Source: Anaerolineae bacterium
GTDB taxonomy: Bacteria; Chloroflexota; Anaerolineae; Aggregatilineales; Phototrophicaceae
Direction: 5' to 3'
DNA: 64,000 nucleotides
Assembly (NCBI GenBank): GCA_022841825.1
Contig: JALHQT010000010.1
Coordinates: 1-64,000 of the forward strand
Shown here: piece by piece, positions 1 to 64,000 of the stretch
How positions within the stretch are numbered: position 1 is the stretch's first letter
How the letters are laid out: the number at the start of each line of letters is the position of its first letter
Position numbers and translations under genes: made by a program
Notes under the pieces: model-generated
Seen by the model: only the letters and a program-made list of their open reading frames with translations
Told to the model about the DNA's origin: nothing
Database searches by the model: none

Positions 1-84
1 ACATCTCGAACCCGGTCGTTAAGCTCGCCAGCGCGGATGGTACTGCCTTGGTAACGAGGTGGGAGAGTACGTCGCTGCCAACGT
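1..84 (+). rRNA. 5S rRNA, 3' portion (truncated by window start)
   Basis: Conserved 5S 3'-half: cgaacccggtcgttaagc...ccagcgcggatggtactgcc...gtgggagagtacgtcgctgcc. Confidence 0.85.
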
Positions 85-142
85 CCCTGCTTCCTCCTCT
101 GCCCTCGAACGCTTCGCTCCACAATCTCATAACGTGCACGAC

Positions 143-174
143 AAGGCGATACCCATCAGGGTCATCGCCTTTTT
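143..174 (+). terminator. Rho-independent terminator after the rRNA operon
   Basis: aaggcgat-acccatcagggtc-atcgcctt followed by T-run. Confidence 0.75.
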
Positions 175-219
175 GTTGTCCCCCGCCCCTGCGGCAATTC
201 GCGCTACAATCAGCGCATC

Positions 220-303
220 TAGGAGTTACGCAGTTGAGCGTGCGAACAAGGGACTTAAGCCCCTTGTTCAAGCTCGAAATACGATTCAACTGAGCAAGTC
301 CTA
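220..303 (+). mobile_element. 84-bp MITE-like element, copy A
   Basis: Terminal inverted repeats taggagttacgcagttga / tcaactgagcaagtccta, internal palindrome around ggacttaagcccc; inverted copy at 5601-5684; TA at both ends. Confidence 0.7.
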
Positions 304-329
304 ACACCATAAGATGAGGAACCCCCACG

Positions 330-1187
330 ATGGGCATGTTTTCCTGGTTGTTCCCCCCGCGCCGCGTCTACCCCGCGCCGAACACCCTGGTGCGTCACCC
401 GGATCTGATCGGCGGGCAGCCAGGCATCCACCCGCAGCGCTTCGTCGCGCTTGAAGGCGGCATCAACTTCCGCGATCTGGGCGGCTACCCGACGCGCGAT
501 GGCAAGATGGTGCGCTGGGGGCGGGTCTATCGTTCCGGATCATTCGCGCGGCTGACAGCGACCGACCTGACGGCAATCGCCCGCCTGGACATCAAACTGA
601 TCTGCGACCTGCGCAGCCCCGAAGAAATCCGCACTGCCCCGGAACTGCTGCCCAACATCGCCCAGGAGCCGCTGTCTGTCGAGGCGGATGATGGCGTGCT
701 GGTACGCATACGCGCCCTGCTCTTCGACCGCCGCAACCTGGGCGCGCTGCTGACGCGGGCATATACCGATGTGATGCTGAAGCGCAACGGCGGCGTGTTC
801 GGGAATATTTTCCGACGACTGGCGGATGAGGACAACCTCCCGCTGCTGATCCGCTGCACGGCGGGCAAAGATCGCACGGGCTTAAGCGCGGCGCTGCTGC
901 TGCTGGCGCTCGGCGTCCCGGAGGAGACCGTGATCGCCGATTACAGCCTGAGCAACCTGTACTTTGCGGATTTCCAGGCATTCGCCCAGTCGGTCATCAA
1001 GCCGCTGGGCATCATCGGCATCACGCTTGAGGATATGCAGCCGCTGCTGATCGCCGATCCGAATACGCTGGCGCAGACGCTGGCACATCTGCGCGGCACC
1101 TATGGCTCCGTCGAGTCGTATCTGCGCGATGTGGCGGGCGTGGACGCAGCGCTGCTGGGACAGGTGCGCGCGAATCTGCTGAGTTAA
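330..1187 (+). CDS. Tyrosine-protein phosphatase (Tyr_phosphatase_3 type)
   Basis: ALEGGINFRDLGGYPTRDGKMVRWGRVYRSG and CTAGKDRTG (CX5R) motif. Confidence 0.87.
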   Translation: MGMFSWLFPPRRVYPAPNTLVRHPDLIGGQPGIHPQRFVALEGGINFRDLGGYPTRDGKMVRWGRVYRSGSFARLTATDLTAIARLDIKLICDLRSPEEIRTAPELLPNIAQEPLSVEADDGVLVRIRALLFDRRNLGALLTRAYTDVMLKRNGGVFGNIFRRLADEDNLPLLIRCTAGKDRTGLSAALLLLALGVPEETVIADYSLSNLYFADFQAFAQSVIKPLGIIGITLEDMQPLLIADPNTLAQTLAHLRGTYGSVESYLRDVAGVDAALLGQVRANLLS

Positions 1188-1239
1188 AGGCGGACACACG
1201 GGTTCTCATACACGGGCGGACACATGGGTCCGCCCCTAC
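1188..1239. repeat. Palindromic repeat (gggcggacacatgggtccgcccctac family)
   Basis: cggacacacgggttctcatacacgggcggacacatgggtccgcccctac; related copies at 2166 and 61845. Confidence 0.65.
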
Positions 1240-2124
1240 TTATCCCCACGTCCCCATCGCGACCGGGATGACGCGCCCACCCACCTGCACGCGGATTGAC
1301 TCCCCTTCGCGCGCCGCACGCAGCATCAGGATCGACGGGCGTTTGATCTCGTAGCCCTGCTCGACGCGGATGTCGATCCCCTCGCCGCCAAAGTAGCGAT
1401 GCTCGACCAGATACGCCGCCAGGCAGCCGTTGGCGCTGCCCGTCGCCGGGTCTTCGTCGCTGTCCAACGCGCCTGCGAACAAGCCGCGCGCATTCAGCGT
1501 ATTGCCCGCCTCATACGGTTCGGCGCAGAAAAGCAGGATGCCATGCGCGCCCGTCTCCTGCTGCAAGGCGTACTGCGGATCGAAATGCACGCGCGCCTTC
1601 TTCACGGCTGCGCGCGAGACCAGCGGCGCGATGGCGAACCACGAGCCAGTCGAGACGAGCTGCGCCGGGAAACGCGGATCGAGATCGCTCGCGTCCAGCC
1701 CCAGCGACGCCATGATGCGCTCTGGCGGGATGATATCGCCGAAGGTCGGCGCTTTCTGCGTCATCCACAATTCGCCCGGCATACCGTCTTCATAGCTGAA
1801 TTTGACCGGGATCTGCCCGACCTTCAGATTGAGCACCACTGTATCGACAGGCTGCTGGATCAGATGCTGCTGGATGATGTACGCCGTGCCAAGCGTCGGA
1901 TGTCCGGCAAACGCCATCTCGTAGGCAGGCGTGAAGATGCGCACGTCATAGCCGCCATCGCGCGGTGTATCCCGTAGGATGAAGGTCGTCTCGGAGAACT
2001 TCGTCTCGCGGGCGATCTCCTGCATCTCGGCGTCGCTCAACGCGCCGGTGCGCAGGATAGCGAGCTGGTTGCCCGCGTATTTGCGCTCGGCGAAGACATC
2101 GACCATGTAGTAGGGAATCGGCAT
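1240..2124 (-). CDS. PhzF-family isomerase/epimerase
   Basis: MPIPYYMVDVFAERKYAGNQLAIL...FAGHPTLGTAY...DPATGSANGCLAAY; start trimmed from track ORF because the upstream part is translated repeat DNA. Confidence 0.9.
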   Translation of the reverse strand: MPIPYYMVDVFAERKYAGNQLAILRTGALSDAEMQEIARETKFSETTFILRDTPRDGGYDVRIFTPAYEMAFAGHPTLGTAYIIQQHLIQQPVDTVVLNLKVGQIPVKFSYEDGMPGELWMTQKAPTFGDIIPPERIMASLGLDASDLDPRFPAQLVSTGSWFAIAPLVSRAAVKKARVHFDPQYALQQETGAHGILLFCAEPYEAGNTLNARGLFAGALDSDEDPATGSANGCLAAYLVEHRYFGGEGIDIRVEQGYEIKRPSILMLRAAREGESIRVQVGGRVIPVAMGTWG

Positions 2125-2165
2125 AACCACTCCTTGTGTTTGTAGATGTCGACGGGCACGGTGGT

Positions 2166-2277
2166 TGTAGGGGCGGACCCATGTGTCCGCCCGTGTGCAC
2201 ACCCATGTGTCCGCCCGTGTTGGCGAGACAAAATACCCGTGTGTCCGCCCGTGTGCACACCCATGTGTCCGCCCCAT
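2166..2277. repeat. Array of GGGCGGAC(ACATGGGT)CCGCCC-type palindromic units
   Basis: Four partial units: gtaggggcggacccatgtgtccgcccgtgtgcacacccatgtgtccgcccgtgt...cccgtgtgtccgcccgtgtgcacacccatgtgtccgcccc. Confidence 0.75.
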
Positions 2278-2441
2278 GGGCGTCATGGTGCGCGTGAATG
2301 GCGGTCGGGTCAATATCCACCAGACCAGGAGGCATTGAGACACGGAGGAAAAGTGTTGAACAAAACCCTTCGTGTTCCTGCGTTCCCTCCGCCTCTACGT
2401 GTTTCAAATTTGTGTTTCAAATTACCAACGAAATTGGGTGA

Positions 2442-2468
2442 TTGAACCTATAAAACCTGTGCTACAAT
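2442..2468 (+). promoter_or_regulatory. Possible sigma70-type promoter for the HerA-like ATPase
   Basis: TTGAAC-15 nt-TACAAT, ~50 bp upstream of the CDS. Confidence 0.35.
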
Positions 2469-2519
2469 AATTCTCCCTAGAACTTTTGTGCGCATCCTGT
2501 GCCAATGGAGCATGCCAGT

Positions 2520-4229
2520 ATGGCGAAGCCAGATCGTTCCGAAGAACTCTATATGTCGCTTGCCAACAACGGCACCCGCTCGCATTTCATGGACGCGGTC
2601 AACCCGCGCCTGGGTGTGGTCGTCGGCGGCTCGCTCAGCAAGGGGCTGATCGTCAAGCTCGACCGGGGGACGACGGTCGAATCGCTGGCGGTCGGGCGCT
2701 ATGTGGTGGTGCGGGGCGAGGACAACCGCTTCTTCTGCATGATCACCGACATCGTCCTCGACAACACCAACCCGGAAATCCAATCCGACCCGCCCGACAT
2801 CAGCGATCCGTTTCTGGCGGCGGTCTACATGGGCACGGCGGCGTATGGCAAGATCCATGTTCAGCCGATGCTCTCGATTGACGACGAGACGAAGTCGCCC
2901 AAGCCCGTCAAGACCATCCCCGGTCATTTCCGCGAGGTATTGAACGCCAGCGTCGAAGACGTGAACGACGTGTTCGGCGCGGAAGACGAGACGCACTTCC
3001 ACGTCGGCGAGCCGCTGGAGCTGACGACGACGCAGATCAACCTCGATCTCAAGCGGCTGGTCGAGCGCTCGGTCGGCGTCTTTGGCAAGAGCGGCACGGG
3101 CAAGAGCTTCCTGACGCGCGTCATCCTGGCGGGCGTCATCAGCAAGCGGCAGGCGGTCAGCCTGATCTTCGACATGCACAACGACTATGGCTGGGAGATC
3201 ACGTCCGAGGGCAAGCAGACGCGCGTGAAAGGGCTGAAGCAGCTCTTCCCCGACGACGTCGTGATCTGCACGCTCGACCCGGAGTCGTCGCGCAAGCGCA
3301 ATGCCAAGGTCGATTTCGAGGTCATGATCGGCTACGACGAGATCGAGCCGGAAGACATCGCCATGCTGCGCGAGACGATGGGCTTGACCGACGCCATGAT
3401 CGACGCGGCGCACACGCTCGCCAAGCACTGGGGCAAGCGCTGGGTCAAGCGGCTGATCGACATCACCGTCGAGGACATCGAGGAGATCACCGCCAGCACG
3501 CCGCTGATGGAGGGCACACTGCTCGGTTTGCAGCGGCGCATTCAGCGCCTGGGGCGTTGGAGCTTCCTGAGCGAGCACGTCAGCGGCGACACGGTGCAGA
3601 CGATTGTGACCATGCTCCACGGCGGGCGCAGCGTGGTGCTGGAGTTCGGGCGCTGGGGCAATTCGCTGGAAGCCTACATGCTGGTCGCCAACTACCTGAC
3701 GCGGCGCATCCACGAGACGTGGGTGCGGAATGTCGAATTCGCGCTCGGCAGCGGGCAGAACATGCCGCCGCAGCTCCTGATCACCATTGAAGAGGCGCAC
3801 AAGTTCCTCGACCCCAAGATCGCCAGCCAGACGATCTTCGGCATCATCGCGCGCGAGCTGCGCAAGTACAACGTGACGCTGCTGATCGTCGATCAGCGAC
3901 CGAGCGGCATCGACGACGAGGTGATGAGCCAGATCGGCACGCGCGTGACGGCGCTGCTGGACAACGAGCGCGACATCAGCGCGGTGCTGACGGGGATCAG
4001 CGCGGCGGGCGGCTTGCGCGAGGTGCTGGCGCGGCTGGATACCAAGCAGCAGGCGATCATCATGGGGCACGCGGTGCCGATGCCCGTCGTCGTCAAGACG
4101 CGCAACTACGACACGGCGTTCTACGAAGCAGTGACGGGTGTAGGGCGGCGCGAACCGGGCGTGCCGGAGACGCTGACCAGCCGCGACACGCGCGATCGCC
4201 TGGGCAGCGGGGGGAAAAGAAGGATGTAG
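2520..4229 (+). CDS. HerA-like ATP-binding protein (DUF87/HerA-FtsK superfamily)
   Basis: GVFGKSGTGKSFLTRVIL (Walker A), LLITIEEAHKFL (Walker B), LLIVDQRPSGIDDEVMSQIGTRV; upstream in-frame starts at 2499/2505 possible. Confidence 0.85.
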   Translation: MAKPDRSEELYMSLANNGTRSHFMDAVNPRLGVVVGGSLSKGLIVKLDRGTTVESLAVGRYVVVRGEDNRFFCMITDIVLDNTNPEIQSDPPDISDPFLAAVYMGTAAYGKIHVQPMLSIDDETKSPKPVKTIPGHFREVLNASVEDVNDVFGAEDETHFHVGEPLELTTTQINLDLKRLVERSVGVFGKSGTGKSFLTRVILAGVISKRQAVSLIFDMHNDYGWEITSEGKQTRVKGLKQLFPDDVVICTLDPESSRKRNAKVDFEVMIGYDEIEPEDIAMLRETMGLTDAMIDAAHTLAKHWGKRWVKRLIDITVEDIEEITASTPLMEGTLLGLQRRIQRLGRWSFLSEHVSGDTVQTIVTMLHGGRSVVLEFGRWGNSLEAYMLVANYLTRRIHETWVRNVEFALGSGQNMPPQLLITIEEAHKFLDPKIASQTIFGIIARELRKYNVTLLIVDQRPSGIDDEVMSQIGTRVTALLDNERDISAVLTGISAAGGLREVLARLDTKQQAIIMGHAVPMPVVVKTRNYDTAFYEAVTGVGRREPGVPETLTSRDTRDRLGSGGKRRM

Positions 4230-4244
4230 AACGTTACAAGAAGT

Positions 4245-5252
4245 CTAGGCTGTGGAGCCTTCCGGATCTTGGAAGCCCAATGGCTCCACACAGTCAAAGC
4301 CTACGCCTCGCTTGAAGCCCATACGCGTGATGAAGTTAGACATTGAATCAGAAGGATCTATCAGATCGAAATTCAGCTTCTGAAATTCGATGCGCGGCAT
4401 CAACACTGACAAGATAGGGCAGGACTCCATGTGACCTGTTGCGGGATTGAGTTTCTCACCTCTCGCCGTTACGACAATCGTCTCTACGGGCAATAGCGCG
4501 AAAATCTCTCTACCAACCCGTAGAACGCAGGAACACACGTAATCCTGATAAAGCTCAAAAAACCTCGTTTTTGTAATCTCCTTAGTCGATACCTTTCCGC
4601 TCTTCAAGAGTGTTTTGGTTTCTTTTGGAATAACGTGTTCTCCATTTACATCCATCCTGACTTCAACCCTCGAGCTATTGCGAACCGCGATTTTTATAGA
4701 AGAGCCAATCTGATCAATCTCAGAGAACGGATTTAGCTCGCGAATGACATCAAGATATGCCGCCTTGTCTCCATTTAGAACTTTGCTCGCTAGGTCTTGT
4801 TGTTCTTCCCATTCTTGTTTTGCTTCGAGAAACGCCTCAACCTCCTTTTCAAACCTCTTTTGATCTGCCTGACGCGCTTCCCGTATAGCATTAACCAAGT
4901 TATCTCGTTTAGCTTCAACACGCCTAAGAACTTTGTCTTGGAGGGATGGTTCATAAGCCTCCAGTGCCTGCAAAGCCAAGCTCTCACTGCGCTTTGTCTG
5001 AGATGGCATCGTTGGAGGTTCAGCGGACTTCACAGAAACCCAATTGATGAGACTGCTACATTCCTTATGGACTGATGTTAATAGTTCCATGTAAGTCTCA
5101 TGTAGCTCCACTTCGAGCGATGCTTCCTCCTGCTCTAACAACTTCAATTCTTGCTTGAGTTGCTTCTTGAGTTCGTTATGGCGTCGCAGCTCCTGTCGCT
5201 CGCTGTGACGTTGCGCCGCCGCAATTGCTCTAAATGCTCCTCGCCATCCCAT
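4245..5252 (-). CDS. Hypothetical coiled-coil protein
   Basis: 335-aa ORF with long charged helical region; visibly AT-richer than neighbours. Confidence 0.7.
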   Translation of the reverse strand: MGWRGAFRAIAAAQRHSERQELRRHNELKKQLKQELKLLEQEEASLEVELHETYMELLTSVHKECSSLINWVSVKSAEPPTMPSQTKRSESLALQALEAYEPSLQDKVLRRVEAKRDNLVNAIREARQADQKRFEKEVEAFLEAKQEWEEQQDLASKVLNGDKAAYLDVIRELNPFSEIDQIGSSIKIAVRNSSRVEVRMDVNGEHVIPKETKTLLKSGKVSTKEITKTRFFELYQDYVCSCVLRVGREIFALLPVETIVVTARGEKLNPATGHMESCPILSVLMPRIEFQKLNFDLIDPSDSMSNFITRMGFKRGVGFDCVEPLGFQDPEGSTA

Positions 5253-5350
5253 ATTTGACTCTCACAAAACCCATTGGACTAATGATATGTTTTGAGCGAT
5301 CTCTAGCGTACCACAGATGACCTATTGGCACCTAGTTCTTGCAGCTCCGC

Positions 5351-5527
5351 CGGGGGCTGAAAGCCGCCCGGCTACAATGTTCCGGCGGGAAGCGGGTTGA
5401 AACCCGCTCTGACCCGCCGGGAAAATCATCATACGCCGCCTGTCGTGGACTCCAGCGGCGGGTCAGAGCCATCTTCAGGTGGCTTCCCGCCGCAACTTGT
5501 AGCCAGGGGTTTTCAACCCCTGGTGGC
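5351..5527. repeat. ~177-bp imperfect long inverted repeat
   Basis: ggctacaatgttccggcgggaagc...gctctgacccgcc pairs with ggcgggtcagagc...gcttcccgccgcaacttgtagcc. Confidence 0.65.
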
Positions 5528-5600
5528 GGAATTCACACCTACTCCTCGTCCGCTGCTTCCTCGTCGCAGCAGCGGTAGTCCTTGTGCTGCTCCACAGGAA

Positions 5601-5684
5601 TAGGACTTGCGCAGTTGAACCGAATTTCGTGCTTGAACAAGGGGCTTAAGCCCCTTGTCCGCTCGCTCAACTGCGTAACTCCTA
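5601..5684 (-). mobile_element. 84-bp MITE-like element, copy B (inverted relative to copy A)
   Basis: taggacttgcgcagttga...gaacaaggggcttaagccccttgt...tcaactgcgtaactccta; reverse complement aligns full length with 220-303. Confidence 0.72.
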
Positions 5685-5691
5685 TATGAAG

Positions 5692-7170
5692 TTACCCCCC
5701 CACAAAGACCATCTCACCCGTATACGGCGCAGATGTGCCCGCCGCCGTCACATCGACCAGGATGCTCAGGCGGTTGAAGCCCGTCGCCGCCTCCCACATG
5801 CCGCTGTTGGCAAGGCGGATGGCGTATTCCGGGCGGGCGTAGAGCGCGGGCTGCGGGTCGGGCAGATTGAGCAGCGCCTCGTAACGCCCGGCGGGCATCG
5901 TCGCAGGCATCCCCGCCTGGGCGCTGATGCGGATCGTGCCGCTTTCCGGCAGCCAGCGGCGCGGGTCAAACTGCGTCTGGAGCGCAAGGCGGTAGAGCGC
6001 GCCGTTCGCCGTCGCGCGCAGGATGATCTCCAGCCCGCGTGGGTTGTAGGGGCTGGCGAAACCCTCGTTGACGAGCGAGAGCGCGATGTCGAACGCGCCG
6101 CCCGCTGCCGCCGTCTCGCTGAGTGCCGCGCCCGTCAGCCGGAAGCGATAGCCCAGCCGATCCGCGATCTGGTCGAAGCAGCCGCCCGACCGCCAGCCGT
6201 TCAGCACGTTTTCCTCATAATCGATGTTGAGCGTGCTGAAGCGCATACGCGCCAGCTCCGCCAGCGCATTCGTGCAGCCGATATACGGCTGGGCATCCTG
6301 CGCAGCGTTGCAAGTCTCGCCACCCTGCGGCAGGAAGCGATTGTCGAGATTGAGGTAGGTCTTGAGCGCCTCGCGCGCTGCCGGCTCTTCGGGATAGGTG
6401 CCCCAATCGGTGTTCGACGCCAGGAAGCAGTCGTTGTGCGCGCCCATCCGCGCCTGCGCCGACCCGCCGAACGCCTGTGCCTCGCTCAGCGGTTGGTCGC
6501 CATAGAACGCCTGCTTGTACGGCGTATAGCGCATGGCGATCATGCGTTCCGGCGGCAGCGCTTGCAGCAGGCGCTCGACGATGGCGCGCGAGCTGTCGTT
6601 GATGCCTTCGGGAAAATTGACCAGGTTGTTGGTCGAGCTGTGCCATTCGCCCCACGCGCCGACGAAGCCGATCTCCATGAAGGCGATCACGTCGGCATAC
6701 TCGCGCAGGATCGGCTCCAACTGCGCGATGTGCGCCAGCACGCGGTCGCGCGGCGCATCCGGGTCCTGGTAGGGATAGCTGCCGCCCTGCGGGAAGTTGT
6801 AGGCGAAGCGCGGGATGACCTTCATCCCGGCGTCGCGGACGTTGGCGAACTGCGCTCGAATGTACGTCAGCGTGTCGGCGTCGATGGGCGACGCGCGGAA
6901 CTCGTCGATCAGCAGATACCAGCGCAGCATCGAAATGCCCTGCGTGCGCAGGTTACGCAGCGTCGTCACGCTTTGCGGCGAGCGCTCGGTGCCTAGCCAC
7001 ATCGGGGCATCCTGGTCGTAAAAGCCGCGTTCCGGGTTGGCGAAGCCGCTGTCGAGCGCCTGCGCTGCGTAATTCATAGCGATCATCCGCCTGGGCGCAG
7101 CACCGACAGGCGCGGCGATCAGCAGGAGCAGCAGCCCGATCCAGAGCGAACGACGTAAGAGATGCAGCAT
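5692..7170 (-). CDS. Secreted DUF4832/DUF4874-type protein
   Basis: Signal peptide MLHLLRRSLWIGLLLLLIAAPVGA; FANPERGFYDQ...LRNLRTQGISMLRWYLLIDEF...VIPRFAYNF...IAFMEIGFVGAWGEWHSS. Confidence 0.8.
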   Translation of the reverse strand: MLHLLRRSLWIGLLLLLIAAPVGAAPRRMIAMNYAAQALDSGFANPERGFYDQDAPMWLGTERSPQSVTTLRNLRTQGISMLRWYLLIDEFRASPIDADTLTYIRAQFANVRDAGMKVIPRFAYNFPQGGSYPYQDPDAPRDRVLAHIAQLEPILREYADVIAFMEIGFVGAWGEWHSSTNNLVNFPEGINDSSRAIVERLLQALPPERMIAMRYTPYKQAFYGDQPLSEAQAFGGSAQARMGAHNDCFLASNTDWGTYPEEPAAREALKTYLNLDNRFLPQGGETCNAAQDAQPYIGCTNALAELARMRFSTLNIDYEENVLNGWRSGGCFDQIADRLGYRFRLTGAALSETAAAGGAFDIALSLVNEGFASPYNPRGLEIILRATANGALYRLALQTQFDPRRWLPESGTIRISAQAGMPATMPAGRYEALLNLPDPQPALYARPEYAIRLANSGMWEAATGFNRLSILVDVTAAGTSAPYTGEMVFVGG

Positions 7171-7261
7171 CGAGAAAGCCTCCGTCCAACCTTCGTTGAT
7201 CCAGAGGATAGCGAGAATAGCCGCACGATGTATGACGACCATCGTCCCAGTGGTGACGATT
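7129..7261 (+). repeat. 133-bp direct repeat, copy 1 (5' end/upstream of DUF4832 gene)
   Basis: Aligns gap-free with 9224-9356 with ~5 mismatches by eye. Confidence 0.85.
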
Positions 7262-7503
7262 CCGTCGAAAGCAGTCGATGTCTGTCCAAGAAATCTCTGC
7301 TCGCTGGACGAGGCGCGCAGCGCGGCAATCAACGGTTCGATAACAGGAAGGTGCTTCGCAAAGCAGGTAGGCAACGAACTGTCGGATTTGGAACATCGGG
7401 CGATTTGAGCAGGTCAACCGCGCCATACATGCGAAGAAAGGTTTGGCGCTAGACAGGCTATAATCTAGCCTAATCATCCAACAGGTTGCAGAGCAAAGTG
7501 GTC

Positions 7504-9141
7504 ATGAGTCAATCCCAGTTCAACAGCCTTTACGCTCTTTATTCGGACATCCAAAAGAATCGGGAACGTGATTTGCAATCTCAGATTACCGACGCTTGGG
7601 ATAGTATCCGTGCAGCGATAGAGTGGGGATTCGCAAACGATCCGGTGCGTGCGAGCAACTGGGTTTGGGCGTTGCGCAATTACATCACGCGATACCGACC
7701 GGAAAACGAAGTCATAGCCCTGTTTAACAGCGCTTTGGATTCTGCTCAGGCGGCGAATTATGAGATTGGGCAAGCACATCTGCTGTGGACGTTGAGCGAT
7801 CTGGACTGGCAGTCCGGCGATACAGATCGCGCTCTGGAGCGCTGTCAGATGGCGCTGTCACTTTACGAAACACAAAATGATCGCGTTGGTCAGGCGCGCG
7901 CACTACGCTTGCTGGGCATCATTTACAGCGTACGAGATGACTTTGACGCGGCATTCCGGAGTCATGCGACGGCATTGACCCATAGTGAGGCGCTTGAGGA
8001 TGTCTTGGGTCAGGCACATGCACTGCGGTACATGGGAAACACCAATCACAAACGCAACGAACTTGACGCCGCTATCGCAAATTACGAGGCGGCACTGAAG
8101 CTTTACACATCGCTTCACAATTTGGACGGAGAGGCAGAAACTCTGCTTGGGCTTGCCAATGTTCATTTTCAACGCGAGCAGTTTGCAGAGGGACGGAAAC
8201 TGGTTGAAGATGCGCTGACACGGTATCAAGAGACAGGTGACCAACTGCAGCAGGCAAATATGTTTATGACGCTGGGCAATATTGATGAAAAGGGAGGGTT
8301 ACCTGACTCCGCGCTGAAAAACTACACTGCGGCAAGCAAGCTCTTTGAGGTGGTCGGCGAACTGCCAGGAGCAGCAGAAACACACTACAGTCTCGGCTTG
8401 CTGCATCATCAACATGCCGCACATAAGGCGTCGGAACAGGAATTCCGCGCGGCGTTGGCGTTGTATCAGTCGTTGAATGATCAGTCAGGGCAGGCAATGG
8501 CACTCTCTGGGCTAGGCACTGTGGAGATCGAACGCGGCAATTATGAGAAGGCACAGGAGCATTTTGAGTCTGGGTTGGCTTTGACACAGGAATTGAGTGA
8601 ACAAACCCACAAGGCAAGTATGCTTCGTTCACTTGCCCAGGTATGCATGATACAGCAAGATTACGATGGGGCGATTGCACGATTGAAGCCTGCACAAACG
8701 CTATACCGTGCTTCAGAAAATCTGCGTGGAGAGGCAGAGGTTCTAATAGTCTTTGGGGATGTGTATCGCTCCATGTCAAATATTGAAGCAGCTTTGGATA
8801 GTTACGATGCCGCCTTTGTGATCTACAAACAGCTTGATGATAAGCGCGGGCAGGCGCAGGTGTTTCAACCGATGGGAGATTGCTACATCGCACGTGGGGA
8901 TCACAACAAGGCAATCCATTTCTATACAGCGGCACTCGCCTATTCAGAACAGTCCGGCGACGTATTGACGCAGTTCAACACGCTGTCCAATTTATCTCAT
9001 CTCTACCAGACACATCACATCCATGATGAGGCGTGTCGCTGGGGCGCAAAGCTGATTGCGCTCATCGAAAGCAATACAACCCTGAGGAGGCACCCAGCGG
9101 CGGACGCCTTCCAAAAGGCGTTTGCGACCTGGGGCTGCTGA
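7504..9141 (+). CDS. Tetratricopeptide repeat protein
   Basis: Repeated TPR units (e.g. GQAHALRYMGNTNHKRNELDAAIANYEAALKLY, GQAMALSGLGTVEIERGNYEKAQEHFESGLAL). Confidence 0.88.
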   Translation: MSQSQFNSLYALYSDIQKNRERDLQSQITDAWDSIRAAIEWGFANDPVRASNWVWALRNYITRYRPENEVIALFNSALDSAQAANYEIGQAHLLWTLSDLDWQSGDTDRALERCQMALSLYETQNDRVGQARALRLLGIIYSVRDDFDAAFRSHATALTHSEALEDVLGQAHALRYMGNTNHKRNELDAAIANYEAALKLYTSLHNLDGEAETLLGLANVHFQREQFAEGRKLVEDALTRYQETGDQLQQANMFMTLGNIDEKGGLPDSALKNYTAASKLFEVVGELPGAAETHYSLGLLHHQHAAHKASEQEFRAALALYQSLNDQSGQAMALSGLGTVEIERGNYEKAQEHFESGLALTQELSEQTHKASMLRSLAQVCMIQQDYDGAIARLKPAQTLYRASENLRGEAEVLIVFGDVYRSMSNIEAALDSYDAAFVIYKQLDDKRGQAQVFQPMGDCYIARGDHNKAIHFYTAALAYSEQSGDVLTQFNTLSNLSHLYQTHHIHDEACRWGAKLIALIESNTTLRRHPAADAFQKAFATWGC

Positions 9142-9223
9142 GACAACTTACCCACGCAGTATGATCACTCTGCCTCAGGACTCCAGTCTTCGTGTCTCAT
9201 CGCTGGTGTAGGCTGAATATTGA

Positions 9224-9356
9224 CAGCAGCCCGATCCAGAGCGAACGACGTAAGAGATGCAGCATTGAGAAAGCCTCCGTCCAACATTCGTTGATCCAGA
9301 GGATAGCGGGAATGGTCGCACGATGTATGACGACCATCGTCCCAGTGGTGACGATT
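9224..9356 (+). repeat. 133-bp direct repeat, copy 2 (truncated DUF4832 5' end)
   Basis: Same sequence and orientation as 7129-7261; lies just past the TPR gene. Confidence 0.85.
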
Positions 9357-9385
9357 TGGTCATGCCTCCAGGAGGACTTACTGCT

Positions 9386-10309
9386 TCACCCCACAAATAG
9401 CAGCACTGTCCCCGAAAATGCCACCAACGTCCCCAGCACCGCCTGCCACGTCACCCGCTCTTTGAAGACGAATGCACTGACGGGGATGAGGAATATTGGC
9501 GCGAGCGAAGTCAACGTGGAAGCCACGCCGGTCGACGTTCGTTGCAGCGCTATCAGTGTCAACCACACTCCGATCACCGGTCCCGTCACCACCCCGGTTA
9601 TCAACTGAAGCGCCGTGATGCCCTTCATCCGCAGCCCCCGCAGCGTATCCAGCACCTGCCGCTGCCCCACCGCCAACAACCAAATCACCACCGTCGCCGC
9701 AGCCAAGCGAATGAGCAGCGCGGAAATCGGCTCAAACCCCGTATCCATCACACTCTTGGAAAGCACCGATCCACCTGCTTGTCCCAGAGATGCGACTAAG
9801 CCGTAGAGCAGCCCAATCCAGTAATGGCGACCCGTGCCCCGCTGCGCACCGCTTTGTGTCTCTCCAGATCGTCGCTCCGTCACCACCAACGCAATCCCGG
9901 CGACTGCCAGCACAATCCCCGCCAACTTCGCCAGCGGTAGTACCGCTTCCTGCAGTAGAAAAATGCGCGCCATGATCGTCGCAAAGACCGGAGCCAGCGC
10001 CATCATGAGCATCGAAAGGCGGGGTCCGACCATCAGAAACGCCTGAAAGAGAAAGGCATCGCCAATCACCAACCCGACGATTCCAGACGCTGCCAGTAAC
10101 CCAAGCTGCGCTGTGGGTAGCTCCGCAGGTAGCCAGCGCCCCAACAGCAGCACGTGCAGCCCGACCACGAAAAGCAGCGCCAGCGCCAGTCGCAGCCGAT
10201 TGATGCGCTGGACTCCCAGGTCGCGCGTGGCGAAGGTGAAAAAGGTCGAACCGAAGGCGTAACATAACGAGGTGCCGACGGCGGCTAACTCGCCGATGGT
10301 GTTTTCCAT
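9386..10309 (-). CDS. EamA-family (DMT) transporter
   Basis: Ten-TM hydrophobic pattern; GDAFLFQAFLMVGPRLSMLMMALAPVFATIMARIFLLQEAVLPLAKLAGIVLAVAGIALV. Confidence 0.85.
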   Translation of the reverse strand: MENTIGELAAVGTSLCYAFGSTFFTFATRDLGVQRINRLRLALALLFVVGLHVLLLGRWLPAELPTAQLGLLAASGIVGLVIGDAFLFQAFLMVGPRLSMLMMALAPVFATIMARIFLLQEAVLPLAKLAGIVLAVAGIALVVTERRSGETQSGAQRGTGRHYWIGLLYGLVASLGQAGGSVLSKSVMDTGFEPISALLIRLAAATVVIWLLAVGQRQVLDTLRGLRMKGITALQLITGVVTGPVIGVWLTLIALQRTSTGVASTLTSLAPIFLIPVSAFVFKERVTWQAVLGTLVAFSGTVLLFVG

Positions 10310-10436
10310 GCGATGTATGATTCCCCGTTGAGGCGCGTATCGGAATAGCCTAACAGTCGCAAAGCTGTTCTAGTAGAGCCAGTGCCATCCAAGTGTACTA
10401 TTCATGCTTCACTTGCTGTCTCGGCGAATAACGCGC

Positions 10437-10727
10437 TCAATCCAGGTGAATTTTAAGCTGGATGGTTACGGTGTCGCCTTCCTCAAGGTGTTCCGCTTTT
10501 CTCACGCTCGCCTTTATCGGGACGAGATAGTGATCGTCCTTGGGGAATAGCGATGTCTTCCACTCGGTTTTGCCAATGCGAACTTGTACCGGAATCACGC
10601 CCCAGCCATAGGTCACGGCGGACGATATGAACTTTATGTCGCCACTCTGCTCCATCGGAATCGTGACGAAGAACCAGGGGGCGGGACCCTTCCAGAGCCA
10701 AATCTTGTTTGTGAATTCGATGTTCAT
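10437..10727 (-). CDS. DUF1905 domain protein
   Basis: MNIEFTNKIWLWKGPAPWFFVTIPMEQSGDIKFIS...WGVIPVQVRIGKTEWKTSLFPKDDHYLVPIKASVRKAEHLEEGDTVTI; start trimmed from track ORF. Confidence 0.8.
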   Translation of the reverse strand: MNIEFTNKIWLWKGPAPWFFVTIPMEQSGDIKFISSAVTYGWGVIPVQVRIGKTEWKTSLFPKDDHYLVPIKASVRKAEHLEEGDTVTIQLKIHLD

Positions 10728-10880
10728 AAACATCTTATGCATGTGACGGATGGAAGTGTGACAAGTCCTTACAACTTGCCTCATCCTACTCCACCGCCTG
10801 CCACGCCACGATTTGCTCCCGCCTGCGAAATTCACTACAGTGGTAGCTGCTGCTGTGCGGCGTACCCTTGAGGGTGCCTT

Positions 10881-11234
10881 ATGTCCCATTTCGACGTGTT
10901 CGTCTCCTACTCGCGCCGCGATAACGACGACGGCTTCGTGACGCGCATGAAAGCCGCGCTGGAAGCGGCAGGGCTGCGCGTGTGGATGGACGACAAGATC
11001 GTCAGCAGCGCCGAGTGGTGGGGGCAGATCGAGGCGCATATCGAGCGCGCGAACAACTTCCTGCTCCTGATCAGCGAACATTCGCTTTCGTCCGAATGGT
11101 GCCAGCGCGAGATCGCGCACGCCTTTGCGCTGGGCAAACGCATCATCCCTTTCCAACTGAGCGCAATTGACGAACGGCGCGTCAAAGGCGGCTGGCTCGA
11201 CCAGACCTGGGAGCAGGTCGCGCGCGGGAACTAG
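10881..11234 (+). CDS. TIR-domain protein; 5' part of an amber-interrupted TIR-TM-FGE gene
   Basis: FDVFVSYSRRDNDDGFVTRMKAALEAAGLRVWMDDK...LLLISEHSLSSEWCQREIAHAF; ends at TAG 11232-11234, frame stays open downstream. Confidence 0.85.
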   Translation: MSHFDVFVSYSRRDNDDGFVTRMKAALEAAGLRVWMDDKIVSSAEWWGQIEAHIERANNFLLLISEHSLSSEWCQREIAHAFALGKRIIPFQLSAIDERRVKGGWLDQTWEQVARGN

Positions 11235-11339
11235 GAGCCGCTGCGTAAAGTCCAATGGATCAGCAGCTATCTCGATGTTCCGGATTTTGACGCAGCGCTG
11301 GCACGCATCAGCGCGGATGCGAAGACCGACCCGAAATAT

Positions 11340-12632
11340 GTGGAAGCACATACGCAGCTTCTCCTCCAGGCGCAGGCGTGGACAAACGGCGGGCGCAGCC
11401 CCGGTGCTCACATCGGGGGCGCGCCTTTGGACGAGGCGGAGGCATGGCTTGCCTCGTGGGACGCCCTGCCCACCGACCGAAAGACGCAGCCGCAGCCAAC
11501 GGAGTTGCAGCGCGAATTCGTCGCGTCCTGTCGCGCGGCGGAAGATGAAGCAGCGCGTAAGGCGAATGAGCAAGAGCGGCGCACGAAGCGGCTGCGTCGT
11601 GTTACGTTGGTTTTTATCTTTGCATTTGTTGGCGCGGTCGGATCAGTGCTCTTTGCCACCACGCAGTTGACGGAAGCCCGGCAGCAAGCGGCGACGGTCG
11701 CAGCGGCAAGCACCCAGGTGTCGGCACAGGCGACCTACTTCGGTATTGAACAGGCACGGATCGGCACGCTTTCGGCGGGCGCGATTGTCATCCCGCCCGG
11801 CACGCTGACGCCAGAGGTCCTGCTGCCGACGCTGACGGGCATCGCGCAGCTTCGGGGCTGGCAGCCGCGCATCATCGCCGACGAGATCGACGGCATACAG
11901 GTCGAGATGGTCGAGGTGCCGCCCGGCTGCTTCATGATGGGCAGCGTCGTCGGCGGGGATGAACAGCCGATCCACGAACAGTGCTTTGACGCGCCGTTCT
12001 ACATCGATCGCTACGAGGTGACGCAGGCACAGTTCACGGCGCTGGGCGGCGTCATCGAAGCAGCATTCACCTATCCCGGCGATCATCGCCCGGTCGATAA
12101 CATCACATGGTTTGAGGCGCGCGATTACTGCGCACAGCGCGGCGCGCGCCTGCCAACCGAACGCGAATGGGAATATGCCGCGCGCGGTCCCGACAGCCTG
12201 ACGTATCCCTGGGGCAATACGATGGTGGAGGAATACGTCGTCTACAACAATACGGACGCTCAGGGGACAAGCGATGTGATCGATGCCGAGGGCAATCCTG
12301 CCCGTCCGAACGGCGCATCATGGGTGGGCGCGCTGGATATGAGCGGCAACGTATGGGAATGGGTGAGCACGCGCTACGATGATGCGGAGTTAGCAGCGTC
12401 CAGTATTCGGTTCTTCGGGGAATTTCCCTATCCGTACCGTGCAAATGATGGACGTGAAGCCGATGAAACCGTTGCAGAAACGCTGGAACGTGCGCCTCTC
12501 ATCACAGTTCGCGTGGCGCGCGGGGGTTCTTGGGAGGTATCGAGCAGCAACCTCCGTATGGCGCAGCGAAGTTGGTCGGGGGCGCGACTTCGTTGGGATA
12601 CATTTGGCTTCCGCTGCGCGCGCGATGCATAA
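11340..12632 (+). CDS. Membrane-anchored formylglycine-generating-enzyme (FGE-sulfatase/SUMF1) domain protein; 3' part of the same frame
   Basis: VTLVFIFAFVGAVGSVLFA TM helix; VEVPPGCFMMGS, RYEVTQAQF, ARLPTEREWEYAARGPDSLTYPWG, LDMSGNVWEWV, RVARGGSW; same frame as 10881-11234. Confidence 0.85.
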   Translation: MEAHTQLLLQAQAWTNGGRSPGAHIGGAPLDEAEAWLASWDALPTDRKTQPQPTELQREFVASCRAAEDEAARKANEQERRTKRLRRVTLVFIFAFVGAVGSVLFATTQLTEARQQAATVAAASTQVSAQATYFGIEQARIGTLSAGAIVIPPGTLTPEVLLPTLTGIAQLRGWQPRIIADEIDGIQVEMVEVPPGCFMMGSVVGGDEQPIHEQCFDAPFYIDRYEVTQAQFTALGGVIEAAFTYPGDHRPVDNITWFEARDYCAQRGARLPTEREWEYAARGPDSLTYPWGNTMVEEYVVYNNTDAQGTSDVIDAEGNPARPNGASWVGALDMSGNVWEWVSTRYDDAELAASSIRFFGEFPYPYRANDGREADETVAETLERAPLITVRVARGGSWEVSSSNLRMAQRSWSGARLRWDTFGFRCARDA

Positions 12633-12643
12633 ACTTGGAGCGT

Positions 12644-12787
12644 TTACCCGCCCAAACCACCCACGTTCAGGGTGACTACGAAAAACGAGGTCGTCGCGCC
12701 ATAGTGGCTCCCTTCAAAGCGAGGGGAGCCACCGCCCGCTGGTCGCAGGCTGTCGATGGTGATGAATTTCGGAGTCAGGCTTGCCAT
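12644..12787 (-). pseudogene. Possible truncated cupin-like gene fragment (47 aa)
   Basis: MASLTPKFITIDSLRPAGGGSPRFEGSHYGATTSFFVVTLNVGGLGG*; resembles a cupin N-terminus, then stops next to the FGE gene end. Confidence 0.35.
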
Positions 12788-12799
12788 CGGCTCCCAAGT

Positions 12800-13582
12800 T
12801 TAACCAGCAAAGAACTTGATCAGGACTGGCGCCAGCACCGAAGCATCGACATTATGCCCCTGTCCCTCCAGGATGTGCGCGCGCGCATGCGGCATTATGC
12901 GCTCAAGCTCCGTCGCCACTTTGAGCATGAAGCTGAAATCAGCACCGCCCGCGACGATCAGCGTCGGGGTCTGCACCTCCGCGACGCGCGCTTGTGGAAT
13001 GGAGTAGTCACCCATGATGATAGCGTCGTATTCCAGCGTATGCGCCAGGGCTTCCTGCGCTGCCCACCAGGGCTGCGAGCGCGCGGAGGCGACGAAGTCA
13101 GGCGGCAGCCCGACCACCTGCGCCATGAAGAACTCGGCGGCATCTCCGCGCCGACCCGCAGCGACGAGCTTGTGGAATGTCTGCGCGGTGTCCGTCGGGG
13201 GACGGCGGCTTTCGGGGTCCTGGATGTAGGGTGGCTCCCAGAGCGCCAGCTTCTTGATTTTCGATTTGAGCTGGCGCGCGGCTTCCAACGCAAGCGCCGC
13301 GCCCGACGAGGAGCCGTAGAGGTATGCGGTGCCGCCCGCCGCATCGATCACCGCCTCGATGTCTTCGACTTCGCGCTCGACGGCGTACGGCTGTGTATAG
13401 CCGCTCTTTCCGCGACCCCGGCGGTCATAGTTGTAGACGCTGAAGTGCGGTGCCAGCTTTTCCGCCAAACCCGCATTGGACGACTTATCGACCGAGCCGC
13501 CGCTGACCAGCACGACCGGCTGACCAGAGCCGAGCAAGTCGTAGGTAATCGAAGTTCCATCCTTCGATGTGACCGTGTTCAT
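12800..13582 (-). CDS. Alpha/beta-fold hydrolase
   Basis: LLGSGQPVVLVSGG, YDRRGRGKSGY, LYGSSSGAALALEAA, PTLIVAGGADFSF, LEGQGHNVDASV. Confidence 0.88.
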   Translation of the reverse strand: MNTVTSKDGTSITYDLLGSGQPVVLVSGGSVDKSSNAGLAEKLAPHFSVYNYDRRGRGKSGYTQPYAVEREVEDIEAVIDAAGGTAYLYGSSSGAALALEAARQLKSKIKKLALWEPPYIQDPESRRPPTDTAQTFHKLVAAGRRGDAAEFFMAQVVGLPPDFVASARSQPWWAAQEALAHTLEYDAIIMGDYSIPQARVAEVQTPTLIVAGGADFSFMLKVATELERIMPHARAHILEGQGHNVDASVLAPVLIKFFAG

Positions 13583-13609
13583 TTTATACTTCCTCGTGGT
13601 AGATAGGGC

Positions 13610-13960
13610 TTACAGCGTGCTGGCAGCCTGAGCGATCAGCGACTGAAGCAGCGGGTAATCCACCGCCTGCCCCTCGCTGATCTTGATCGTTTTGCGGTCA
13701 CCGTTCTCAGAGCTTTCAAACAGCTTGTCGGGCGTCACCAGCGCCTGCGCGTTAAAGATCGTCAGGCTCACCCAGCCTTTGGCGGGACCCACGACGGCGG
13801 CATACTGCTTGCCCTTGAGGTAATGAGGCTTCCCATACTGCAACCGCTCGACCACATCAGGGATGGCTGCGAAGATTATCTCTCGAAGCTGGTTGGCGAT
13901 CTCGATCTGCCAGGGCTGGCTGAGTTTCTGGATAGCTTCGGTCACCTGCTCGTTTTTCAT
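13610..13960 (-). CDS. DUF1801 (YdhG-like) domain protein
   Basis: LREIIFAAIPDVVERLQYGKPHYLKGKQYAAVVGPAKGWVSLTIF. Confidence 0.75.
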   Translation of the reverse strand: MKNEQVTEAIQKLSQPWQIEIANQLREIIFAAIPDVVERLQYGKPHYLKGKQYAAVVGPAKGWVSLTIFNAQALVTPDKLFESSENGDRKTIKISEGQAVDYPLLQSLIAQAASTL

Positions 13961-14034
13961 GTCTGCTGCTCCTTCACCTAATCACCAAATTGATCGAGGA
14001 TCTTGCTGATGCGCCGTTTGCGGGTCTGATCAAC

Positions 14035-14508
14035 TTATGACCGCAGCGTACACAGTGCCTGGCGGATTTCGCCCAGATGGTAGGCAGTGTGGGCGACGAC
14101 GCCAACAGTTCCCGCGATAACGTCCACATCATTCCAGTCCGGCGTGTCGTCCATCAAGCGCAGGATGCGATCGTAGCTGGCGCGCAGATCGGCGCGGATG
14201 GCATCCCATTCATCAGGTGTGACGACGCTTACCGTGCGCCAGATTTCGTCCCAATCGGCGCGCGGCGCGTTGGGGTCACGCACGCTTCTATCGACCACAT
14301 CGAGATAGAACGCCACATGCCTGACCTGCGCGGCGAGCGTGGCGCATTTGCCGCCGACCGGGATCGACGCCTCCTGCGCGGTCATGTCCGCCAGCGTCTC
14401 GAAAAGCGAGGTCTTCCTGTCCAGGAAGATGCCCTGTCCGTTGGAGAAGGCTTCATCCAGCACATCACGGATCGCCTGCTTCAGGTTTTCGGGGTCGATG
14501 GAGTTCAT
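14035..14508 (-). CDS. DinB-superfamily protein
   Basis: Four-helix pattern with ATLAAQVRHVAFYLDVVDRSV and VVAHTAYHLGEIRQAL; ATGA overlap with upstream gene. Confidence 0.7.
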   Translation of the reverse strand: MNSIDPENLKQAIRDVLDEAFSNGQGIFLDRKTSLFETLADMTAQEASIPVGGKCATLAAQVRHVAFYLDVVDRSVRDPNAPRADWDEIWRTVSVVTPDEWDAIRADLRASYDRILRLMDDTPDWNDVDVIAGTVGVVAHTAYHLGEIRQALCTLRS

Positions 14509-14717
14509 GCGGTCTCCTGTTTGAACGAGAGTGCGCGCGCTGCCAGCGCCTCGCGGAGTATCCGGATCGCCTTGGGTCCCATGCCGTGCAGCTTGAGCAG
14601 TTCCGCTTCTGTGACCTCCGTGAGCTGATTCAGGTGTGTATAGCCTGCACCGTGCAGCGCGTTGCGGGCGGGGTTTCCGATCTTTGGCAAGTCGTCAGTG
14701 GGTGGTGGTTGGGGCAT
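14505..14717 (-). CDS. Small helix-hairpin-helix protein
   Basis: IGNPARNALHGAGYTHLNQLTEVTEAELLKLHGMGPKAIRILREAL. Confidence 0.8.
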   Translation of the reverse strand: MPQPPPTDDLPKIGNPARNALHGAGYTHLNQLTEVTEAELLKLHGMGPKAIRILREALAARALSFKQETA

Positions 14718-14727
14718 GGTTTCTCCT

Positions 14728-15000
14728 CTATTTGGATGCGAAGCGGCGGGCGCTGCGGATGCGCGCCTTCACCGCTTCCTGATCGCGATTCTTGGGCGGA
14801 GCCTGCGTCTCCAGCGCGGCGAGCAGGCTGCTCGCCGCTGCCGCGACCTCCTCGACCGCCGCGTTAAACGCCATCTCGTTCGCCGCCGACGGCTTGTTGT
14901 AGCCACTGATCTTACGCACGAACTGGAGCGCCGCAGCGCGGACCTCATCCTCAGTCGCGGGCGGCTCGAAGTTGTAGAGCGGTTTGATATTGCGGCACAT
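14728..15000 (-). CDS. DUF2277 family protein
   Basis: MCRNIKPLYNFEPPATEDEVRAAALQFVRKISGYNKPS. Confidence 0.88.
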   Translation of the reverse strand: MCRNIKPLYNFEPPATEDEVRAAALQFVRKISGYNKPSAANEMAFNAAVEEVAAAASSLLAALETQAPPKNRDQEAVKARIRSARRFASK

Positions 15001-15139
15001 GGTCGCGTTCCTTTTTGCACAGCGATTCTATATGATGTGAAGGCTCCTGATTGTGAGATTTCTTCCGCCTCTCCGTGTTTCAATTTCTGAGACGTGATAG
15101 AGTTGTCAGCGTCAGTCTTCCCGCCGATAGGATACGTTC

Positions 15140-16027
15140 ATGTCTTCGTCACAGCGAAGCGGCATCGTTTTGCTCGTCCTTGCCGCAGCGGGCTATGCCT
15201 GTATGCCGATCCTGACCAAGTGGGCGTTTGAACGCGACATCGAGCCGCTCGAACTGCTGACCTGGCGCTTCATCCTCGCCGCCCCCGCCATCTGGTTCAT
15301 CCTGCTCGTCCATGCGGCGCGGCGCGGCGAACGGCTGGGCGATGTGCCTGTGCTGCCGATGCTGCTGCTGGGCGGGCTGTTCGCGCTGGCGTCGCTGACG
15401 GCGTTCTATGCCTTGCAGCGCCTGCCCGCCAGCACCTACACTGTCCTGCTCTACACCTATCCCGCCGTCGTCGCACTGCTGCTGCTCTTCGTGGGCGAGG
15501 CGTTGAGCAGGCGCGGCTGGCTGGCGCTGGCGCTGACGCTGGTCGGCGTGGCGCTGACGGTGCCGAACGTGGTATCGGCATTGAGCCGCGGCGATACGGT
15601 CGGGCTGCTGATGGCGCTCGGCAATGGTTCGCAGTACGCGCTGTATATCGTCGTGAGCAGCCGTGTGCTGCGCGGCAGAAAAGCACTGCTGACGGCGAGC
15701 GCCCTCAGCATCACCGGCTCGCTGCTCCTGCTGCTGATCCTGGCGCTGTTCAACGGGCTGCGCGTGCCTACGAGCGGGGACGTGTGGCTGATTTACCTCG
15801 GCATCGCGCTGATCTCTACGGTGCTGACGAACATCTGCTTTTACGCGGGGATGCAGCGGGTGGGCGCGGGGCAGGCGGCGATCCTGAGCACGCTGGAACC
15901 CGTGATCGTGCTGGTGCTGGCATTCGTCATCCTGCGCGAGACGATGCTGCCGATCCAGCTTGTGGGCGGCGCGCTGATCCTGGCGAGCGCCGTGCTGCTG
16001 CAACTGCCGGAGGGGAAGAAAGCATGA
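15140..16027 (+). CDS. EamA-family (DMT) transporter
   Basis: Ten-TM pattern, AFYALQRLPASTYTVLLYTYPAVVALL..., AAILSTLEPVIVLVLAFVILRETM. Confidence 0.85.
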   Translation: MSSSQRSGIVLLVLAAAGYACMPILTKWAFERDIEPLELLTWRFILAAPAIWFILLVHAARRGERLGDVPVLPMLLLGGLFALASLTAFYALQRLPASTYTVLLYTYPAVVALLLLFVGEALSRRGWLALALTLVGVALTVPNVVSALSRGDTVGLLMALGNGSQYALYIVVSSRVLRGRKALLTASALSITGSLLLLLILALFNGLRVPTSGDVWLIYLGIALISTVLTNICFYAGMQRVGAGQAAILSTLEPVIVLVLAFVILRETMLPIQLVGGALILASAVLLQLPEGKKA

Positions 16028-16962
16028 ACCGCACGGATCGCCTGCTCGCCCTGGTGCTGGAACTGCGCGTGCGGGGAGAGGCGCGCGCCGAAGACCTCGC
16101 CCACACCTTCGGCACCAGCAAACGCACCATCTACCGCGATATGGAGGCGCTGGCGGAAGCGGGCGTCCCGGTCGTCTCCAACATGGGGCGCGGCTACAGC
16201 CTGGCGGAGGGCTACTTTCTGCCGCCGCTGGCATTCAAAGAGGATGAGGCAGTGCTGGCGCTGCTCGGCTTGGGTGCGATCAGAAACACGTTCGACGCCG
16301 AATACAGCACCGCGCTGGAAGCCGCCGTCACCAAGATACGCGGCGTGCTGGGCGATGCGCTGCGCGCGCGCGTCGCCATGCTCGAAAGCAGCCTGCATCT
16401 GACGACCCTGCATGTCATGCCGCGCAGCGAACTGGACACCCTGCGCGTGCTGCGACGCGCCATCCTGCGCGGGCAAACCGTGCAGTTCCGCTACTTCACC
16501 CGTCATCCCGACGACGGCAGGGTGTCGATGCGCAAGGCAGACCCCTACAGCCTTGTCCTGATCAACGGCGTCTGGTATCTCAGCGCCCACTGCCATCTGC
16601 GCCAGGATCGCCGCATGTTCCGGCTCACGCGCATGGAGTCGCTTGCGCTGACCGGGCAGACTTTCACGCGCCCGCCCGATTACCGCTGGCAGGAGGATTC
16701 CGAGCGCGACGACCGGGCACTCGTCGTCCGGCTGATCATCGCGGAAGACGTGATGCCCTGGATCAGCGAAGACCACTTCTACTACATCGAGTCGCGCGAA
16801 GCACACCCCGATGGCATGCTGGTGACGCTGCGCGTGCGCCACATCGACGAGATCTTGCAGTGGGTCCTCGGTTGGGGGCGGCATGTGCGTGTGCTGGAGC
16901 CGCCAGAACTGCGCCAGCGCATCCACGACGAAGCGGCGGCGATGATGAGGAGTAACCAGTAG
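16024..16962 (+). CDS. HTH/WYL-domain transcriptional regulator
   Basis: MNRTDRLLALVLELRVRGEARAEDLAHTFGTSKRTIYRDMEALAEAGVPV; WYL-like NGVWYLSAHCHLRQDRRMFRLTRM; 4-bp overlap with upstream EamA gene. Confidence 0.9.
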   Translation: MNRTDRLLALVLELRVRGEARAEDLAHTFGTSKRTIYRDMEALAEAGVPVVSNMGRGYSLAEGYFLPPLAFKEDEAVLALLGLGAIRNTFDAEYSTALEAAVTKIRGVLGDALRARVAMLESSLHLTTLHVMPRSELDTLRVLRRAILRGQTVQFRYFTRHPDDGRVSMRKADPYSLVLINGVWYLSAHCHLRQDRRMFRLTRMESLALTGQTFTRPPDYRWQEDSERDDRALVVRLIIAEDVMPWISEDHFYYIESREAHPDGMLVTLRVRHIDEILQWVLGWGRHVRVLEPPELRQRIHDEAAAMMRSNQ

Positions 16963-17123
16963 GGGGCGACCCATGTGTCGCCCCGTGTGACTCCCTCATC
17001 ACCTGATCTGATTTTCGAGTAGTTGCCATAATGGTGTCACACGCGCGTCGTATGCTCTCTCTATCGCAAACGTTCGGGCAGAGCACGCCCTGCCCCTACA
17101 GTAACCATAAGGGTGATACGATC

Positions 17124-17498
17124 ATGAATGCAGTGACCTGGTTCGAAATTCCGGCGACCGACTTCGACCGCGCAGTTCGCTTCTACGAAGGGCTGCTCGG
17201 CATCACCCTGGAGCGGATGCTGTTTGGCGGCACCGAGCCGAACGGCATCTTCCCCTCCGAGAACGGCGTCGGCGGCGCGGTCGCCTTCGTGCCCTACGCC
17301 AAGCCAAGCGACGAAGGCGCGGTCATCTACCTGAATGCGCGCACCAGCGAGGTGCTGGATCGCGCCTTGGCGCAGGTCGAGGGATTGGGAGGCGCGGTGG
17401 TGATGCCGAAGACGGATATTGGTCCAATGGGGAAATTTGCGCTGATCCGCGACACCGAGGGCAACCGCGTCGGGCTGCACATCGCGGCGGGGGCATAA
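17124..17498 (+). CDS. VOC-family (glyoxalase-like) protein
   Basis: MNAVTWFEIPATDFDRAVRFYEGLLGI...GGAVVMPKTDIGPMGKFALIRDTEGNRVGLH. Confidence 0.9.
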   Translation: MNAVTWFEIPATDFDRAVRFYEGLLGITLERMLFGGTEPNGIFPSENGVGGAVAFVPYAKPSDEGAVIYLNARTSEVLDRALAQVEGLGGAVVMPKTDIGPMGKFALIRDTEGNRVGLHIAAGA

Positions 17499-17540
17499 TC
17501 AACTATTCTTCTGGCGGCGGCTGCCGAGACGCTGAGCAAG

Positions 17541-17618
17541 AACCTCACCCCCGTCCCCTCTCCGTATACGGAGAGGGGGGCGACTCTCGCGGTTGTCGAG
17601 TCTATGCGGGGTGAGGTT
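17541..17618. repeat. Palindromic repeat (aacctcaccccc...ctctccgtatacggagag...ggggtgaggtt)
   Basis: Inverted repeat with related copies at 48314 and (partly) 31071. Confidence 0.65.
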
Positions 17619-17656
17619 CATGTCCGCAAAATTCAGCACTTCCCCGCTTTTGAACA

Positions 17657-18841
17657 TCACCCCGCGCCCCGCAGCAGCGCCAGCGCCGCAACCTCCGCGT
17701 CGTAGATCGCCATCATGCGCTCGCTCATCTCCGCGAACAGCGCGCTGACCGCCGCGTCGTCGAGCGGGAAGTCGCGGTTGTAAGCAGAGGTGAGCGCGTC
17801 GATCTCCGCCGTCTGTGCCGCGCAGCCCTGCCATGCATCGCCCCCTTGCAGGATGCACGCCTGCCGTTCGCGCAGCAGCGCCTTGAACGACCCGAACGCT
17901 GCGTCCGGCAGCGCAGCATCGGCGAAGGCATCCCACGCGCCCGCCAGCGCGGCATAAGCATCGGCGGCGGGCAGCAGCGCGTCGTCGCCCGTGATCGCCG
18001 CCGCTTCGCGCAGGAAGCGTGCGTACAAACCGCGCAGCGCGCCGTCGCCGACCTCCATGGTGATGCCCTCGAAGGTCGAGCGCAGCGTGCTGAACAACCC
18101 ACGCCGATCCCGGAAGACAACCGGGTACGCCTTCTTATTCTTGGTGTCCGTCAGCATCTTCGCCCACTTGCGCAGGACGGGCAGCGAGAACGAGTCCGAG
18201 TCGCTGCTCAGGTAGTCGATCTGCGCGGCGATTCCCGCGCGGATCGCCGCTTGAAGATCGAACGTGCCGAGCGCATCGACCAGCAGCAGCCGCTGCTTGT
18301 AGGAGCCGATGCGCTGGCGGGCGTCGCCAAAGGTCGCCGCATCGACAAAGTAGGGGGATGCGGCGCGGTCGTCGATCCAGTAGCCATCCGCGTCACGCCC
18401 ACAGACGGCGACGATGTGCCCGATGTGCGCCTTCATATGCTCCGGCATTTGAAGATACGGCATGTGGGCACGATCCACCCAGGCGACCGCCGCCTTGCCC
18501 GCGTCGAGCGCGGCATCGAGCGCAGCCGTCGCCGTCTTGCGACTGCCCGTCTCCGGCATCGTGACGCGCACACCGAGTCGATCCGCCAGCCCCTGGTAGT
18601 AGCGGATGGGGTAGTTGCCCAGATGATGGAAGCCGAGCACCAGCACCTTGAAGTTGTGTTCGCCGAACTCCCACAGGATATAGAGCGCCCCCAGCCCGCC
18701 CGCGATGCCGAAGACGAGCGCCTCGCTCAACGGCGCGCCCGTGTCGGGGCGGCGCAGCCCGGCGGATGCCAGCACCTTCGCCGCTGCTGCTGCTTCGGGA
18801 TGAACGCCGCCAAAGGTCGTATAGCCGGGGATAATTGCCAT
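17657..18841 (-). CDS. BtrH N-terminal/DUF4872-like protein
   Basis: MAIIPGYTTFGGVHPEAAAAAKVLASAGL...SEALVFGIAGGLGALYILWEF...KAHIGHIVAVCGRDADGYWIDDRAASP. Confidence 0.7.
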   Translation of the reverse strand: MAIIPGYTTFGGVHPEAAAAAKVLASAGLRRPDTGAPLSEALVFGIAGGLGALYILWEFGEHNFKVLVLGFHHLGNYPIRYYQGLADRLGVRVTMPETGSRKTATAALDAALDAGKAAVAWVDRAHMPYLQMPEHMKAHIGHIVAVCGRDADGYWIDDRAASPYFVDAATFGDARQRIGSYKQRLLLVDALGTFDLQAAIRAGIAAQIDYLSSDSDSFSLPVLRKWAKMLTDTKNKKAYPVVFRDRRGLFSTLRSTFEGITMEVGDGALRGLYARFLREAAAITGDDALLPAADAYAALAGAWDAFADAALPDAAFGSFKALLRERQACILQGGDAWQGCAAQTAEIDALTSAYNRDFPLDDAAVSALFAEMSERMMAIYDAEVAALALLRGAG

Positions 18842-19013
18842 CGTCTGCCTCCATGGGGTGTACGGTTGACGCTCTATGATACGCAAGCTGCGTGTGTGAA
18901 GGGATGATGTTTGCGCCTTCGCCTTCGCCCCACTTATCGGGGGGCAGGCAGCCTATGTACAGGACTACGATCAGGATGAGATCCCTGTCGTCTGGTCGAT
19001 GGGAGGGTAATCT

Positions 19014-19760
19014 ATGTCTGCACAACTCGATACACGTCCTGCATCCAATCTCCATAAGCCGCAAAATCAAGGTGACGGGGTTTCCCCGCTCCGCATCCTG
19101 GCGGCGGTCATGATGCTGCTCGTCTTTGCCCTGGTACCCTTCTTTGCTGCCGGGACGTTTGATTGGCTCGCCGCCATCGTGTTCGTCATTCTGTTCATCG
19201 CCGCCGCTGTTTTGAGCCGCGTGGTCGTCGCCTTCCGCAATCCTGATCTACTGCGTGAGCGCGCGCATTATGCTGTGAAGCAGGATGCCAAAACCTGGGA
19301 TCTATGGTTGATGCCGCTGGTCGGGCTGGTGGGTCCGCTGCTGACGCTTGTGATCGCTGGCTTGGATCACCGCTTCGGTTGGTCAGCCCGCTTTGCGCCC
19401 GAAGTGCAGATCGCCGCCCTCGTCGTGATTGGGCTGGGTTTCGTGCTCGCTTCGTGGGCGATGGTGGTCAATCGCTTCTTCTCGGCAGTCGTGCGCATCC
19501 AGACTGAGCGCGATCACCAGGTGATCAGCGATGGTCCGTATCGTTTCGTTCGCCATCCCTCATACACAGGCGGGTTGATCTCCTATCTCGCCATGCCGTT
19601 CGCCCTGGGTTCATGGTGGGCGTTCATCCCAGCGCTGCTGACCGTCTTTGCCCTCCTTCTGCGCACATACCTGGAAGACCGGACGCTGCAAAACGAGCTG
19701 CCCGGCTATGAGGCGTATGCAGCGCGCGTGCGCTCTCGTCTGCTGCCGGGCGTGTGGTAG
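19014..19760 (+). CDS. Isoprenylcysteine carboxyl methyltransferase-family (ICMT/PEMT-like) membrane protein
   Basis: VIRIQTERDHQVISDGPYRFVRHPSYTGGLISYLAMPFALGSWWAF...LEDRTLQNELPGYEAYAARVRSRLLPGVW. Confidence 0.87.
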   Translation: MSAQLDTRPASNLHKPQNQGDGVSPLRILAAVMMLLVFALVPFFAAGTFDWLAAIVFVILFIAAAVLSRVVVAFRNPDLLRERAHYAVKQDAKTWDLWLMPLVGLVGPLLTLVIAGLDHRFGWSARFAPEVQIAALVVIGLGFVLASWAMVVNRFFSAVVRIQTERDHQVISDGPYRFVRHPSYTGGLISYLAMPFALGSWWAFIPALLTVFALLLRTYLEDRTLQNELPGYEAYAARVRSRLLPGVW

Positions 19761-19774
19761 AAGGATGAACAGTC

Positions 19775-20749
19775 ATGACCCATGCTCCAATCGATTGGCT
19801 GCTGGAGGGTGATCCCTTTATTGCCTATCGAACGCGCCTCGACCTGCTGGGGCAGGCAGAGCATGACCCGGCGGTGCAGGCATCGCGTCAGGCGATGCTG
19901 CGCGATCCCAGACTGAAGACGCTTTTGGCGGAGCTGGCAGACTGGCCCGGCGTGGTCATCGCCAGTCACAAAAGCGCCAGCCAGCCGTTTCACAAACTGA
20001 CCTTCGTCGCCGACCTCGGCATGAAAGCGTCAGATTCGGAGATCGCCCCGATCATTCAGCGGATCATGGCGCATACCTCGTCCGAGGGTCCTTTTAGCCT
20101 GCCGATGAATATCCCGACCGCATATGGTGGAAGCGGCGACGAGCAGTGGGCATGGGCGCTGTGTGATGCGCCGCTGATCGTCTATGCCCTGATCAAATTC
20201 GGCATACAGGATGACCCGGCTGTCGTCGCGGCAATCGAACATCTCGTTGAGCTGGTGCGCGACAATGGCTTTCCCTGCGCCGTGTCGAAAACGCTGGGCA
20301 GTTGGCGCGGTCCGGGGCGTAAGCAAGACCCATGCCCATTTGCGAACCTGGCGATGCTGAAGGCATTGTCGCAGACGCACGTCTGGCGTGATAGCCAGGC
20401 GGCGAGAACTGGCGCGGAGACGCTGCTCTCACTCTGGAGCGACAGCAGCGAGCGCCATCCCTACATGTTTTATATGGGTACGGATTTTCGCAAGCTGAAA
20501 GCGCCGTTGGTGTGGTACGACCTGTTGCATGTGCTGGATGTGCTTTCGTCTTTACCCTGGCTGGCGCATGACGCGCGGTTGCACGACATGCTCGCCGTGC
20601 TGACGAGCAAAGCGGATGCGCAGGGTCGTTTCACCAACGAGTCGATCTGGACAGCGTGGAAGGACTGGGAGTTCGGGCAAAAGCGTGCGCCCTCGCGCTG
20701 GCTGACGCTGCTCGCCTGGCGCATCATCCGGCGACTAGACAAAGTGTAG
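19775..20749 (+). CDS. Conserved hypothetical protein, possibly alpha/alpha-toroid (terpenoid-cyclase-like) fold
   Basis: 324-aa ORF directly after the ICMT-like gene; helical repeats suggested by eye. Confidence 0.65.
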   Translation: MTHAPIDWLLEGDPFIAYRTRLDLLGQAEHDPAVQASRQAMLRDPRLKTLLAELADWPGVVIASHKSASQPFHKLTFVADLGMKASDSEIAPIIQRIMAHTSSEGPFSLPMNIPTAYGGSGDEQWAWALCDAPLIVYALIKFGIQDDPAVVAAIEHLVELVRDNGFPCAVSKTLGSWRGPGRKQDPCPFANLAMLKALSQTHVWRDSQAARTGAETLLSLWSDSSERHPYMFYMGTDFRKLKAPLVWYDLLHVLDVLSSLPWLAHDARLHDMLAVLTSKADAQGRFTNESIWTAWKDWEFGQKRAPSRWLTLLAWRIIRRLDKV

Positions 20750-20763
20750 TGAGGGAGGTTTCT

Positions 20764-21456
20764 ATGACAAGCAATGCCTTTGTGGCGCGGACAGCGAGAC
20801 TCTTGAAGGAATTCGATAAAACGGTGAAGCGCGTCAGAGGTGTTTTTGTGGCTCGTTTCGGCGATCCCTTGACCGACACAATGATCGCGGAGACGCGGCA
20901 GGAGTACGCCAACCTCATCCCACAGCTTCCCGATCTGGGCGGCAAGCAGCCGTTTACCCAGTTCATCATCTCGTCAGCCTGGTTTTTGGCGATGTACCGA
21001 GCGCTGCAGCGGCACGGGTTCAGTGTCGAAGAAGCCGGGCAGCTCATTTACGACATGAGCGAGGCTTTCCTGAAGACCTATCCCGCCTTCTTGCGGCGCT
21101 TATTCGGCGATAGGCGCTTCTCGCCGCGCTATCTGAAAGGGTTGCAGCGCCGAGCGGCGGCGTCGCAGCAGCGCCAGTACGCTGGAGATTACGTGTATGA
21201 GTTTGTGCCGGGCGACGCGCAGACGTTTGATTACGGGGTCGATTACACAGCATGCGCGACCTGCGCGTTTTATCAGGCACAGGGTTCGCCGGAACTGGCG
21301 CGCTACGTGTGTGCGGTCGATAAGCTGTACAGTGAGATGTTGGGCTGGGGGCTGACCCGCACAAAGACCCTTGCCGAAGGACACGATCGTTGTGATTTCC
21401 GGTTTAGGAAGGGCGGGCCGACACGGGTCAATGTACCGGTGTCACTGCGAACCTAA
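20764..21456 (+). CDS. L-2-amino-thiazoline-4-carboxylic acid hydrolase-like protein
   Basis: AWFLAMYRALQRHGFSVEEAGQLIYDMSEAFL...YVYEFVPGDAQTFDYGVDYTACATCAFYQAQGSPELARYVCAVDKLYSEMLGWGLTRTKTLAEGHDRCDFRFRKG. Confidence 0.75.
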   Translation: MTSNAFVARTARLLKEFDKTVKRVRGVFVARFGDPLTDTMIAETRQEYANLIPQLPDLGGKQPFTQFIISSAWFLAMYRALQRHGFSVEEAGQLIYDMSEAFLKTYPAFLRRLFGDRRFSPRYLKGLQRRAAASQQRQYAGDYVYEFVPGDAQTFDYGVDYTACATCAFYQAQGSPELARYVCAVDKLYSEMLGWGLTRTKTLAEGHDRCDFRFRKGGPTRVNVPVSLRT

Positions 21457-21671
21457 GCGGCTCAGGTTCGGGGATAGCCCTCACCCTGTACTGGCGCGGC
21501 GCGACATTTCGGTCGTGTTCACTGCACACGACCTGATCGCTGAACTTGACGGGCAAGCCGACAGCAGCGTAGTGGCGGCGCTGTACAACGAGTGAAATAC
21601 CGAAAGTGCGAGCTGGGCGACAGCGGGTGATCGCGACTCGGTTATCCGCTTTTAGCGGGACGGTTTAGGAT

Positions 21672-21950
21672 CTAATTCGAGTCGGGCATTGTCGCCGCCT
21701 CCCACGCCGTCAGAATCGCCAGCGCCTCGGCGTCGCTCGCGCCGCACATCTCGGCGTGCGGGCGCAGGTGAACGCAGACCGCCGGGCGCTCCGGCAGCCC
21801 GAACAACTTGCAGCGGTTGTCGTTGGTGAGCTGGACACAGCGCACGCCCGCAGGTTTGCCATTCGGCATCCCAGGAATGGGCGATGAGATCGACGGCGCG
21901 ATGCAGCACGCCCCGCAGCCGACGCGGCATTCAAACTCCGGTTCGCTCAA
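21672..21950 (-). CDS. YkgJ-family cysteine-cluster protein
   Basis: CRVGCGACCIAPSISSPIPGMPNGKPAGVRCVQLTNDNRCKLFGLPERPAVC. Confidence 0.9.
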   Translation of the reverse strand: MSEPEFECRVGCGACCIAPSISSPIPGMPNGKPAGVRCVQLTNDNRCKLFGLPERPAVCVHLRPHAEMCGASDAEALAILTAWEAATMPDSN

Positions 21951-22018
21951 TCGTCACACCTGCTCTTTCCCAACACATAGGGTATTGGCTGCATCCTTTA
22001 TACAAGAAAGATGCGTTG

Positions 22019-22612
22019 ATGGAACCGATTTACTTCACAACACCAGCCGAACTGCGCGCCTGGTTCGACGCGAATGGCGCGACAGCGAAAGAAATGTGGC
22101 TTGGATACTACAAGAAAGACTCCGGCACAGCGAGTGTGACGTGGCCCGAATCGGTCGATCAGGCGCTGTGCTTCGGCTGGATCGATGGCATCCGCAAGCG
22201 CATTGACGACGAGCGCTACATGATCCGCTTCACGCCGCGCAAGCCGTCGAGCATCTGGAGTGCCGTCAACATCGCGCGCGTCGCCGAACTGACGGAGGCA
22301 GGGTTGATGATGCCCGCAGGTCTTGCGGCGTTCGAGAAGCGGAAAGAGGAAAAATCCGCCGTCTACAGCTATGAGCAGCGCGATGCCGTCGCGCTTCCCG
22401 ACGCGTGGATGGCGCAGCTTCAGGCGAACGGGGCAGCGTGGGGGTTCTTCCAGGCGCAGACGCCTTCGTATCAAAAGGGTGCCATACGCTGGGTGTTGGA
22501 GGCGAAGCAGGAGGCGACGCGCCTCAAGCGGCTGGCGACGCTGATCGACGACTCGGCGAACAGCCGCTTCATCCCGCCCTTCAAGTTCAGCACGACGAAG
22601 CCGCGGGAGTAA
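22019..22612 (+). CDS. YdeI/OmpD-associated family protein
   Basis: FTTPAELRAWFDANGATAKEMWLGYYKKDSGTASVTWPESVDQALCFGWIDGIRKRIDDERYMIRFTPRKPSSIWS. Confidence 0.92.
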   Translation: MEPIYFTTPAELRAWFDANGATAKEMWLGYYKKDSGTASVTWPESVDQALCFGWIDGIRKRIDDERYMIRFTPRKPSSIWSAVNIARVAELTEAGLMMPAGLAAFEKRKEEKSAVYSYEQRDAVALPDAWMAQLQANGAAWGFFQAQTPSYQKGAIRWVLEAKQEATRLKRLATLIDDSANSRFIPPFKFSTTKPRE

Positions 22613-23843
22613 TCAATCGCTCCACCGCGTCCGCCCCCGCCAGCGCACCGCCCAGCGCCGCCATCTCGTCCGCCAGCGCGCGGCAGTTCGCCCCCACCGC
22701 CGCGTCATCACGCAGCGCCTTCGCCGCCGTCAGAAGCATCCCCTGCCGCACATCATGCGCCGTCAGGTGTAAGCCAACTTTCGCCTGCGCGACGCGCCGC
22801 GCCTGCCCCCGCTGATCCGCCGCGTGCGGCACGACGATCTGCGGGATGCCATAGAGCAGCGCGCCGTGCGTCGTCCCCATGCCGCCGTGATGGAAGATCA
22901 ACCGCGTGCGCGGCAGCAGATGATCGAATGGCGCAAAGTTGAGCAGGCGTGTCGTCCTCGGCAGCGCGGCTTTCAGCTTTGCCTTCTCGTCTGGCGTGAA
23001 GGGATGAAAGCCGATGACGACGACCGGCACATAGCCCACCCGCGCCGCCGCCTGCGCCGCCCAACTGTAAAAGCCGAGATCGCCTGTGAAGGTCGTGCCG
23101 AGCGTGACCAGCGCAATCGGCGCTTCGGGCGGGATGTCTGCCAGCCACGCGGGAGGATCGCCCTGCGGCGCGTCCGGCACGCCGCCGACAAAGCGCGTCT
23201 GCGGCAGGATCGTGTCCTCGTCCGCCGCGTACCAGCCGCGTGTGAAGTAGCACAGGTGTAGATCGGGGCTGGTGATCGACGGTGTGGGACCCGGCGAAAA
23301 GTAGCGCCCCGCCAGCCCAAAGCGCGCGCACAAGCGGTCAATACGCTCCCGGCTGTCGCTGCCGAGCGTCTTCTGCACCGGAAAGAGGAAGTCATCGCGC
23401 AGTTCGCGCTGGGCGAGCCAGCCGCAGACGACCAGCCGCACGTCGAGCTTTTCCGCCGCCAGCACCGCCGCGCTCAGGAACGGATCGGTCAGGATGAGGT
23501 CGGGCACGCCTTCGCGCGCTGCCAGCGCCAGCAGGTCTTCGACCGCGCCGCCGACCAGGTCTTCGCTCATCCAGGTGTCGAGCGCCCGGCGGTAGCGCAG
23601 CATGACTGCTTCCTGCGGCTTGAGCGTCGTCACGTCGGGCGCGGGCGGCGGGGGCCACAGCCAGCCCGTGCGTTCGACCGCCAGGAACGGCACGCTCGCG
23701 CGTTCGACCGCGCCGCGTATCGCTTCGCCGCTGACCCAGCGCACGTCATGCCCGCGCGCTTGCAATGCCTGCGCCGTTTTAAGGAAGCCGCCCCAATCCG
23801 TATGCGAGAAGAGCGGCGCGGAGACACACCAGATGGCTGCCAT
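22587..23843 (-). CDS. UGT/MGT-like glycosyltransferase
   Basis: HTDWGGFLKTAQALQARGHDVRWVSGEAI...IALVTLGTTF...LIFHHGGMGTTHGALLYGIPQIVVPHAADQRGQARRV. Confidence 0.88.
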   Translation of the reverse strand: MAAIWCVSAPLFSHTDWGGFLKTAQALQARGHDVRWVSGEAIRGAVERASVPFLAVERTGWLWPPPPAPDVTTLKPQEAVMLRYRRALDTWMSEDLVGGAVEDLLALAAREGVPDLILTDPFLSAAVLAAEKLDVRLVVCGWLAQRELRDDFLFPVQKTLGSDSRERIDRLCARFGLAGRYFSPGPTPSITSPDLHLCYFTRGWYAADEDTILPQTRFVGGVPDAPQGDPPAWLADIPPEAPIALVTLGTTFTGDLGFYSWAAQAAARVGYVPVVVIGFHPFTPDEKAKLKAALPRTTRLLNFAPFDHLLPRTRLIFHHGGMGTTHGALLYGIPQIVVPHAADQRGQARRVAQAKVGLHLTAHDVRQGMLLTAAKALRDDAAVGANCRALADEMAALGGALAGADAVERLITPAASSC

Positions 23844-23876
23844 GATCGCGCCCTTCGGTTATCGAAACAATTGGGT

Positions 23877-23970
23877 ACAGTCCCCACCCCCGCGCCCCCT
23901 CCCCATTGTGATGGTTCAGGGGCTTCCGGATCAGCGCTTCCGCCCACGTTCGCGGGGGTGGGGATACTGA
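23877..23970. repeat. Inverted repeat between glycosyltransferase and glucan phosphorylase genes
   Basis: cagtccccacccccgcg ... cgcgggggtggggatactg. Confidence 0.6.
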
Positions 23971-24007
23971 AAAAATACGAGGAACCTACGTCAGTTTCGA
24001 ATTCTGA

Positions 24008-26584
24008 TCAGTTCGCCCAGCGGATGATGCCAGGGATGAACGGTGTCGGCAGCGAGTCGTGATGAGGCAGCACGCGCACCGAAATGCCGCGATCCCCGCT
24101 CGTGCTGAACGGGAAGTGCGCCGCATAGGTGTACGCGCCGTCGCTGCTGCCGTTGACCGGCTTCATCTCGACAAATTCGCCGCTTTCAATCTCGCCGCGC
24201 GTGTTGAGCTGCCCGTAAAAGACCTGGACGCGCACATCGGCGGGCTTGAGGCTCCCCAGATGAACCGCAGCGGTCACTTCCAGCTCGCCGCCGACCTTGA
24301 CTTCGCGCTGGGCAACCTGGACGTTGCGCACCTGCACCTGCCCCCATTGCTGTTCCAGCATGCTGCGCCAGGCGGCATATTCCAGCCCCTTCTTCAGGTC
24401 CGGCGAGGTCAGCGCCAGCGTGCGCTTGTAGTTGGGCATGTAGTACAGGTCGGTGTACTGCTGCACCATGCGGTGCGTGGTGAAGAACGGACCCAGCTTA
24501 CGGATCGAGTTCTTGATCTTGGCGATCCATTCACGCGGCAGCCCATCGCGCCCGCGCGTGTAGAACAGCGGTACGATGTCCTGTTCGAGCGTGTTATAAA
24601 GCGCCTCGCTCTCCAGGTAATCCTGGTGATTGGCGGAGGCTTCATCCTCGCCGTACTCCTCACCGCTGCCGATGGACCATCCGACGTTCGAGTCGTATGC
24701 CTCTGCCCACCAACCGTCGAGGATGCTGAAGTTCAAGCCGCCGTTGTAGATCACCTTCATGCCGCTGGTTCCGCTTGCCTCTTTCGGGCGGCGCGGCGTG
24801 TTCAACCAGATATCGACACCCTGCACCAGATAACGCGCGACATGCATGTCATAGTCTTCCAGGAAGACGACCGAATGCCGCAGATCGGGGTGACGACCGG
24901 CGTGGCTGATCTGGCGAATGAGTTCCTTGCCCTTCTCGTCGTGCGGATGCGCCTTGCCCGCGAAGATGATCTGCACGGGTCGGTCGGCGTCCAGCAGGAT
25001 GCGCTTCAGGCGTTCGATGTCGCGCAGGATGAGCGTGGCGCGCTTGTAGGTGGCAAAGCGGCGGGCGAAGCCAATCGTCAGGGCGTCGGGGTCGAGCGCC
25101 TCTTCCGCCATCATCATCTCGCTGCGCGAAACGCCGCGCGCCTTAAGCTGGTCGAGATGACGCTTGCGCGCGAAGACGATCAGCTCGCTGCGACGGCGTT
25201 CGTGGACGCGCCAGAGTTCGGCGTCGGGGATGGTGTCGATGCGCTCCCAGATGGCGGGCTGCGATTCGTCCTGCCGCCAGGCGGGGTCGATATAACGGTC
25301 GAGGAGCTGCCCCATGTCGCCGCTGATCCAGGTCTGGACGTGGATGCCGTTGGTCACCGACTGAATCGGCACTTCGTCCTGTGGCACGCCCGGATACATC
25401 GACTGCCACATCTTGCGCGAGACGACACCGTGCAGTTCCGCCACGCCGTTGGCACCCGCCGAGAGGCGCAGCGCCAGCACCGGCAGCGAGAAGACCTGTC
25501 GCCCGTCAATCGTCTCTCGCCCCAGGTCGATGAATTGCTCGAACGTCAGCCCAAGAGAACGGGCGTAATCGCCGAGGTGTTCGCCGACGAGGTTGATCTC
25601 AAACTGCTCCAAACCCGCAGGCACGGGCGTATGCGTGGTGAAGACGTTGGACGAAGCACAGATCTCGCGCGCCTGCTGGAACGACAGCTTCTCGCTCTGC
25701 ATCATGTTGCGGATGCGCTCCAGCGCCAGGAATGCCGAGTGCCCTTCGTTCATGTGGAAGATGTCCGGCTTGATCCCCATCGCCTCGAAGGCGCGGATGC
25801 CGCCCAAGCCCATCAGGATTTCCTGACGAATGCGGGTGGTGCGGTCGCCGCCATACAAACGGTCGGTCAGACTCCGGTCTTCGGGACGGGTATTTTCCGG
25901 CAGATTGGAATCCAGCAGATACAGCGGCACGCGCCCGACCTGCACCTTGTAGATCACCGCGAACAGCTCGCGCCCCGGCAGCGGCACGCTGATCTTGATC
26001 GCGTTACCCTGCGCGTCGCGCATCAGCGTCACGGGCAGATTGGCATAGTCGTTGATCGGGTATCGTTCCTGTTGGTAGCCGTCCGCCGTCAGGTACTGGC
26101 GGAAGTAGCCCTCCTGGTACAGCAGCCCCGCGCCGATCAGCGGGATTCCCAGGTCGCTGGCACTCTTGAGGTGGTCGCCGCTGAGGACGCCCAGACCGCC
26201 GGAATAGTTTTGCAGGCTTTCGGTGATGCCGAATTCTGTTGAGAAGTAGGCGATGGTAGGGGGTTTCTTCAAATCACCGTAATGGCGTTTGAACCAGGTG
26301 TTGTCCGCCTTCATATAGCGGTCGAAATCGGCGCACACACGGTGATAATGCGCCAGGAATGCCTGGTCGTTCGCAGCAGATTCCATCCGCTCCTGGCTGA
26401 TAGTGCCAAGCATCCGGACGGGGTTGTGGTACGTCTCGCGCCACTGTTCGCGATCCAACCGCATGAAAAGATCGATGCTATCGCGATCCCACGACCAGCG
26501 AAGGTTGTAGGCAAGCTCTTGCAACCGCTGAATCGCTTTGGGCAGATTCGGAACCACACTGATCGTCGCAACTGGTTTTATCAT
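24008..26584 (-). CDS. glgP: Alpha-glucan (maltodextrin/glycogen) phosphorylase
   Basis: IAYFSTEFGITESLQNYSGGLGVLSGDHLKSASDLGIPLIGAGLLY; GFARRFATYKRATLI; LNTPRRPKEASGTSGMKVIYNGGLNFSILDGWWAEAYD. Confidence 0.93.
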   Translation of the reverse strand: MIKPVATISVVPNLPKAIQRLQELAYNLRWSWDRDSIDLFMRLDREQWRETYHNPVRMLGTISQERMESAANDQAFLAHYHRVCADFDRYMKADNTWFKRHYGDLKKPPTIAYFSTEFGITESLQNYSGGLGVLSGDHLKSASDLGIPLIGAGLLYQEGYFRQYLTADGYQQERYPINDYANLPVTLMRDAQGNAIKISVPLPGRELFAVIYKVQVGRVPLYLLDSNLPENTRPEDRSLTDRLYGGDRTTRIRQEILMGLGGIRAFEAMGIKPDIFHMNEGHSAFLALERIRNMMQSEKLSFQQAREICASSNVFTTHTPVPAGLEQFEINLVGEHLGDYARSLGLTFEQFIDLGRETIDGRQVFSLPVLALRLSAGANGVAELHGVVSRKMWQSMYPGVPQDEVPIQSVTNGIHVQTWISGDMGQLLDRYIDPAWRQDESQPAIWERIDTIPDAELWRVHERRRSELIVFARKRHLDQLKARGVSRSEMMMAEEALDPDALTIGFARRFATYKRATLILRDIERLKRILLDADRPVQIIFAGKAHPHDEKGKELIRQISHAGRHPDLRHSVVFLEDYDMHVARYLVQGVDIWLNTPRRPKEASGTSGMKVIYNGGLNFSILDGWWAEAYDSNVGWSIGSGEEYGEDEASANHQDYLESEALYNTLEQDIVPLFYTRGRDGLPREWIAKIKNSIRKLGPFFTTHRMVQQYTDLYYMPNYKRTLALTSPDLKKGLEYAAWRSMLEQQWGQVQVRNVQVAQREVKVGGELEVTAAVHLGSLKPADVRVQVFYGQLNTRGEIESGEFVEMKPVNGSSDGAYTYAAHFPFSTSGDRGISVRVLPHHDSLPTPFIPGIIRWAN

Positions 26585-26601
26585 GAGTACTCCGTGAGAT
26601 T

Positions 26602-26720
26602 GACTCTCAGACAGACGACATCTTATCAAAACTTCCGAGAAAACGCAGATTAAGTCTGTATGGAGTGCCGAAAATCTTCCCTGTAATCTAGGGGACATTA
26701 TGATAAGATGCTGAGAGTCG
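26602..26720. promoter_or_regulatory. Symmetric divergent promoter region (glgP / CBM48 gene)
   Basis: gactctcag...catcttatca and tgataagatgctgagagtc inverted copies; each side has extended -10-like TGATAAGAT. Confidence 0.5.
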
Positions 26721-26745
26721 TTCACGCAATGTATGTGGAGGATCA

Positions 26746-27051
26746 ATGACGACAATGCTCAAAAAGCAGTACTTCAAGACGAAGGACACCTGCAAAGTCA
26801 CGTTCTCACTGCCCGCCGCTGTGCAGGGCGAGAAGGTTTATCTCGTCGGCGATTTTAATGAGTGGGACGAAAAGGGAATGCCGATGAAGCGCCAGAAAGA
26901 TGGCAGCTTCACCATCACGCTAGAATTGAACAAGGGCAGCGAATACCAGTTCCGCTACCTGGTCAACGGCAGCGAGTGGCACAACGACTGGCAGGCAGAT
27001 CGCTACGTTCCGAACCCCTACAGCGGGGACAACTCGGTGGTGGTCATCTAG
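26746..27051 (+). CDS. Isoamylase early-set (CBM48/AMPK-beta-like) domain protein
   Basis: CKVTFSLPAAVQGEKVYLVGDFNEWDEKGMPMKRQKDGSFTITLELNKGSEYQFRYLVNGSEWHND. Confidence 0.92.
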   Translation: MTTMLKKQYFKTKDTCKVTFSLPAAVQGEKVYLVGDFNEWDEKGMPMKRQKDGSFTITLELNKGSEYQFRYLVNGSEWHNDWQADRYVPNPYSGDNSVVVI

Positions 27052-27091
27052 GACAGTCGTCTGTGCTTTGAGACAAGCCTCGTGATGACGG

Positions 27092-27124
27092 AGAGGTGTT
27101 TGCGTGTGCGAGCACCTCTTTTGA
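27092..27124 (+). terminator. Rho-independent terminator
   Basis: agaggtg-tttgcgtgtgcgag-cacctct-tttg after the CBM48 gene. Confidence 0.65.
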
Positions 27125-27130
27125 TTCGCC

Positions 27131-27646
27131 CTACTTCTTCCACACGTTGAAGCGCGCGTACACCGCCGACGCCGCCAGAGCCGCGAACAGGAGCAGCGCC
27201 AAACTGAACGGCACGAGGCGGACTCCGACGAACGACAGCAGCCCCAGCCCCAGAATACCGAGCGCCGTCGCCCCCGCCGCCACCTGCGCCGTGTAGCGCC
27301 CGCGTCGCTTGCCGCTCACGCGCCGCGCCGCCTCCGAGACCAACCCGCCGTACGGGATGCCCGCAATGATGGCGACAAACAGAATCGGAAACAGCGAGAT
27401 CAAAAAGCCGCCGACCAGCCCCAACCCGGCACACACCCCGCCGACCAGCGCATAATCGTTGGGCTGCGCGGTGAAGAACTTGTCCTCCAGACCACGCACA
27501 CATTCCTTACAGCGGTAGCCGACCGGCGTCTGCACCGCGCACTGGATGCACATCCAGCGGTCGCATTTGTTGCAGCGCAGCGTCGCCTCGGCATCGACAT
27601 GGACTGCGCAGTAGTGCACCTCTTCCTGTTGAGCGACAATGCTCAT
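27131..27646 (-). CDS. B-box-like zinc-binding membrane protein
   Basis: CAVHVDAEATLRCNKCDRWMCIQCAVQTPVGYRCKECV then several TM segments; alternative start 27670. Confidence 0.75.
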   Translation of the reverse strand: MSIVAQQEEVHYCAVHVDAEATLRCNKCDRWMCIQCAVQTPVGYRCKECVRGLEDKFFTAQPNDYALVGGVCAGLGLVGGFLISLFPILFVAIIAGIPYGGLVSEAARRVSGKRRGRYTAQVAAGATALGILGLGLLSFVGVRLVPFSLALLLFAALAASAVYARFNVWKK

Positions 27647-27681
27647 GCTACAGACCTCATCATGACTCATGTTTGCAGAGT

Positions 27682-27741
27682 GTGCGTGGTGCGGAGTGCG
27701 AACAAACAATACCTTGTCTTTTCGCACTCCGCACCACGCAC
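27682..27741. repeat. Perfect 21-bp-arm inverted repeat (hairpin)
   Basis: gtgcgtggtgcggagtgcgaa - 18 nt - ttcgcactccgcaccacgcac. Confidence 0.9.
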
Positions 27742-27848
27742 TGCGCACGTTCACTTATTCCTACCATTATAAGTGTCCTTCTCGCGCCAAGATTGGTATT
27801 GTGTAACTAATCTGGAAAATTGGTGTTAAAAATTCACCATCTCCCTAT

Positions 27849-27876
27849 TTGACCTCTACAGAAATCGTCATATAAT
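27849..27876 (+). promoter_or_regulatory. Strong sigma70-like promoter
   Basis: TTGACC-16 nt-TATAAT. Confidence 0.75.
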
Positions 27877-27907
27877 CGAGAGATGGCATTGTGTAGAGGG
27901 CTTGATT

Positions 27908-28081
27908 GTGGGCAACAGAAAAGCACGCAAAGGGATCGATGACTGGGCGTCCCGCCTGCGCGGTATGCTTGACGAGCTTGATCGACTTATCAACCCACAG
28001 CCCGCGAAGCCCGTTCGTGTGCCTGTGCCAATCCCCGTGCGCCCGGACCGCCGTCCGCGCCCACACGACCCGTACCGCTAA
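27908..28081 (+). CDS. Putative 57-aa basic/proline-rich small protein (GTG start, absent from ORF track)
   Basis: gagggcttgattGTG; (M)GNRKARKGIDDWASRLRGMLDELDRLINPQPAKPVRVPVPIPVRPDRRPRPHDPYR*; lies between clear promoter and terminator. Confidence 0.5.
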   Translation: MGNRKARKGIDDWASRLRGMLDELDRLINPQPAKPVRVPVPIPVRPDRRPRPHDPYR

Positions 28082-28121
28082 CGCCTGACATCACACCCAG
28101 CGGTACAACCAGAGGGAAATC

Positions 28122-28168
28122 AAGACACAAGCGCAGCACCGACAGGGCTGCGACTTGTGTCTTTTTGT
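28122..28168 (+). terminator. Rho-independent terminator
   Basis: aagacacaagcgcag ... ctgcgacttgtgtctt followed by tttgttt. Confidence 0.85.
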
Positions 28169-28211
28169 TTGTTATACTCATCCGAGTTTTGTCTAACGTG
28201 CGAAGGGTATC

Positions 28212-31067
28212 ATGACCGATCAACAGGGACGCGACACCTATACTCCGGGTTCGATTGAGAAGAAATGGCAGGATCGCTGGGAAGCCGATGGCTTGTATCG
28301 CGCCAAAGTCGATTGGAGCAAGCCCAAGCACTACGCCGTCACCATGCTGCCGTACCCCAGCGGCGACCTGCACATCGGGCACTGGTTCGCCATGACGCCC
28401 TCCGATACGCGCGCGCGCTTTAAGCGGATGCAGGGCTACAACGTGCTGTTCCCGATGGGCTTCGACGCCTTCGGTCTGCCCGCCGAAAACGCCGCCGTCC
28501 AGCGCAACATTCATCCCGCCAAGTGGACGTATGCCAACATCGAGCGGATGCGTAAGCAGTTGCGCACGATGGGCGCGATGTTCGACTGGGAACGCGAGAT
28601 GGTGAGCTGCGACCCCAAATATTACAAGTGGACAGAATGGTTCTTCAAAATCTTCTGCCAGAACGACCTGGCGTATCGCAGCGAGGCGCTCGTCAACTGG
28701 TCGCCCACCCTGCAAACCGTGCTGGCGAATGAGCAGGTCATCGACGGCAAGGACGAGCGCACCGGGCAGCCGGTCGTCCAGAAGCTGATGACGCAGTGGT
28801 TCTTCCGCTATACGCGCTACACCGACGAGCTGCTGAACTTCGACAAAATCGACTGGCCCGAACCGATCAAGACCATGCAGGAGAACTGGATCGGGCGCAG
28901 CGAAGGCGCGCGGGTCAAATTCAAGATCGATACGGCGACCGTAGGGGCGCAATATATTGCGCCCCTACAACCGACCGATTCCGCACCCGAAATCGAGGTC
29001 TACACGACACGCCCGGACACGCTGTGGGGCGCGACCTTCATGGTGCTGGCTCCCGAACATCCGCTGGTCGAAAGGCTGACGACGCCGGAGCAGGCGAACG
29101 CGGTGGCGGATTACAAGGCGTCGGTCGCGCGCAAGACCGAGCTGGAACGCATCTCCGACGACAAGGAGAAGACCGGCGTCTTCACGGGCGGCTATGCCAT
29201 CAACCCGGTCAGCGGCGCGCGCATCCCCGTCTGGATCGCCGACTACGTGTTGATCACCTATGGCACAGGCGCAATCATGGCGGTGCCGAGCGGCGACCAG
29301 CGCGACTTCGACTTCGCGCGCAAGTACGGGCTGGAGATCATCCCGGTCGTGCAGCCGGACGACGCTGAAGGGCTGGACGGCGCGACGATGACCGAGGCGT
29401 GGGATGGCGCGGGCACGATGATCAACAGCGGCATCCTGAACGGGATGCGCTGCAATGGCGAGAAGGGGCGCAAGAACCCGTCGATCCACGCGGCGATCAG
29501 CCACATCGAAAACCTGGGCGTCGGGCGCGAAGCCGTCAACTACCGCCTGCGCGACTGGCTGATCAGCCGCCAGCGTTACTGGGGGTCGCCGATCCCGGTG
29601 GTCTACCGCGCGGATGGCTCCATCGAGCTGGTGCCGGATGAACAACTGCCGGTCGTGCTGCCCGACGACGTGGACTTCATGCCGACCGGGCGCAGCCCGC
29701 TGACCTATCACGAGCCGTTCCTGTATACGGTCGATAGCCAGGGTGCGCCCGCCCGCCGCGAAACCGACACGATGGACACCTTCATGTGCTCGTCGTGGTA
29801 CACCTATCGCTACCTGAGTCCGAATTACGACAAAGCGCCCTTCGACCCTGAAGAAGCGGCGTACTGGCTGCCGGTCGATACCTACACGGGCGGCGCGGAA
29901 CACGCCACCATGCATCTGCTGTATGTGCGTTGGTTCAACAAGGCGATGCGCGACCTGGGCGTCTTCGACGATGCGAAGCAGATCGCGGCGGCGCATGGGC
30001 GGAATGTCGAGGGGCTGTTCGACGAGCCGATGATGCAGCTCCGCAATCAGGGGCAGATTTTGGGCGAAGAGCGCGACGGCGATGTGATCGTCGCGACCGG
30101 GCGTTACGAGGGTGACAAGCTGTTCGCCGATGTCGTCGAGGTGATCGAGCGCGGAACGGCGGCGGCGGTGCGCGCGGCGAAGCCGGAGGCGCTGGTCGGC
30201 GAAATCGTCAAGCGCACCGAGCGCGTGCTGACGGTCGAGGTCGGCGGGACGCTGCGCACGGTCGAGGTGATCGACGGCGCGTCGGTCATCATCCCGGCGA
30301 TCCCCGGCGAGAACAGCGTCAACCAGCTCAAGCATCACCTGGAAATCCAGCGTATGAGCAAGAGCAAGGGCAACGTCGTCAACCCCGACGCGCTGGTCGC
30401 GCAATATGGGGCGGATGCCGTGCGCGCCTACCTGATGTTCGGCTTCGACTGGAGCAAGGGCGGTCCCTGGAACAGTCAGCAGATTCAGGGCGTCGTCCGC
30501 TGGCTGAACGACGTGTGGGAGATCTGCACGGCAGCGCCGCCCACGAGCGCGGGCGACGCGGCAGGCGAACGCGAGGTCGAACGCAGCCTGCATGTGACGA
30601 TTGCCAAGGTGGGCGAGGGGCTGGAGACGTTCAGCTTCAATACGACGATTGCCGCGCTGATGACGCTGCGCAACGATCTGAAGGCGGCGCTGCGCGATAA
30701 CCAGTTGGGCGAGGCGACCTGGCGCGCCACGCTGCGCGATATGCTGCTGCTGATGGCACCCTTCACGCCGCACATCGCCGAGGAGTTGTGGGCGCGGTTG
30801 GGCTTTGGCTACAGCATTCACCAGCAGGCGTTCCCGCAGTACGATGCCGACAAGGCGCGCAGCGAGACGACGCCGCTGGTCATCATGAAAAATGGCAAGC
30901 CCGTCGGTCACATCCTAGTCAGCGCCGACATCACCGAGGCGGATGCGCAGGCGGCGGCGCTGGCGAGCGAGATTGCCAAGCGCTTCCTGAACGGCGGCGC
31001 GCCCAAGAAGGTGGTCTTCGTGCCAGGGCGCAACGGCATGGAGCCAAAGGTCAATATCGTGGTGTAG
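28212..31067 (+). CDS. leuS: Leucine--tRNA ligase
   Basis: YPSGDLHIGHW (HIGH), VYTTRPDTLWGATFMVLAPEHPLV editing-domain motif, LRDWLISRQRYWGSPIP, MSKSKGNVVNPD (KMSKS). Confidence 0.97.
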   Translation: MTDQQGRDTYTPGSIEKKWQDRWEADGLYRAKVDWSKPKHYAVTMLPYPSGDLHIGHWFAMTPSDTRARFKRMQGYNVLFPMGFDAFGLPAENAAVQRNIHPAKWTYANIERMRKQLRTMGAMFDWEREMVSCDPKYYKWTEWFFKIFCQNDLAYRSEALVNWSPTLQTVLANEQVIDGKDERTGQPVVQKLMTQWFFRYTRYTDELLNFDKIDWPEPIKTMQENWIGRSEGARVKFKIDTATVGAQYIAPLQPTDSAPEIEVYTTRPDTLWGATFMVLAPEHPLVERLTTPEQANAVADYKASVARKTELERISDDKEKTGVFTGGYAINPVSGARIPVWIADYVLITYGTGAIMAVPSGDQRDFDFARKYGLEIIPVVQPDDAEGLDGATMTEAWDGAGTMINSGILNGMRCNGEKGRKNPSIHAAISHIENLGVGREAVNYRLRDWLISRQRYWGSPIPVVYRADGSIELVPDEQLPVVLPDDVDFMPTGRSPLTYHEPFLYTVDSQGAPARRETDTMDTFMCSSWYTYRYLSPNYDKAPFDPEEAAYWLPVDTYTGGAEHATMHLLYVRWFNKAMRDLGVFDDAKQIAAAHGRNVEGLFDEPMMQLRNQGQILGEERDGDVIVATGRYEGDKLFADVVEVIERGTAAAVRAAKPEALVGEIVKRTERVLTVEVGGTLRTVEVIDGASVIIPAIPGENSVNQLKHHLEIQRMSKSKGNVVNPDALVAQYGADAVRAYLMFGFDWSKGGPWNSQQIQGVVRWLNDVWEICTAAPPTSAGDAAGEREVERSLHVTIAKVGEGLETFSFNTTIAALMTLRNDLKAALRDNQLGEATWRATLRDMLLLMAPFTPHIAEELWARLGFGYSIHQQAFPQYDADKARSETTPLVIMKNGKPVGHILVSADITEADAQAAALASEIAKRFLNGGAPKKVVFVPGRNGMEPKVNIVV
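28941..28968. repeat. Perfect 28-bp palindromic repeat inside leuS
   Basis: gtaggggcgcaata|tattgcgcccctac; intergenic relatives at 32696-32723 and 53464-53491. Confidence 0.95.
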
Positions 31068-31070
31068 GGG

Positions 31071-31165
31071 ACTCGCCCTCACCCCCAACCCCTCTCCCAA
31101 ACGATGAGTACACCTGGGAGAGGGGCTTTGAGAGCGGACGAGGCATCCCTGTGGGATGCCTCGCC
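31071..31165. repeat. Intergenic palindromic repeats
   Basis: ccctcacccccaacccctctccc...gggagagggg and aggcatccctgtgggatgcct. Confidence 0.6.
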
Positions 31166-31241
31166 CTGCCTCCTCCCTACTCTTCCCTCGTTACGGAACG
31201 CAAATCCCCATCCCGCATACAATGAAAGCGTGTGCCTTTAT

Positions 31242-32600
31242 ATGCAAAGGAACGCTCTCTTGATCAGATTAAGGTTTTATCAGGGACTGGCGCTCGCCGT
31301 CATCGCCACGCTGCTGCTCTCTTTCAGCGGCATCGCGCTGATCGAGCGGGCGCTGGCACAGGCGGCGGCGCTCTCGTATGGCAGCACCGTCACCGCGCGG
31401 ATCGCCCTGGCGTCACCGTTGGGGTCATACACCTTCAGCGGTCTCGCGGGCGATTTTGTCGAGGTCGAAGTCGTCTCGCTCACGCAGGGCTTCAATCCCA
31501 ATCTGACGCTCGTCACGCCGAGCAACGCGCTGCTGACGGCAATTGACGATGACGTCTATGGTTTTGGCAACGGCGACGCTTACGCCTCCGTCGTCCTGCC
31601 GGAAGACGGCACCTACACCGTCCTGGTCAGCGCCGCCTTTGGCACGGAAGGCGATTATGTCATCCGCCTCAATGGGCGCATTCCGCCGTCGAACCCCTAT
31701 CCGGAACTGCTACTGGGGGTCCCGGTGGCGGTGGCGGTCGAAAACAACCCGCAGCCGCAGTTCTTCACCTTTGTGGCATCCACCTGCGCGACGACCCTGA
31801 GCGTCGTCAATAACAGCCAGGGGACTCCTTTCAGCTTCGCCTACGCGGTGCAGGTGCGCGATGAGCGCGGCGAGCGTGTCGGCGACCTGCGCGGCGGACG
31901 AAATCTCCAGAGCCACCTGGTCGTCGAACCCAACAGCGGACGCTATGAGGTCGAAGTGCTGGCAGCAGACCCACGCCAGAACGGGACGATCACACTGGTG
32001 ATTAGCTGCCCGGAAGAAGTGCCGATCTGCGTCGCGCCCGTCGGCAGCAGCGCCGACCTGCCCGTGCCGCCGCCCAGCACCTACGAGAACCCCAACCTGC
32101 CGCAGTTCCCGACGCCCACGCCCACTCCGGCAGTGACGACGACGCCGCAGGTGACGGTTCCCCCGCCCGTGTCGTCGTGTAACAACGTCGTCATCACCCA
32201 GCCCGGACCCGGCGGCGGCTTGCCCAATGGCAGCGCGATGATCTTCTGGGACCCCGCGCCCGGTGCCAATGCTTATGAGGTGATGGTGCGCAACAACGAG
32301 AATGGCGCGACGGTCGGCGCGAGCACGGGCAGCACCAGCGCCACGCTCGACGTGAGCACTGCGGGACCGCTGGGCTTCGGCTTTGGCACCTTCACCGTCA
32401 ATGTCCGCGCGTTTTCTGGCAGGAGATTCCTGTGTTCGGGCGAGGTGACCGTCCAGCGTGAAGCGCCGGGCGGCGGCAGCAGCACATCGTGCGGCAACGG
32501 CATCTGCGAGCCGGGCGAGATGAGCACATTCGGCACGACGGCGGTCTTCCGCTGCACGACCTGCAACGACGACTGCACGCAGTTCCCGGTGTGCCCGTGA
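31242..32600 (+). CDS. Secreted protein with pre-peptidase C-terminal-like domain and Cys-rich tail
   Basis: N-terminal hydrophobic signal; TFSGLAGDFVEVEVVSLTQGFNPNLTLV...GTYTVLVSA; tail SCGNGICEPGEMSTFGTTAVFRCTTCNDDCTQFPVCP. Confidence 0.8.
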   Translation: MQRNALLIRLRFYQGLALAVIATLLLSFSGIALIERALAQAAALSYGSTVTARIALASPLGSYTFSGLAGDFVEVEVVSLTQGFNPNLTLVTPSNALLTAIDDDVYGFGNGDAYASVVLPEDGTYTVLVSAAFGTEGDYVIRLNGRIPPSNPYPELLLGVPVAVAVENNPQPQFFTFVASTCATTLSVVNNSQGTPFSFAYAVQVRDERGERVGDLRGGRNLQSHLVVEPNSGRYEVEVLAADPRQNGTITLVISCPEEVPICVAPVGSSADLPVPPPSTYENPNLPQFPTPTPTPAVTTTPQVTVPPPVSSCNNVVITQPGPGGGLPNGSAMIFWDPAPGANAYEVMVRNNENGATVGASTGSTSATLDVSTAGPLGFGFGTFTVNVRAFSGRRFLCSGEVTVQREAPGGGSSTSCGNGICEPGEMSTFGTTAVFRCTTCNDDCTQFPVCP

Positions 32601-32628
32601 GGTAACGCTCATGTAGGTTGTCGTATCT

Positions 32629-32723
32629 TTTCGGACGAGGCAGTGCGAAGCCTCCCTGTGGGATGCCTCGTCCCTACGGAAACCCCAACGTGCCTGTAGG
32701 GGCGCAATGCATTGCGCCCCTAC
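32629..32723. repeat. Tandem intergenic palindromes (gacgaggc... and gtaggggcgcaatgcattgcgcccctac)
   Basis: Second element 32696-32723 is a perfect 28-bp palindrome, near-identical to the one in leuS. Confidence 0.8.
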
Positions 32724-32812
32724 AAAAACATACGATAACCGACTTCAAAGGCGGGCGGTTGCAGGAATGCGACTTGCCCGCGCCCTGGTGGGTGTATCCG
32801 GAGGTAAGCTTC

Positions 32813-33469
32813 TCAATCCCCTGTGGGCTGCGGTGCAGGCTTGCGGCGCAGCCGCGAATAGATGAACAATCCGACCAGCAAGACGGCGATGACGGCGATG
32901 ACCACGTAGACGACATCGGAGTACTGCTCCATGAAGTGCGTGACCTCCTCCCAGTTTTCGCCCAGCACAAAGCCCGCATACGACAGCAGCCCGCTCCAGA
33001 TGGCAGACCCCAGCGTCGTGTAGAGCAGAAATTTGCCCAGTGGCATATGATCCGCGCCCGCAGGCACAGAAATCACGGTGCGGACGAGGGGAATGACGCG
33101 CCCGAAGAAAACCACCGCCGCGCCATACTTGCGGAAGAAACCCAGCGCGCGGTCGTAATCGCCTTCCGACGTGCCGAACCAGCGCCCGTAGCGGCGCAGG
33201 AAGCTGCGGAAGACGACATCGCCCGCGAACATGCCGATGTAGTAGATGACGACCGCGCCGATCACACTACCGAGTGTGCTGGCGATCCACACGCCAGGCA
33301 GCGTGAGCTGTCCGCCTGCGGCGACGAAGCCCGCGAACGGGATGACCACTTCGGAGGGGATGGGCGGAAAGATGTTTTCCGCAAAGGTGGCGAATGCGAC
33401 GCCGGGATAACCGACGCTGATGATGATGTTCTCAATCCAGGCGATAAGCTGTTGAATGAGTTCGGTCAT
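32813..33469 (-). CDS. DedA-family membrane protein
   Basis: VGYPGVAFATFAENIFPPIPSEVVIPFAGFVAA...GDVVFRSFLRRYGRWFG...FFGRVIPLVRTVISVPAGADHMPLGKFLLYTTLGSAIW. Confidence 0.92.
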   Translation of the reverse strand: MTELIQQLIAWIENIIISVGYPGVAFATFAENIFPPIPSEVVIPFAGFVAAGGQLTLPGVWIASTLGSVIGAVVIYYIGMFAGDVVFRSFLRRYGRWFGTSEGDYDRALGFFRKYGAAVVFFGRVIPLVRTVISVPAGADHMPLGKFLLYTTLGSAIWSGLLSYAGFVLGENWEEVTHFMEQYSDVVYVVIAVIAVLLVGLFIYSRLRRKPAPQPTGD

Positions 33470-33756
33470 GGAAGGCTGAGTCTCCAGGTTTTGCGAGAAG
33501 GTTGTGCGCAGTGAAGAGGATGTGTGTCGTGTCGATTGGGCGCTCTGTGCCCGTCCGTTTCCCATCCCTCATCGCGGTCAACCTGCCTTTAGTGTCATCG
33601 AGAGGGGCGCGAGCGTCAATAGGGGACAGTCGTTTACGCGCATTGGCATCCCATACAATATTCGCACAATCTCATTGCTTTCGTGAAAAACGTAGTCGTG
33701 ATAGGATTAGGAAAATTCGGTCGATTCTGCCCGTTTTTTGTTTGTTTGATCTCTCG

Positions 33757-35058
33757 ATGAGCAAAACTATGCCACGCTTGATTATGCGCCGGGGACCCAC
33801 GCCCGGCACGACATTCGACCTCGATGCGGAAGCGGTCACGATCGGTCGTGGCAGCAAGAACAGCATTGTCATCCGCGACAACGAAATCAGCCGCGAGCAC
33901 TGCACGCTGCGCCGCCTTCAGGATGACTACGAGGTCGAAGACGTCGGCTCCAGCAATGGCACCTTCGTCAATGGTCAGCGGGTGCAGGGCAGCACCCTGC
34001 TGCAATCGGGCGCCATCCTCGAACTTGGCGACTCGATCACGATGGAATATGTGCGCGCCAACCTCCGCAAGACCACCGGTGCCCTCTCCCACCTGGAAGA
34101 CCTCGAAACGCACCACAAGCGCGAACCCGCCGTCCAGCACACCATGACGGTGATGATGGGACCGGAGATGGGGCACGTCCACCGTATGGACAGCCTGATC
34201 GTGACGGTCGGGCGCGACCTCTCCAACGACATCGTCGTCCAGGACCCGGAGATCAGCCGCTTTCATATGCGCCTGCGCCGGGGCAAGCATGGCTACACCG
34301 TCGAGGACATGGGTTCGACGAACGGCACCTACGTCAACGGCGTGATGGTCACGCAGCCGCGTTTGCTGCAATCGGATGATGTCGTGCGCCTGGCGCGCCA
34401 GGTGCGCCTGCAATACACCGCGCGGCTGGAAGACGATGCACGCTCGCCCGAAGACGAGACGATGATCGTGGAGTACATCCGTGATGTGCGCCCCAAATCG
34501 GGGACAATGGAGCAGGCATTCGGCTATACCTCGCCGATCTCGCCCACCCGCGGCACGACAGTCCCCCTCGGGCAGACCGGCGTGCTGCGCCAACTGACGA
34601 CCTCGACAGGCAGCCTGCTGCGGCAAACGGGCAAACTGCCGACCCTGTCTCAGTCGGGCAAGTTGAGCGATACCCTCTTCATCGCCTACGCGCGACCGGA
34701 CTGGGAGCGCGTGGTCTCCTCGATGGTGACGAGTTTGCAGCAGGCAGGTGTTCAGTCGTGGGTCGATCAATACCTGGTGCAGCAGGGCGATGACTGGCGC
34801 AGCGCGCTCGAACAGGCGTTGAGCGAGTGCTGGGCGATTGTCGTCATCGTCTCATCGCAGTCACTGGCATCCAACTACGTCAAGATGGCGTATCGCTATT
34901 TCGCCACGCAGCAGAAACCGCTGATCTCGTTCATTGTCGAGCCGGAGACGACGCTGCCGCCCGATTTGACGCAGGCGCGCGCCATCCTGTTCGACCGCGA
35001 AAACCCCCAGCGCAGCTATCACAAGCTGATCCTCGAAGTCATGCATCTGCGGCGCTAG
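33757..35058 (+). CDS. FHA-FHA-TIR domain protein
   Basis: Two FHA motifs (IGRGSKNSIVIRDNEISREHCTL...GSSNGTFVNG; VGRDLSNDIVVQDPEISRFHMRL...GSTNGTYVNG) and C-terminal TIR (DTLFIAYARPDWERVVSSMVTSLQQAGVQSWVDQYL). Confidence 0.88.
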   Translation: MSKTMPRLIMRRGPTPGTTFDLDAEAVTIGRGSKNSIVIRDNEISREHCTLRRLQDDYEVEDVGSSNGTFVNGQRVQGSTLLQSGAILELGDSITMEYVRANLRKTTGALSHLEDLETHHKREPAVQHTMTVMMGPEMGHVHRMDSLIVTVGRDLSNDIVVQDPEISRFHMRLRRGKHGYTVEDMGSTNGTYVNGVMVTQPRLLQSDDVVRLARQVRLQYTARLEDDARSPEDETMIVEYIRDVRPKSGTMEQAFGYTSPISPTRGTTVPLGQTGVLRQLTTSTGSLLRQTGKLPTLSQSGKLSDTLFIAYARPDWERVVSSMVTSLQQAGVQSWVDQYLVQQGDDWRSALEQALSECWAIVVIVSSQSLASNYVKMAYRYFATQQKPLISFIVEPETTLPPDLTQARAILFDRENPQRSYHKLILEVMHLRR

Positions 35059-35073
35059 GACGGGCGCTGCGGC

Positions 35074-35511
35074 CTATTCGTCTGTCGCGCGCTCATAGGC
35101 GATTTCGCGCGAGCGGATGAAGATTTCGATCACGACCAGTGCCAGCGCCAGGAAGAAGGCGATGGGCAGCGACAGCACGCGCGGGATTTGCAGCCACGCG
35201 CACATCACCCCGTACAACCCCACCCACACGCTCTGCCGCACGATCACCCCGCTGGAGGGCAGCGGCTGATGCACCAGCGTGAAGCGCACATTCAGGTAGC
35301 GCACGAACGGGATCGCCGTGCAGGAGATCGCCACCATCAGCAAGAGGAAGAAGGCGAAGCGCGGACCGACCAGCGGTCGCATCGTCGTGATGACCTGATA
35401 TAAGCCGAACCAGCTCGCCGCCGCCAGCACGACGGCAGAGATCAGCATCCCCGTATGGTCGCGCGGGGTATGGGAGGGTGGCGAGTCATCGATGGGCGGG
35501 GCGTTGCGCAT
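35074..35511 (-). CDS. Hypothetical membrane protein
   Basis: MRNAPPIDDSPPSHTPRDHTGMLISAVVLAAASWFGLYQV..., about four TM segments; start trimmed. Confidence 0.6.
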   Translation of the reverse strand: MRNAPPIDDSPPSHTPRDHTGMLISAVVLAAASWFGLYQVITTMRPLVGPRFAFFLLLMVAISCTAIPFVRYLNVRFTLVHQPLPSSGVIVRQSVWVGLYGVMCAWLQIPRVLSLPIAFFLALALVVIEIFIRSREIAYERATDE

Positions 35512-35716
35512 AGGTCTCTCGAAAGTGCAGATGGTAGAGACGATTATAGCGCAGTCTTCGCGTCCAGCAGTCCCTGCCCCCAGAGCGTGTGGTTGTACCC
35601 GCGATTCAAGCAGAAGTGTCGAGCTGAGTGAGCCAATTCTCATTGGGCGCACATTACATGCTGTGCGCCCTGTTCTGGCAGATACGCCCTAGCCGATAGT
35701 ACCCGAACTGTTTGAT

Positions 35717-37693
35717 TCACTCAGCCCCGCTCAGGACAAACGGAAACCATGCTGCCTGCGCATCATCGGCGCAGCCTGTGTCGGGCATGCGGCTCGGATC
35801 AAGGACAAACGCCGCTGTGACCGCCGGGCCGCAACTGAACTGCGTGCTCGCTCCGTGCGGAAAGTAAGCGAAATTCACGAAATAGGCGTTCTCGAGTGAT
35901 TGAGAGGCGGCTTCACCCCATTCGACCGGCGTTTCAACATCCACTGAACCGTTAGAAACCAGTATCGGCAGAGCCGTCGTTACGGGCGGGCGCAGTGGGG
36001 TGTTTTCCGGTGTAAGTCCCCAGAGGATGCATGCCACCTTTTGGTTGACAGAAACATCCACTTTACTGATTAAGCCTGGTACCTCAAAGGATCGAAATCC
36101 CGCGAACAACGCCTCGAGATCGAACGAGCCATAGCGGTCATTACAACTGATGACGTCCAGCGTGATTATGTTGGCGGGGCTGATCGTCGGACGGATACCA
36201 TCGAGCAGACGGTAAGCTTCTTCGATCTCGGCATCCGACATCAGTGCTACCAGCGCGCCCGCCTGATCGAGAGAAGCACCAAATGCCGCCAGATTTTCGC
36301 GGTTCCGCTCACCAGTCAAGAGCATATCAAGCACAGCAGGAAAGAATGTCGCTGACAAGCTGTCCAACTGACTGATGCCCAGGCGCACATCCTGAATGAA
36401 GACCTCTGGCAGCGGTCGATCGCCGGACAGGGCAGCACTCGCACGCTGGCTCTCGCGCTGAAGTGCCTCAATGTCACTGGTCAGGTCACGGGCAGTTTCC
36501 GCCAATGTTCCCGCATCCCTGGCGATACTGCCAAATACTCCACTCGCCGGAGCCTGGGCTTCCGGCTGTGACGCGGGCGGCAGGGTGCCGTCACGCAGAC
36601 CCACATAGGTCGTCAAGATGCCCTGCTCCAGTTCAGCGATCAGCAGCGGGAAGTACTGCGCGCCGATGCCGATGACATCACCAGTATCGCTCTGCTTGTA
36701 CTGCAACCCGTCGGTCAACACGCGCCGCAGCGATTCAAACTCAATCGTCTCGTCGCCAATTGTCAACGGCTCGGCTCCTACCCGCAGCAGCAGATCGACG
36801 GCGCGCTGCCGGATGTTCGGGAATGCCGTGCCGCACGCGGCATCTGCTTCACAGTCTGCAAAGACGCGCAGGATGTTGTAGGCGTAGATGTACCCTTGAC
36901 CACCGCGTGTATCGACATTGGGCGGTACAACGCCATCGATAATGCCGCTGCGCAGGGCTGGCAGGGGTGCGCCTTCGTTCTCCTCGTAGTAACGAAATAG
37001 CTCCAACGCCACGTTCGTCCCATACGAAATGCCATAGATGTTATAGGCTTCGTAGTCGAGGGTCGTCATCATGGCGACAAGATCGCGGATGCTGTTCGCC
37101 GTACTGTACTGACTCAAATCGAACCCTTGAGCCTCCAGATAAGGGCGGCAATTGATCGCAGCACTGAAACCGGACAGCGTTTGTGCGCTTTCTAGAAGCG
37201 TCTGAATCTCTGTATCCGTGCTGGTGGGTAATTCGGGAAGGGAGAGATCGTCAGGCAGCGGCGCATTCGCCACTTCTGAGGGGCAAAACAGCGGCGTGCT
37301 GAACGCCGTTCCGCGCTGATCATAGAGTATAACGTCGCGGTAGCGGCGAATCTCCACAAATGCCTCGGCGAGGAAAGGGACCTTGAACAGCGCCGATGAG
37401 CCGGGGCCGCCTTCAAGATAAATAACCGGATCAGGGAAAGGTGACTCGCTGTGCGCCTTCAGCACCACATAGCTGATCGTGATACTGCGCCCATTCGGCA
37501 AGTCCCAGTTCTCCGGTACGGTAAGTTCGCCGCACAGCGCCGTGCTTCCGATGACCTCATCAGGCGGCAGGACGAATGAACAGTCTATCTGGGTGTTCAG
37601 GGTGGCAGGACTTTCCTGCGCGCTTGCCGCAGACAGCGACAAACTGAACAGCAGCAGGATCAAAAGAAGTCGATAGAGGGTGAAATGTGACAT
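35717..37693 (-). CDS. Secreted alpha/beta hydrolase (TAP-like C-terminus)
   Basis: Signal peptide; VIYLEGGPGSSAL, DVILYDQRGTAFSTPLFCPSE, YNIYGISYGTNVALELFRY; C-terminal ILVSNGSVDVETPVEWG. Confidence 0.87.
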   Translation of the reverse strand: MSHFTLYRLLLILLLFSLSLSAASAQESPATLNTQIDCSFVLPPDEVIGSTALCGELTVPENWDLPNGRSITISYVVLKAHSESPFPDPVIYLEGGPGSSALFKVPFLAEAFVEIRRYRDVILYDQRGTAFSTPLFCPSEVANAPLPDDLSLPELPTSTDTEIQTLLESAQTLSGFSAAINCRPYLEAQGFDLSQYSTANSIRDLVAMMTTLDYEAYNIYGISYGTNVALELFRYYEENEGAPLPALRSGIIDGVVPPNVDTRGGQGYIYAYNILRVFADCEADAACGTAFPNIRQRAVDLLLRVGAEPLTIGDETIEFESLRRVLTDGLQYKQSDTGDVIGIGAQYFPLLIAELEQGILTTYVGLRDGTLPPASQPEAQAPASGVFGSIARDAGTLAETARDLTSDIEALQRESQRASAALSGDRPLPEVFIQDVRLGISQLDSLSATFFPAVLDMLLTGERNRENLAAFGASLDQAGALVALMSDAEIEEAYRLLDGIRPTISPANIITLDVISCNDRYGSFDLEALFAGFRSFEVPGLISKVDVSVNQKVACILWGLTPENTPLRPPVTTALPILVSNGSVDVETPVEWGEAASQSLENAYFVNFAYFPHGASTQFSCGPAVTAAFVLDPSRMPDTGCADDAQAAWFPFVLSGAE

Positions 37694-37769
37694 GATACTC
37701 TCTAATTGATTCACAAATGAGCTTCACAGCCAACCTGCGCCGTGAAGCCCTTTCGGTTGCGCTTACTGA

Positions 37770-39422
37770 TTACGGGACAGCGGAGAAGGTCAGGTTTGAC
37801 TGATCTTCCGTGGTAATGACAACGAGCAGTATGTCCTGGAGATCAAGCACATTGATGGTGGTTGCTGCACCGAGAACCGCGAGGAAATCATCGGCAATTG
37901 AACCCTCCGGGCAGGCAACCCGCGTGCTTGCGCCGAGTTCAATCGTGATCGCGCCTGCATCGCCAGTCGTGTAGCTCGCCATGACGTTGTTGCAGTCCGC
38001 CACGATGTTCATGGTGCCGTCCGCGTTGAAGGTTACGCTGTAGGTGCTGCCTTCTGCCGGTGATTTGTTTTCTTGTGTACTGGCGATCGAGAGACCGGAC
38101 AGGTTTAACGTCGTGCCGATCAAGTCTTGAACGGTAGGTTGGCGAAACGCAGGTAGATTATTGTAAACCTCGTCCCACGTCGGTGTGATGCCGAGCGCGT
38201 GACCGATGTGATAAATGCCGCGACCGGTGCCCGCTTCCGAACTGTTTGCCCATGTGACGACAACCGTATCGGTCGCCGGGTGGTAGCCAACATCGCTTTC
38301 CGTGCCGAGCGTTTGACCCCCGTGACTGAGGAATCCACCCTTGTAGTAGCCGCCGTGCATGTAATAGAAATCTGCTGATTCGGTACGAACGCCCGTTGCC
38401 GCCGGGGTCATCATCGCTGCGAGCGTTTCCGGGTTTTGGTAGAGCGCGCCGGTATAGAAGGCGCGCAGGAAGATCGCCATGTCCTCAGGCGTCGAAACTG
38501 CGTTCCCGGCTGACCACGCTTGTGTGAAGTTCCAACTGGAGGTTTCGATCGTAAACGGCGACGAGATATACTGCCCGGTCAGCCCCAAGTCTGCCGGAGG
38601 CACATCGGCGACCAGCACCGTGTTTTGCATCCCCAACCGCTCGATGACGCGCTCGGTCACGGCTTCAATGTAGGTCTTGCCCGTCACCTGCTCGATGATC
38701 TGTCCGAGCATGATATAACCCGTGTTCGAGTAAGCCCACTGGGCTTCGGCACCCGGCGCGAACAACAGCGGTTGACTGGCTGCCTCGGCGACGAGTTCCT
38801 GCGGCGTGTATGCCTCCCCCAGAACATCCCAATCCCCTGCTCCGAGTCGCCCGCCGATTGTCGCCGGGTCCTGCGAGTTCAGGTAATCGGGCAAGCCGCT
38901 GGTGTGGCTAAGCAGCATGTCAATCGTGATCGACTCTGCACCGTCCCACAGCGCGATCTCGTCGGGGAGGTACTGGCTTACCAGATCGCTGGTCGAAAGC
39001 AGCCCTTCTTCGTGAAGCTGGAAGATGACGGCGGCGGTGAACATCTTGGTGTTGCTGCCAATCGGGAACGGCGTCTCCGGATCGATGAAGGCGCAGCTTT
39101 CAATGTCACGCGCGCCGATGGAGCGGAAGTAGCGCCCTTCCGGCGAATCGACGAAGATGACCGCGCTGGGGGCGGGCGGTTTCGGTTCAACGGCGCTGAG
39201 CGGCGGCAGTTCCTCTGTGGGCAGGGTCACCAACTGGCGCAGAATCGTATCAAGCGCCTGTGTCGCTGCATCTTCAGGACGTTCATCTAACGCGGTGATG
39301 CTCAGCGCGCTTTCACCGCACAGGGCATCGATACCGACGGGTGCAGCGGCTTCCTGTGCGTGAACAGTCACTGCGACCGCACTCAACAGGATCAGCAGGA
39401 CGAGAATGGACTTACGGAGCAT
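37770..39422 (-). CDS. Secreted serine hydrolase (class C beta-lactamase-like) with C-terminal META domain
   Basis: PIGSNTKMFTAAV (SxxK), YSNTGY (YxN), HGGQTLG; C-terminal TYSVTFNADGTMNIVADCNNVMASY META-like. Confidence 0.88.
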   Translation of the reverse strand: MLRKSILVLLILLSAVAVTVHAQEAAAPVGIDALCGESALSITALDERPEDAATQALDTILRQLVTLPTEELPPLSAVEPKPPAPSAVIFVDSPEGRYFRSIGARDIESCAFIDPETPFPIGSNTKMFTAAVIFQLHEEGLLSTSDLVSQYLPDEIALWDGAESITIDMLLSHTSGLPDYLNSQDPATIGGRLGAGDWDVLGEAYTPQELVAEAASQPLLFAPGAEAQWAYSNTGYIMLGQIIEQVTGKTYIEAVTERVIERLGMQNTVLVADVPPADLGLTGQYISSPFTIETSSWNFTQAWSAGNAVSTPEDMAIFLRAFYTGALYQNPETLAAMMTPAATGVRTESADFYYMHGGYYKGGFLSHGGQTLGTESDVGYHPATDTVVVTWANSSEAGTGRGIYHIGHALGITPTWDEVYNNLPAFRQPTVQDLIGTTLNLSGLSIASTQENKSPAEGSTYSVTFNADGTMNIVADCNNVMASYTTGDAGAITIELGASTRVACPEGSIADDFLAVLGAATTINVLDLQDILLVVITTEDQSNLTFSAVP

Positions 39423-39501
39423 TTGCTATCCCCTCCTCAGGGAAATCATTCATCGAAGTTGACGAAGGAGCCGGGTATGTTTCCCGGCTCATCATGACTG
39501 C

Positions 39502-40683
39502 TTACTCGACCGCCTGACCGTTCACGGTGATGGTGTAGTCTGGGTTGGGCAGCGTGCCAAGCGAGATGCGCTGAGTGATCGGCGCGAGGTCGGCGGTGCA
39601 GGCGACTGGCTGTGTTGTGTCACGATAGATGTCGATGTCGAAGGCGTTATCCGTATTGGTGATGCGCGTCCGCAACGGTGTCGGGCAGTTGGAGGATCCC
39701 GCTGCCTGAATGCTCAGGTTAACCAAAGGCGTCGGCGCAATTGCCGCGAAGACAGTCACGTCGTTGACGTCGAGCGGATCAATGTTCTCATTATCGAATT
39801 CGGCGCGGGCAATTTCACAGATGTCCGGTGCACCCAAAATTGGATCGTCGCGCTGGATGTTCAGGATGCGCTCGTAGGTCTGCGCCAGTGGGTTGATAAT
39901 CGCAAAGGCAATATCCGACACAGCGATCTCTTCACCATCAGCGACCGGTGGCTGATAGGCGAGGATCTCGATGGCAGTGCCGGGCGCAGCCTCAAAATCG
40001 ACTTCCGCGGAGAACGACCCGCTGCCACCAAGCTCGTCCGTTTGCACGGTGGCGAACGTTTCCGCCAATACATCCCCGGTCGCAAAGTCGCGCACTTCGA
40101 TGGCGATATTGTTCTCGAAAATCGCGCCTGCCATACCATCGACCTGAAGCAGGAAGCTCGGCACACCCGCACCCATTGACGGGTGGATGATGTCCACATA
40201 GGGCAGTCCGAACTCGGCATTGGCATTCAGGCGAAGGCTGTCAAACGCGACGGTTGAACCATCTTCCGGCGACTCCGAATAAACACGGATGAAAACCGGC
40301 GTCGCTTCTTCCACTTCACCGAGATCGATGTCCAGCGACCAAGAGCCGACCGCTTCGACCGTTTCGGCTTGCACTGTTGTCGTTCCGGTAAACAGTACAT
40401 CTCCGCCAATCGCTGAGACTTCGACGATCACATTGCCTTCAAACAAACCCGCACCCGTGCCGGAGATGGTGAAGGTGCTGTCCACCGCGCTGTAGTCAGC
40501 AGGTGATGTGATATCGATGAAGATTGCTGGCTGTTCGGTTGGCTCTTCAATCGTGATTAGCCCCCAGTCGCAGACTCGATACGACAGGAGGCGGGGGTCT
40601 TCCGGTTGTTCTTCCGACTGCGCGAATGCACGGAATGTAGTCAAGCCGATCAGTGAAAGAACGACCAACAGGGTTTTCAACAT
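39502..40683 (-). CDS. Secreted protein with Ig-like (Gmad2-type) domains
   Basis: Signal peptide MLKTLLVVLSLIGLTTFRAFA; IDITSPADYSAVDSTFTISGTGAGLFEGNVIVEVSAIGGDVLFTGTTTVQ repeated as VDIIHPSMGAGVPSFLLQVDGMAGAIFENNIAIEV. Confidence 0.75.
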   Translation of the reverse strand: MLKTLLVVLSLIGLTTFRAFAQSEEQPEDPRLLSYRVCDWGLITIEEPTEQPAIFIDITSPADYSAVDSTFTISGTGAGLFEGNVIVEVSAIGGDVLFTGTTTVQAETVEAVGSWSLDIDLGEVEEATPVFIRVYSESPEDGSTVAFDSLRLNANAEFGLPYVDIIHPSMGAGVPSFLLQVDGMAGAIFENNIAIEVRDFATGDVLAETFATVQTDELGGSGSFSAEVDFEAAPGTAIEILAYQPPVADGEEIAVSDIAFAIINPLAQTYERILNIQRDDPILGAPDICEIARAEFDNENIDPLDVNDVTVFAAIAPTPLVNLSIQAAGSSNCPTPLRTRITNTDNAFDIDIYRDTTQPVACTADLAPITQRISLGTLPNPDYTITVNGQAVE

Positions 40684-40856
40684 AAAGCTATTCTCCGGAG
40701 CCTGGGTTAGGCGAGGCGCAGCAGACGAACCGCGATTAAAATCAACCAATTCTATTTATTGTCTTGCCAAGTCGCAAACCTGAAGCTGTTCTGGCGAGTG
40801 TATTCCGAACGGGCATCGTCTTGAACCGACTAGGTACGAGGTCTAGACTCGAAAGG

Positions 40857-42815
40857 TCACCCCAGCAGTTCCGCAAGACGCGCACGTACCCAGGGCGGCA
40901 TCTGCGCTTCCTGCTGCAAATCTTCCCAGATGGCGCGCGCTTCCGCTTCATTCCCCTGCGCGAGTTTGATCTCGCCTTCGATCAGTCGCCCTTCCGGCAT
41001 GCCCGCATCGCGCCGCCGCGCGACCTCAATCGCCAGCCCTGCCAGGCGGAGGCTGCCACTGGTGAGCAGCGCGCGTGCCGACAGCGCCGTGACGATCGGC
41101 GAAACCTCGCCACGACTGAGCGTGGACATATCCGTCACACTGCGCAGGTCGAAAAGGTCGAGGCTGTTGGGCGAAAGCGCCGCCTGATACAGGATGGCGC
41201 CGCCGTCCGCGCGCAGCAGGAGATATGAGGGGTCGTCGGTCAACCGCGAGAGCGCATCGCGCAGGATGGCGACGGCGATGGGATTGCTGCCCATCTCATA
41301 TGCCATCTGCGCCGCCGTCAGCACGAACTGCGCGGCATTTTCCGCGACCTCAGCGCCTGCCACCAGCGTTTCCGCCACCCTGTCCGTCTGCCCCGCCTCT
41401 AACTGCGCGCGGAACAATGCCAGGTACGCCTGGGCATCGCCGGGGTTGGCGGCGACGCCTGCTTCGGCATCCTCCAGCGAAAGGGCGGGCACGTCGATCT
41501 GCGGCGTCGCCTGCGGAACGCGGGTTGACGGCGCGGGCTGGTCGCTGCTCGCGCGTGTGGCGGTTTCGCTGCCGGGGAGCACCGCCAGCGTTGGCATTTC
41601 GGGCGACGTGGAGTCGTCGCGGCGATTGTTGGACAGCGCCGCCAGCAGCAGGAAGCCGACCAGCAGCGCCAGCGCCGCGCGCCACAAACAGCCGAGCGGG
41701 CGCATTCGTTTTTTCTGGGCTGCGGGCAGCATCGAGGGGGGCGCGAAGGTGTCGGCGGCAGCGGTCGGGGCAGGCGTCGGCGGCGGCGTCAGCGAGGGGA
41801 ACGGTTCTAACGGCGTGCTGGGCGCGAGGTTGGGCAGCACCATCGTCTTGCGCGGCTGCTTGCTCGCCGCCACGATGGAGGCGGACAGCGGGCGCGAGTC
41901 CTTGAGCGAGAGGATCGACGACGACTCGCTGTCTGGCTGCAAGGCATCGGCGGGCAGCGCGGCTTTGACCGCCGACATCATTTCGCCCGCGCTGGGGAAG
42001 CGTTCGTCGCGGTCTTTCGCCAGCGCGCGGTTGATGACCGCTTCCAGCGCGCCGGGCAGGCTGGGATTGAAGGCGGTGAGCGGCGGCAACTCCGCCGTGA
42101 TGTGCTGATGGATGATCGAGTAGGGGGTCGTGCCGCTGTACGGCACCGTCCCGGTCAGTAGCTCGTAGAGCATGACGCCGAGCGAGTAAATATCGGTGCG
42201 CGCATCCAGGTCGGTATCGCCGCGCGCCTGTTCCGGCGACATGTAGTAGGGTGTGCCGATCAGCATATCCATGCTCATCGTGCTTGCGCCGCCCGTGACG
42301 ATGCGCGCCAGACCAAAATCGGCGAGATAGGGCGTCGCCTTCATGTCGAGCATGACGTTGCTCGGCTTGATGTCGCGGTGCAGGATGCCTTGACTGTGCG
42401 CGTAATCGAGCGCCGAGGCGACGGCGTTCATGACGTGCCCGACATCGCTGAACATCAGCGGACCCTGACTCAGCACCGATTTGAGGTTGCTGCCCTCGAT
42501 GAATTTCATCACCAGGTAGGGCAGCCCATTGTGTTCGGCGTAGTCGTAGACCGGGACGATGTTGGGGTGTTCGAGCCGCGCGACGATTTGCGCCTCACGC
42601 TCGAAGCGGGCGACGAAACTCTCCTCGTCCAGGAAGTTCTGGTGGATCATCTTGATGGCGACGACGCGATCCAGCTTCGGATGATACGCCTTAAAGACCG
42701 ACGCCATCCCGCCCTGACCGATGGGTTCCAGGACACGATACTGCCCGATGTACTGCGCAGCGGTGCTTTCCAATGGACTGCCCTCACCCTGATGTGACTT
42801 CTTCACGAATTTCAT
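40857..42815 (-). CDS. Serine/threonine protein kinase with TM and C-terminal TPR-like region
   Basis: YRVLEPIGQGGMASVFKAYHPKLDRVVAIKM, ILHRDIKPSNVM, LADFGLARI, GTPYYMSPEQARG. Confidence 0.95.
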   Translation of the reverse strand: MKFVKKSHQGEGSPLESTAAQYIGQYRVLEPIGQGGMASVFKAYHPKLDRVVAIKMIHQNFLDEESFVARFEREAQIVARLEHPNIVPVYDYAEHNGLPYLVMKFIEGSNLKSVLSQGPLMFSDVGHVMNAVASALDYAHSQGILHRDIKPSNVMLDMKATPYLADFGLARIVTGGASTMSMDMLIGTPYYMSPEQARGDTDLDARTDIYSLGVMLYELLTGTVPYSGTTPYSIIHQHITAELPPLTAFNPSLPGALEAVINRALAKDRDERFPSAGEMMSAVKAALPADALQPDSESSSILSLKDSRPLSASIVAASKQPRKTMVLPNLAPSTPLEPFPSLTPPPTPAPTAAADTFAPPSMLPAAQKKRMRPLGCLWRAALALLVGFLLLAALSNNRRDDSTSPEMPTLAVLPGSETATRASSDQPAPSTRVPQATPQIDVPALSLEDAEAGVAANPGDAQAYLALFRAQLEAGQTDRVAETLVAGAEVAENAAQFVLTAAQMAYEMGSNPIAVAILRDALSRLTDDPSYLLLRADGGAILYQAALSPNSLDLFDLRSVTDMSTLSRGEVSPIVTALSARALLTSGSLRLAGLAIEVARRRDAGMPEGRLIEGEIKLAQGNEAEARAIWEDLQQEAQMPPWVRARLAELLG

Positions 42816-42856
42816 TATAGACGTAAGGGCGATGCACGAATGCGAAAGATGTAGGT

Positions 42857-43420
42857 TTATCCTGCGGCGTGTGCGTGGGTGCCAAAACTCATGAGCTCGC
42901 GGATCTGCCGCAGCAGCCGTGTTTGCGACCGTTCATCGATGAGCGAAAACTCGGCGTCGAAATGATCTTTGCGCAGGGCGACCCGTGTCGGCGCAAGCCA
43001 CGCGCGCAGTTCATGCACACAACTGACCATCGCCGCGAACGTCGTCGGGTCGGAGACGGCAGTCAAGCCGATGGGCACGCCTTGCAGGTAGGGGCGCGCG
43101 TCGCCACGCAGCAGTTCGGCAAAGTCGAGCGCGTTTTTGACCGCGCCGCTGATCGTGCCGTGATAGGTGGGTGATGCCCAGATCATCGCATCGGCGCTGC
43201 GAAATCCATCGACCAGCGCGTGAATGCCAGGCTGGCGATCCGCTGGCTACTCCGAGATCGACGTGTTGGGGCGGAAGATAGGCAGGTCGAGGTCGCGCAC
43301 GCTGAGGAGTGTCGTCGCCGCGCCTTCGTTCTGTGCCAATGCCTCCGCCGCCCGCAGCGCTGCCAGCGAATACGACGCGGCGCGCATACTGCCGCCAAGA
43401 AGCACCAAACGCTTCGTCAT
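42857..43420 (-). pseudogene. NADPH-dependent FMN reductase-like gene interrupted by one in-frame TAG
   Basis: MTKRLVLLGGSMRAASYSLAALRAAEAL...LPIFRPNTSISE[TAG]PADRQPGIHALVDGFRSADAMIWASPTYHGTISGAVKNALDFAELL; stop at 43247-43249, same frame both sides. Confidence 0.8.
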
Positions 43421-43623
43421 AGGGGGTTCCTTCATGATATGGCGATGAAGGCAGGGATTGTAACGGATGTGCGAGGGAAAATGGACAACGAGCGCGGGAC
43501 GGCGAGGGAGGGAGGCTGGAGGTAGGGACTTCGCCACTATCTTTTGAGAACCGCCGTTAGACGGTGTAAGCTAAACGCAAGACTGCTTTTTGCGGGATGC
43601 CAACACACAGGTGGGAAACCGTC

Positions 43624-44433
43624 ATGGGTCGCGTCATTACACTGCTTTTGCTGACCATCTTTGCCTTGACAGCGGCGATTGTGGGCTTGTTCGCTTTTCC
43701 CGAAGTGACACTGCCGCTGCTGAAGCCGCTGTTTTGCGGTCCCGCGCAAACACTGGAGGCGGATTTCCTCTCCCTGCGCGGTGGCGCGGAGATGAGCGGC
43801 GGTTTCTACTGTATGAGTGGGGAGCGCGCGGTTCAGAACGTGACCTTCCCGGTTGTCATCGCCGCCGCCGCGCCCACGCTGGTGTTCGGCTTCCTGCTCA
43901 TCCTTACGCTGCTGGCGGACTCCGGCAACCGCACGCGAATTCTACGCGACGGCGAAGTGGGGGTGGGGCGCGTGATAGATGTCGGCTTCACGGGCGTGCG
44001 CATCAACAACCAGCCGGTCTATCGTGTCACGATGGAAGTCTTCACGCGCGATCGCCCATCCTATCAGGCGACGGTCAACAAACGATCCGGCTACTATGGC
44101 ATTGCCGGACCGCAGTTCGGCGTTGGCTCGCTGCTGCCACTCAAGATTGACCCGCGCAATCCAGAGAAGATGCTGGTTGACGACGATGGGCAGCTTGACC
44201 CGTTCATCGTCAAGAAGGCGGGCGGCGCGACCGTGAGCGGAACGCCCGCCGGGGCGTCAGTCGCCATGAACATGGTCAATGACATCCTGGGGCAGTTCGC
44301 GCAGTCCGGTGGTGTGCAGCAGGGCGGCACACTCGCCGAACGGCTGACCGATCTCAAATCGGCACATGACAAGGGCTTGATCACCGCGCAGGAATACGAG
44401 GAGCAGCGCAAACGCGTGCTGAATGACCTCTAA
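43624..44433 (+). CDS. Membrane protein with C-terminal SHOCT domain
   Basis: Two TM segments; LAERLTDLKSAHDKGLITAQEYEEQRKRVLNDL. Confidence 0.82.
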   Translation: MGRVITLLLLTIFALTAAIVGLFAFPEVTLPLLKPLFCGPAQTLEADFLSLRGGAEMSGGFYCMSGERAVQNVTFPVVIAAAAPTLVFGFLLILTLLADSGNRTRILRDGEVGVGRVIDVGFTGVRINNQPVYRVTMEVFTRDRPSYQATVNKRSGYYGIAGPQFGVGSLLPLKIDPRNPEKMLVDDDGQLDPFIVKKAGGATVSGTPAGASVAMNMVNDILGQFAQSGGVQQGGTLAERLTDLKSAHDKGLITAQEYEEQRKRVLNDL

Positions 44434-44486
44434 TGCGGAAGGCTATAGGAGAAACACAGGCTGCGGGTCAACCAATTTGTTTGACC

Positions 44487-45227
44487 CTACAACGGATAAA
44501 TGTTGATCCCAAGCGCGCCCGCGACCACCACCATCAGCGGCGCGAGCAGCAAGCCCGGCAGGAAGTTAGCCACGCGCGGGCGCTTGAGGTCGAGCAGGAT
44601 CAGCGATAAGCCGATGATCATCAGCCCGCCGACCGCCGTCATCTCGTTGATCATGGCGGGCGTCATAAAGTCGCCGATGAAACGCCCGCCCAACGCCAGC
44701 CCACCCTGAATGACCAGCACAGTGATCGCCGTAAAGCCGACGCCGATGCCCAGGCTGCTCGCCAGTGCCATCGCCGCGAAGCCATCCAGCACGCTCTTGA
44801 TCGCTAACTGCTGAAAGCCGCCCGCCAGCCCCATGCCATCCTGAATCGAACCGACGACCGTCAGCGGTCCCACGCAGAAGAGCAGGCTGGCGGTAATGAA
44901 GCCGGTGATGAAGCGCCGCCGCCGCTCGTCGGCATCGCCATGCCCGCCGCCGATATTCGCCGTCTTCACCTGCAGCCAGCCTGCAAAGCGTTCGAGCGCT
45001 GCGTCGATGCCGATCAGCTCGCCGAGGATGACGCCGAAAACCAGCGCCAGCAGCGGGATGATGATGTTGCCCGTGTTCTGCGCGTTGCCGATGCCGACGA
45101 TCAGCGAGACGAAACCAAGCCCCGTCATGACCGAAGACTGCATCTTGTCCGAGATGCGGTTGCCGATGAGAAGCCCCAACGCGCTGCCGATGAGAATTGT
45201 GACGATGTTGAGTACGGTGCCGCCCAA
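44487..45227 (-). CDS. DUF554 family membrane protein
   Basis: GGTVLNIVTILIGSALGLLIGNRISDKMQSSVMTGLGFVSLIVGIGNA; TTG start suggested at 45227. Confidence 0.85.
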   Translation of the reverse strand: MGGTVLNIVTILIGSALGLLIGNRISDKMQSSVMTGLGFVSLIVGIGNAQNTGNIIIPLLALVFGVILGELIGIDAALERFAGWLQVKTANIGGGHGDADERRRRFITGFITASLLFCVGPLTVVGSIQDGMGLAGGFQQLAIKSVLDGFAAMALASSLGIGVGFTAITVLVIQGGLALGGRFIGDFMTPAMINEMTAVGGLMIIGLSLILLDLKRPRVANFLPGLLLAPLMVVVAGALGINIYPL

Positions 45228-45380
45228 GGGAGCCTGCTTTCGTCTATAGGCGGAGCGTGGTGACGGATGCAGAAAACTATAAGAGAAAAACACCCTACTC
45301 GTCCAGCGATTCATGGGCTGCGCACAACCTTCCTCCTGCGCCCGGACGATGCGCCGTGTGCAGGAGGTTCGCAATCTGAA

Positions 45381-46502
45381 TTACGTCGCCCGCGCCATCG
45401 GCTGCATCTGCCCGTAGGTCAGCGAACGCCACAACCATTCCATCGGACCGAAACGAAAACGGCTCATCCACGCCGCGCTGATCACGACCTGGGCAGCGAA
45501 GATGACGAACGTCAGCGCGAAAGTCGCGGTCGGCGCGAGTTGGTCATACAGTCCGAAGCCGTAGCCGTAGAAGAGTGTGGTGCTGATCAGCGATTGCGTC
45601 AGATAATTGCTGAGTGCCATCTGCCCGGCGGGTGCCAGCCAGCCCAGCCTGCTGGCGTTCAGCAGCACCGCGCTCAGATAGACGAAGCTCAACGCTGGCG
45701 CGCCGACATGCACGCCGAGGCTGGTGAGCCATGAATCGCCGATGGTGAAGCCGTAGACCAACAGCGCGTTGCCGACCAGACCGACTGGCAGCGCCCATTT
45801 CCACCAGCGACGCAGGAAAGGAGCATAGCGAGTCGGGTCTTCCAGGACACCGCTCCGCCCCACCACCAATCCGAGCAGGAACATGACCAGCACCATTGGC
45901 GTCTGGATGTCCGGGACTTCGCCCTGGTTGATCCGCATGGTGACCAGTTCGCCATACGTGCCTTCGCGGAAGAGCGCGATTCCCGCTTCTTGCAGCAGCG
46001 AACTCACCGGCTGCCCGCTGCCCATCACGCCGAAGAAGAGCAAACCGCCAACCGCAGTCACCAGCGCCAGCCCTAACAAGAGCTGGGTCGAGAGCCTGCG
46101 CACGAGCAGCAGGAGCACACCCGCGACCGCGTAGAGGCGCAGGATGTCGCCATCCCAGATCAGGATCGCGTGAGCCAGCCCGATGCCGAACAGGACAAGC
46201 AGCCTGCGCAGGTAGAAGGCGACGAACGGTCGCCCTTTCGCTTCGGCGCTGCGCATCTGCACGGCGAAGCCGACGCCGAACAGGAAGCTGAAGAGAAGAT
46301 AGAACTTGGTCACAGCCAGGAACGCGATCGCGATATCCACGATCTGATCGAGGTCACCGCCGCGACTGCCTAGCGTTTCGGCGCGCAGCGCGGAGCTGCT
46401 GAAATCGAGCATGTTGACGACGAAGATGCCGAGCAGTGCGAAGCCGCGCAGCACGTCGAGCGCGAGAATGCGCTCCTTGAGCGGTTGAAGCGTTGCAGCC
46501 AT
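45381..46502 (-). CDS. DUF418 family membrane protein
   Basis: RILALDVLRGFALLGIFVVNMLDF...GQMALSNYLTQSLISTTLFYGYGFGLY...RFRFGPMEWLWRSLTYGQMQPM. Confidence 0.92.
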   Translation of the reverse strand: MAATLQPLKERILALDVLRGFALLGIFVVNMLDFSSSALRAETLGSRGGDLDQIVDIAIAFLAVTKFYLLFSFLFGVGFAVQMRSAEAKGRPFVAFYLRRLLVLFGIGLAHAILIWDGDILRLYAVAGVLLLLVRRLSTQLLLGLALVTAVGGLLFFGVMGSGQPVSSLLQEAGIALFREGTYGELVTMRINQGEVPDIQTPMVLVMFLLGLVVGRSGVLEDPTRYAPFLRRWWKWALPVGLVGNALLVYGFTIGDSWLTSLGVHVGAPALSFVYLSAVLLNASRLGWLAPAGQMALSNYLTQSLISTTLFYGYGFGLYDQLAPTATFALTFVIFAAQVVISAAWMSRFRFGPMEWLWRSLTYGQMQPMARAT

Positions 46503-46597
46503 ACAGTCAATCCTCCTGAGCAGGGGACGACAGCCGTCGTCCCGATAGATGCGATGGGGTTGTCGTAGGGACAAGGCACACCTCGTCCGGTCGTCCT

Positions 46598-47158
46598 CTA
46601 TCGCATCCCAACACCCCCCAGGAGCGTCGTCACCAGCAGGCGCGCCGCGTCTTTGCGCGCGACAGAGCCGTCATAGACTGCCTGCCACGCCGCGAACAGC
46701 GCGTAATCCATCTGATGTACGATCCATTCCGCCGTCAGGTCTGCGCGGAATTCGCCGCTCGCCTGCCCGCGCCGGATCAGCGCCAGCACCGGGGCGCGTG
46801 TGGCATGGTCGGCAGCCGCCAGATCAGGATGTTCAGCCAGCGTGCTGTCATTGAGCAGAAAGTAGACTTTATCGCCCAGCGGCACTAACGCCTCGATCAG
46901 GCGTGTCAACGCCTCGGTCGCGCCGCCGCGTTCGAGTTCGCTTTTGGCGATGGCATCCTCGATGGTCGCAAAGGCACGCTGTGCCAGCGCCAGCATCAGA
47001 TCATCGCGCCCGGTGAAATAGCGGTGCAGTGTGGCTTTGCCGATTTTGGCGTAGTCGGCGATCTCCGCCAGCGATGCAGCAGGCTTCTGAGCCAGGAGTT
47101 CGCTGGCGGCGTTGAGCAGATCGTGACGTCGGTTGTCTTTGAGGGTGGTCTCTTGCAT
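46598..47158 (-). CDS. TetR/AcrR-family regulator
   Basis: LLNAASELLAQKPAASLAEIADYAKIGKATLHRYFTGRDDLMLAL. Confidence 0.92.
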   Translation of the reverse strand: MQETTLKDNRRHDLLNAASELLAQKPAASLAEIADYAKIGKATLHRYFTGRDDLMLALAQRAFATIEDAIAKSELERGGATEALTRLIEALVPLGDKVYFLLNDSTLAEHPDLAAADHATRAPVLALIRRGQASGEFRADLTAEWIVHQMDYALFAAWQAVYDGSVARKDAARLLVTTLLGGVGMR

Positions 47159-47164
47159 AGATAT

Positions 47165-47206
47165 AATCCTCTCGAATGAGACTATTTTATCTCATTTGAG
47201 AGGATT
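47165..47206. promoter_or_regulatory. Putative TetR operator
   Basis: aatcctctcgaatgaga-ctatttta-tctcatttgagaggatt: 17-bp arms, one mismatch, 7 bp upstream of the TetR start. Confidence 0.8.
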
Positions 47207-47215
47207 GTCAATCGC

Positions 47216-48208
47216 CTACAGCACAAGCGCCACGTTGCCCGCGCGGCTGCCCGACTCGTAGAAGCGGTGCGCGTCGGCGGCTTCTTCCAGCGGGTAGCAG
47301 TGCTCGACGATTGCCTTCAGGCTGCCCTCCGCGAACATGGTGCTGATGGTGGTCATGTCGGCGGGCTTTTCGTCGGACATGCCGAGATGCACGCGCTGCC
47401 CTTTAGAGTTGCGCGTGCGCAGCATCTGCAAGACCGCCGGCATCTTGAAGCTGACCGGGAAATAGATGCCCTGCGGCGTCAGCACGCGCTGACACGCCTT
47501 GAATGAACTGCGCCCCAACACGTCGATGATCAGATCGTAGCGCACGTCGCCGCGTGTGAAATCGTCGTGCTTGTAATCGAGCACATGGTCGGCACCCAGC
47601 GCACGCACGTACGCCATGCGCTCCGTGCCACACACGCCTGTCACCTCCGCGCCGAGGTGCTTGGCGATCTGCAAGGCAAAGGTGCCAATTTTGCCCGACG
47701 CGCCGTTGACGAGCACGCGCTGCCCCGGCTGGATGTTCAGCCTGCGCAAGAGTGTCAGCGCGGTCAGCGCGCCATACGGCACGGCAGCCGCCTCGGCAAA
47801 ACCGAGGTTTTTCGGCAGATGCGCGATCAAGCCGTCGGCGGACATGCACAGGTACTCGACATACGTCGCCATCGCCTGCCCGCGATAGCCAAAGACGGCA
47901 TCGCCCACTTTGAAGCGCGTCACGCCTGCCCCGACCCCCTCGACGGTCCCGGAAAATTCTGAACCCAGGATGGTGTTCTTGGGCTTGCGCAGCCCAAAGC
48001 TGAGGCGCGCAAACAGCCACAAGAGGGCGGGCATGTTGAACTCACGGTGCGAGATGTTGGCGAAATTGCGTACTGCCGTCTCTCCATAGCCGACGGAGGC
48101 TGCGCGGACTTTGACCAGCACTTCGCCCGCCTTGGGCGCAGGCTTGGCGATCTCCGCCAGGTGCAGGACATCCGGTGAACCGTATTGGGTGTAGACGATA
48201 GCTTTCAT
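47216..48208 (-). CDS. NAD(P)-dependent alcohol dehydrogenase / quinone oxidoreductase-like (MDR)
   Basis: MKAIVYTQYGSPDVLHLAEIAKPAPKAGEVLVKVRAASVGYGE; RVLVNGASGKIGTFALQIAKHLGAEVTGVCGTERMAYVRALGADHVLDY. Confidence 0.93.
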   Translation of the reverse strand: MKAIVYTQYGSPDVLHLAEIAKPAPKAGEVLVKVRAASVGYGETAVRNFANISHREFNMPALLWLFARLSFGLRKPKNTILGSEFSGTVEGVGAGVTRFKVGDAVFGYRGQAMATYVEYLCMSADGLIAHLPKNLGFAEAAAVPYGALTALTLLRRLNIQPGQRVLVNGASGKIGTFALQIAKHLGAEVTGVCGTERMAYVRALGADHVLDYKHDDFTRGDVRYDLIIDVLGRSSFKACQRVLTPQGIYFPVSFKMPAVLQMLRTRNSKGQRVHLGMSDEKPADMTTISTMFAEGSLKAIVEHCYPLEEAADAHRFYESGSRAGNVALVL

Positions 48209-48313
48209 GATGTTTCCTTTCAGACAAGACTGGATTTAGGGTGCACGAAACTGGGGAGGAAGGCGTTCGCGCCTTTCTCCGAGCGGATGAACGAATTGTG
48301 ATTGGGAACGCTG

Positions 48314-48387
48314 AACCTCACCCCCTGCTCGCTTCGCTCGCTTCCCCCTCTCCGTACACGGAGAGGGGGATTGAGGGGGTGAGGTTA
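48314..48387. repeat. Palindromic repeat (aacctcaccccc...ctctccgtacacggagag...gggggtgaggtt)
   Basis: Related to 17541-17618. Confidence 0.7.
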
Positions 48388-48606
48388 CGGCGGCGGTCTC
48401 AGGAAGAAGACTTCCTCCAGGGGGACGTTGAACACCACTGCCAGCCGAAATGCCAGCTCCAGCGACGGGGTGTACTTGCCCTGCTCGATGGCGACGATGG
48501 TCTGGCGCGTCACGCCTACCTGTTCCGCCAACTGCTGCTGCGTCATCTCGCCGTTGTTAAAGCGCAGCCTGCGGACGTTGTTGTCGATGGTGATCTTGTC
48601 CATCAT
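48385..48606 (-). CDS. Small HTH (XRE/YozG-like) regulator
   Basis: VRRLRFNNGEMTQQQLAEQVGVTRQTIVAIEQGKYTPSLELAFRLAVVFNVPLEEVFF. Confidence 0.93.
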   Translation of the reverse strand: MMDKITIDNNVRRLRFNNGEMTQQQLAEQVGVTRQTIVAIEQGKYTPSLELAFRLAVVFNVPLEEVFFLRPPP

Positions 48607-49052
48607 CAGACACCCCGGCGATAGAACCAGAACGCGGAGAAGTGATCAACCACCTGCGAAGCGACCCCGCCGATCATCATGATGATGAACATGGTCGAAG
48701 GCGTCATCCCCATCGCCAGCGCGATCATCGCCAGCAGGAAGCCAATCGTGAAGGCATAGAACCCAATGCGCGACGCCTTCAGCTCGATCAGCCTGTCGCG
48801 CTCGTCGGTGATGGTCGGCACTGCCTCGCGCATGGCGATGGTGTTCAGGATGCTGAAGAGGATCGTGACGGCGATCTCGATGATGATCGAGACCAGGATC
48901 AGGATGAGAAAGAATTCCCCCCAGAAGCGAAAGACCTCCGGCGCGTAAGGGTCACCAGCGGGCTGGCGCGGCAGCATGTAGGCGAGATAGACAGCGTTGA
49001 TCACGATGCTGCTGCCGAGGGAGACGAGCGCGCGCCGCTCCTGAAAAGACAT
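48606..49052 (-). CDS. Small four-TM membrane protein co-transcribed with HTH regulator
   Basis: MSFQERRALVSLGSSIVINAVYLAYMLPRQ...; end overlaps the HTH start. Confidence 0.8.
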   Translation of the reverse strand: MSFQERRALVSLGSSIVINAVYLAYMLPRQPAGDPYAPEVFRFWGEFFLILILVSIIIEIAVTILFSILNTIAMREAVPTITDERDRLIELKASRIGFYAFTIGFLLAMIALAMGMTPSTMFIIMMIGGVASQVVDHFSAFWFYRRGV

Positions 49053-49095
49053 AACTCTGCTCCGCGTGTCCGATAGAGGCGACACGATGTCGTCT

Positions 49096-49118
49096 CTGAT
49101 ATACTCAATGTATATCAG
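49096..49118. promoter_or_regulatory. Putative operator upstream of the membrane protein-HTH operon
   Basis: ctgatatac-tcaat-gtatatcag, perfect 9-bp arms. Confidence 0.65.
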
Positions 49119-49283
49119 GAATTACTTTATGTCAAGTATTTTTTACATTGCGTGGTCGGGTCGTGGCATGGCAGCGCGCCGCCGGGGCAGGAAATGCCCT
49201 GGCTATGGCGCCCCTACACCCACGATCCTGTAGGGATGCCATTCATGGCGTCCGTTGAAACAATACGAAGACTCGCGTTGATT

Positions 49284-49916
49284 CTAGGGTGCGACCGCGA
49301 ACAGCAGGAGCGTCATCAGCGCGCCGACACATCCCCCCGCGATCACCTGGGCGACGGTGTGCCGTTTGAGTGTGATGCGCGCCGCGCCCACAATCGGGAT
49401 GAGCGGCGAAAACGCTGCCGCCGTCCCCACGCCAAACATGCCGCCCAGCGCAAAAATCGCACTGGTGATGCCGAGGGAATGCATACTGATCTGCCATCGG
49501 GTCGTCACGATCAGCATGACGATGATCTGCAACATGCTGAAGAAGGCGAAGAGCGTCACCAGCGGCGGCGCGTTCAGCAGCCAGAGCAGGACGACCGCGA
49601 GCGCCGCGCAGATGATGGTGACGAGGTAGGGGATGATGCGCTGGCGGCGCACTTTGATGTGGATGTCGGTGATCTTGCCGCGCTTGACCATGATAGCGAT
49701 ATAGACGATGGGCAGCACGCAGACCAGCACGATGTAGATGAGCGCCCAGAGCCAGGCGCGCCCCGCCCCGCGATCGGCATAAATCGCGAGCGGAACCGCC
49801 ACGACAGCCCAAACGACTGGCGGGCTGATGACATCCGAGATGACGCGCGCCCATGACCAGTCGTAATTCAGACGCCGGTGGGCAGGGGGATCCGTGAGAG
49901 GGAGTTCATTTGACAT
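49284..49916 (-). CDS. PAP2-like membrane protein
   Basis: Multiple TM; MHSLGITSAIFALGGMFG...RITLKRHTVAQVIAGGCVGALM. Confidence 0.65.
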   Translation of the reverse strand: MSNELPLTDPPAHRRLNYDWSWARVISDVISPPVVWAVVAVPLAIYADRGAGRAWLWALIYIVLVCVLPIVYIAIMVKRGKITDIHIKVRRQRIIPYLVTIICAALAVVLLWLLNAPPLVTLFAFFSMLQIIVMLIVTTRWQISMHSLGITSAIFALGGMFGVGTAAAFSPLIPIVGAARITLKRHTVAQVIAGGCVGALMTLLLFAVAP

Positions 49917-50238
49917 GCCCTCAGTGTATCACGGCGCGCTAGGCAGGGCGATTAAAGATGGTTAACGAACAGGGGGATTAACCGCGAATACGGGACGACG
50001 CGAAGATCTTGAAACCTGTGATAGAGCGGCGGCGGACGACGCGCGCGTCGCCCCTACGGACAGGGCGTGTATTCCATAGGGACGAGGCGTGCCTCGTCCG
50101 TGCTGCCCTGTATATCTTGTCTGGGCGTCCTTTGCGTCCTGGCGGTTCACTTTCTGATTGAACCGCTAGGACACCAGGAACGCCACCCATAGATTATTCG
50201 GTGTGATTGTGTTTCATCGGCACTCTGCGGTTCATGCT

Positions 50239-51060
50239 TTATGCTGCCGCCAGCACCGCCTCGCGCCCCTGACGGTTGACCGCCATCCCAATCGCCAGCC
50301 AGCCCAGCCCCATGCCGAGGAAGATGACGAACGACAGCAGATTCTCTGTGCTCTGCGGGAAAGGCTTGGCAATCCCCAAGAACATGAACAACCAACCGCT
50401 TGCTGCCATCAGCGGCAGCCCTCGGAAGGCGGGCAGCGCGGGCTTGACGACGTGCAGCACACCATACAGCGTCAGCGCGATGACATGGACGAGCGACGTC
50501 GCAAACCAGATATTCCACCAGTCGCCGTACACGGTCGAAAGCGCCACGCCCGCGCCCATCAGCACGGCGGCGACTCCCGCAACGACCAGCAGCCACTTGC
50601 CCGCCGTCCCATGCCCAGCTTCGTAGCGCATCCCCAACCCGATGCAGCCCAACCCGAATAAGATGAACGCAGGTGCGATCAGCCACAGCGACACCTGAAA
50701 AACGCCATAGTAGCTGTAATGGTCGCCCGGCTGAAGCTGGCTGAACGACGCCAGCATCCAGAACACACCGCCGACCATCAGGAGCATACCGGAGAGCTGC
50801 TTAAACGTAGACTTTGACATCCCAAACCTTCCTTTTCGTTGTTCAATTACGGTCAAGGTGAGGTCAAGCAGTGTCGAACACCACCAAAGCGCCATCCCGA
50901 TCAGCCCACGCCGCCCATACTTGTCCCGCGCCACATCACGGAAGACCTGCACCATCAGCGTGCCGTATTCGCGGCGGTAGTCCGCCGGATAGAGGATGAG
51001 CAGCGCCCGGTAGACAGACGCAGAGCGCGTAACCCAGGGGCTGGGAGTCATGCGGTTCAT
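50239..51060 (-). CDS. PadR-associated membrane protein
   Basis: VYRALLILYPADYRREYGTLMVQVFRDVARD N-terminal module then TM helices; directly follows padR-like gene. Confidence 0.75.
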   Translation of the reverse strand: MNRMTPSPWVTRSASVYRALLILYPADYRREYGTLMVQVFRDVARDKYGRRGLIGMALWWCSTLLDLTLTVIEQRKGRFGMSKSTFKQLSGMLLMVGGVFWMLASFSQLQPGDHYSYYGVFQVSLWLIAPAFILFGLGCIGLGMRYEAGHGTAGKWLLVVAGVAAVLMGAGVALSTVYGDWWNIWFATSLVHVIALTLYGVLHVVKPALPAFRGLPLMAASGWLFMFLGIAKPFPQSTENLLSFVIFLGMGLGWLAIGMAVNRQGREAVLAAA

Positions 51061-51422
51061 CAGGTTGCGCCTCCCATAAGCCTTTTCGAGCGCGCAGCAC
51101 GCAGCAGCACCGCCATCCGTGCCGCCTCCGCTTCTGCGACCTTTTCACCGAACGAGGTCAGGCGGTAGTAGCGCCGCCGCTCGTCGTCCATCGCCGGGTC
51201 GGGGCGCTCATCGCTCTCTTCGATCAGGCGCGTGTCGATCATGCGCTTGATCGTGCCGTAGAGCGTGCCGGGTCCCATCTGGATCGCGCCGTCGGTCAGG
51301 CGCGTGACCTCCTGCATGATGCCGTAGCCGTGCTTTTCGCCATCTGCCAGCGCCAGCAGAATGTGAAAGACCGCCGGCGTCAGCGGCAGCATGTCTTGTG
51401 GGCGCAGGGTGGTGTTCGACAT
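51060..51422 (-). CDS. PadR-family transcriptional regulator
   Basis: LPLTPAVFHILLALADGEKHGYGIMQEVTRLTDGAIQMGPGTLYGTIKRMIDTRLIEE...RRRYYRLTSFGEKV. Confidence 0.95.
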   Translation of the reverse strand: MSNTTLRPQDMLPLTPAVFHILLALADGEKHGYGIMQEVTRLTDGAIQMGPGTLYGTIKRMIDTRLIEESDERPDPAMDDERRRYYRLTSFGEKVAEAEAARMAVLLRAARSKRLMGGAT

Positions 51423-51442
51423 TTGCTCTCCTGTTTCAGAAA

Positions 51443-51525
51443 CGGACACCATGAATGGTGTCCCTACGATGTTCGGTTGTAGGGACGCCATTCATGGCGT
51501 CCGTGCAACGCCATTCGCCGCGTCC
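51443..51525. repeat. Intergenic palindromes (ggacaccatgaatggtgtcc; gtagggacgccattcatggcgtcc)
   Basis: Two adjacent inverted repeats; second one related to 49229-49253. Confidence 0.7.
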
Positions 51526-51820
51526 ATACATCCGTCTCGGATATATCCATGACAGATATAATGAGGCGTATTGCAAAATTTGTCAAGTTTAACGTTTAGC
51601 AAATGTGTTGGCGTTCCGTTTCTGCGTGTTAAAATCCCGTTTGGAGCGGCGAACTTGCCCTGTCTTTTGCACTGGCGTTGTCATGGCACGATTGTTATAC
51701 TTGCGCCATTCGTCACAAAGTGCGCTTAGTTCGTCCTTTTTACGTTTGAATTCGTCCTGATGCGGTTACGATTGCCCTGTGCAATCGGTTTTTATTGCGG
51801 GATGCAGGAGCACAACTCCG

Positions 51821-52183
51821 ATGAATGTAGTCAACGAGTGGGCATTCATAGGCGTCTTCATGGCGGTCGCCTGGATATTCCCCACCCTCCCCATTGTGCT
51901 CGCGGCGTTCGTCAGCCCGCGTAAGCCCAATGCGATCAAGATGCAAACGTATGAGTGCGGTGTCGAAACCGTCGGTGATACCTGGGTGCAGTTCCGCGTC
52001 CAGTATTACATTCACGGGTTGGTCTTCCTGATCTTTGATGTCGAGATGATCTTCCTGTTCCCCTGGGCAATGGCGTACAACCAGCTTGATTTCTTCGCCT
52101 TTGGCGCGGGGCTGCTGTTCCTCTTTTTGCTCACGGATGGTCTGTTTTACGCCTGGTTCAAGGGCGACCTGGAATGGTCATAG
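51821..52183 (+). CDS. nuoA: NADH-quinone oxidoreductase subunit A
   Basis: SPRKPNAIKMQTYECGVETVGDTWVQFRVQYYIHGLVFLIFDVEMIFLFPWA. Confidence 0.96.
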   Translation: MNVVNEWAFIGVFMAVAWIFPTLPIVLAAFVSPRKPNAIKMQTYECGVETVGDTWVQFRVQYYIHGLVFLIFDVEMIFLFPWAMAYNQLDFFAFGAGLLFLFLLTDGLFYAWFKGDLEWS

Positions 52184-52207
52184 GCAAGGGTTGAGGACAA
52201 TACGCCC

Positions 52208-53446
52208 ATGAATGAATGCAGAGACCTCATCAATACCCTGGCTGCCTGCCTGAGCACGAGCGGTTGGGACCCCGGGCTGGCGCAGTTCGTCCAGATTCTG
52301 CTGGGCGTCGTGCTGGTCACGCTCGCCCCGCTCATCATCGTCATCTTCCTGATCTGGGTCGAGCGCAAGTTCGCCGCCCGCATTCAGGATCGCATCGGTC
52401 CCAACCGTGTCGGTCCGTGGGGCTTGCTCCAAACGATTGCCGACGCGCTCAAGCTGATCACCAAGGAAGACATCACCCCGGCGGGCGCTGACCGCGTGGT
52501 CTTCAACCTCGCGCCGATTGTCTCGGTCGTCTCCGTCATCCTGATCTGGGCGGTCATCCCTCTCAGCCCCATCCACATCGGCGTCGATCTCGAAATTGGC
52601 GCGCTCTACTTCATCGCCGTCGGCAGCATCGGCACGCTGGCGATCATGATGGCGGGCTGGTCGAGCAACAACAAGTATGCGCTGCTCGGTGCGTTCCGCG
52701 TCGTGGCGCAGCTCGTCTCCTACGAAATCCCGTTTGTCTTCGCCATCCTCGTCCCCGTCATGCTGGCGGGCAGCATGGGGATGCAGGACATCGTCGATGC
52801 GCAGCGCGGCATGTGGTTCGCGGTGCTCTCGCCCATCGCCGCCGCCATCTTCTTCCTCTCCGCGCAGGCGGAGACGGGGCGCGCTCCTTTCGACCTGATC
52901 GAAGCGGAGTCGGAACTCGTCGCGGGCTACAACATCGAATACAGCGGCATGAAGTTCGGCTTGTTCTTCGCCGGTGAATTCGTGCATGTGCTGACCAACG
53001 CGCTCCTGCTGGTCGCGTTGTTCTTCGGCGGCTGGGTCGGTCCGTTCGTCGATCAACTGCCGATCCTCGGCTTCGTCTATATGTTTGGCAAAGCCGCGCT
53101 CTTCTATCTCTTCTCGCTGCTGCTGCGCAACACGCTGCCGCGTGTGCGCATTGACCAGATGATGAACTTCAACTGGAAGTTCCTCGTCCCGCTCTCGGTC
53201 ATCAACGTGGCGGTGGTCGCCTTCCTGCTCCAGGTGGTGCGCGCGCTCGGTCTCGCGCCCGCGTCGGGCATGGAAAACGACCTGATCGCCAATCTGCCGC
53301 AGGCGGCAGTGCTGCTGGCGGGCAACCTGGTCATCATCGCGGTCGTCTTACAGCTTCTGCGCAACGCCGGGCGGCGCGATCGTTCGGCGGAGGCGGTTGT
53401 CGTCTCCAAAGAAGACGAGATGCTGCCCGCGCAGGCAGCGCATTGA
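52208..53446 (+). CDS. nuoH: NADH-quinone oxidoreductase subunit H
   Basis: WVERKFAARIQDRIGPNRVGPWGLLQTIADALKLITKEDITP; AETGRAPFDLIEAESELVAGYNIEYSGMKF. Confidence 0.97.
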   Translation: MNECRDLINTLAACLSTSGWDPGLAQFVQILLGVVLVTLAPLIIVIFLIWVERKFAARIQDRIGPNRVGPWGLLQTIADALKLITKEDITPAGADRVVFNLAPIVSVVSVILIWAVIPLSPIHIGVDLEIGALYFIAVGSIGTLAIMMAGWSSNNKYALLGAFRVVAQLVSYEIPFVFAILVPVMLAGSMGMQDIVDAQRGMWFAVLSPIAAAIFFLSAQAETGRAPFDLIEAESELVAGYNIEYSGMKFGLFFAGEFVHVLTNALLLVALFFGGWVGPFVDQLPILGFVYMFGKAALFYLFSLLLRNTLPRVRIDQMMNFNWKFLVPLSVINVAVVAFLLQVVRALGLAPASGMENDLIANLPQAAVLLAGNLVIIAVVLQLLRNAGRRDRSAEAVVVSKEDEMLPAQAAH

Positions 53447-53463
53447 AAACAATACGAGGGATT

Positions 53464-53491
53464 GTAGGGGCGCAATACACTGCGCCCCTAC
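53464..53491. repeat. GTAGGGGCGCAAT palindromic repeat between nuoH and nuoJ
   Basis: gtaggggcgcaatacactgcgcccctac. Confidence 0.85.
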
Positions 53492-53527
53492 GGTCGTGTA
53501 CGGAAATCTACGTCAGGGGACGTATTT

Positions 53528-54043
53528 ATGCTTGAACTGAACGCACAAACCATCGGCTTCTTCATCTTCTCCGCTCTGATGGTCGGCGGCGGTCTGGGTG
53601 TCGTCACCAGTCGCAACCTGATCCATGGCGCGCTCTACCTGATCCTCAGTCTGTTTGGGGGCGCGGGTTTGTTCGTCCTGCTCAGTGCGCCGTTCCTCGC
53701 CGCCGTGCAAATCCTGGTGTACATCGGCGCCATCGCCATCCTCATCATCTTCGCCGTCATGCTCACACGCAGCATGACGCGCATGGGCGAGGTCTTCAAC
53801 ACGCAGTGGTGGTTGAGCGCCCTGGTCGCCATCGCGGTCTTCGCCCTGCTGGTCGTCGGCGTCATCATGCCCGTCTTCGGCGGGCTGGACATGAGCACCG
53901 TCTCGGCGGAAGTCGGCACCACGATGGAACTTGGCATCGCCCTGGTGGATGGCAACCAGTTTGTCCTGCCTTTTGAAGTGGCGTCGCTGCTCTTGACGGC
54001 AGCGATGATCGGCGCGATTGTCATCGCCCGCGACCGCGATTAG
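53528..54043 (+). CDS. nuoJ: NADH-quinone oxidoreductase subunit J
   Basis: SRNLIHGALYLILSLFGGAGLFVLLSAPFLAAVQILVYIGAIAILIIFAVMLT. Confidence 0.95.
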   Translation: MLELNAQTIGFFIFSALMVGGGLGVVTSRNLIHGALYLILSLFGGAGLFVLLSAPFLAAVQILVYIGAIAILIIFAVMLTRSMTRMGEVFNTQWWLSALVAIAVFALLVVGVIMPVFGGLDMSTVSAEVGTTMELGIALVDGNQFVLPFEVASLLLTAAMIGAIVIARDRD

Positions 54044-54054
54044 GAGTGAGTCTG

Positions 54055-54363
54055 ATGGTTCCATTGTGGATGTACTTACTGGTAGCGGCGGCGTTGTTCG
54101 CCATCGGCACTTATGGGGTGCTTTCGCGGCGTAACGCGGTGGCAATCCTGATGAGCGTCGAGCTGATGTTGAGCGCCGTCAATATCAACCTGGTCGCCTT
54201 CTGGCGCTATCAGTCGCCGCTGGAGATGTCCGGGCAGGCGTTCGCCGCATTCGTCTTTGTCGTGGCGGCGGCAGAGGCAGCCGTCGGTCTGGCGATCATC
54301 ATCGCCGTTTACCGCAGCCGCCGCTCCGTCATCGTCGAAGATGTCAATCTGTTGCAGGGCTAA
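54055..54363 (+). CDS. nuoK: NADH-quinone oxidoreductase subunit K
   Basis: AIGTYGVLSRRNAVAILMSVELMLSAVNINLVAFW...FVFVVAAAEAAVGLAIIIAVYR. Confidence 0.95.
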   Translation: MVPLWMYLLVAAALFAIGTYGVLSRRNAVAILMSVELMLSAVNINLVAFWRYQSPLEMSGQAFAAFVFVVAAAEAAVGLAIIIAVYRSRRSVIVEDVNLLQG

Positions 54364-54369
54364 AGGGAG

Positions 54370-54454
54370 TGGAAAGTTAGAAGTGAAAAGTTAAGAGTGC
54401 AAACCCGTGACCTCACGCGCAAGACTTTTAGCTTTCAACTTTCAACTTTTAACT
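54370..54454. repeat. Inverted repeat of gaaagtt-type motifs between nuoK and nuoL
   Basis: ggaaagttagaagtgaaaagttaagagt ... acttttagctttcaactttcaacttttaact. Confidence 0.6.
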
Positions 54455-54468
54455 GAAGGAACGACTTC

Positions 54469-56925
54469 ATGGATTTGAGCTTATTTCTCACCGACCGCAA
54501 CTGGATGCCCTGGCTCATCCCCGCGGGACCGCTGCTGGCTTTTCTGGTCATCACCCTGATCACGAATCGCAGCCGTCTGATGCCCGCGACGAGCCACGAC
54601 TACAGCGGCGATGGTCAGCACCCGGAATACCCGAACCTGGCGGTGCACGTCGTCACCCCGCTTGGGCGTGTCGCCTCCATCGTGGTCGGCTTGAGCGGCA
54701 TCATCGCCGCCTGGCTGATTAGCTGGAGCATCGTCGGCTACACCTTCGGCATCGAAGACTTCGGCAAGAAAGTCCTCGAAAGCGCTGTGACCTGGATGAA
54801 TACCGGCACGACCACCTTCGAGATGGGCGTCCTGGTCGATCCGCTCACATCGATCATGCTCGTCATGGTGCCGCTGGCGTGTCTGTGCATCTTCATCTAC
54901 GCCATCGGCTACATGGCGCATGACCCGCGCCAGGCACGCTTCTTCAGCCTGATCTCGCTGTTCGCGGGGGCGATGCTCACACTCGTCGTCGCCGACAACC
55001 TGCTGCTGCTGTTCGTCGGCTGGGAAATCATGGGCTTGTGCTCGTTCATGCTGATCGGCTTCTGGTACGAAAAACCGAGCGCCTACAAAGCCGCCGTCAA
55101 AGCATTCACCACCACCCGCGTCGCCGATGTTATCATGCTGCTCGGCATCGCCTACCTCTATTTCACGACGGGTACGCTCTCGTTCCGCGAAATCCTCTAT
55201 AACGAGGAAGTCCTGAGCGCGCTGTCACAAACCCCCGCAATCATCTTCGGCGGCATCAGCGCCGCCAGCCTGATCGGCGTCTTCCTGATCATCGGCACCA
55301 TCGGCAAGTCGGCACAGTGGCCCATGCACGTCTGGCTGCCCGACGCGATGGAAGGACCCACCCCCGTCAGCGCGATGATCCATGCCGCCGCGATGGTCTC
55401 GGCAGGCGTCTACGCCATCATCCGCATGTATCCGCTGCTCGAAGCAGGCGCGCACCCGCACAGCGGCGAGTTTAATTCGCCGCTGATGCTGATGGCGATC
55501 ATCGGCGCGGTCACGGCATTGTTCGCGGCGACCATCGCGGTCGCGCAAAACGACGTGAAGCGCGTGCTGGCGTACTCGACGATTTCGCAGCTCGGCTTCA
55601 TGGTCGCGGCGCTCGGCATTGGCGCGTATGTCGCCGCCACCTTCCACCTGATCACGCACGCCTTCTTCAAGGCGTTGTTGTTTATGGCATCCGGCGCGGT
55701 CATTCACGGCATGGAGCACGGGCATCACCACGCCCACGCGCACGGGCATGACCATGACGACGAGCATGACCATGCGCACGCACATGACGATCATGGGCAT
55801 GGCGTCGTGATGGAACATGACGAACACGGGCATCCCATCGCGGTCGCGCAGGATGCGCACGGCATGGCGCTCGTCGAGGCACACGGGCACGCGGCGCAAC
55901 CGTATGTCGAGCTGCCCGTCGCCTCGCAAAAAGAGGGCGCGTTCGACGCCCAGGACATGATGAACATGGGCGGTCTGCGCAAGACGATGCCCGTGACCTG
56001 GATCACCTTCCTGATTGGTGGTCTTTCGCTGGCGGGCTTCCCGCTCATCACGGCGGGCTTCTGGTCGAAGGACGAAATTCTGCTCGACGGATGGGTCGGG
56101 CTGAGCGAGGGCTTTGGTCCGCACGCGCTGGTCTTCATCTGCCTGGCGCTGGCAGCGTTCCTGACCGCCTTCTACACCGCGCGCCAGCTCTCGCTGACCT
56201 TCCTGGGCGAGCCGCGCACCGACGCCGCCAAACACGCCAACCTGGGCAAGGGCATCGTCTCCGCGACGATGACGCTGCCGCTCATCATCCTGGCGGTCTT
56301 CGCGCTGTTTGCGGGCTTCGTCGGCGTCCATCCTGACTTCCCGATCCTGGGCGGCATCTTCTCGCCCAACCGCGAAATCCCCTTCAAGGAATTCCTGGGT
56401 TACACGCTGCTGGAAAAGCCAGAACTGGTGCCCTTCAGCATCATCGCGCCGCTGGCATCGTTCGCCGTCGCGCTCGGGGGTCTGGCGCTCGGCTTCTGGA
56501 TGTACGCGCGCCAGCCGCTCAAGGCGGGAGAAGTGGACCCGATGGTGCGCATCCTCGGTCCGGTCTATCCTGTTCTCAGGAACAAGTATTACTTCGACGA
56601 ACTCTACACGGCGATCTTCATCAAGCCTTCGCAGTGGTTCGCCAAAGAGGTGGCGTATGTCTTCCTCGATAAGGGCGTCATCGACGGCTTCCTGCATCTG
56701 GTCGCCCGCGTCTTCACCTGGATCGGCGACTTGATCAAGGTGCTGAACCTGTGGCTGATCGACGGCTTCGGCGACGGCATCCCGGAGATGGTGCAGCGCA
56801 GCGGTTCGTGGCTCAAGCGTATTCAGACCGGGCGCGTGCAGCAGTATATGCTGGTGATCACGCTTGCGCTGGTTGTAATCGCGATCATCTTCGCGTTGTC
56901 ATCGGGCGTTCTGGCAGCACCGTAA
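54469..56925 (+). CDS. nuoL: NADH-quinone oxidoreductase subunit L with His-rich insertion
   Basis: LLLFVGWEIMGLCSFMLIGFWYEKPSAYKAAVKAFTTTRVAD; GKSAQWPMHVWLPDAMEGPTPVSAMIHAAAMVSAGVY; HAFFKALLFMASGAVIHGMEHGHHHAHAHGHDHDDEHDHAHAH. Confidence 0.96.
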   Translation: MDLSLFLTDRNWMPWLIPAGPLLAFLVITLITNRSRLMPATSHDYSGDGQHPEYPNLAVHVVTPLGRVASIVVGLSGIIAAWLISWSIVGYTFGIEDFGKKVLESAVTWMNTGTTTFEMGVLVDPLTSIMLVMVPLACLCIFIYAIGYMAHDPRQARFFSLISLFAGAMLTLVVADNLLLLFVGWEIMGLCSFMLIGFWYEKPSAYKAAVKAFTTTRVADVIMLLGIAYLYFTTGTLSFREILYNEEVLSALSQTPAIIFGGISAASLIGVFLIIGTIGKSAQWPMHVWLPDAMEGPTPVSAMIHAAAMVSAGVYAIIRMYPLLEAGAHPHSGEFNSPLMLMAIIGAVTALFAATIAVAQNDVKRVLAYSTISQLGFMVAALGIGAYVAATFHLITHAFFKALLFMASGAVIHGMEHGHHHAHAHGHDHDDEHDHAHAHDDHGHGVVMEHDEHGHPIAVAQDAHGMALVEAHGHAAQPYVELPVASQKEGAFDAQDMMNMGGLRKTMPVTWITFLIGGLSLAGFPLITAGFWSKDEILLDGWVGLSEGFGPHALVFICLALAAFLTAFYTARQLSLTFLGEPRTDAAKHANLGKGIVSATMTLPLIILAVFALFAGFVGVHPDFPILGGIFSPNREIPFKEFLGYTLLEKPELVPFSIIAPLASFAVALGGLALGFWMYARQPLKAGEVDPMVRILGPVYPVLRNKYYFDELYTAIFIKPSQWFAKEVAYVFLDKGVIDGFLHLVARVFTWIGDLIKVLNLWLIDGFGDGIPEMVQRSGSWLKRIQTGRVQQYMLVITLALVVIAIIFALSSGVLAAP

Positions 56926-56975
56926 CGTAATCGGCAGGGGCGACCCGTTGGGTCGCGCCTGCACGGGGGTAATCC

Positions 56976-58565
56976 ATGATCATTGGCATCGACATTCTCT
57001 CCTTTCTCGTGTTCTTCCCGGCGATTGCGGCGCTCATCGTGCTGATCCTGCCGCAGAACCGCATCCTGGCACGGTGGGTGGCGCTCCTGTTCGCGACCAT
57101 CATCACCGGCGTCAGCGTGGCGGTCTACGCGGCGTACAACACGGCGACCCCCGGCTTCCAGTTCGTGATGCAGCAGGAATGGTTCGAGGTGCTGGGCGCA
57201 AGCTGGCACATCGGCATCGACGGCATCAGCGCGTCGATGATCCTGCTGACGGGCATCCTCGCGCCGCTGGCAGTGCTCATCTCATGGGAAATCGAAGATC
57301 GCGTCAACACGCATCTGGCGCTGGTGCTGTTCTTCGTCACCGGCTGTATGGGCACGTTCGTGGCGCTCGACCTGATGATCTTCTTCATCTTCTACGAACT
57401 GAGCCTCGTGCCGATGTACTTCCTCATCAACCAGTGGGGAGGACCCAACCGCCGCTACGCATCGACCAAGTTCTTCATCTACTCGATGGGCGGCACGCTG
57501 GGGATGCTGCTGGCGACGCAGCTCATCGGCATTACGATGGGCACCTTCGACATCGTGACGCTGACGCAGAACTGGCCCGCCTTCGCAGGCGACCCGACCA
57601 ACGCGACCTTCCTCGGCATCAGCGTCAGCACCGTCAAGGCGCTGGCATTCCTGGGCTTCTTCATCGCCTTCTGCATCAAGGTGCCCGTGTGGCCCTTCCA
57701 CACCTGGCTGCCCGACGCGCACAGCGAAGCGCCGACCGCCGGGTCGATGCTGCTGGCGGGCGTCATGCTCAAGCTGGGCGCGTATGGCTTCCTGCGCCTC
57801 GTCATCCCGCTCTTCCCCGATGTGTGGGTCGAGCCGATCAACTTCCTCGGCTTCCTGGAGACCAACTGGGCGGGCATCTTCGCCTTCCTGGCGCTGCTCG
57901 GCATCGTGCTGGGCGCGTTCGCCGCCTTCGGGCAGACGGACATCAAGCGCCTGGTCGCCTACAGCTCGGTCAATCACATGGGCTTCGTGGCGTTGGGCAT
58001 CGCGGTGACGGCGCTGGTCTACGGGCAGGCGTATGTCAACGGCGACAGCGCGCACATGATGGACGCCATCATGGCGACCAACGGCGCAGTCCTGCAAATG
58101 TTCAATCACGGGCTGTCGTCGGCGGGCATGTTCTTGCTGGCGGGCGCGATTTACCACAAGACGCATACGCGCGATATGACGCAGTTCGGCGGTCTGTGGG
58201 TGCGCGCGCCCATCTACGGCGGCATCTTCATCTTCATGAGCATGGCGAGCCTGGGGCTGCCGGGTCTGAACGGCTTCGTCAGCGAATTCCTGGTCGTGCG
58301 CGGCTCGTGGCCCGTCTACACTGTCCTGACGCTGATCGCCATGATCGGCTTGCTCTTCACCGGCTCGTACATCCTCAAGGGCATTCGCGGCGTCCTGCAG
58401 GGTCCTTTCAACATGAACTGGGCGGGCACGCGCCTGGAGATTGAAGCGCGTGAGGTCATCGCCGTTGCGCCGCTGATGGTGTTGATCCTGCTGACAGGTT
58501 TAGCGCCGAACTGGATACTTTCGGTCATCAATGCGACAGTCACGAGCTGGCTGGGCGGCGTCTAA
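56976..58565 (+). CDS. nuoM: NADH-quinone oxidoreductase subunit M (first copy)
   Basis: FFIFYELSLVPMYFLINQWGG; CIKVPVWPFHTWLPDAHSEAPTAGSMLLAGVMLKLGAYGFLR. Confidence 0.96.
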   Translation: MIIGIDILSFLVFFPAIAALIVLILPQNRILARWVALLFATIITGVSVAVYAAYNTATPGFQFVMQQEWFEVLGASWHIGIDGISASMILLTGILAPLAVLISWEIEDRVNTHLALVLFFVTGCMGTFVALDLMIFFIFYELSLVPMYFLINQWGGPNRRYASTKFFIYSMGGTLGMLLATQLIGITMGTFDIVTLTQNWPAFAGDPTNATFLGISVSTVKALAFLGFFIAFCIKVPVWPFHTWLPDAHSEAPTAGSMLLAGVMLKLGAYGFLRLVIPLFPDVWVEPINFLGFLETNWAGIFAFLALLGIVLGAFAAFGQTDIKRLVAYSSVNHMGFVALGIAVTALVYGQAYVNGDSAHMMDAIMATNGAVLQMFNHGLSSAGMFLLAGAIYHKTHTRDMTQFGGLWVRAPIYGGIFIFMSMASLGLPGLNGFVSEFLVVRGSWPVYTVLTLIAMIGLLFTGSYILKGIRGVLQGPFNMNWAGTRLEIEAREVIAVAPLMVLILLTGLAPNWILSVINATVTSWLGGV

Positions 58566-58576
58566 AGGGGCAGTTC

Positions 58577-60256
58577 ATGGAAGCAATTGGTTTTCCGGTA
58601 CTCAGTCTGATCATCTTCGTCCCGATTGTGGCGGCGGTGATCATCCTGTTCCTCAACAAGGAGCAGCGCGATCTCGCGCGCGGCATCGCCATCACGGCGG
58701 CTGCCGTCTGCTTCGCCTTGAGTCTGTTCGTCTACGTCACCTACAACAACAATGTGGATGCCATCGTCGCCGAGCAGGAGCTGTTGCAGCAGGCGGACGG
58801 CGCGGGGCAGGCAACGGACCAGTTTGAGGCGTCCGTCGCGTTTGAAGAGCGCATCGACTGGATGCCCTCGCTTGGCATCAGCTATCACCTGGGCGTGGAT
58901 GGCTTGAGCGTGCCGATGGTCTTGCTGACGGGGATGGTCGCCGTCACAGGCGTGCTGATCTCGTGGCGCATCGAAGACCGCACGCGCGAATTCATGGCAT
59001 TCTTCCTTCTGCTGGTCGCGGGTGTCTTCGGCGTCTTTGTCTCACTCGATTTGTTTGTGCTCTTCTTCTTCTACGAACTCGCCATCTTCCCGATGTACCT
59101 GCTGATCGCAACCTGGGGCTGGGTCAAGCTGCGCGAATACGCGGCGATGAAGCTGACGCTGTATATCCTGATCGGGTCGGTCATCTCGCTGGTTGGCGTG
59201 ATCGCCATGTACTTCGTGGCGGGCAACTTCTTCACGACTAACCCCGACCTGCTGCCCGTCGGCGACAGCGCCTTCAGCTTTGGCATCGCGCACATGATGC
59301 GCGCGTCGGAACTCGGCGCGTTCAGCATCCCGGTGCTGGGCGACATCTCGTTCTCGAACGCCTGGTTCCCCTTCATCTTCCTCGGCTTCGCGGTGCTGGC
59401 GGGTATCTTCCCGTTCCACAACTGGTCGCCGGATGGTCACGTCGCCGCCCCGACCGCCGTCTCGATGATCCACGCGGGCGTGCTGATGAAGCTCGGCGCA
59501 TTCGCGGCACTGCGCGTCGGCGTGCAGCTCCTGCCGGACGGCGCACATACGCATATGCCCTGGATCGTCTTCCTCACGCTGATCAACGTCGTCTACGGGG
59601 CGTTCATCGCCTTCCGCCAGCGCGACTTCAAGTACGTGATCGGTTTCTCGTCCGTCTCGCACATGGGTCTGGTGTCGATGGGCTTCGCCACGATGAACCT
59701 GACGGGCATGACGGGCGCGGGCTTGCAGATGTTCTCGCACGGCGCGATGACGGCACTCTTCTTCGGCTGCGTCGGCATGGTCTACGACCGGGCGCACACG
59801 CGCGACATCCCCAGCCTGGGCGGGTTTGCGAAGGTGATGCCCTGGGTGGCGTTCGCCTTCATTGTCGGTGGTCTGACGAGTATGGGGATGCCGGGGTTAA
59901 GCGGCTTCGTCGCCGAGTTCCCGATCTTCGCGGGCATGTGGGAAGCATCGGAGCAGATCAGTCTGACCATCGGCTCGTTCACGCTGACGAACTACTATTC
60001 GGTCATCGTCATCCTGAGCGCGCTTGGCATCGTCATCACGGCAGCCTACGTGCTGCGGGTGACGGGGCAGGTCTTCATGGGCGAGTTCAACCGCGAAAAG
60101 TACCCGGACGTGGACGACATCACGGTGCGTGAGCGCTTCATCCTGGTCTTCCTCGCCTCGCCGCTGGTCATCATCGGCATATTCCCGACTGTAATGGCAC
60201 CAATGCTGGAGACAGGCTTCCGCCCGGTGCTGGCGATCCTTGGAATAGGAGTATAA
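58577..60256 (+). CDS. nuoM: NADH-quinone oxidoreductase subunit M paralog (second copy)
   Basis: LFFFYELAIFPMYLLIATWG; FAVLAGIFPFHNWSPDGHVAAPTAVSMIHAGVLMKLGAF. Confidence 0.93.
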   Translation: MEAIGFPVLSLIIFVPIVAAVIILFLNKEQRDLARGIAITAAAVCFALSLFVYVTYNNNVDAIVAEQELLQQADGAGQATDQFEASVAFEERIDWMPSLGISYHLGVDGLSVPMVLLTGMVAVTGVLISWRIEDRTREFMAFFLLLVAGVFGVFVSLDLFVLFFFYELAIFPMYLLIATWGWVKLREYAAMKLTLYILIGSVISLVGVIAMYFVAGNFFTTNPDLLPVGDSAFSFGIAHMMRASELGAFSIPVLGDISFSNAWFPFIFLGFAVLAGIFPFHNWSPDGHVAAPTAVSMIHAGVLMKLGAFAALRVGVQLLPDGAHTHMPWIVFLTLINVVYGAFIAFRQRDFKYVIGFSSVSHMGLVSMGFATMNLTGMTGAGLQMFSHGAMTALFFGCVGMVYDRAHTRDIPSLGGFAKVMPWVAFAFIVGGLTSMGMPGLSGFVAEFPIFAGMWEASEQISLTIGSFTLTNYYSVIVILSALGIVITAAYVLRVTGQVFMGEFNREKYPDVDDITVRERFILVFLASPLVIIGIFPTVMAPMLETGFRPVLAILGIGV

Positions 60257-60259
60257 CTG

Positions 60260-61822
60260 GTGAACTCAGGTTTCGATTTTCTCGCCAGTCTGCCGGCAAT
60301 CGCGCCGGAAGTCGGGCTGACGATCCTCGCGATCGTCATCCTGTTCCTCGATCTGCGCCTGCAGGAGAGCCAGCGCCGCAATCTCGCCATCGTGACGGGC
60401 GTCGGCATGTTCGGGATCGCGATCCTCTACCTGCTGCTCTGGTTCCCAGTCCCTCTCTCCACCGCGCCCGCCGATGCCATCATCGGCGTGACCGCGCCGC
60501 AGAGCCTGGGCGCATTCGAGGGCTTGTACTGGGGCGGCATGATCCGTCATGATAGCCTGGCGCAAATCTTCAAGGTCATGATCCTGTGCGGCGGCGCGCT
60601 GACGGCGCTGATGGCTGCCGATACCAAGACACTCGGTCGCAAAGGTGAGTTCTACCTGATCGTGATCGTCTCGTCGCTCGGCGGCTGTTTGATCGCAGGG
60701 GCGACCGACCTGATCATGGTCTTCCTCGGTCTCGAAACGATGACCATCCCGCTCTATGTGCTGGCGGCGTTCAACCGCAACGACAAGCGCTCGCCGGAAA
60801 GCGGCATGAAGTACTTCCTGTTCGGCTCGTTCGCCTCGGCGATCCTGCTGTACGGTCTCAGCCTGCTCTACGGCTTCGCAGGGACGACCAGCCTGCCCGG
60901 CATCGCGTCATACCTCAACAGCGAGGCATTCGGCGCGCATCCCTTCGCCGTGCTGGTCTCGCTGACGCTGATCATCGTCGGCTTCGGCTTCAAGATCAGC
61001 GCCGCGCCGTTCCACTTCTGGACGCCAGACGTGTACGAAGGCGCGCCGACACCCGTCACCGCCTTCCTGAGCGTCTCGAGCAAGGCGGCAAGCTTCGCGC
61101 TGCTGCTGCGCTTCCTGCTCGCGGTCTTCCCGGCTGGGTTGGTCATCGGCGGCATCACCATCCCCGATTTCTGGGCACAGCTCGTCACGGCGCTCGCCGT
61201 TATTTCGATGCTGCTCGGCAACATCGTCGCGCTGGCGCAGCGCAACATCAAGCGTATGCTGGCGTACTCGTCGATTGCCCAGGCGGGCTACACGCTGATC
61301 GGCATCGCGGCGCTCCAGGGCGCGCCGGAGACCAGCGTGGCGGCGATCAGCTTCTACATGTTCATGTATACCTTCACCAACATCCTGGCGTTCGCGGTCG
61401 TCGTCATCTTCTCCGAAGCGACCGGCAGCGAGGAGATCAAGGACCTGGCGGGTCTCAGCCGTCGCAGCCCCTGGCTGGCACTGACGATGACGATTGGCTT
61501 GCTCTCGCTGGCGGGCGTGCCGCCGGCGGCGGGCTTCTTCGGCAAGTTCTTCCTCTTCCAGGCAGCGGTCGAAGCCGGGTTGGTGTGGATCGCCATCCTC
61601 GGCGTGCTGATGTCGATTGTGGCGCTCTACTACTACCTGACCGTCGTCAAAGTCATGTACGTCGATCATGGTGTGGACGAAGACAAGCCGATCCCCGTTT
61701 CCTCGACGGTCGGTTGGGTACTCGGTCTGTCGTCACTGGCAGTCGTGCTGCTGGGGACATTCGCGGTGACGCCCGTGTTCGATTGGGCGCTGCGCGGTTT
61801 CCCGTCGTTGTTCGGGTCGTGA
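60260..61822 (+). CDS. nuoN: NADH-quinone oxidoreductase subunit N (GTG start)
   Basis: GFGFKISAAPFHFWTPDVYEGAPTPVTAFLSVSSKAASFALLLRF; NIKRMLAYSSIAQAGYTLIG; GLSRRSPWLALTMTIGLLSLAGVPPAAGFFGKF. Confidence 0.95.
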   Translation: MNSGFDFLASLPAIAPEVGLTILAIVILFLDLRLQESQRRNLAIVTGVGMFGIAILYLLLWFPVPLSTAPADAIIGVTAPQSLGAFEGLYWGGMIRHDSLAQIFKVMILCGGALTALMAADTKTLGRKGEFYLIVIVSSLGGCLIAGATDLIMVFLGLETMTIPLYVLAAFNRNDKRSPESGMKYFLFGSFASAILLYGLSLLYGFAGTTSLPGIASYLNSEAFGAHPFAVLVSLTLIIVGFGFKISAAPFHFWTPDVYEGAPTPVTAFLSVSSKAASFALLLRFLLAVFPAGLVIGGITIPDFWAQLVTALAVISMLLGNIVALAQRNIKRMLAYSSIAQAGYTLIGIAALQGAPETSVAAISFYMFMYTFTNILAFAVVVIFSEATGSEEIKDLAGLSRRSPWLALTMTIGLLSLAGVPPAAGFFGKFFLFQAAVEAGLVWIAILGVLMSIVALYYYLTVVKVMYVDHGVDEDKPIPVSSTVGWVLGLSSLAVVLLGTFAVTPVFDWALRGFPSLFGS

Positions 61823-61844
61823 GGGGTGCGGGCGATGACATGGC

Positions 61845-61870
61845 GGGCGGACCCATGTGTCCGCCCCTAC
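61845..61870. repeat. gggcggacccatgtgtccgcccctac palindromic repeat
   Basis: Same family as 1188-1239 and 2166-2277. Confidence 0.75.
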
Positions 61871-61970
61871 GCCCAATCTGCATGGGCAAGGTGAGGGGGC
61901 AGGTTTTTTCATCGCTTTCTCACGTTTTGCGTGGTTGGGATTTTGATAGTGCTTGTGATAAAATTCGCTA

Positions 61971-62276
61971 ATGTCGATGCAAGAATCAGACAGTAAACGA
62001 TCTCAGCGTGTTGCTAACCTTGCGTTGGCAGCCCTGGCAGCCCAAAGCGGCTGCCTCACGTTGGTCTTGGTGGTGGGTTCCCTGCTCGCCGGTTTGTGGC
62101 TGGATGCGCAGTTCGGACAGCGTGGACCCTTCACCATCGGACTGCTGCTTCTGAGCATACCAGTGAGCTTATTTTTGATGGTTCGGGTCGCATTGGGTGC
62201 TATCAAGCGTATTCAGCCCCCGCCCAGGAGCAACTCGTCCCAGCAGTATTCGGACGAAGAGGAGGAGTTACGTTGA
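61971..62276 (+). CDS. AtpZ/AtpI-like F0F1 ATPase-associated protein
   Basis: Two-TM protein LALAALAAQSGCLTLVLVVGSLLAGLWLDAQFGQRGPFTIGLLLLSIPVSLFLMVRVALGAIKRI, immediately upstream of atpB. Confidence 0.82.
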   Translation: MSMQESDSKRSQRVANLALAALAAQSGCLTLVLVVGSLLAGLWLDAQFGQRGPFTIGLLLLSIPVSLFLMVRVALGAIKRIQPPPRSNSSQQYSDEEEELR

Positions 62277-62313
62277 GAGACGCGCGACAACGTCTTTGTA
62301 AAGGAGTGCGCCA

Positions 62314-63630
62314 ATGAACGCAACCGTTCGTGGCTTAATGATCTTTGGCGGTTTGGTGCTGTTCATTGCGGCGTGCGCGTGGCTGACCTTCAGCTTCCTG
62401 CCTAGCAACAATGTGTCGGTCGCCGTCCCCGTCATCACCGTCCCAGGCGAGTCGTTCGGCGGCGCGCTGCCCGATGATCCGGCGTATGGCGTGCAGAACT
62501 TCCTGGGCGGGTGGACGAACACCTTCCTGGCGATGCTGCTTGCCGACGCGCTGGTCATCATCTTCGCCCTCTGGGCGCGCAGCAGCTCCAAGAATTGGAC
62601 CCGCGAAGTGCCGACCCGCATCCAGGGCTGGGCAGAGTTGCTCGGCAACTTCATCTATTCGCAGGTGCAGAACTTCGCCGGGCGCAAGCCGCTGGCGCTG
62701 AACTGGCTCTTCCCGCTCGCGGCGACGATCTTCGTCTTCCTGCTGGCGGTCAACTGGATGAAGCTGCTGCCCGGCATCGAGTCGGTCGGCGTCATCCACT
62801 GCGCGCACGGCGGCTTCACGGGCTACCCCGCGATCAAGCTGAATGACGGCGCGTATCAGCTCTATGTCGATAGCCCGCTGAACTCCGGCGTCGGCGCGAC
62901 CGAAGAGAGCTATCACGACTGCGAGCACTACAAGGAACACCCGGAAGAACGCCCATCGAGCGAAGAAAAGGGCGCGATGGTCGAACTGCTGGCGGAAGAA
63001 GAAGCGGTGCTGCGTGAACAGCTCACCGCCGAAGGCATCACCGATGCTGCCGAGATTGACACGCGCGTCAATGCGCTGCGCCTCGAAGTCATCGAAACCG
63101 CCTACCCGCACGCCACGCTGCCGCTCTCTCCCGAGCAGTTGAAGGAAGGCGCGCTGCCTTACATCTTCGCCGTCACGCCGTATGTGCGTGGTGGTTCGAC
63201 AGACCTCAACCTGACGCTCGGTCTGGCGCTGGTCGCCTTCTTCGCCTTCCAGGTCTTCGGCGTCGCGGCGCAGGGTCCGGCGTACTTCATGAAGTTCATC
63301 AACGTCAATGCGTTGGGCAACATTCAGAAGAAGCCGCTGGGGGCGATTGACTTCATCGTCGGCTTGATCGAGATCATCTCCGAAATCGGGAAGATCATCT
63401 CGCTTGCCTTCCGTCTATTTGGCAATATGTTCGCGGGCGGTATTTTGCTGGCGGTTATGTCATTCCTGGTCGCCTTCATCGTCCCAGCGATCTTCATCGG
63501 TCTGGAAGTCATCATCACGACGATCCAGGCGCTGGTGTTCGCCATTCTCACAATTGTGTTCTCGGCGCAGGCGATGGAAGGTCATCACGGCGACGACGAG
63601 CATCACGAGGAACACGCGGAAGCGCACTAA
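62314..63630 (+). CDS. atpB: ATP synthase F0 subunit a with large loop insertion
   Basis: STDLNLTLGLALVAFFAFQ, ISEIGKIISLAFRLFGNMFAGGILL (conserved Arg), C-terminal IQALVFAILTIVFSAQAM; 438 aa. Confidence 0.94.
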   Translation: MNATVRGLMIFGGLVLFIAACAWLTFSFLPSNNVSVAVPVITVPGESFGGALPDDPAYGVQNFLGGWTNTFLAMLLADALVIIFALWARSSSKNWTREVPTRIQGWAELLGNFIYSQVQNFAGRKPLALNWLFPLAATIFVFLLAVNWMKLLPGIESVGVIHCAHGGFTGYPAIKLNDGAYQLYVDSPLNSGVGATEESYHDCEHYKEHPEERPSSEEKGAMVELLAEEEAVLREQLTAEGITDAAEIDTRVNALRLEVIETAYPHATLPLSPEQLKEGALPYIFAVTPYVRGGSTDLNLTLGLALVAFFAFQVFGVAAQGPAYFMKFINVNALGNIQKKPLGAIDFIVGLIEIISEIGKIISLAFRLFGNMFAGGILLAVMSFLVAFIVPAIFIGLEVIITTIQALVFAILTIVFSAQAMEGHHGDDEHHEEHAEAH

Positions 63631-63767
63631 TTCGTGCGCGGTGCGACGTGCGACGTGCGAAACGACTGTCGTTCGCACCACACTCTACGCACACTGCACC
63701 TGAAGGTGCATCACGCTCTGAACGTTTGAACTTGAGTACATCTACGCAAATCTAAGGAGAGAGTTCG

Positions 63768-63998
63768 ATGGAATTGGAAGTTGGTCTGAAGGCAATCGGC
63801 GCTGGTCTCGCGATGGTCGGCGCTTTTGGTCCTGGCATCGGTATCGGTCTGCTGGTGCAGGGTGCAATGCAGGGCATCAGCCGTAACCCGGATGCAGCGG
63901 GTCAGATCCAGGCGAACATGATTCTCGGTATCGTGTTCACCGAAGCGATCTCGATTTACGCGCTCGTCGTCGCCCTCATCATCCTCTTCGTGCTTTAG
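63768..63998 (+). CDS. atpE: ATP synthase F0 subunit c
   Basis: IGAGLAMVGAFGPGIGIGLLVQGAMQGISRNPDAAGQIQANMILGIVFTEAISIYALVVALIILFVL. Confidence 0.96.
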   Translation: MELEVGLKAIGAGLAMVGAFGPGIGIGLLVQGAMQGISRNPDAAGQIQANMILGIVFTEAISIYALVVALIILFVL

Positions 63999-64000
63999 CC

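Follow-up and report, generated by a model that had tools for sequence, protein, structure and literature searches.

A histidine- and acid-rich loop of Anaerolineae NuoL, predicted to lie on the proton-uptake side of complex I

Canonical NuoL/ND5 subunits of complex I (E. coli NuoL, T. elongatus NdhF, Paracoccus NuoL) share the fold, the key residues and the operon setting with the Anaerolineae NuoL considered in the present study, but their TM11–TM12 loop comprises about 10 residues, versus 82 in this protein. The cytoplasmic side is the side of proton uptake by complex I. Current models suppose that protons enter from the cytosol via NuoL and NuoM and exit via NuoL (PMC10212512), and the cytoplasmic path is gated at TMH11 in the related subunits ND4/MrpD (PMC9568556). 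Two kinds of described loops can be compared with the long loop of this NuoL. A loop of QcrB has been proposed as a proton collector serving the D-channel of mycobacterial complex IV (PMC11189923); it is likewise flexible, protonatable and located where a respiratory pump takes up protons, but it belongs to another complex, its role was suggested on the basis of simulation and structure, and the NuoL loop is very rich in His. The His-rich loops found in metal transporters (CDF, ZIP, plant IRT1; PMC12203963) resemble the NuoL loop in being HxH-rich, disordered and cytosolic, the last two features being predicted for NuoL, and the IRT1 loop binds Zn and Mn via four His and an Asp (PMC12203963); CDF, ZIP and IRT1 proteins carry metals, whereas NuoL does not.

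The gene under study is located in a stretch of 64,000 nucleotides (the window) on contig 10 of a 5.9 Mb genome (G000) with Anaerolineae of the Chloroflexota as its closest named relatives, where the gene order from position 52208 is nuoH, J, K, L, M, M, N, followed by atpB. All models indicate an ordinary NuoL: the product passes the curated cut-offs of NCBIfam TIGR01974 (568 bits, cut-off 407.5) and NF005141 (589.5 bits, cut-off 556), matches Pfam PF00361 and PF00662, and possesses the key residues and the lateral helix in a nuo operon setting. E186, K280, H305 and K534, which do not vary among 40 sequences, correspond to GluTM5, LysTM7, HisTM8 and LysTM12. The NCBIfam, Pfam and PDB alignments are interrupted at the insert and resumed past it; the insert, whose 82 residues include 20 His and 16 Asp/Glu, lies between ...SGAVIH and DMMNMGGL, codon 414 beginning at 55708 and codon 495 finishing at 55953. 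The original prediction had placed a peptide with about 20 His, together with Asp/Glu, at 55708–55950; this peptide matches the translation of 54469–56925 letter for letter, the composition agrees with the count, and the coordinates are right within three bases. A frameshift as the source of the insert is ruled out by the frame, open for 818 aa, and by both flanks, which align with solved NuoL/NdhF chains. The sole DNA repeat at the insert is a weak imperfect 18-bp/6-bp array (55734–55788). NuoL is a known subunit, and its His-rich TM11–TM12 loop is a new variation on it; no description of such a loop was found in the limited literature collection searched.

Table 1. Coordinates of the nuoL gene, of the features of its product and of the adjacent nuoM genes.
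Feature	Position	Strand	Basis
nuoL, NADH-quinone oxidoreductase subunit L, 818 aa	54469..56925	+	NCBIfam, Pfam, structural match to solved NuoL/NdhF chains
TM11, aa 387–413, with H393, H397 and K401	55627..55707	+	AlphaFold2 (high confidence); H393, H397 and K401 in invariant alignment columns; 3rko_L alignment end points
His/Asp/Glu-rich insert, aa 414–495, predicted cytoplasmic TM11–TM12 loop	55708..55953	+	Sequence, relatives, selection
Conserved head EHGHHH, aa 416–421, family pattern [MV]EHG[HE]HH	55714..55731	+	103 His-rich loops
Predicted disordered part of the insert, aa 430–489	55756..55935	+	10-residue mean pLDDT 34–56, AlphaFold2
TM12, aa 508–546, break at 523–528	55990..56106	+	AlphaFold2; ungapped alignment to 3rko_L
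Long lateral helix HL, aa 706–763	56584..56757	+	AlphaFold2; side from PMC7419157
nuoM copy 1	56976..58565	+	TIGR01972, 482.8 bits; at most 4 His per 40 aa, without His-rich loop
nuoM copy 2	58577..60256	+	TIGR01972, 435 bits; at most 4 His per 40 aa, without His-rich loop

The tandem nuoM genes, both of which match TIGR01972, assign the operon to the '2M' type, in which complex I gains one more antiporter-like subunit; the two-nuoM arrangement is common to many Anaerolineae relatives. The His-rich loop is a separate trait. A tie between the two was ruled out, since they occur apart: the loop also occurs in operons with one NuoM (L021, L055, L072, L109), and it is short in some two-NuoM operons. 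Downstream, atpB (62314–63630) is unusually long (438 aa), with about 110 additional residues near 150–280 containing several His/Cys/Glu, and the C-terminal tail of AtpB is His/Glu-rich (AMEGHHGDDEHHEEHAEAH), with shorter forms across the class. The idea of a His-rich counterpart module on the ATP synthase was dropped, the AtpB His/Glu tail being common, short and variable in class members. Elsewhere in the genome, a frame on the minus strand (L440, G000:C2:686600-688600) contains a very long His/Val/Leu/Ala-rich run (HHAHALHVAHHVLHVLHH...) and possibly represents the antisense strand of a repetitive gene.

AlphaFold2 modelling of NuoL with 40 homologues (mean pLDDT 83.5) predicted an order of helices matching the 16-TM NuoL plan, with E186 in TM5, K280 in TM7, H305 in TM8, H393, H397 and K401 in TM11, and K534 in TM12. 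K534 (codon 56068–56070) adjoins the TM12 break and corresponds to E. coli NuoL K399 in the ungapped alignment to 3rko_L, and K401 corresponds to E. coli K342 according to the end points of the alignment with the same chain; because of the helix order and these two correspondences, the insert is assigned to the TM11–TM12 loop. On the cytoplasmic side, helix HL reaches from TMH15 to 16 (PMC7419157), and four helices (TM12–TM15) separate the loop from it; the modelled loop is therefore placed on the cytoplasmic (N) side, the side of proton uptake, and the Lys/Arg counts in the NuoL loops weakly agree with this placement. A periplasmic position at the proton exit, with K401 taken as the TM12 lysine, was ruled out by the equivalence of K534 and K399 and by the helix count. 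In the model, the TM11 helix extends to residue 427 and the loop emerges from its cytoplasmic end. Topology prediction had been proposed as a check along with the original prediction, as had a comparison of NuoL within the class, which mapped the insert and revealed its fixed EHGxHH head.

The His-rich loop was found in all 15 genomes of the genus (loops read and genus search). The second nuo operon of the same genome, with one nuoM (L109, G000:C4:186000-196000), also encodes a NuoL with a 49-aa TM11–TM12 loop containing 15 His. Among 149 distinct sequences of the class set, which includes a few outsiders, 106 have at least six His in the loop (about 70% of the Anaerolineae NuoL read) and 58 have at least ten; the length of the loop across His-rich Anaerolineae NuoL varies from about 20 to 100 aa. 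The loop was expected to be short in canonical NuoL, and this is the case: other Chloroflexota classes, Pseudomonadota, Planctomycetota, Nitrospirota and Bacteroidota have 5–11 residues there, rarely about 20–22, with 0–6 His. Some 2M-type Anaerolineae NuoLs have a loop of just 16–17 aa with three His (L013, L014, L016–L018). Absence from close relatives would have pointed to a strain or assembly artefact, which is ruled out by the presence of the loop in 15/15 genus genomes and in both NuoL paralogues, as well as in most of the class. The His-rich loop is specific to NuoL, being absent from NuoM1, NuoM2, NuoN, NuoJ, K, H, the MrpA-like protein and a third NuoL-like paralogue. This third protein, present in some genus mates (L446, L447, L448), has a short loop (HAVGTRDMRRMG) and belongs to a different complex. 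The TM11–TM12 insert of one family (L100, L101) also has a conserved non-His stretch (SYTWADLNAKIEHGIEAGHLQPGERTPYGADYVGPNGELPDDAEWKTSIPQGLKPDF), near-identical between two species. On a NuoL core tree built without the loop (a quick tree with long branches; 188 rows), 109 His-rich and 79 other rows require 12 state changes, compared with a mean of 60 after shuffling; nine of the 12 are forced by well-supported branches, and the His-rich state spans both NuoL paralogue groups.

The head of the loop is fixed: among 103 His-rich loops, Glu occupies the second position in 103, His the third in 102, Gly the fourth in 100 and His the sixth in 96. Past the head, the length and order of residues drift and the make-up is kept (104 loops pooled: His 24.5%, Asp 11.5%, Glu 11.2%, Lys and Arg together about 3%, Cys 2/4767). 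Such a pattern raises the question of neutral low-complexity growth, i.e., slippage in a permissive loop producing short H/D/A/G repeats; weak repeats, the many indels between close relatives and a loop pN exceeding the core pN agree with it. In close pairs, the loop pN is nevertheless lower than pS. Slippage is opposed by the near-equal mix of His codons (CAC 612, CAT 554) and by the rarity, in the pooled make-up, of Tyr and Arg, the commonest transition neighbours of His codons. In seven close gapless pairs, which are few and were picked as alignable and hence are biased toward conservation, 21 of 30 changes at His codons are silent and nine are replacing (p ~3e-8 if the neutral share of silent changes is taken as 0.22); the changes past the tenth residue alone divide into 14 silent and eight replacing (p ~3e-5 against the same share). 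The excess of silent changes, together with the persistence of the His-rich state on the class tree in two paralogues, makes neutral growth a disfavoured and quite improbable explanation. The insert is real, under selection and, in the AlphaFold2 model, mostly disordered; drift without conserved His, which would have counted against the original prediction, does not describe these loops.

The loop could also be a flexible spacer or a docking arm touching another protein or the peripheral arm, with His being tolerated or aiding solubility. The disorder of the loop in the AlphaFold2 model and its fixed ends combined with a highly variable length would suit a spacer, but the property that is kept is composition (His ~25%, Lys/Arg ~3%) rather than length, His codons resist replacement, and no partner is known; we consider this explanation improbable, if slightly less so than neutral growth.

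A comparison with other phyla revealed a similar composition in another loop of the same protein. Some Pseudomonadota and Planctomycetota NuoL contain 8–16 His in the TM13–TM14 loop (L333, L343, L330, L321, L341, L312), located two helices past the TM11–TM12 loop on the same cytoplasmic face; the H/D/G/A make-up, the protein and the face are shared, and the loop differs. In several of them the TM13–TM14 sequence (HDHGHDDH; GHHDDHAHDDHGHDDHGHGDHGHAPHESP in L333) is near-identical to that of the Anaerolineae TM11–TM12 loop. In the Anaerolineae set read, the TM13–TM14 loop has a median of one His and a maximum of two. The His counts of the two loops are negatively correlated across 204 sequences (rho -0.68), a correlation confounded by phylogeny, and within Anaerolineae no clear trade-off was seen between a short TM11–TM12 loop and more His in TM13–TM14 (p = 0.21). 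A Planctomycetota NuoL (L290, G386:C100) has a long Glu/His-rich TM13–TM14 loop (EEEERHGGTEARRHEGAEDGDTHGADDAHGANDAHHEP). These data are suggestive of a recurrence of the His-rich loop across phyla. Complex I might even possess, as a general module that evolved repeatedly, a disordered segment rich in His, Asp and Glu at the cytoplasmic face of NuoL, which would sit in TM11–TM12 in Anaerolineae or in TM13–TM14 in some Pseudomonadota and Planctomycetota and would gather protons or let cytosolic pH or metal set uptake by the distal pump; we regard this generalisation as rather doubtful.

The original prediction offered a metal-buffering and a proton-antenna role, and its interpretation is supported in part: the insert and its conserved His stand, and the two roles are still two hypotheses. 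In the first, the loop would bind divalent metals (Zn, Ni, Co, Cu) and shield the proton entry, store metal, or sense it and throttle the pump at high cytosolic metal levels. His-rich loops of metal transporters sense metal and throttle transport. The NuoL loop resembles metal proteins of its own genome, named from their own sequences: a CDF-type transporter starts with MGSTHEHASEHQHTHDHEHSHGHDHQH, and a COG0523-like GTPase contains HVHEAGEAHDHDHDHDH. A genome-wide HxHxHxH scan yielded mostly other frames or chance matches, and the real runs read were those of these two proteins. The His spacings of 2, 3 and 4 (HxH, HxxH, HxxxH) occur 420, 415 and 415 times in the loops, compared with about 270 in shuffles; in a disordered loop the HxH and HxxH enrichment speaks for metal binding, although short repeats would yield the same spacings. 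The predicted cytosolic and disordered state is also the one found in the IRT1 loop. Several observations weigh against this role, however. NuoL is not a metal transporter, its Pfam and NCBIfam matches include no metal-transport family, and an inspection of the nuo/atp genes in the window turned up no metal regulator or transporter. Past the head, the His residues vary in number and spacing, so no defined site is conserved there, and the same composition on the same NuoL face in other phyla points to a job of the subunit itself. Binding of metals such as Zn or Ni in vitro would be expected of any such peptide and hence would be no proof of function. All in all, metal binding is a serious rival, though less likely than not.

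The proton antenna is slightly favoured over metal binding because of the side, the subunit specificity and the recurrence of the loop. According to this reading, the insert would be an N-side proton-collecting buffer for the cytosolic half-channel of NuoL: the imidazoles and carboxylates of the loop would swap protons with the cytosol and keep them near the mouth of the half-channel, with the conserved EHGxHH head, at the end of TM11, serving as a relay into the protein. The 82-residue loop has dense groups with a pKa near the cytosolic pH on the predicted uptake side, and a buffer that collects protons would be in keeping with such His/acid groups at the uptake face of the sole subunit in which both the input and the output path are complete. 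The origin of the loop at the cytoplasmic end of TM11, its composition, the excess of silent changes at His codons and the small number of state changes on the NuoL tree also speak for this reading. We infer that the loop lies near enough to the proton entry to feed it and that the selection acts on proton capture. A proton antenna would not be essential, because most bacterial NuoLs function with few His at this site; the 2M-type Anaerolineae NuoLs with a short three-His loop count against it, and the enriched HxH, HxxH and HxxxH spacings fit metal ligands or short repeats at least equally well. The antenna is put forward tentatively, with a somewhat less than even chance of being correct.

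The site of cytosolic proton entry into complex I, and whether all protons exit through NuoL, are still debated. A protonatable loop found on NuoL alone, at the predicted uptake face, and kept across the class tree offers a natural handle on uptake: if NuoL is a main entry, shortening the loop or removing its His should alter uptake kinetics. Should the loop turn out to bind metal, it would brake or shield a respiratory pump in a metal-dependent manner.
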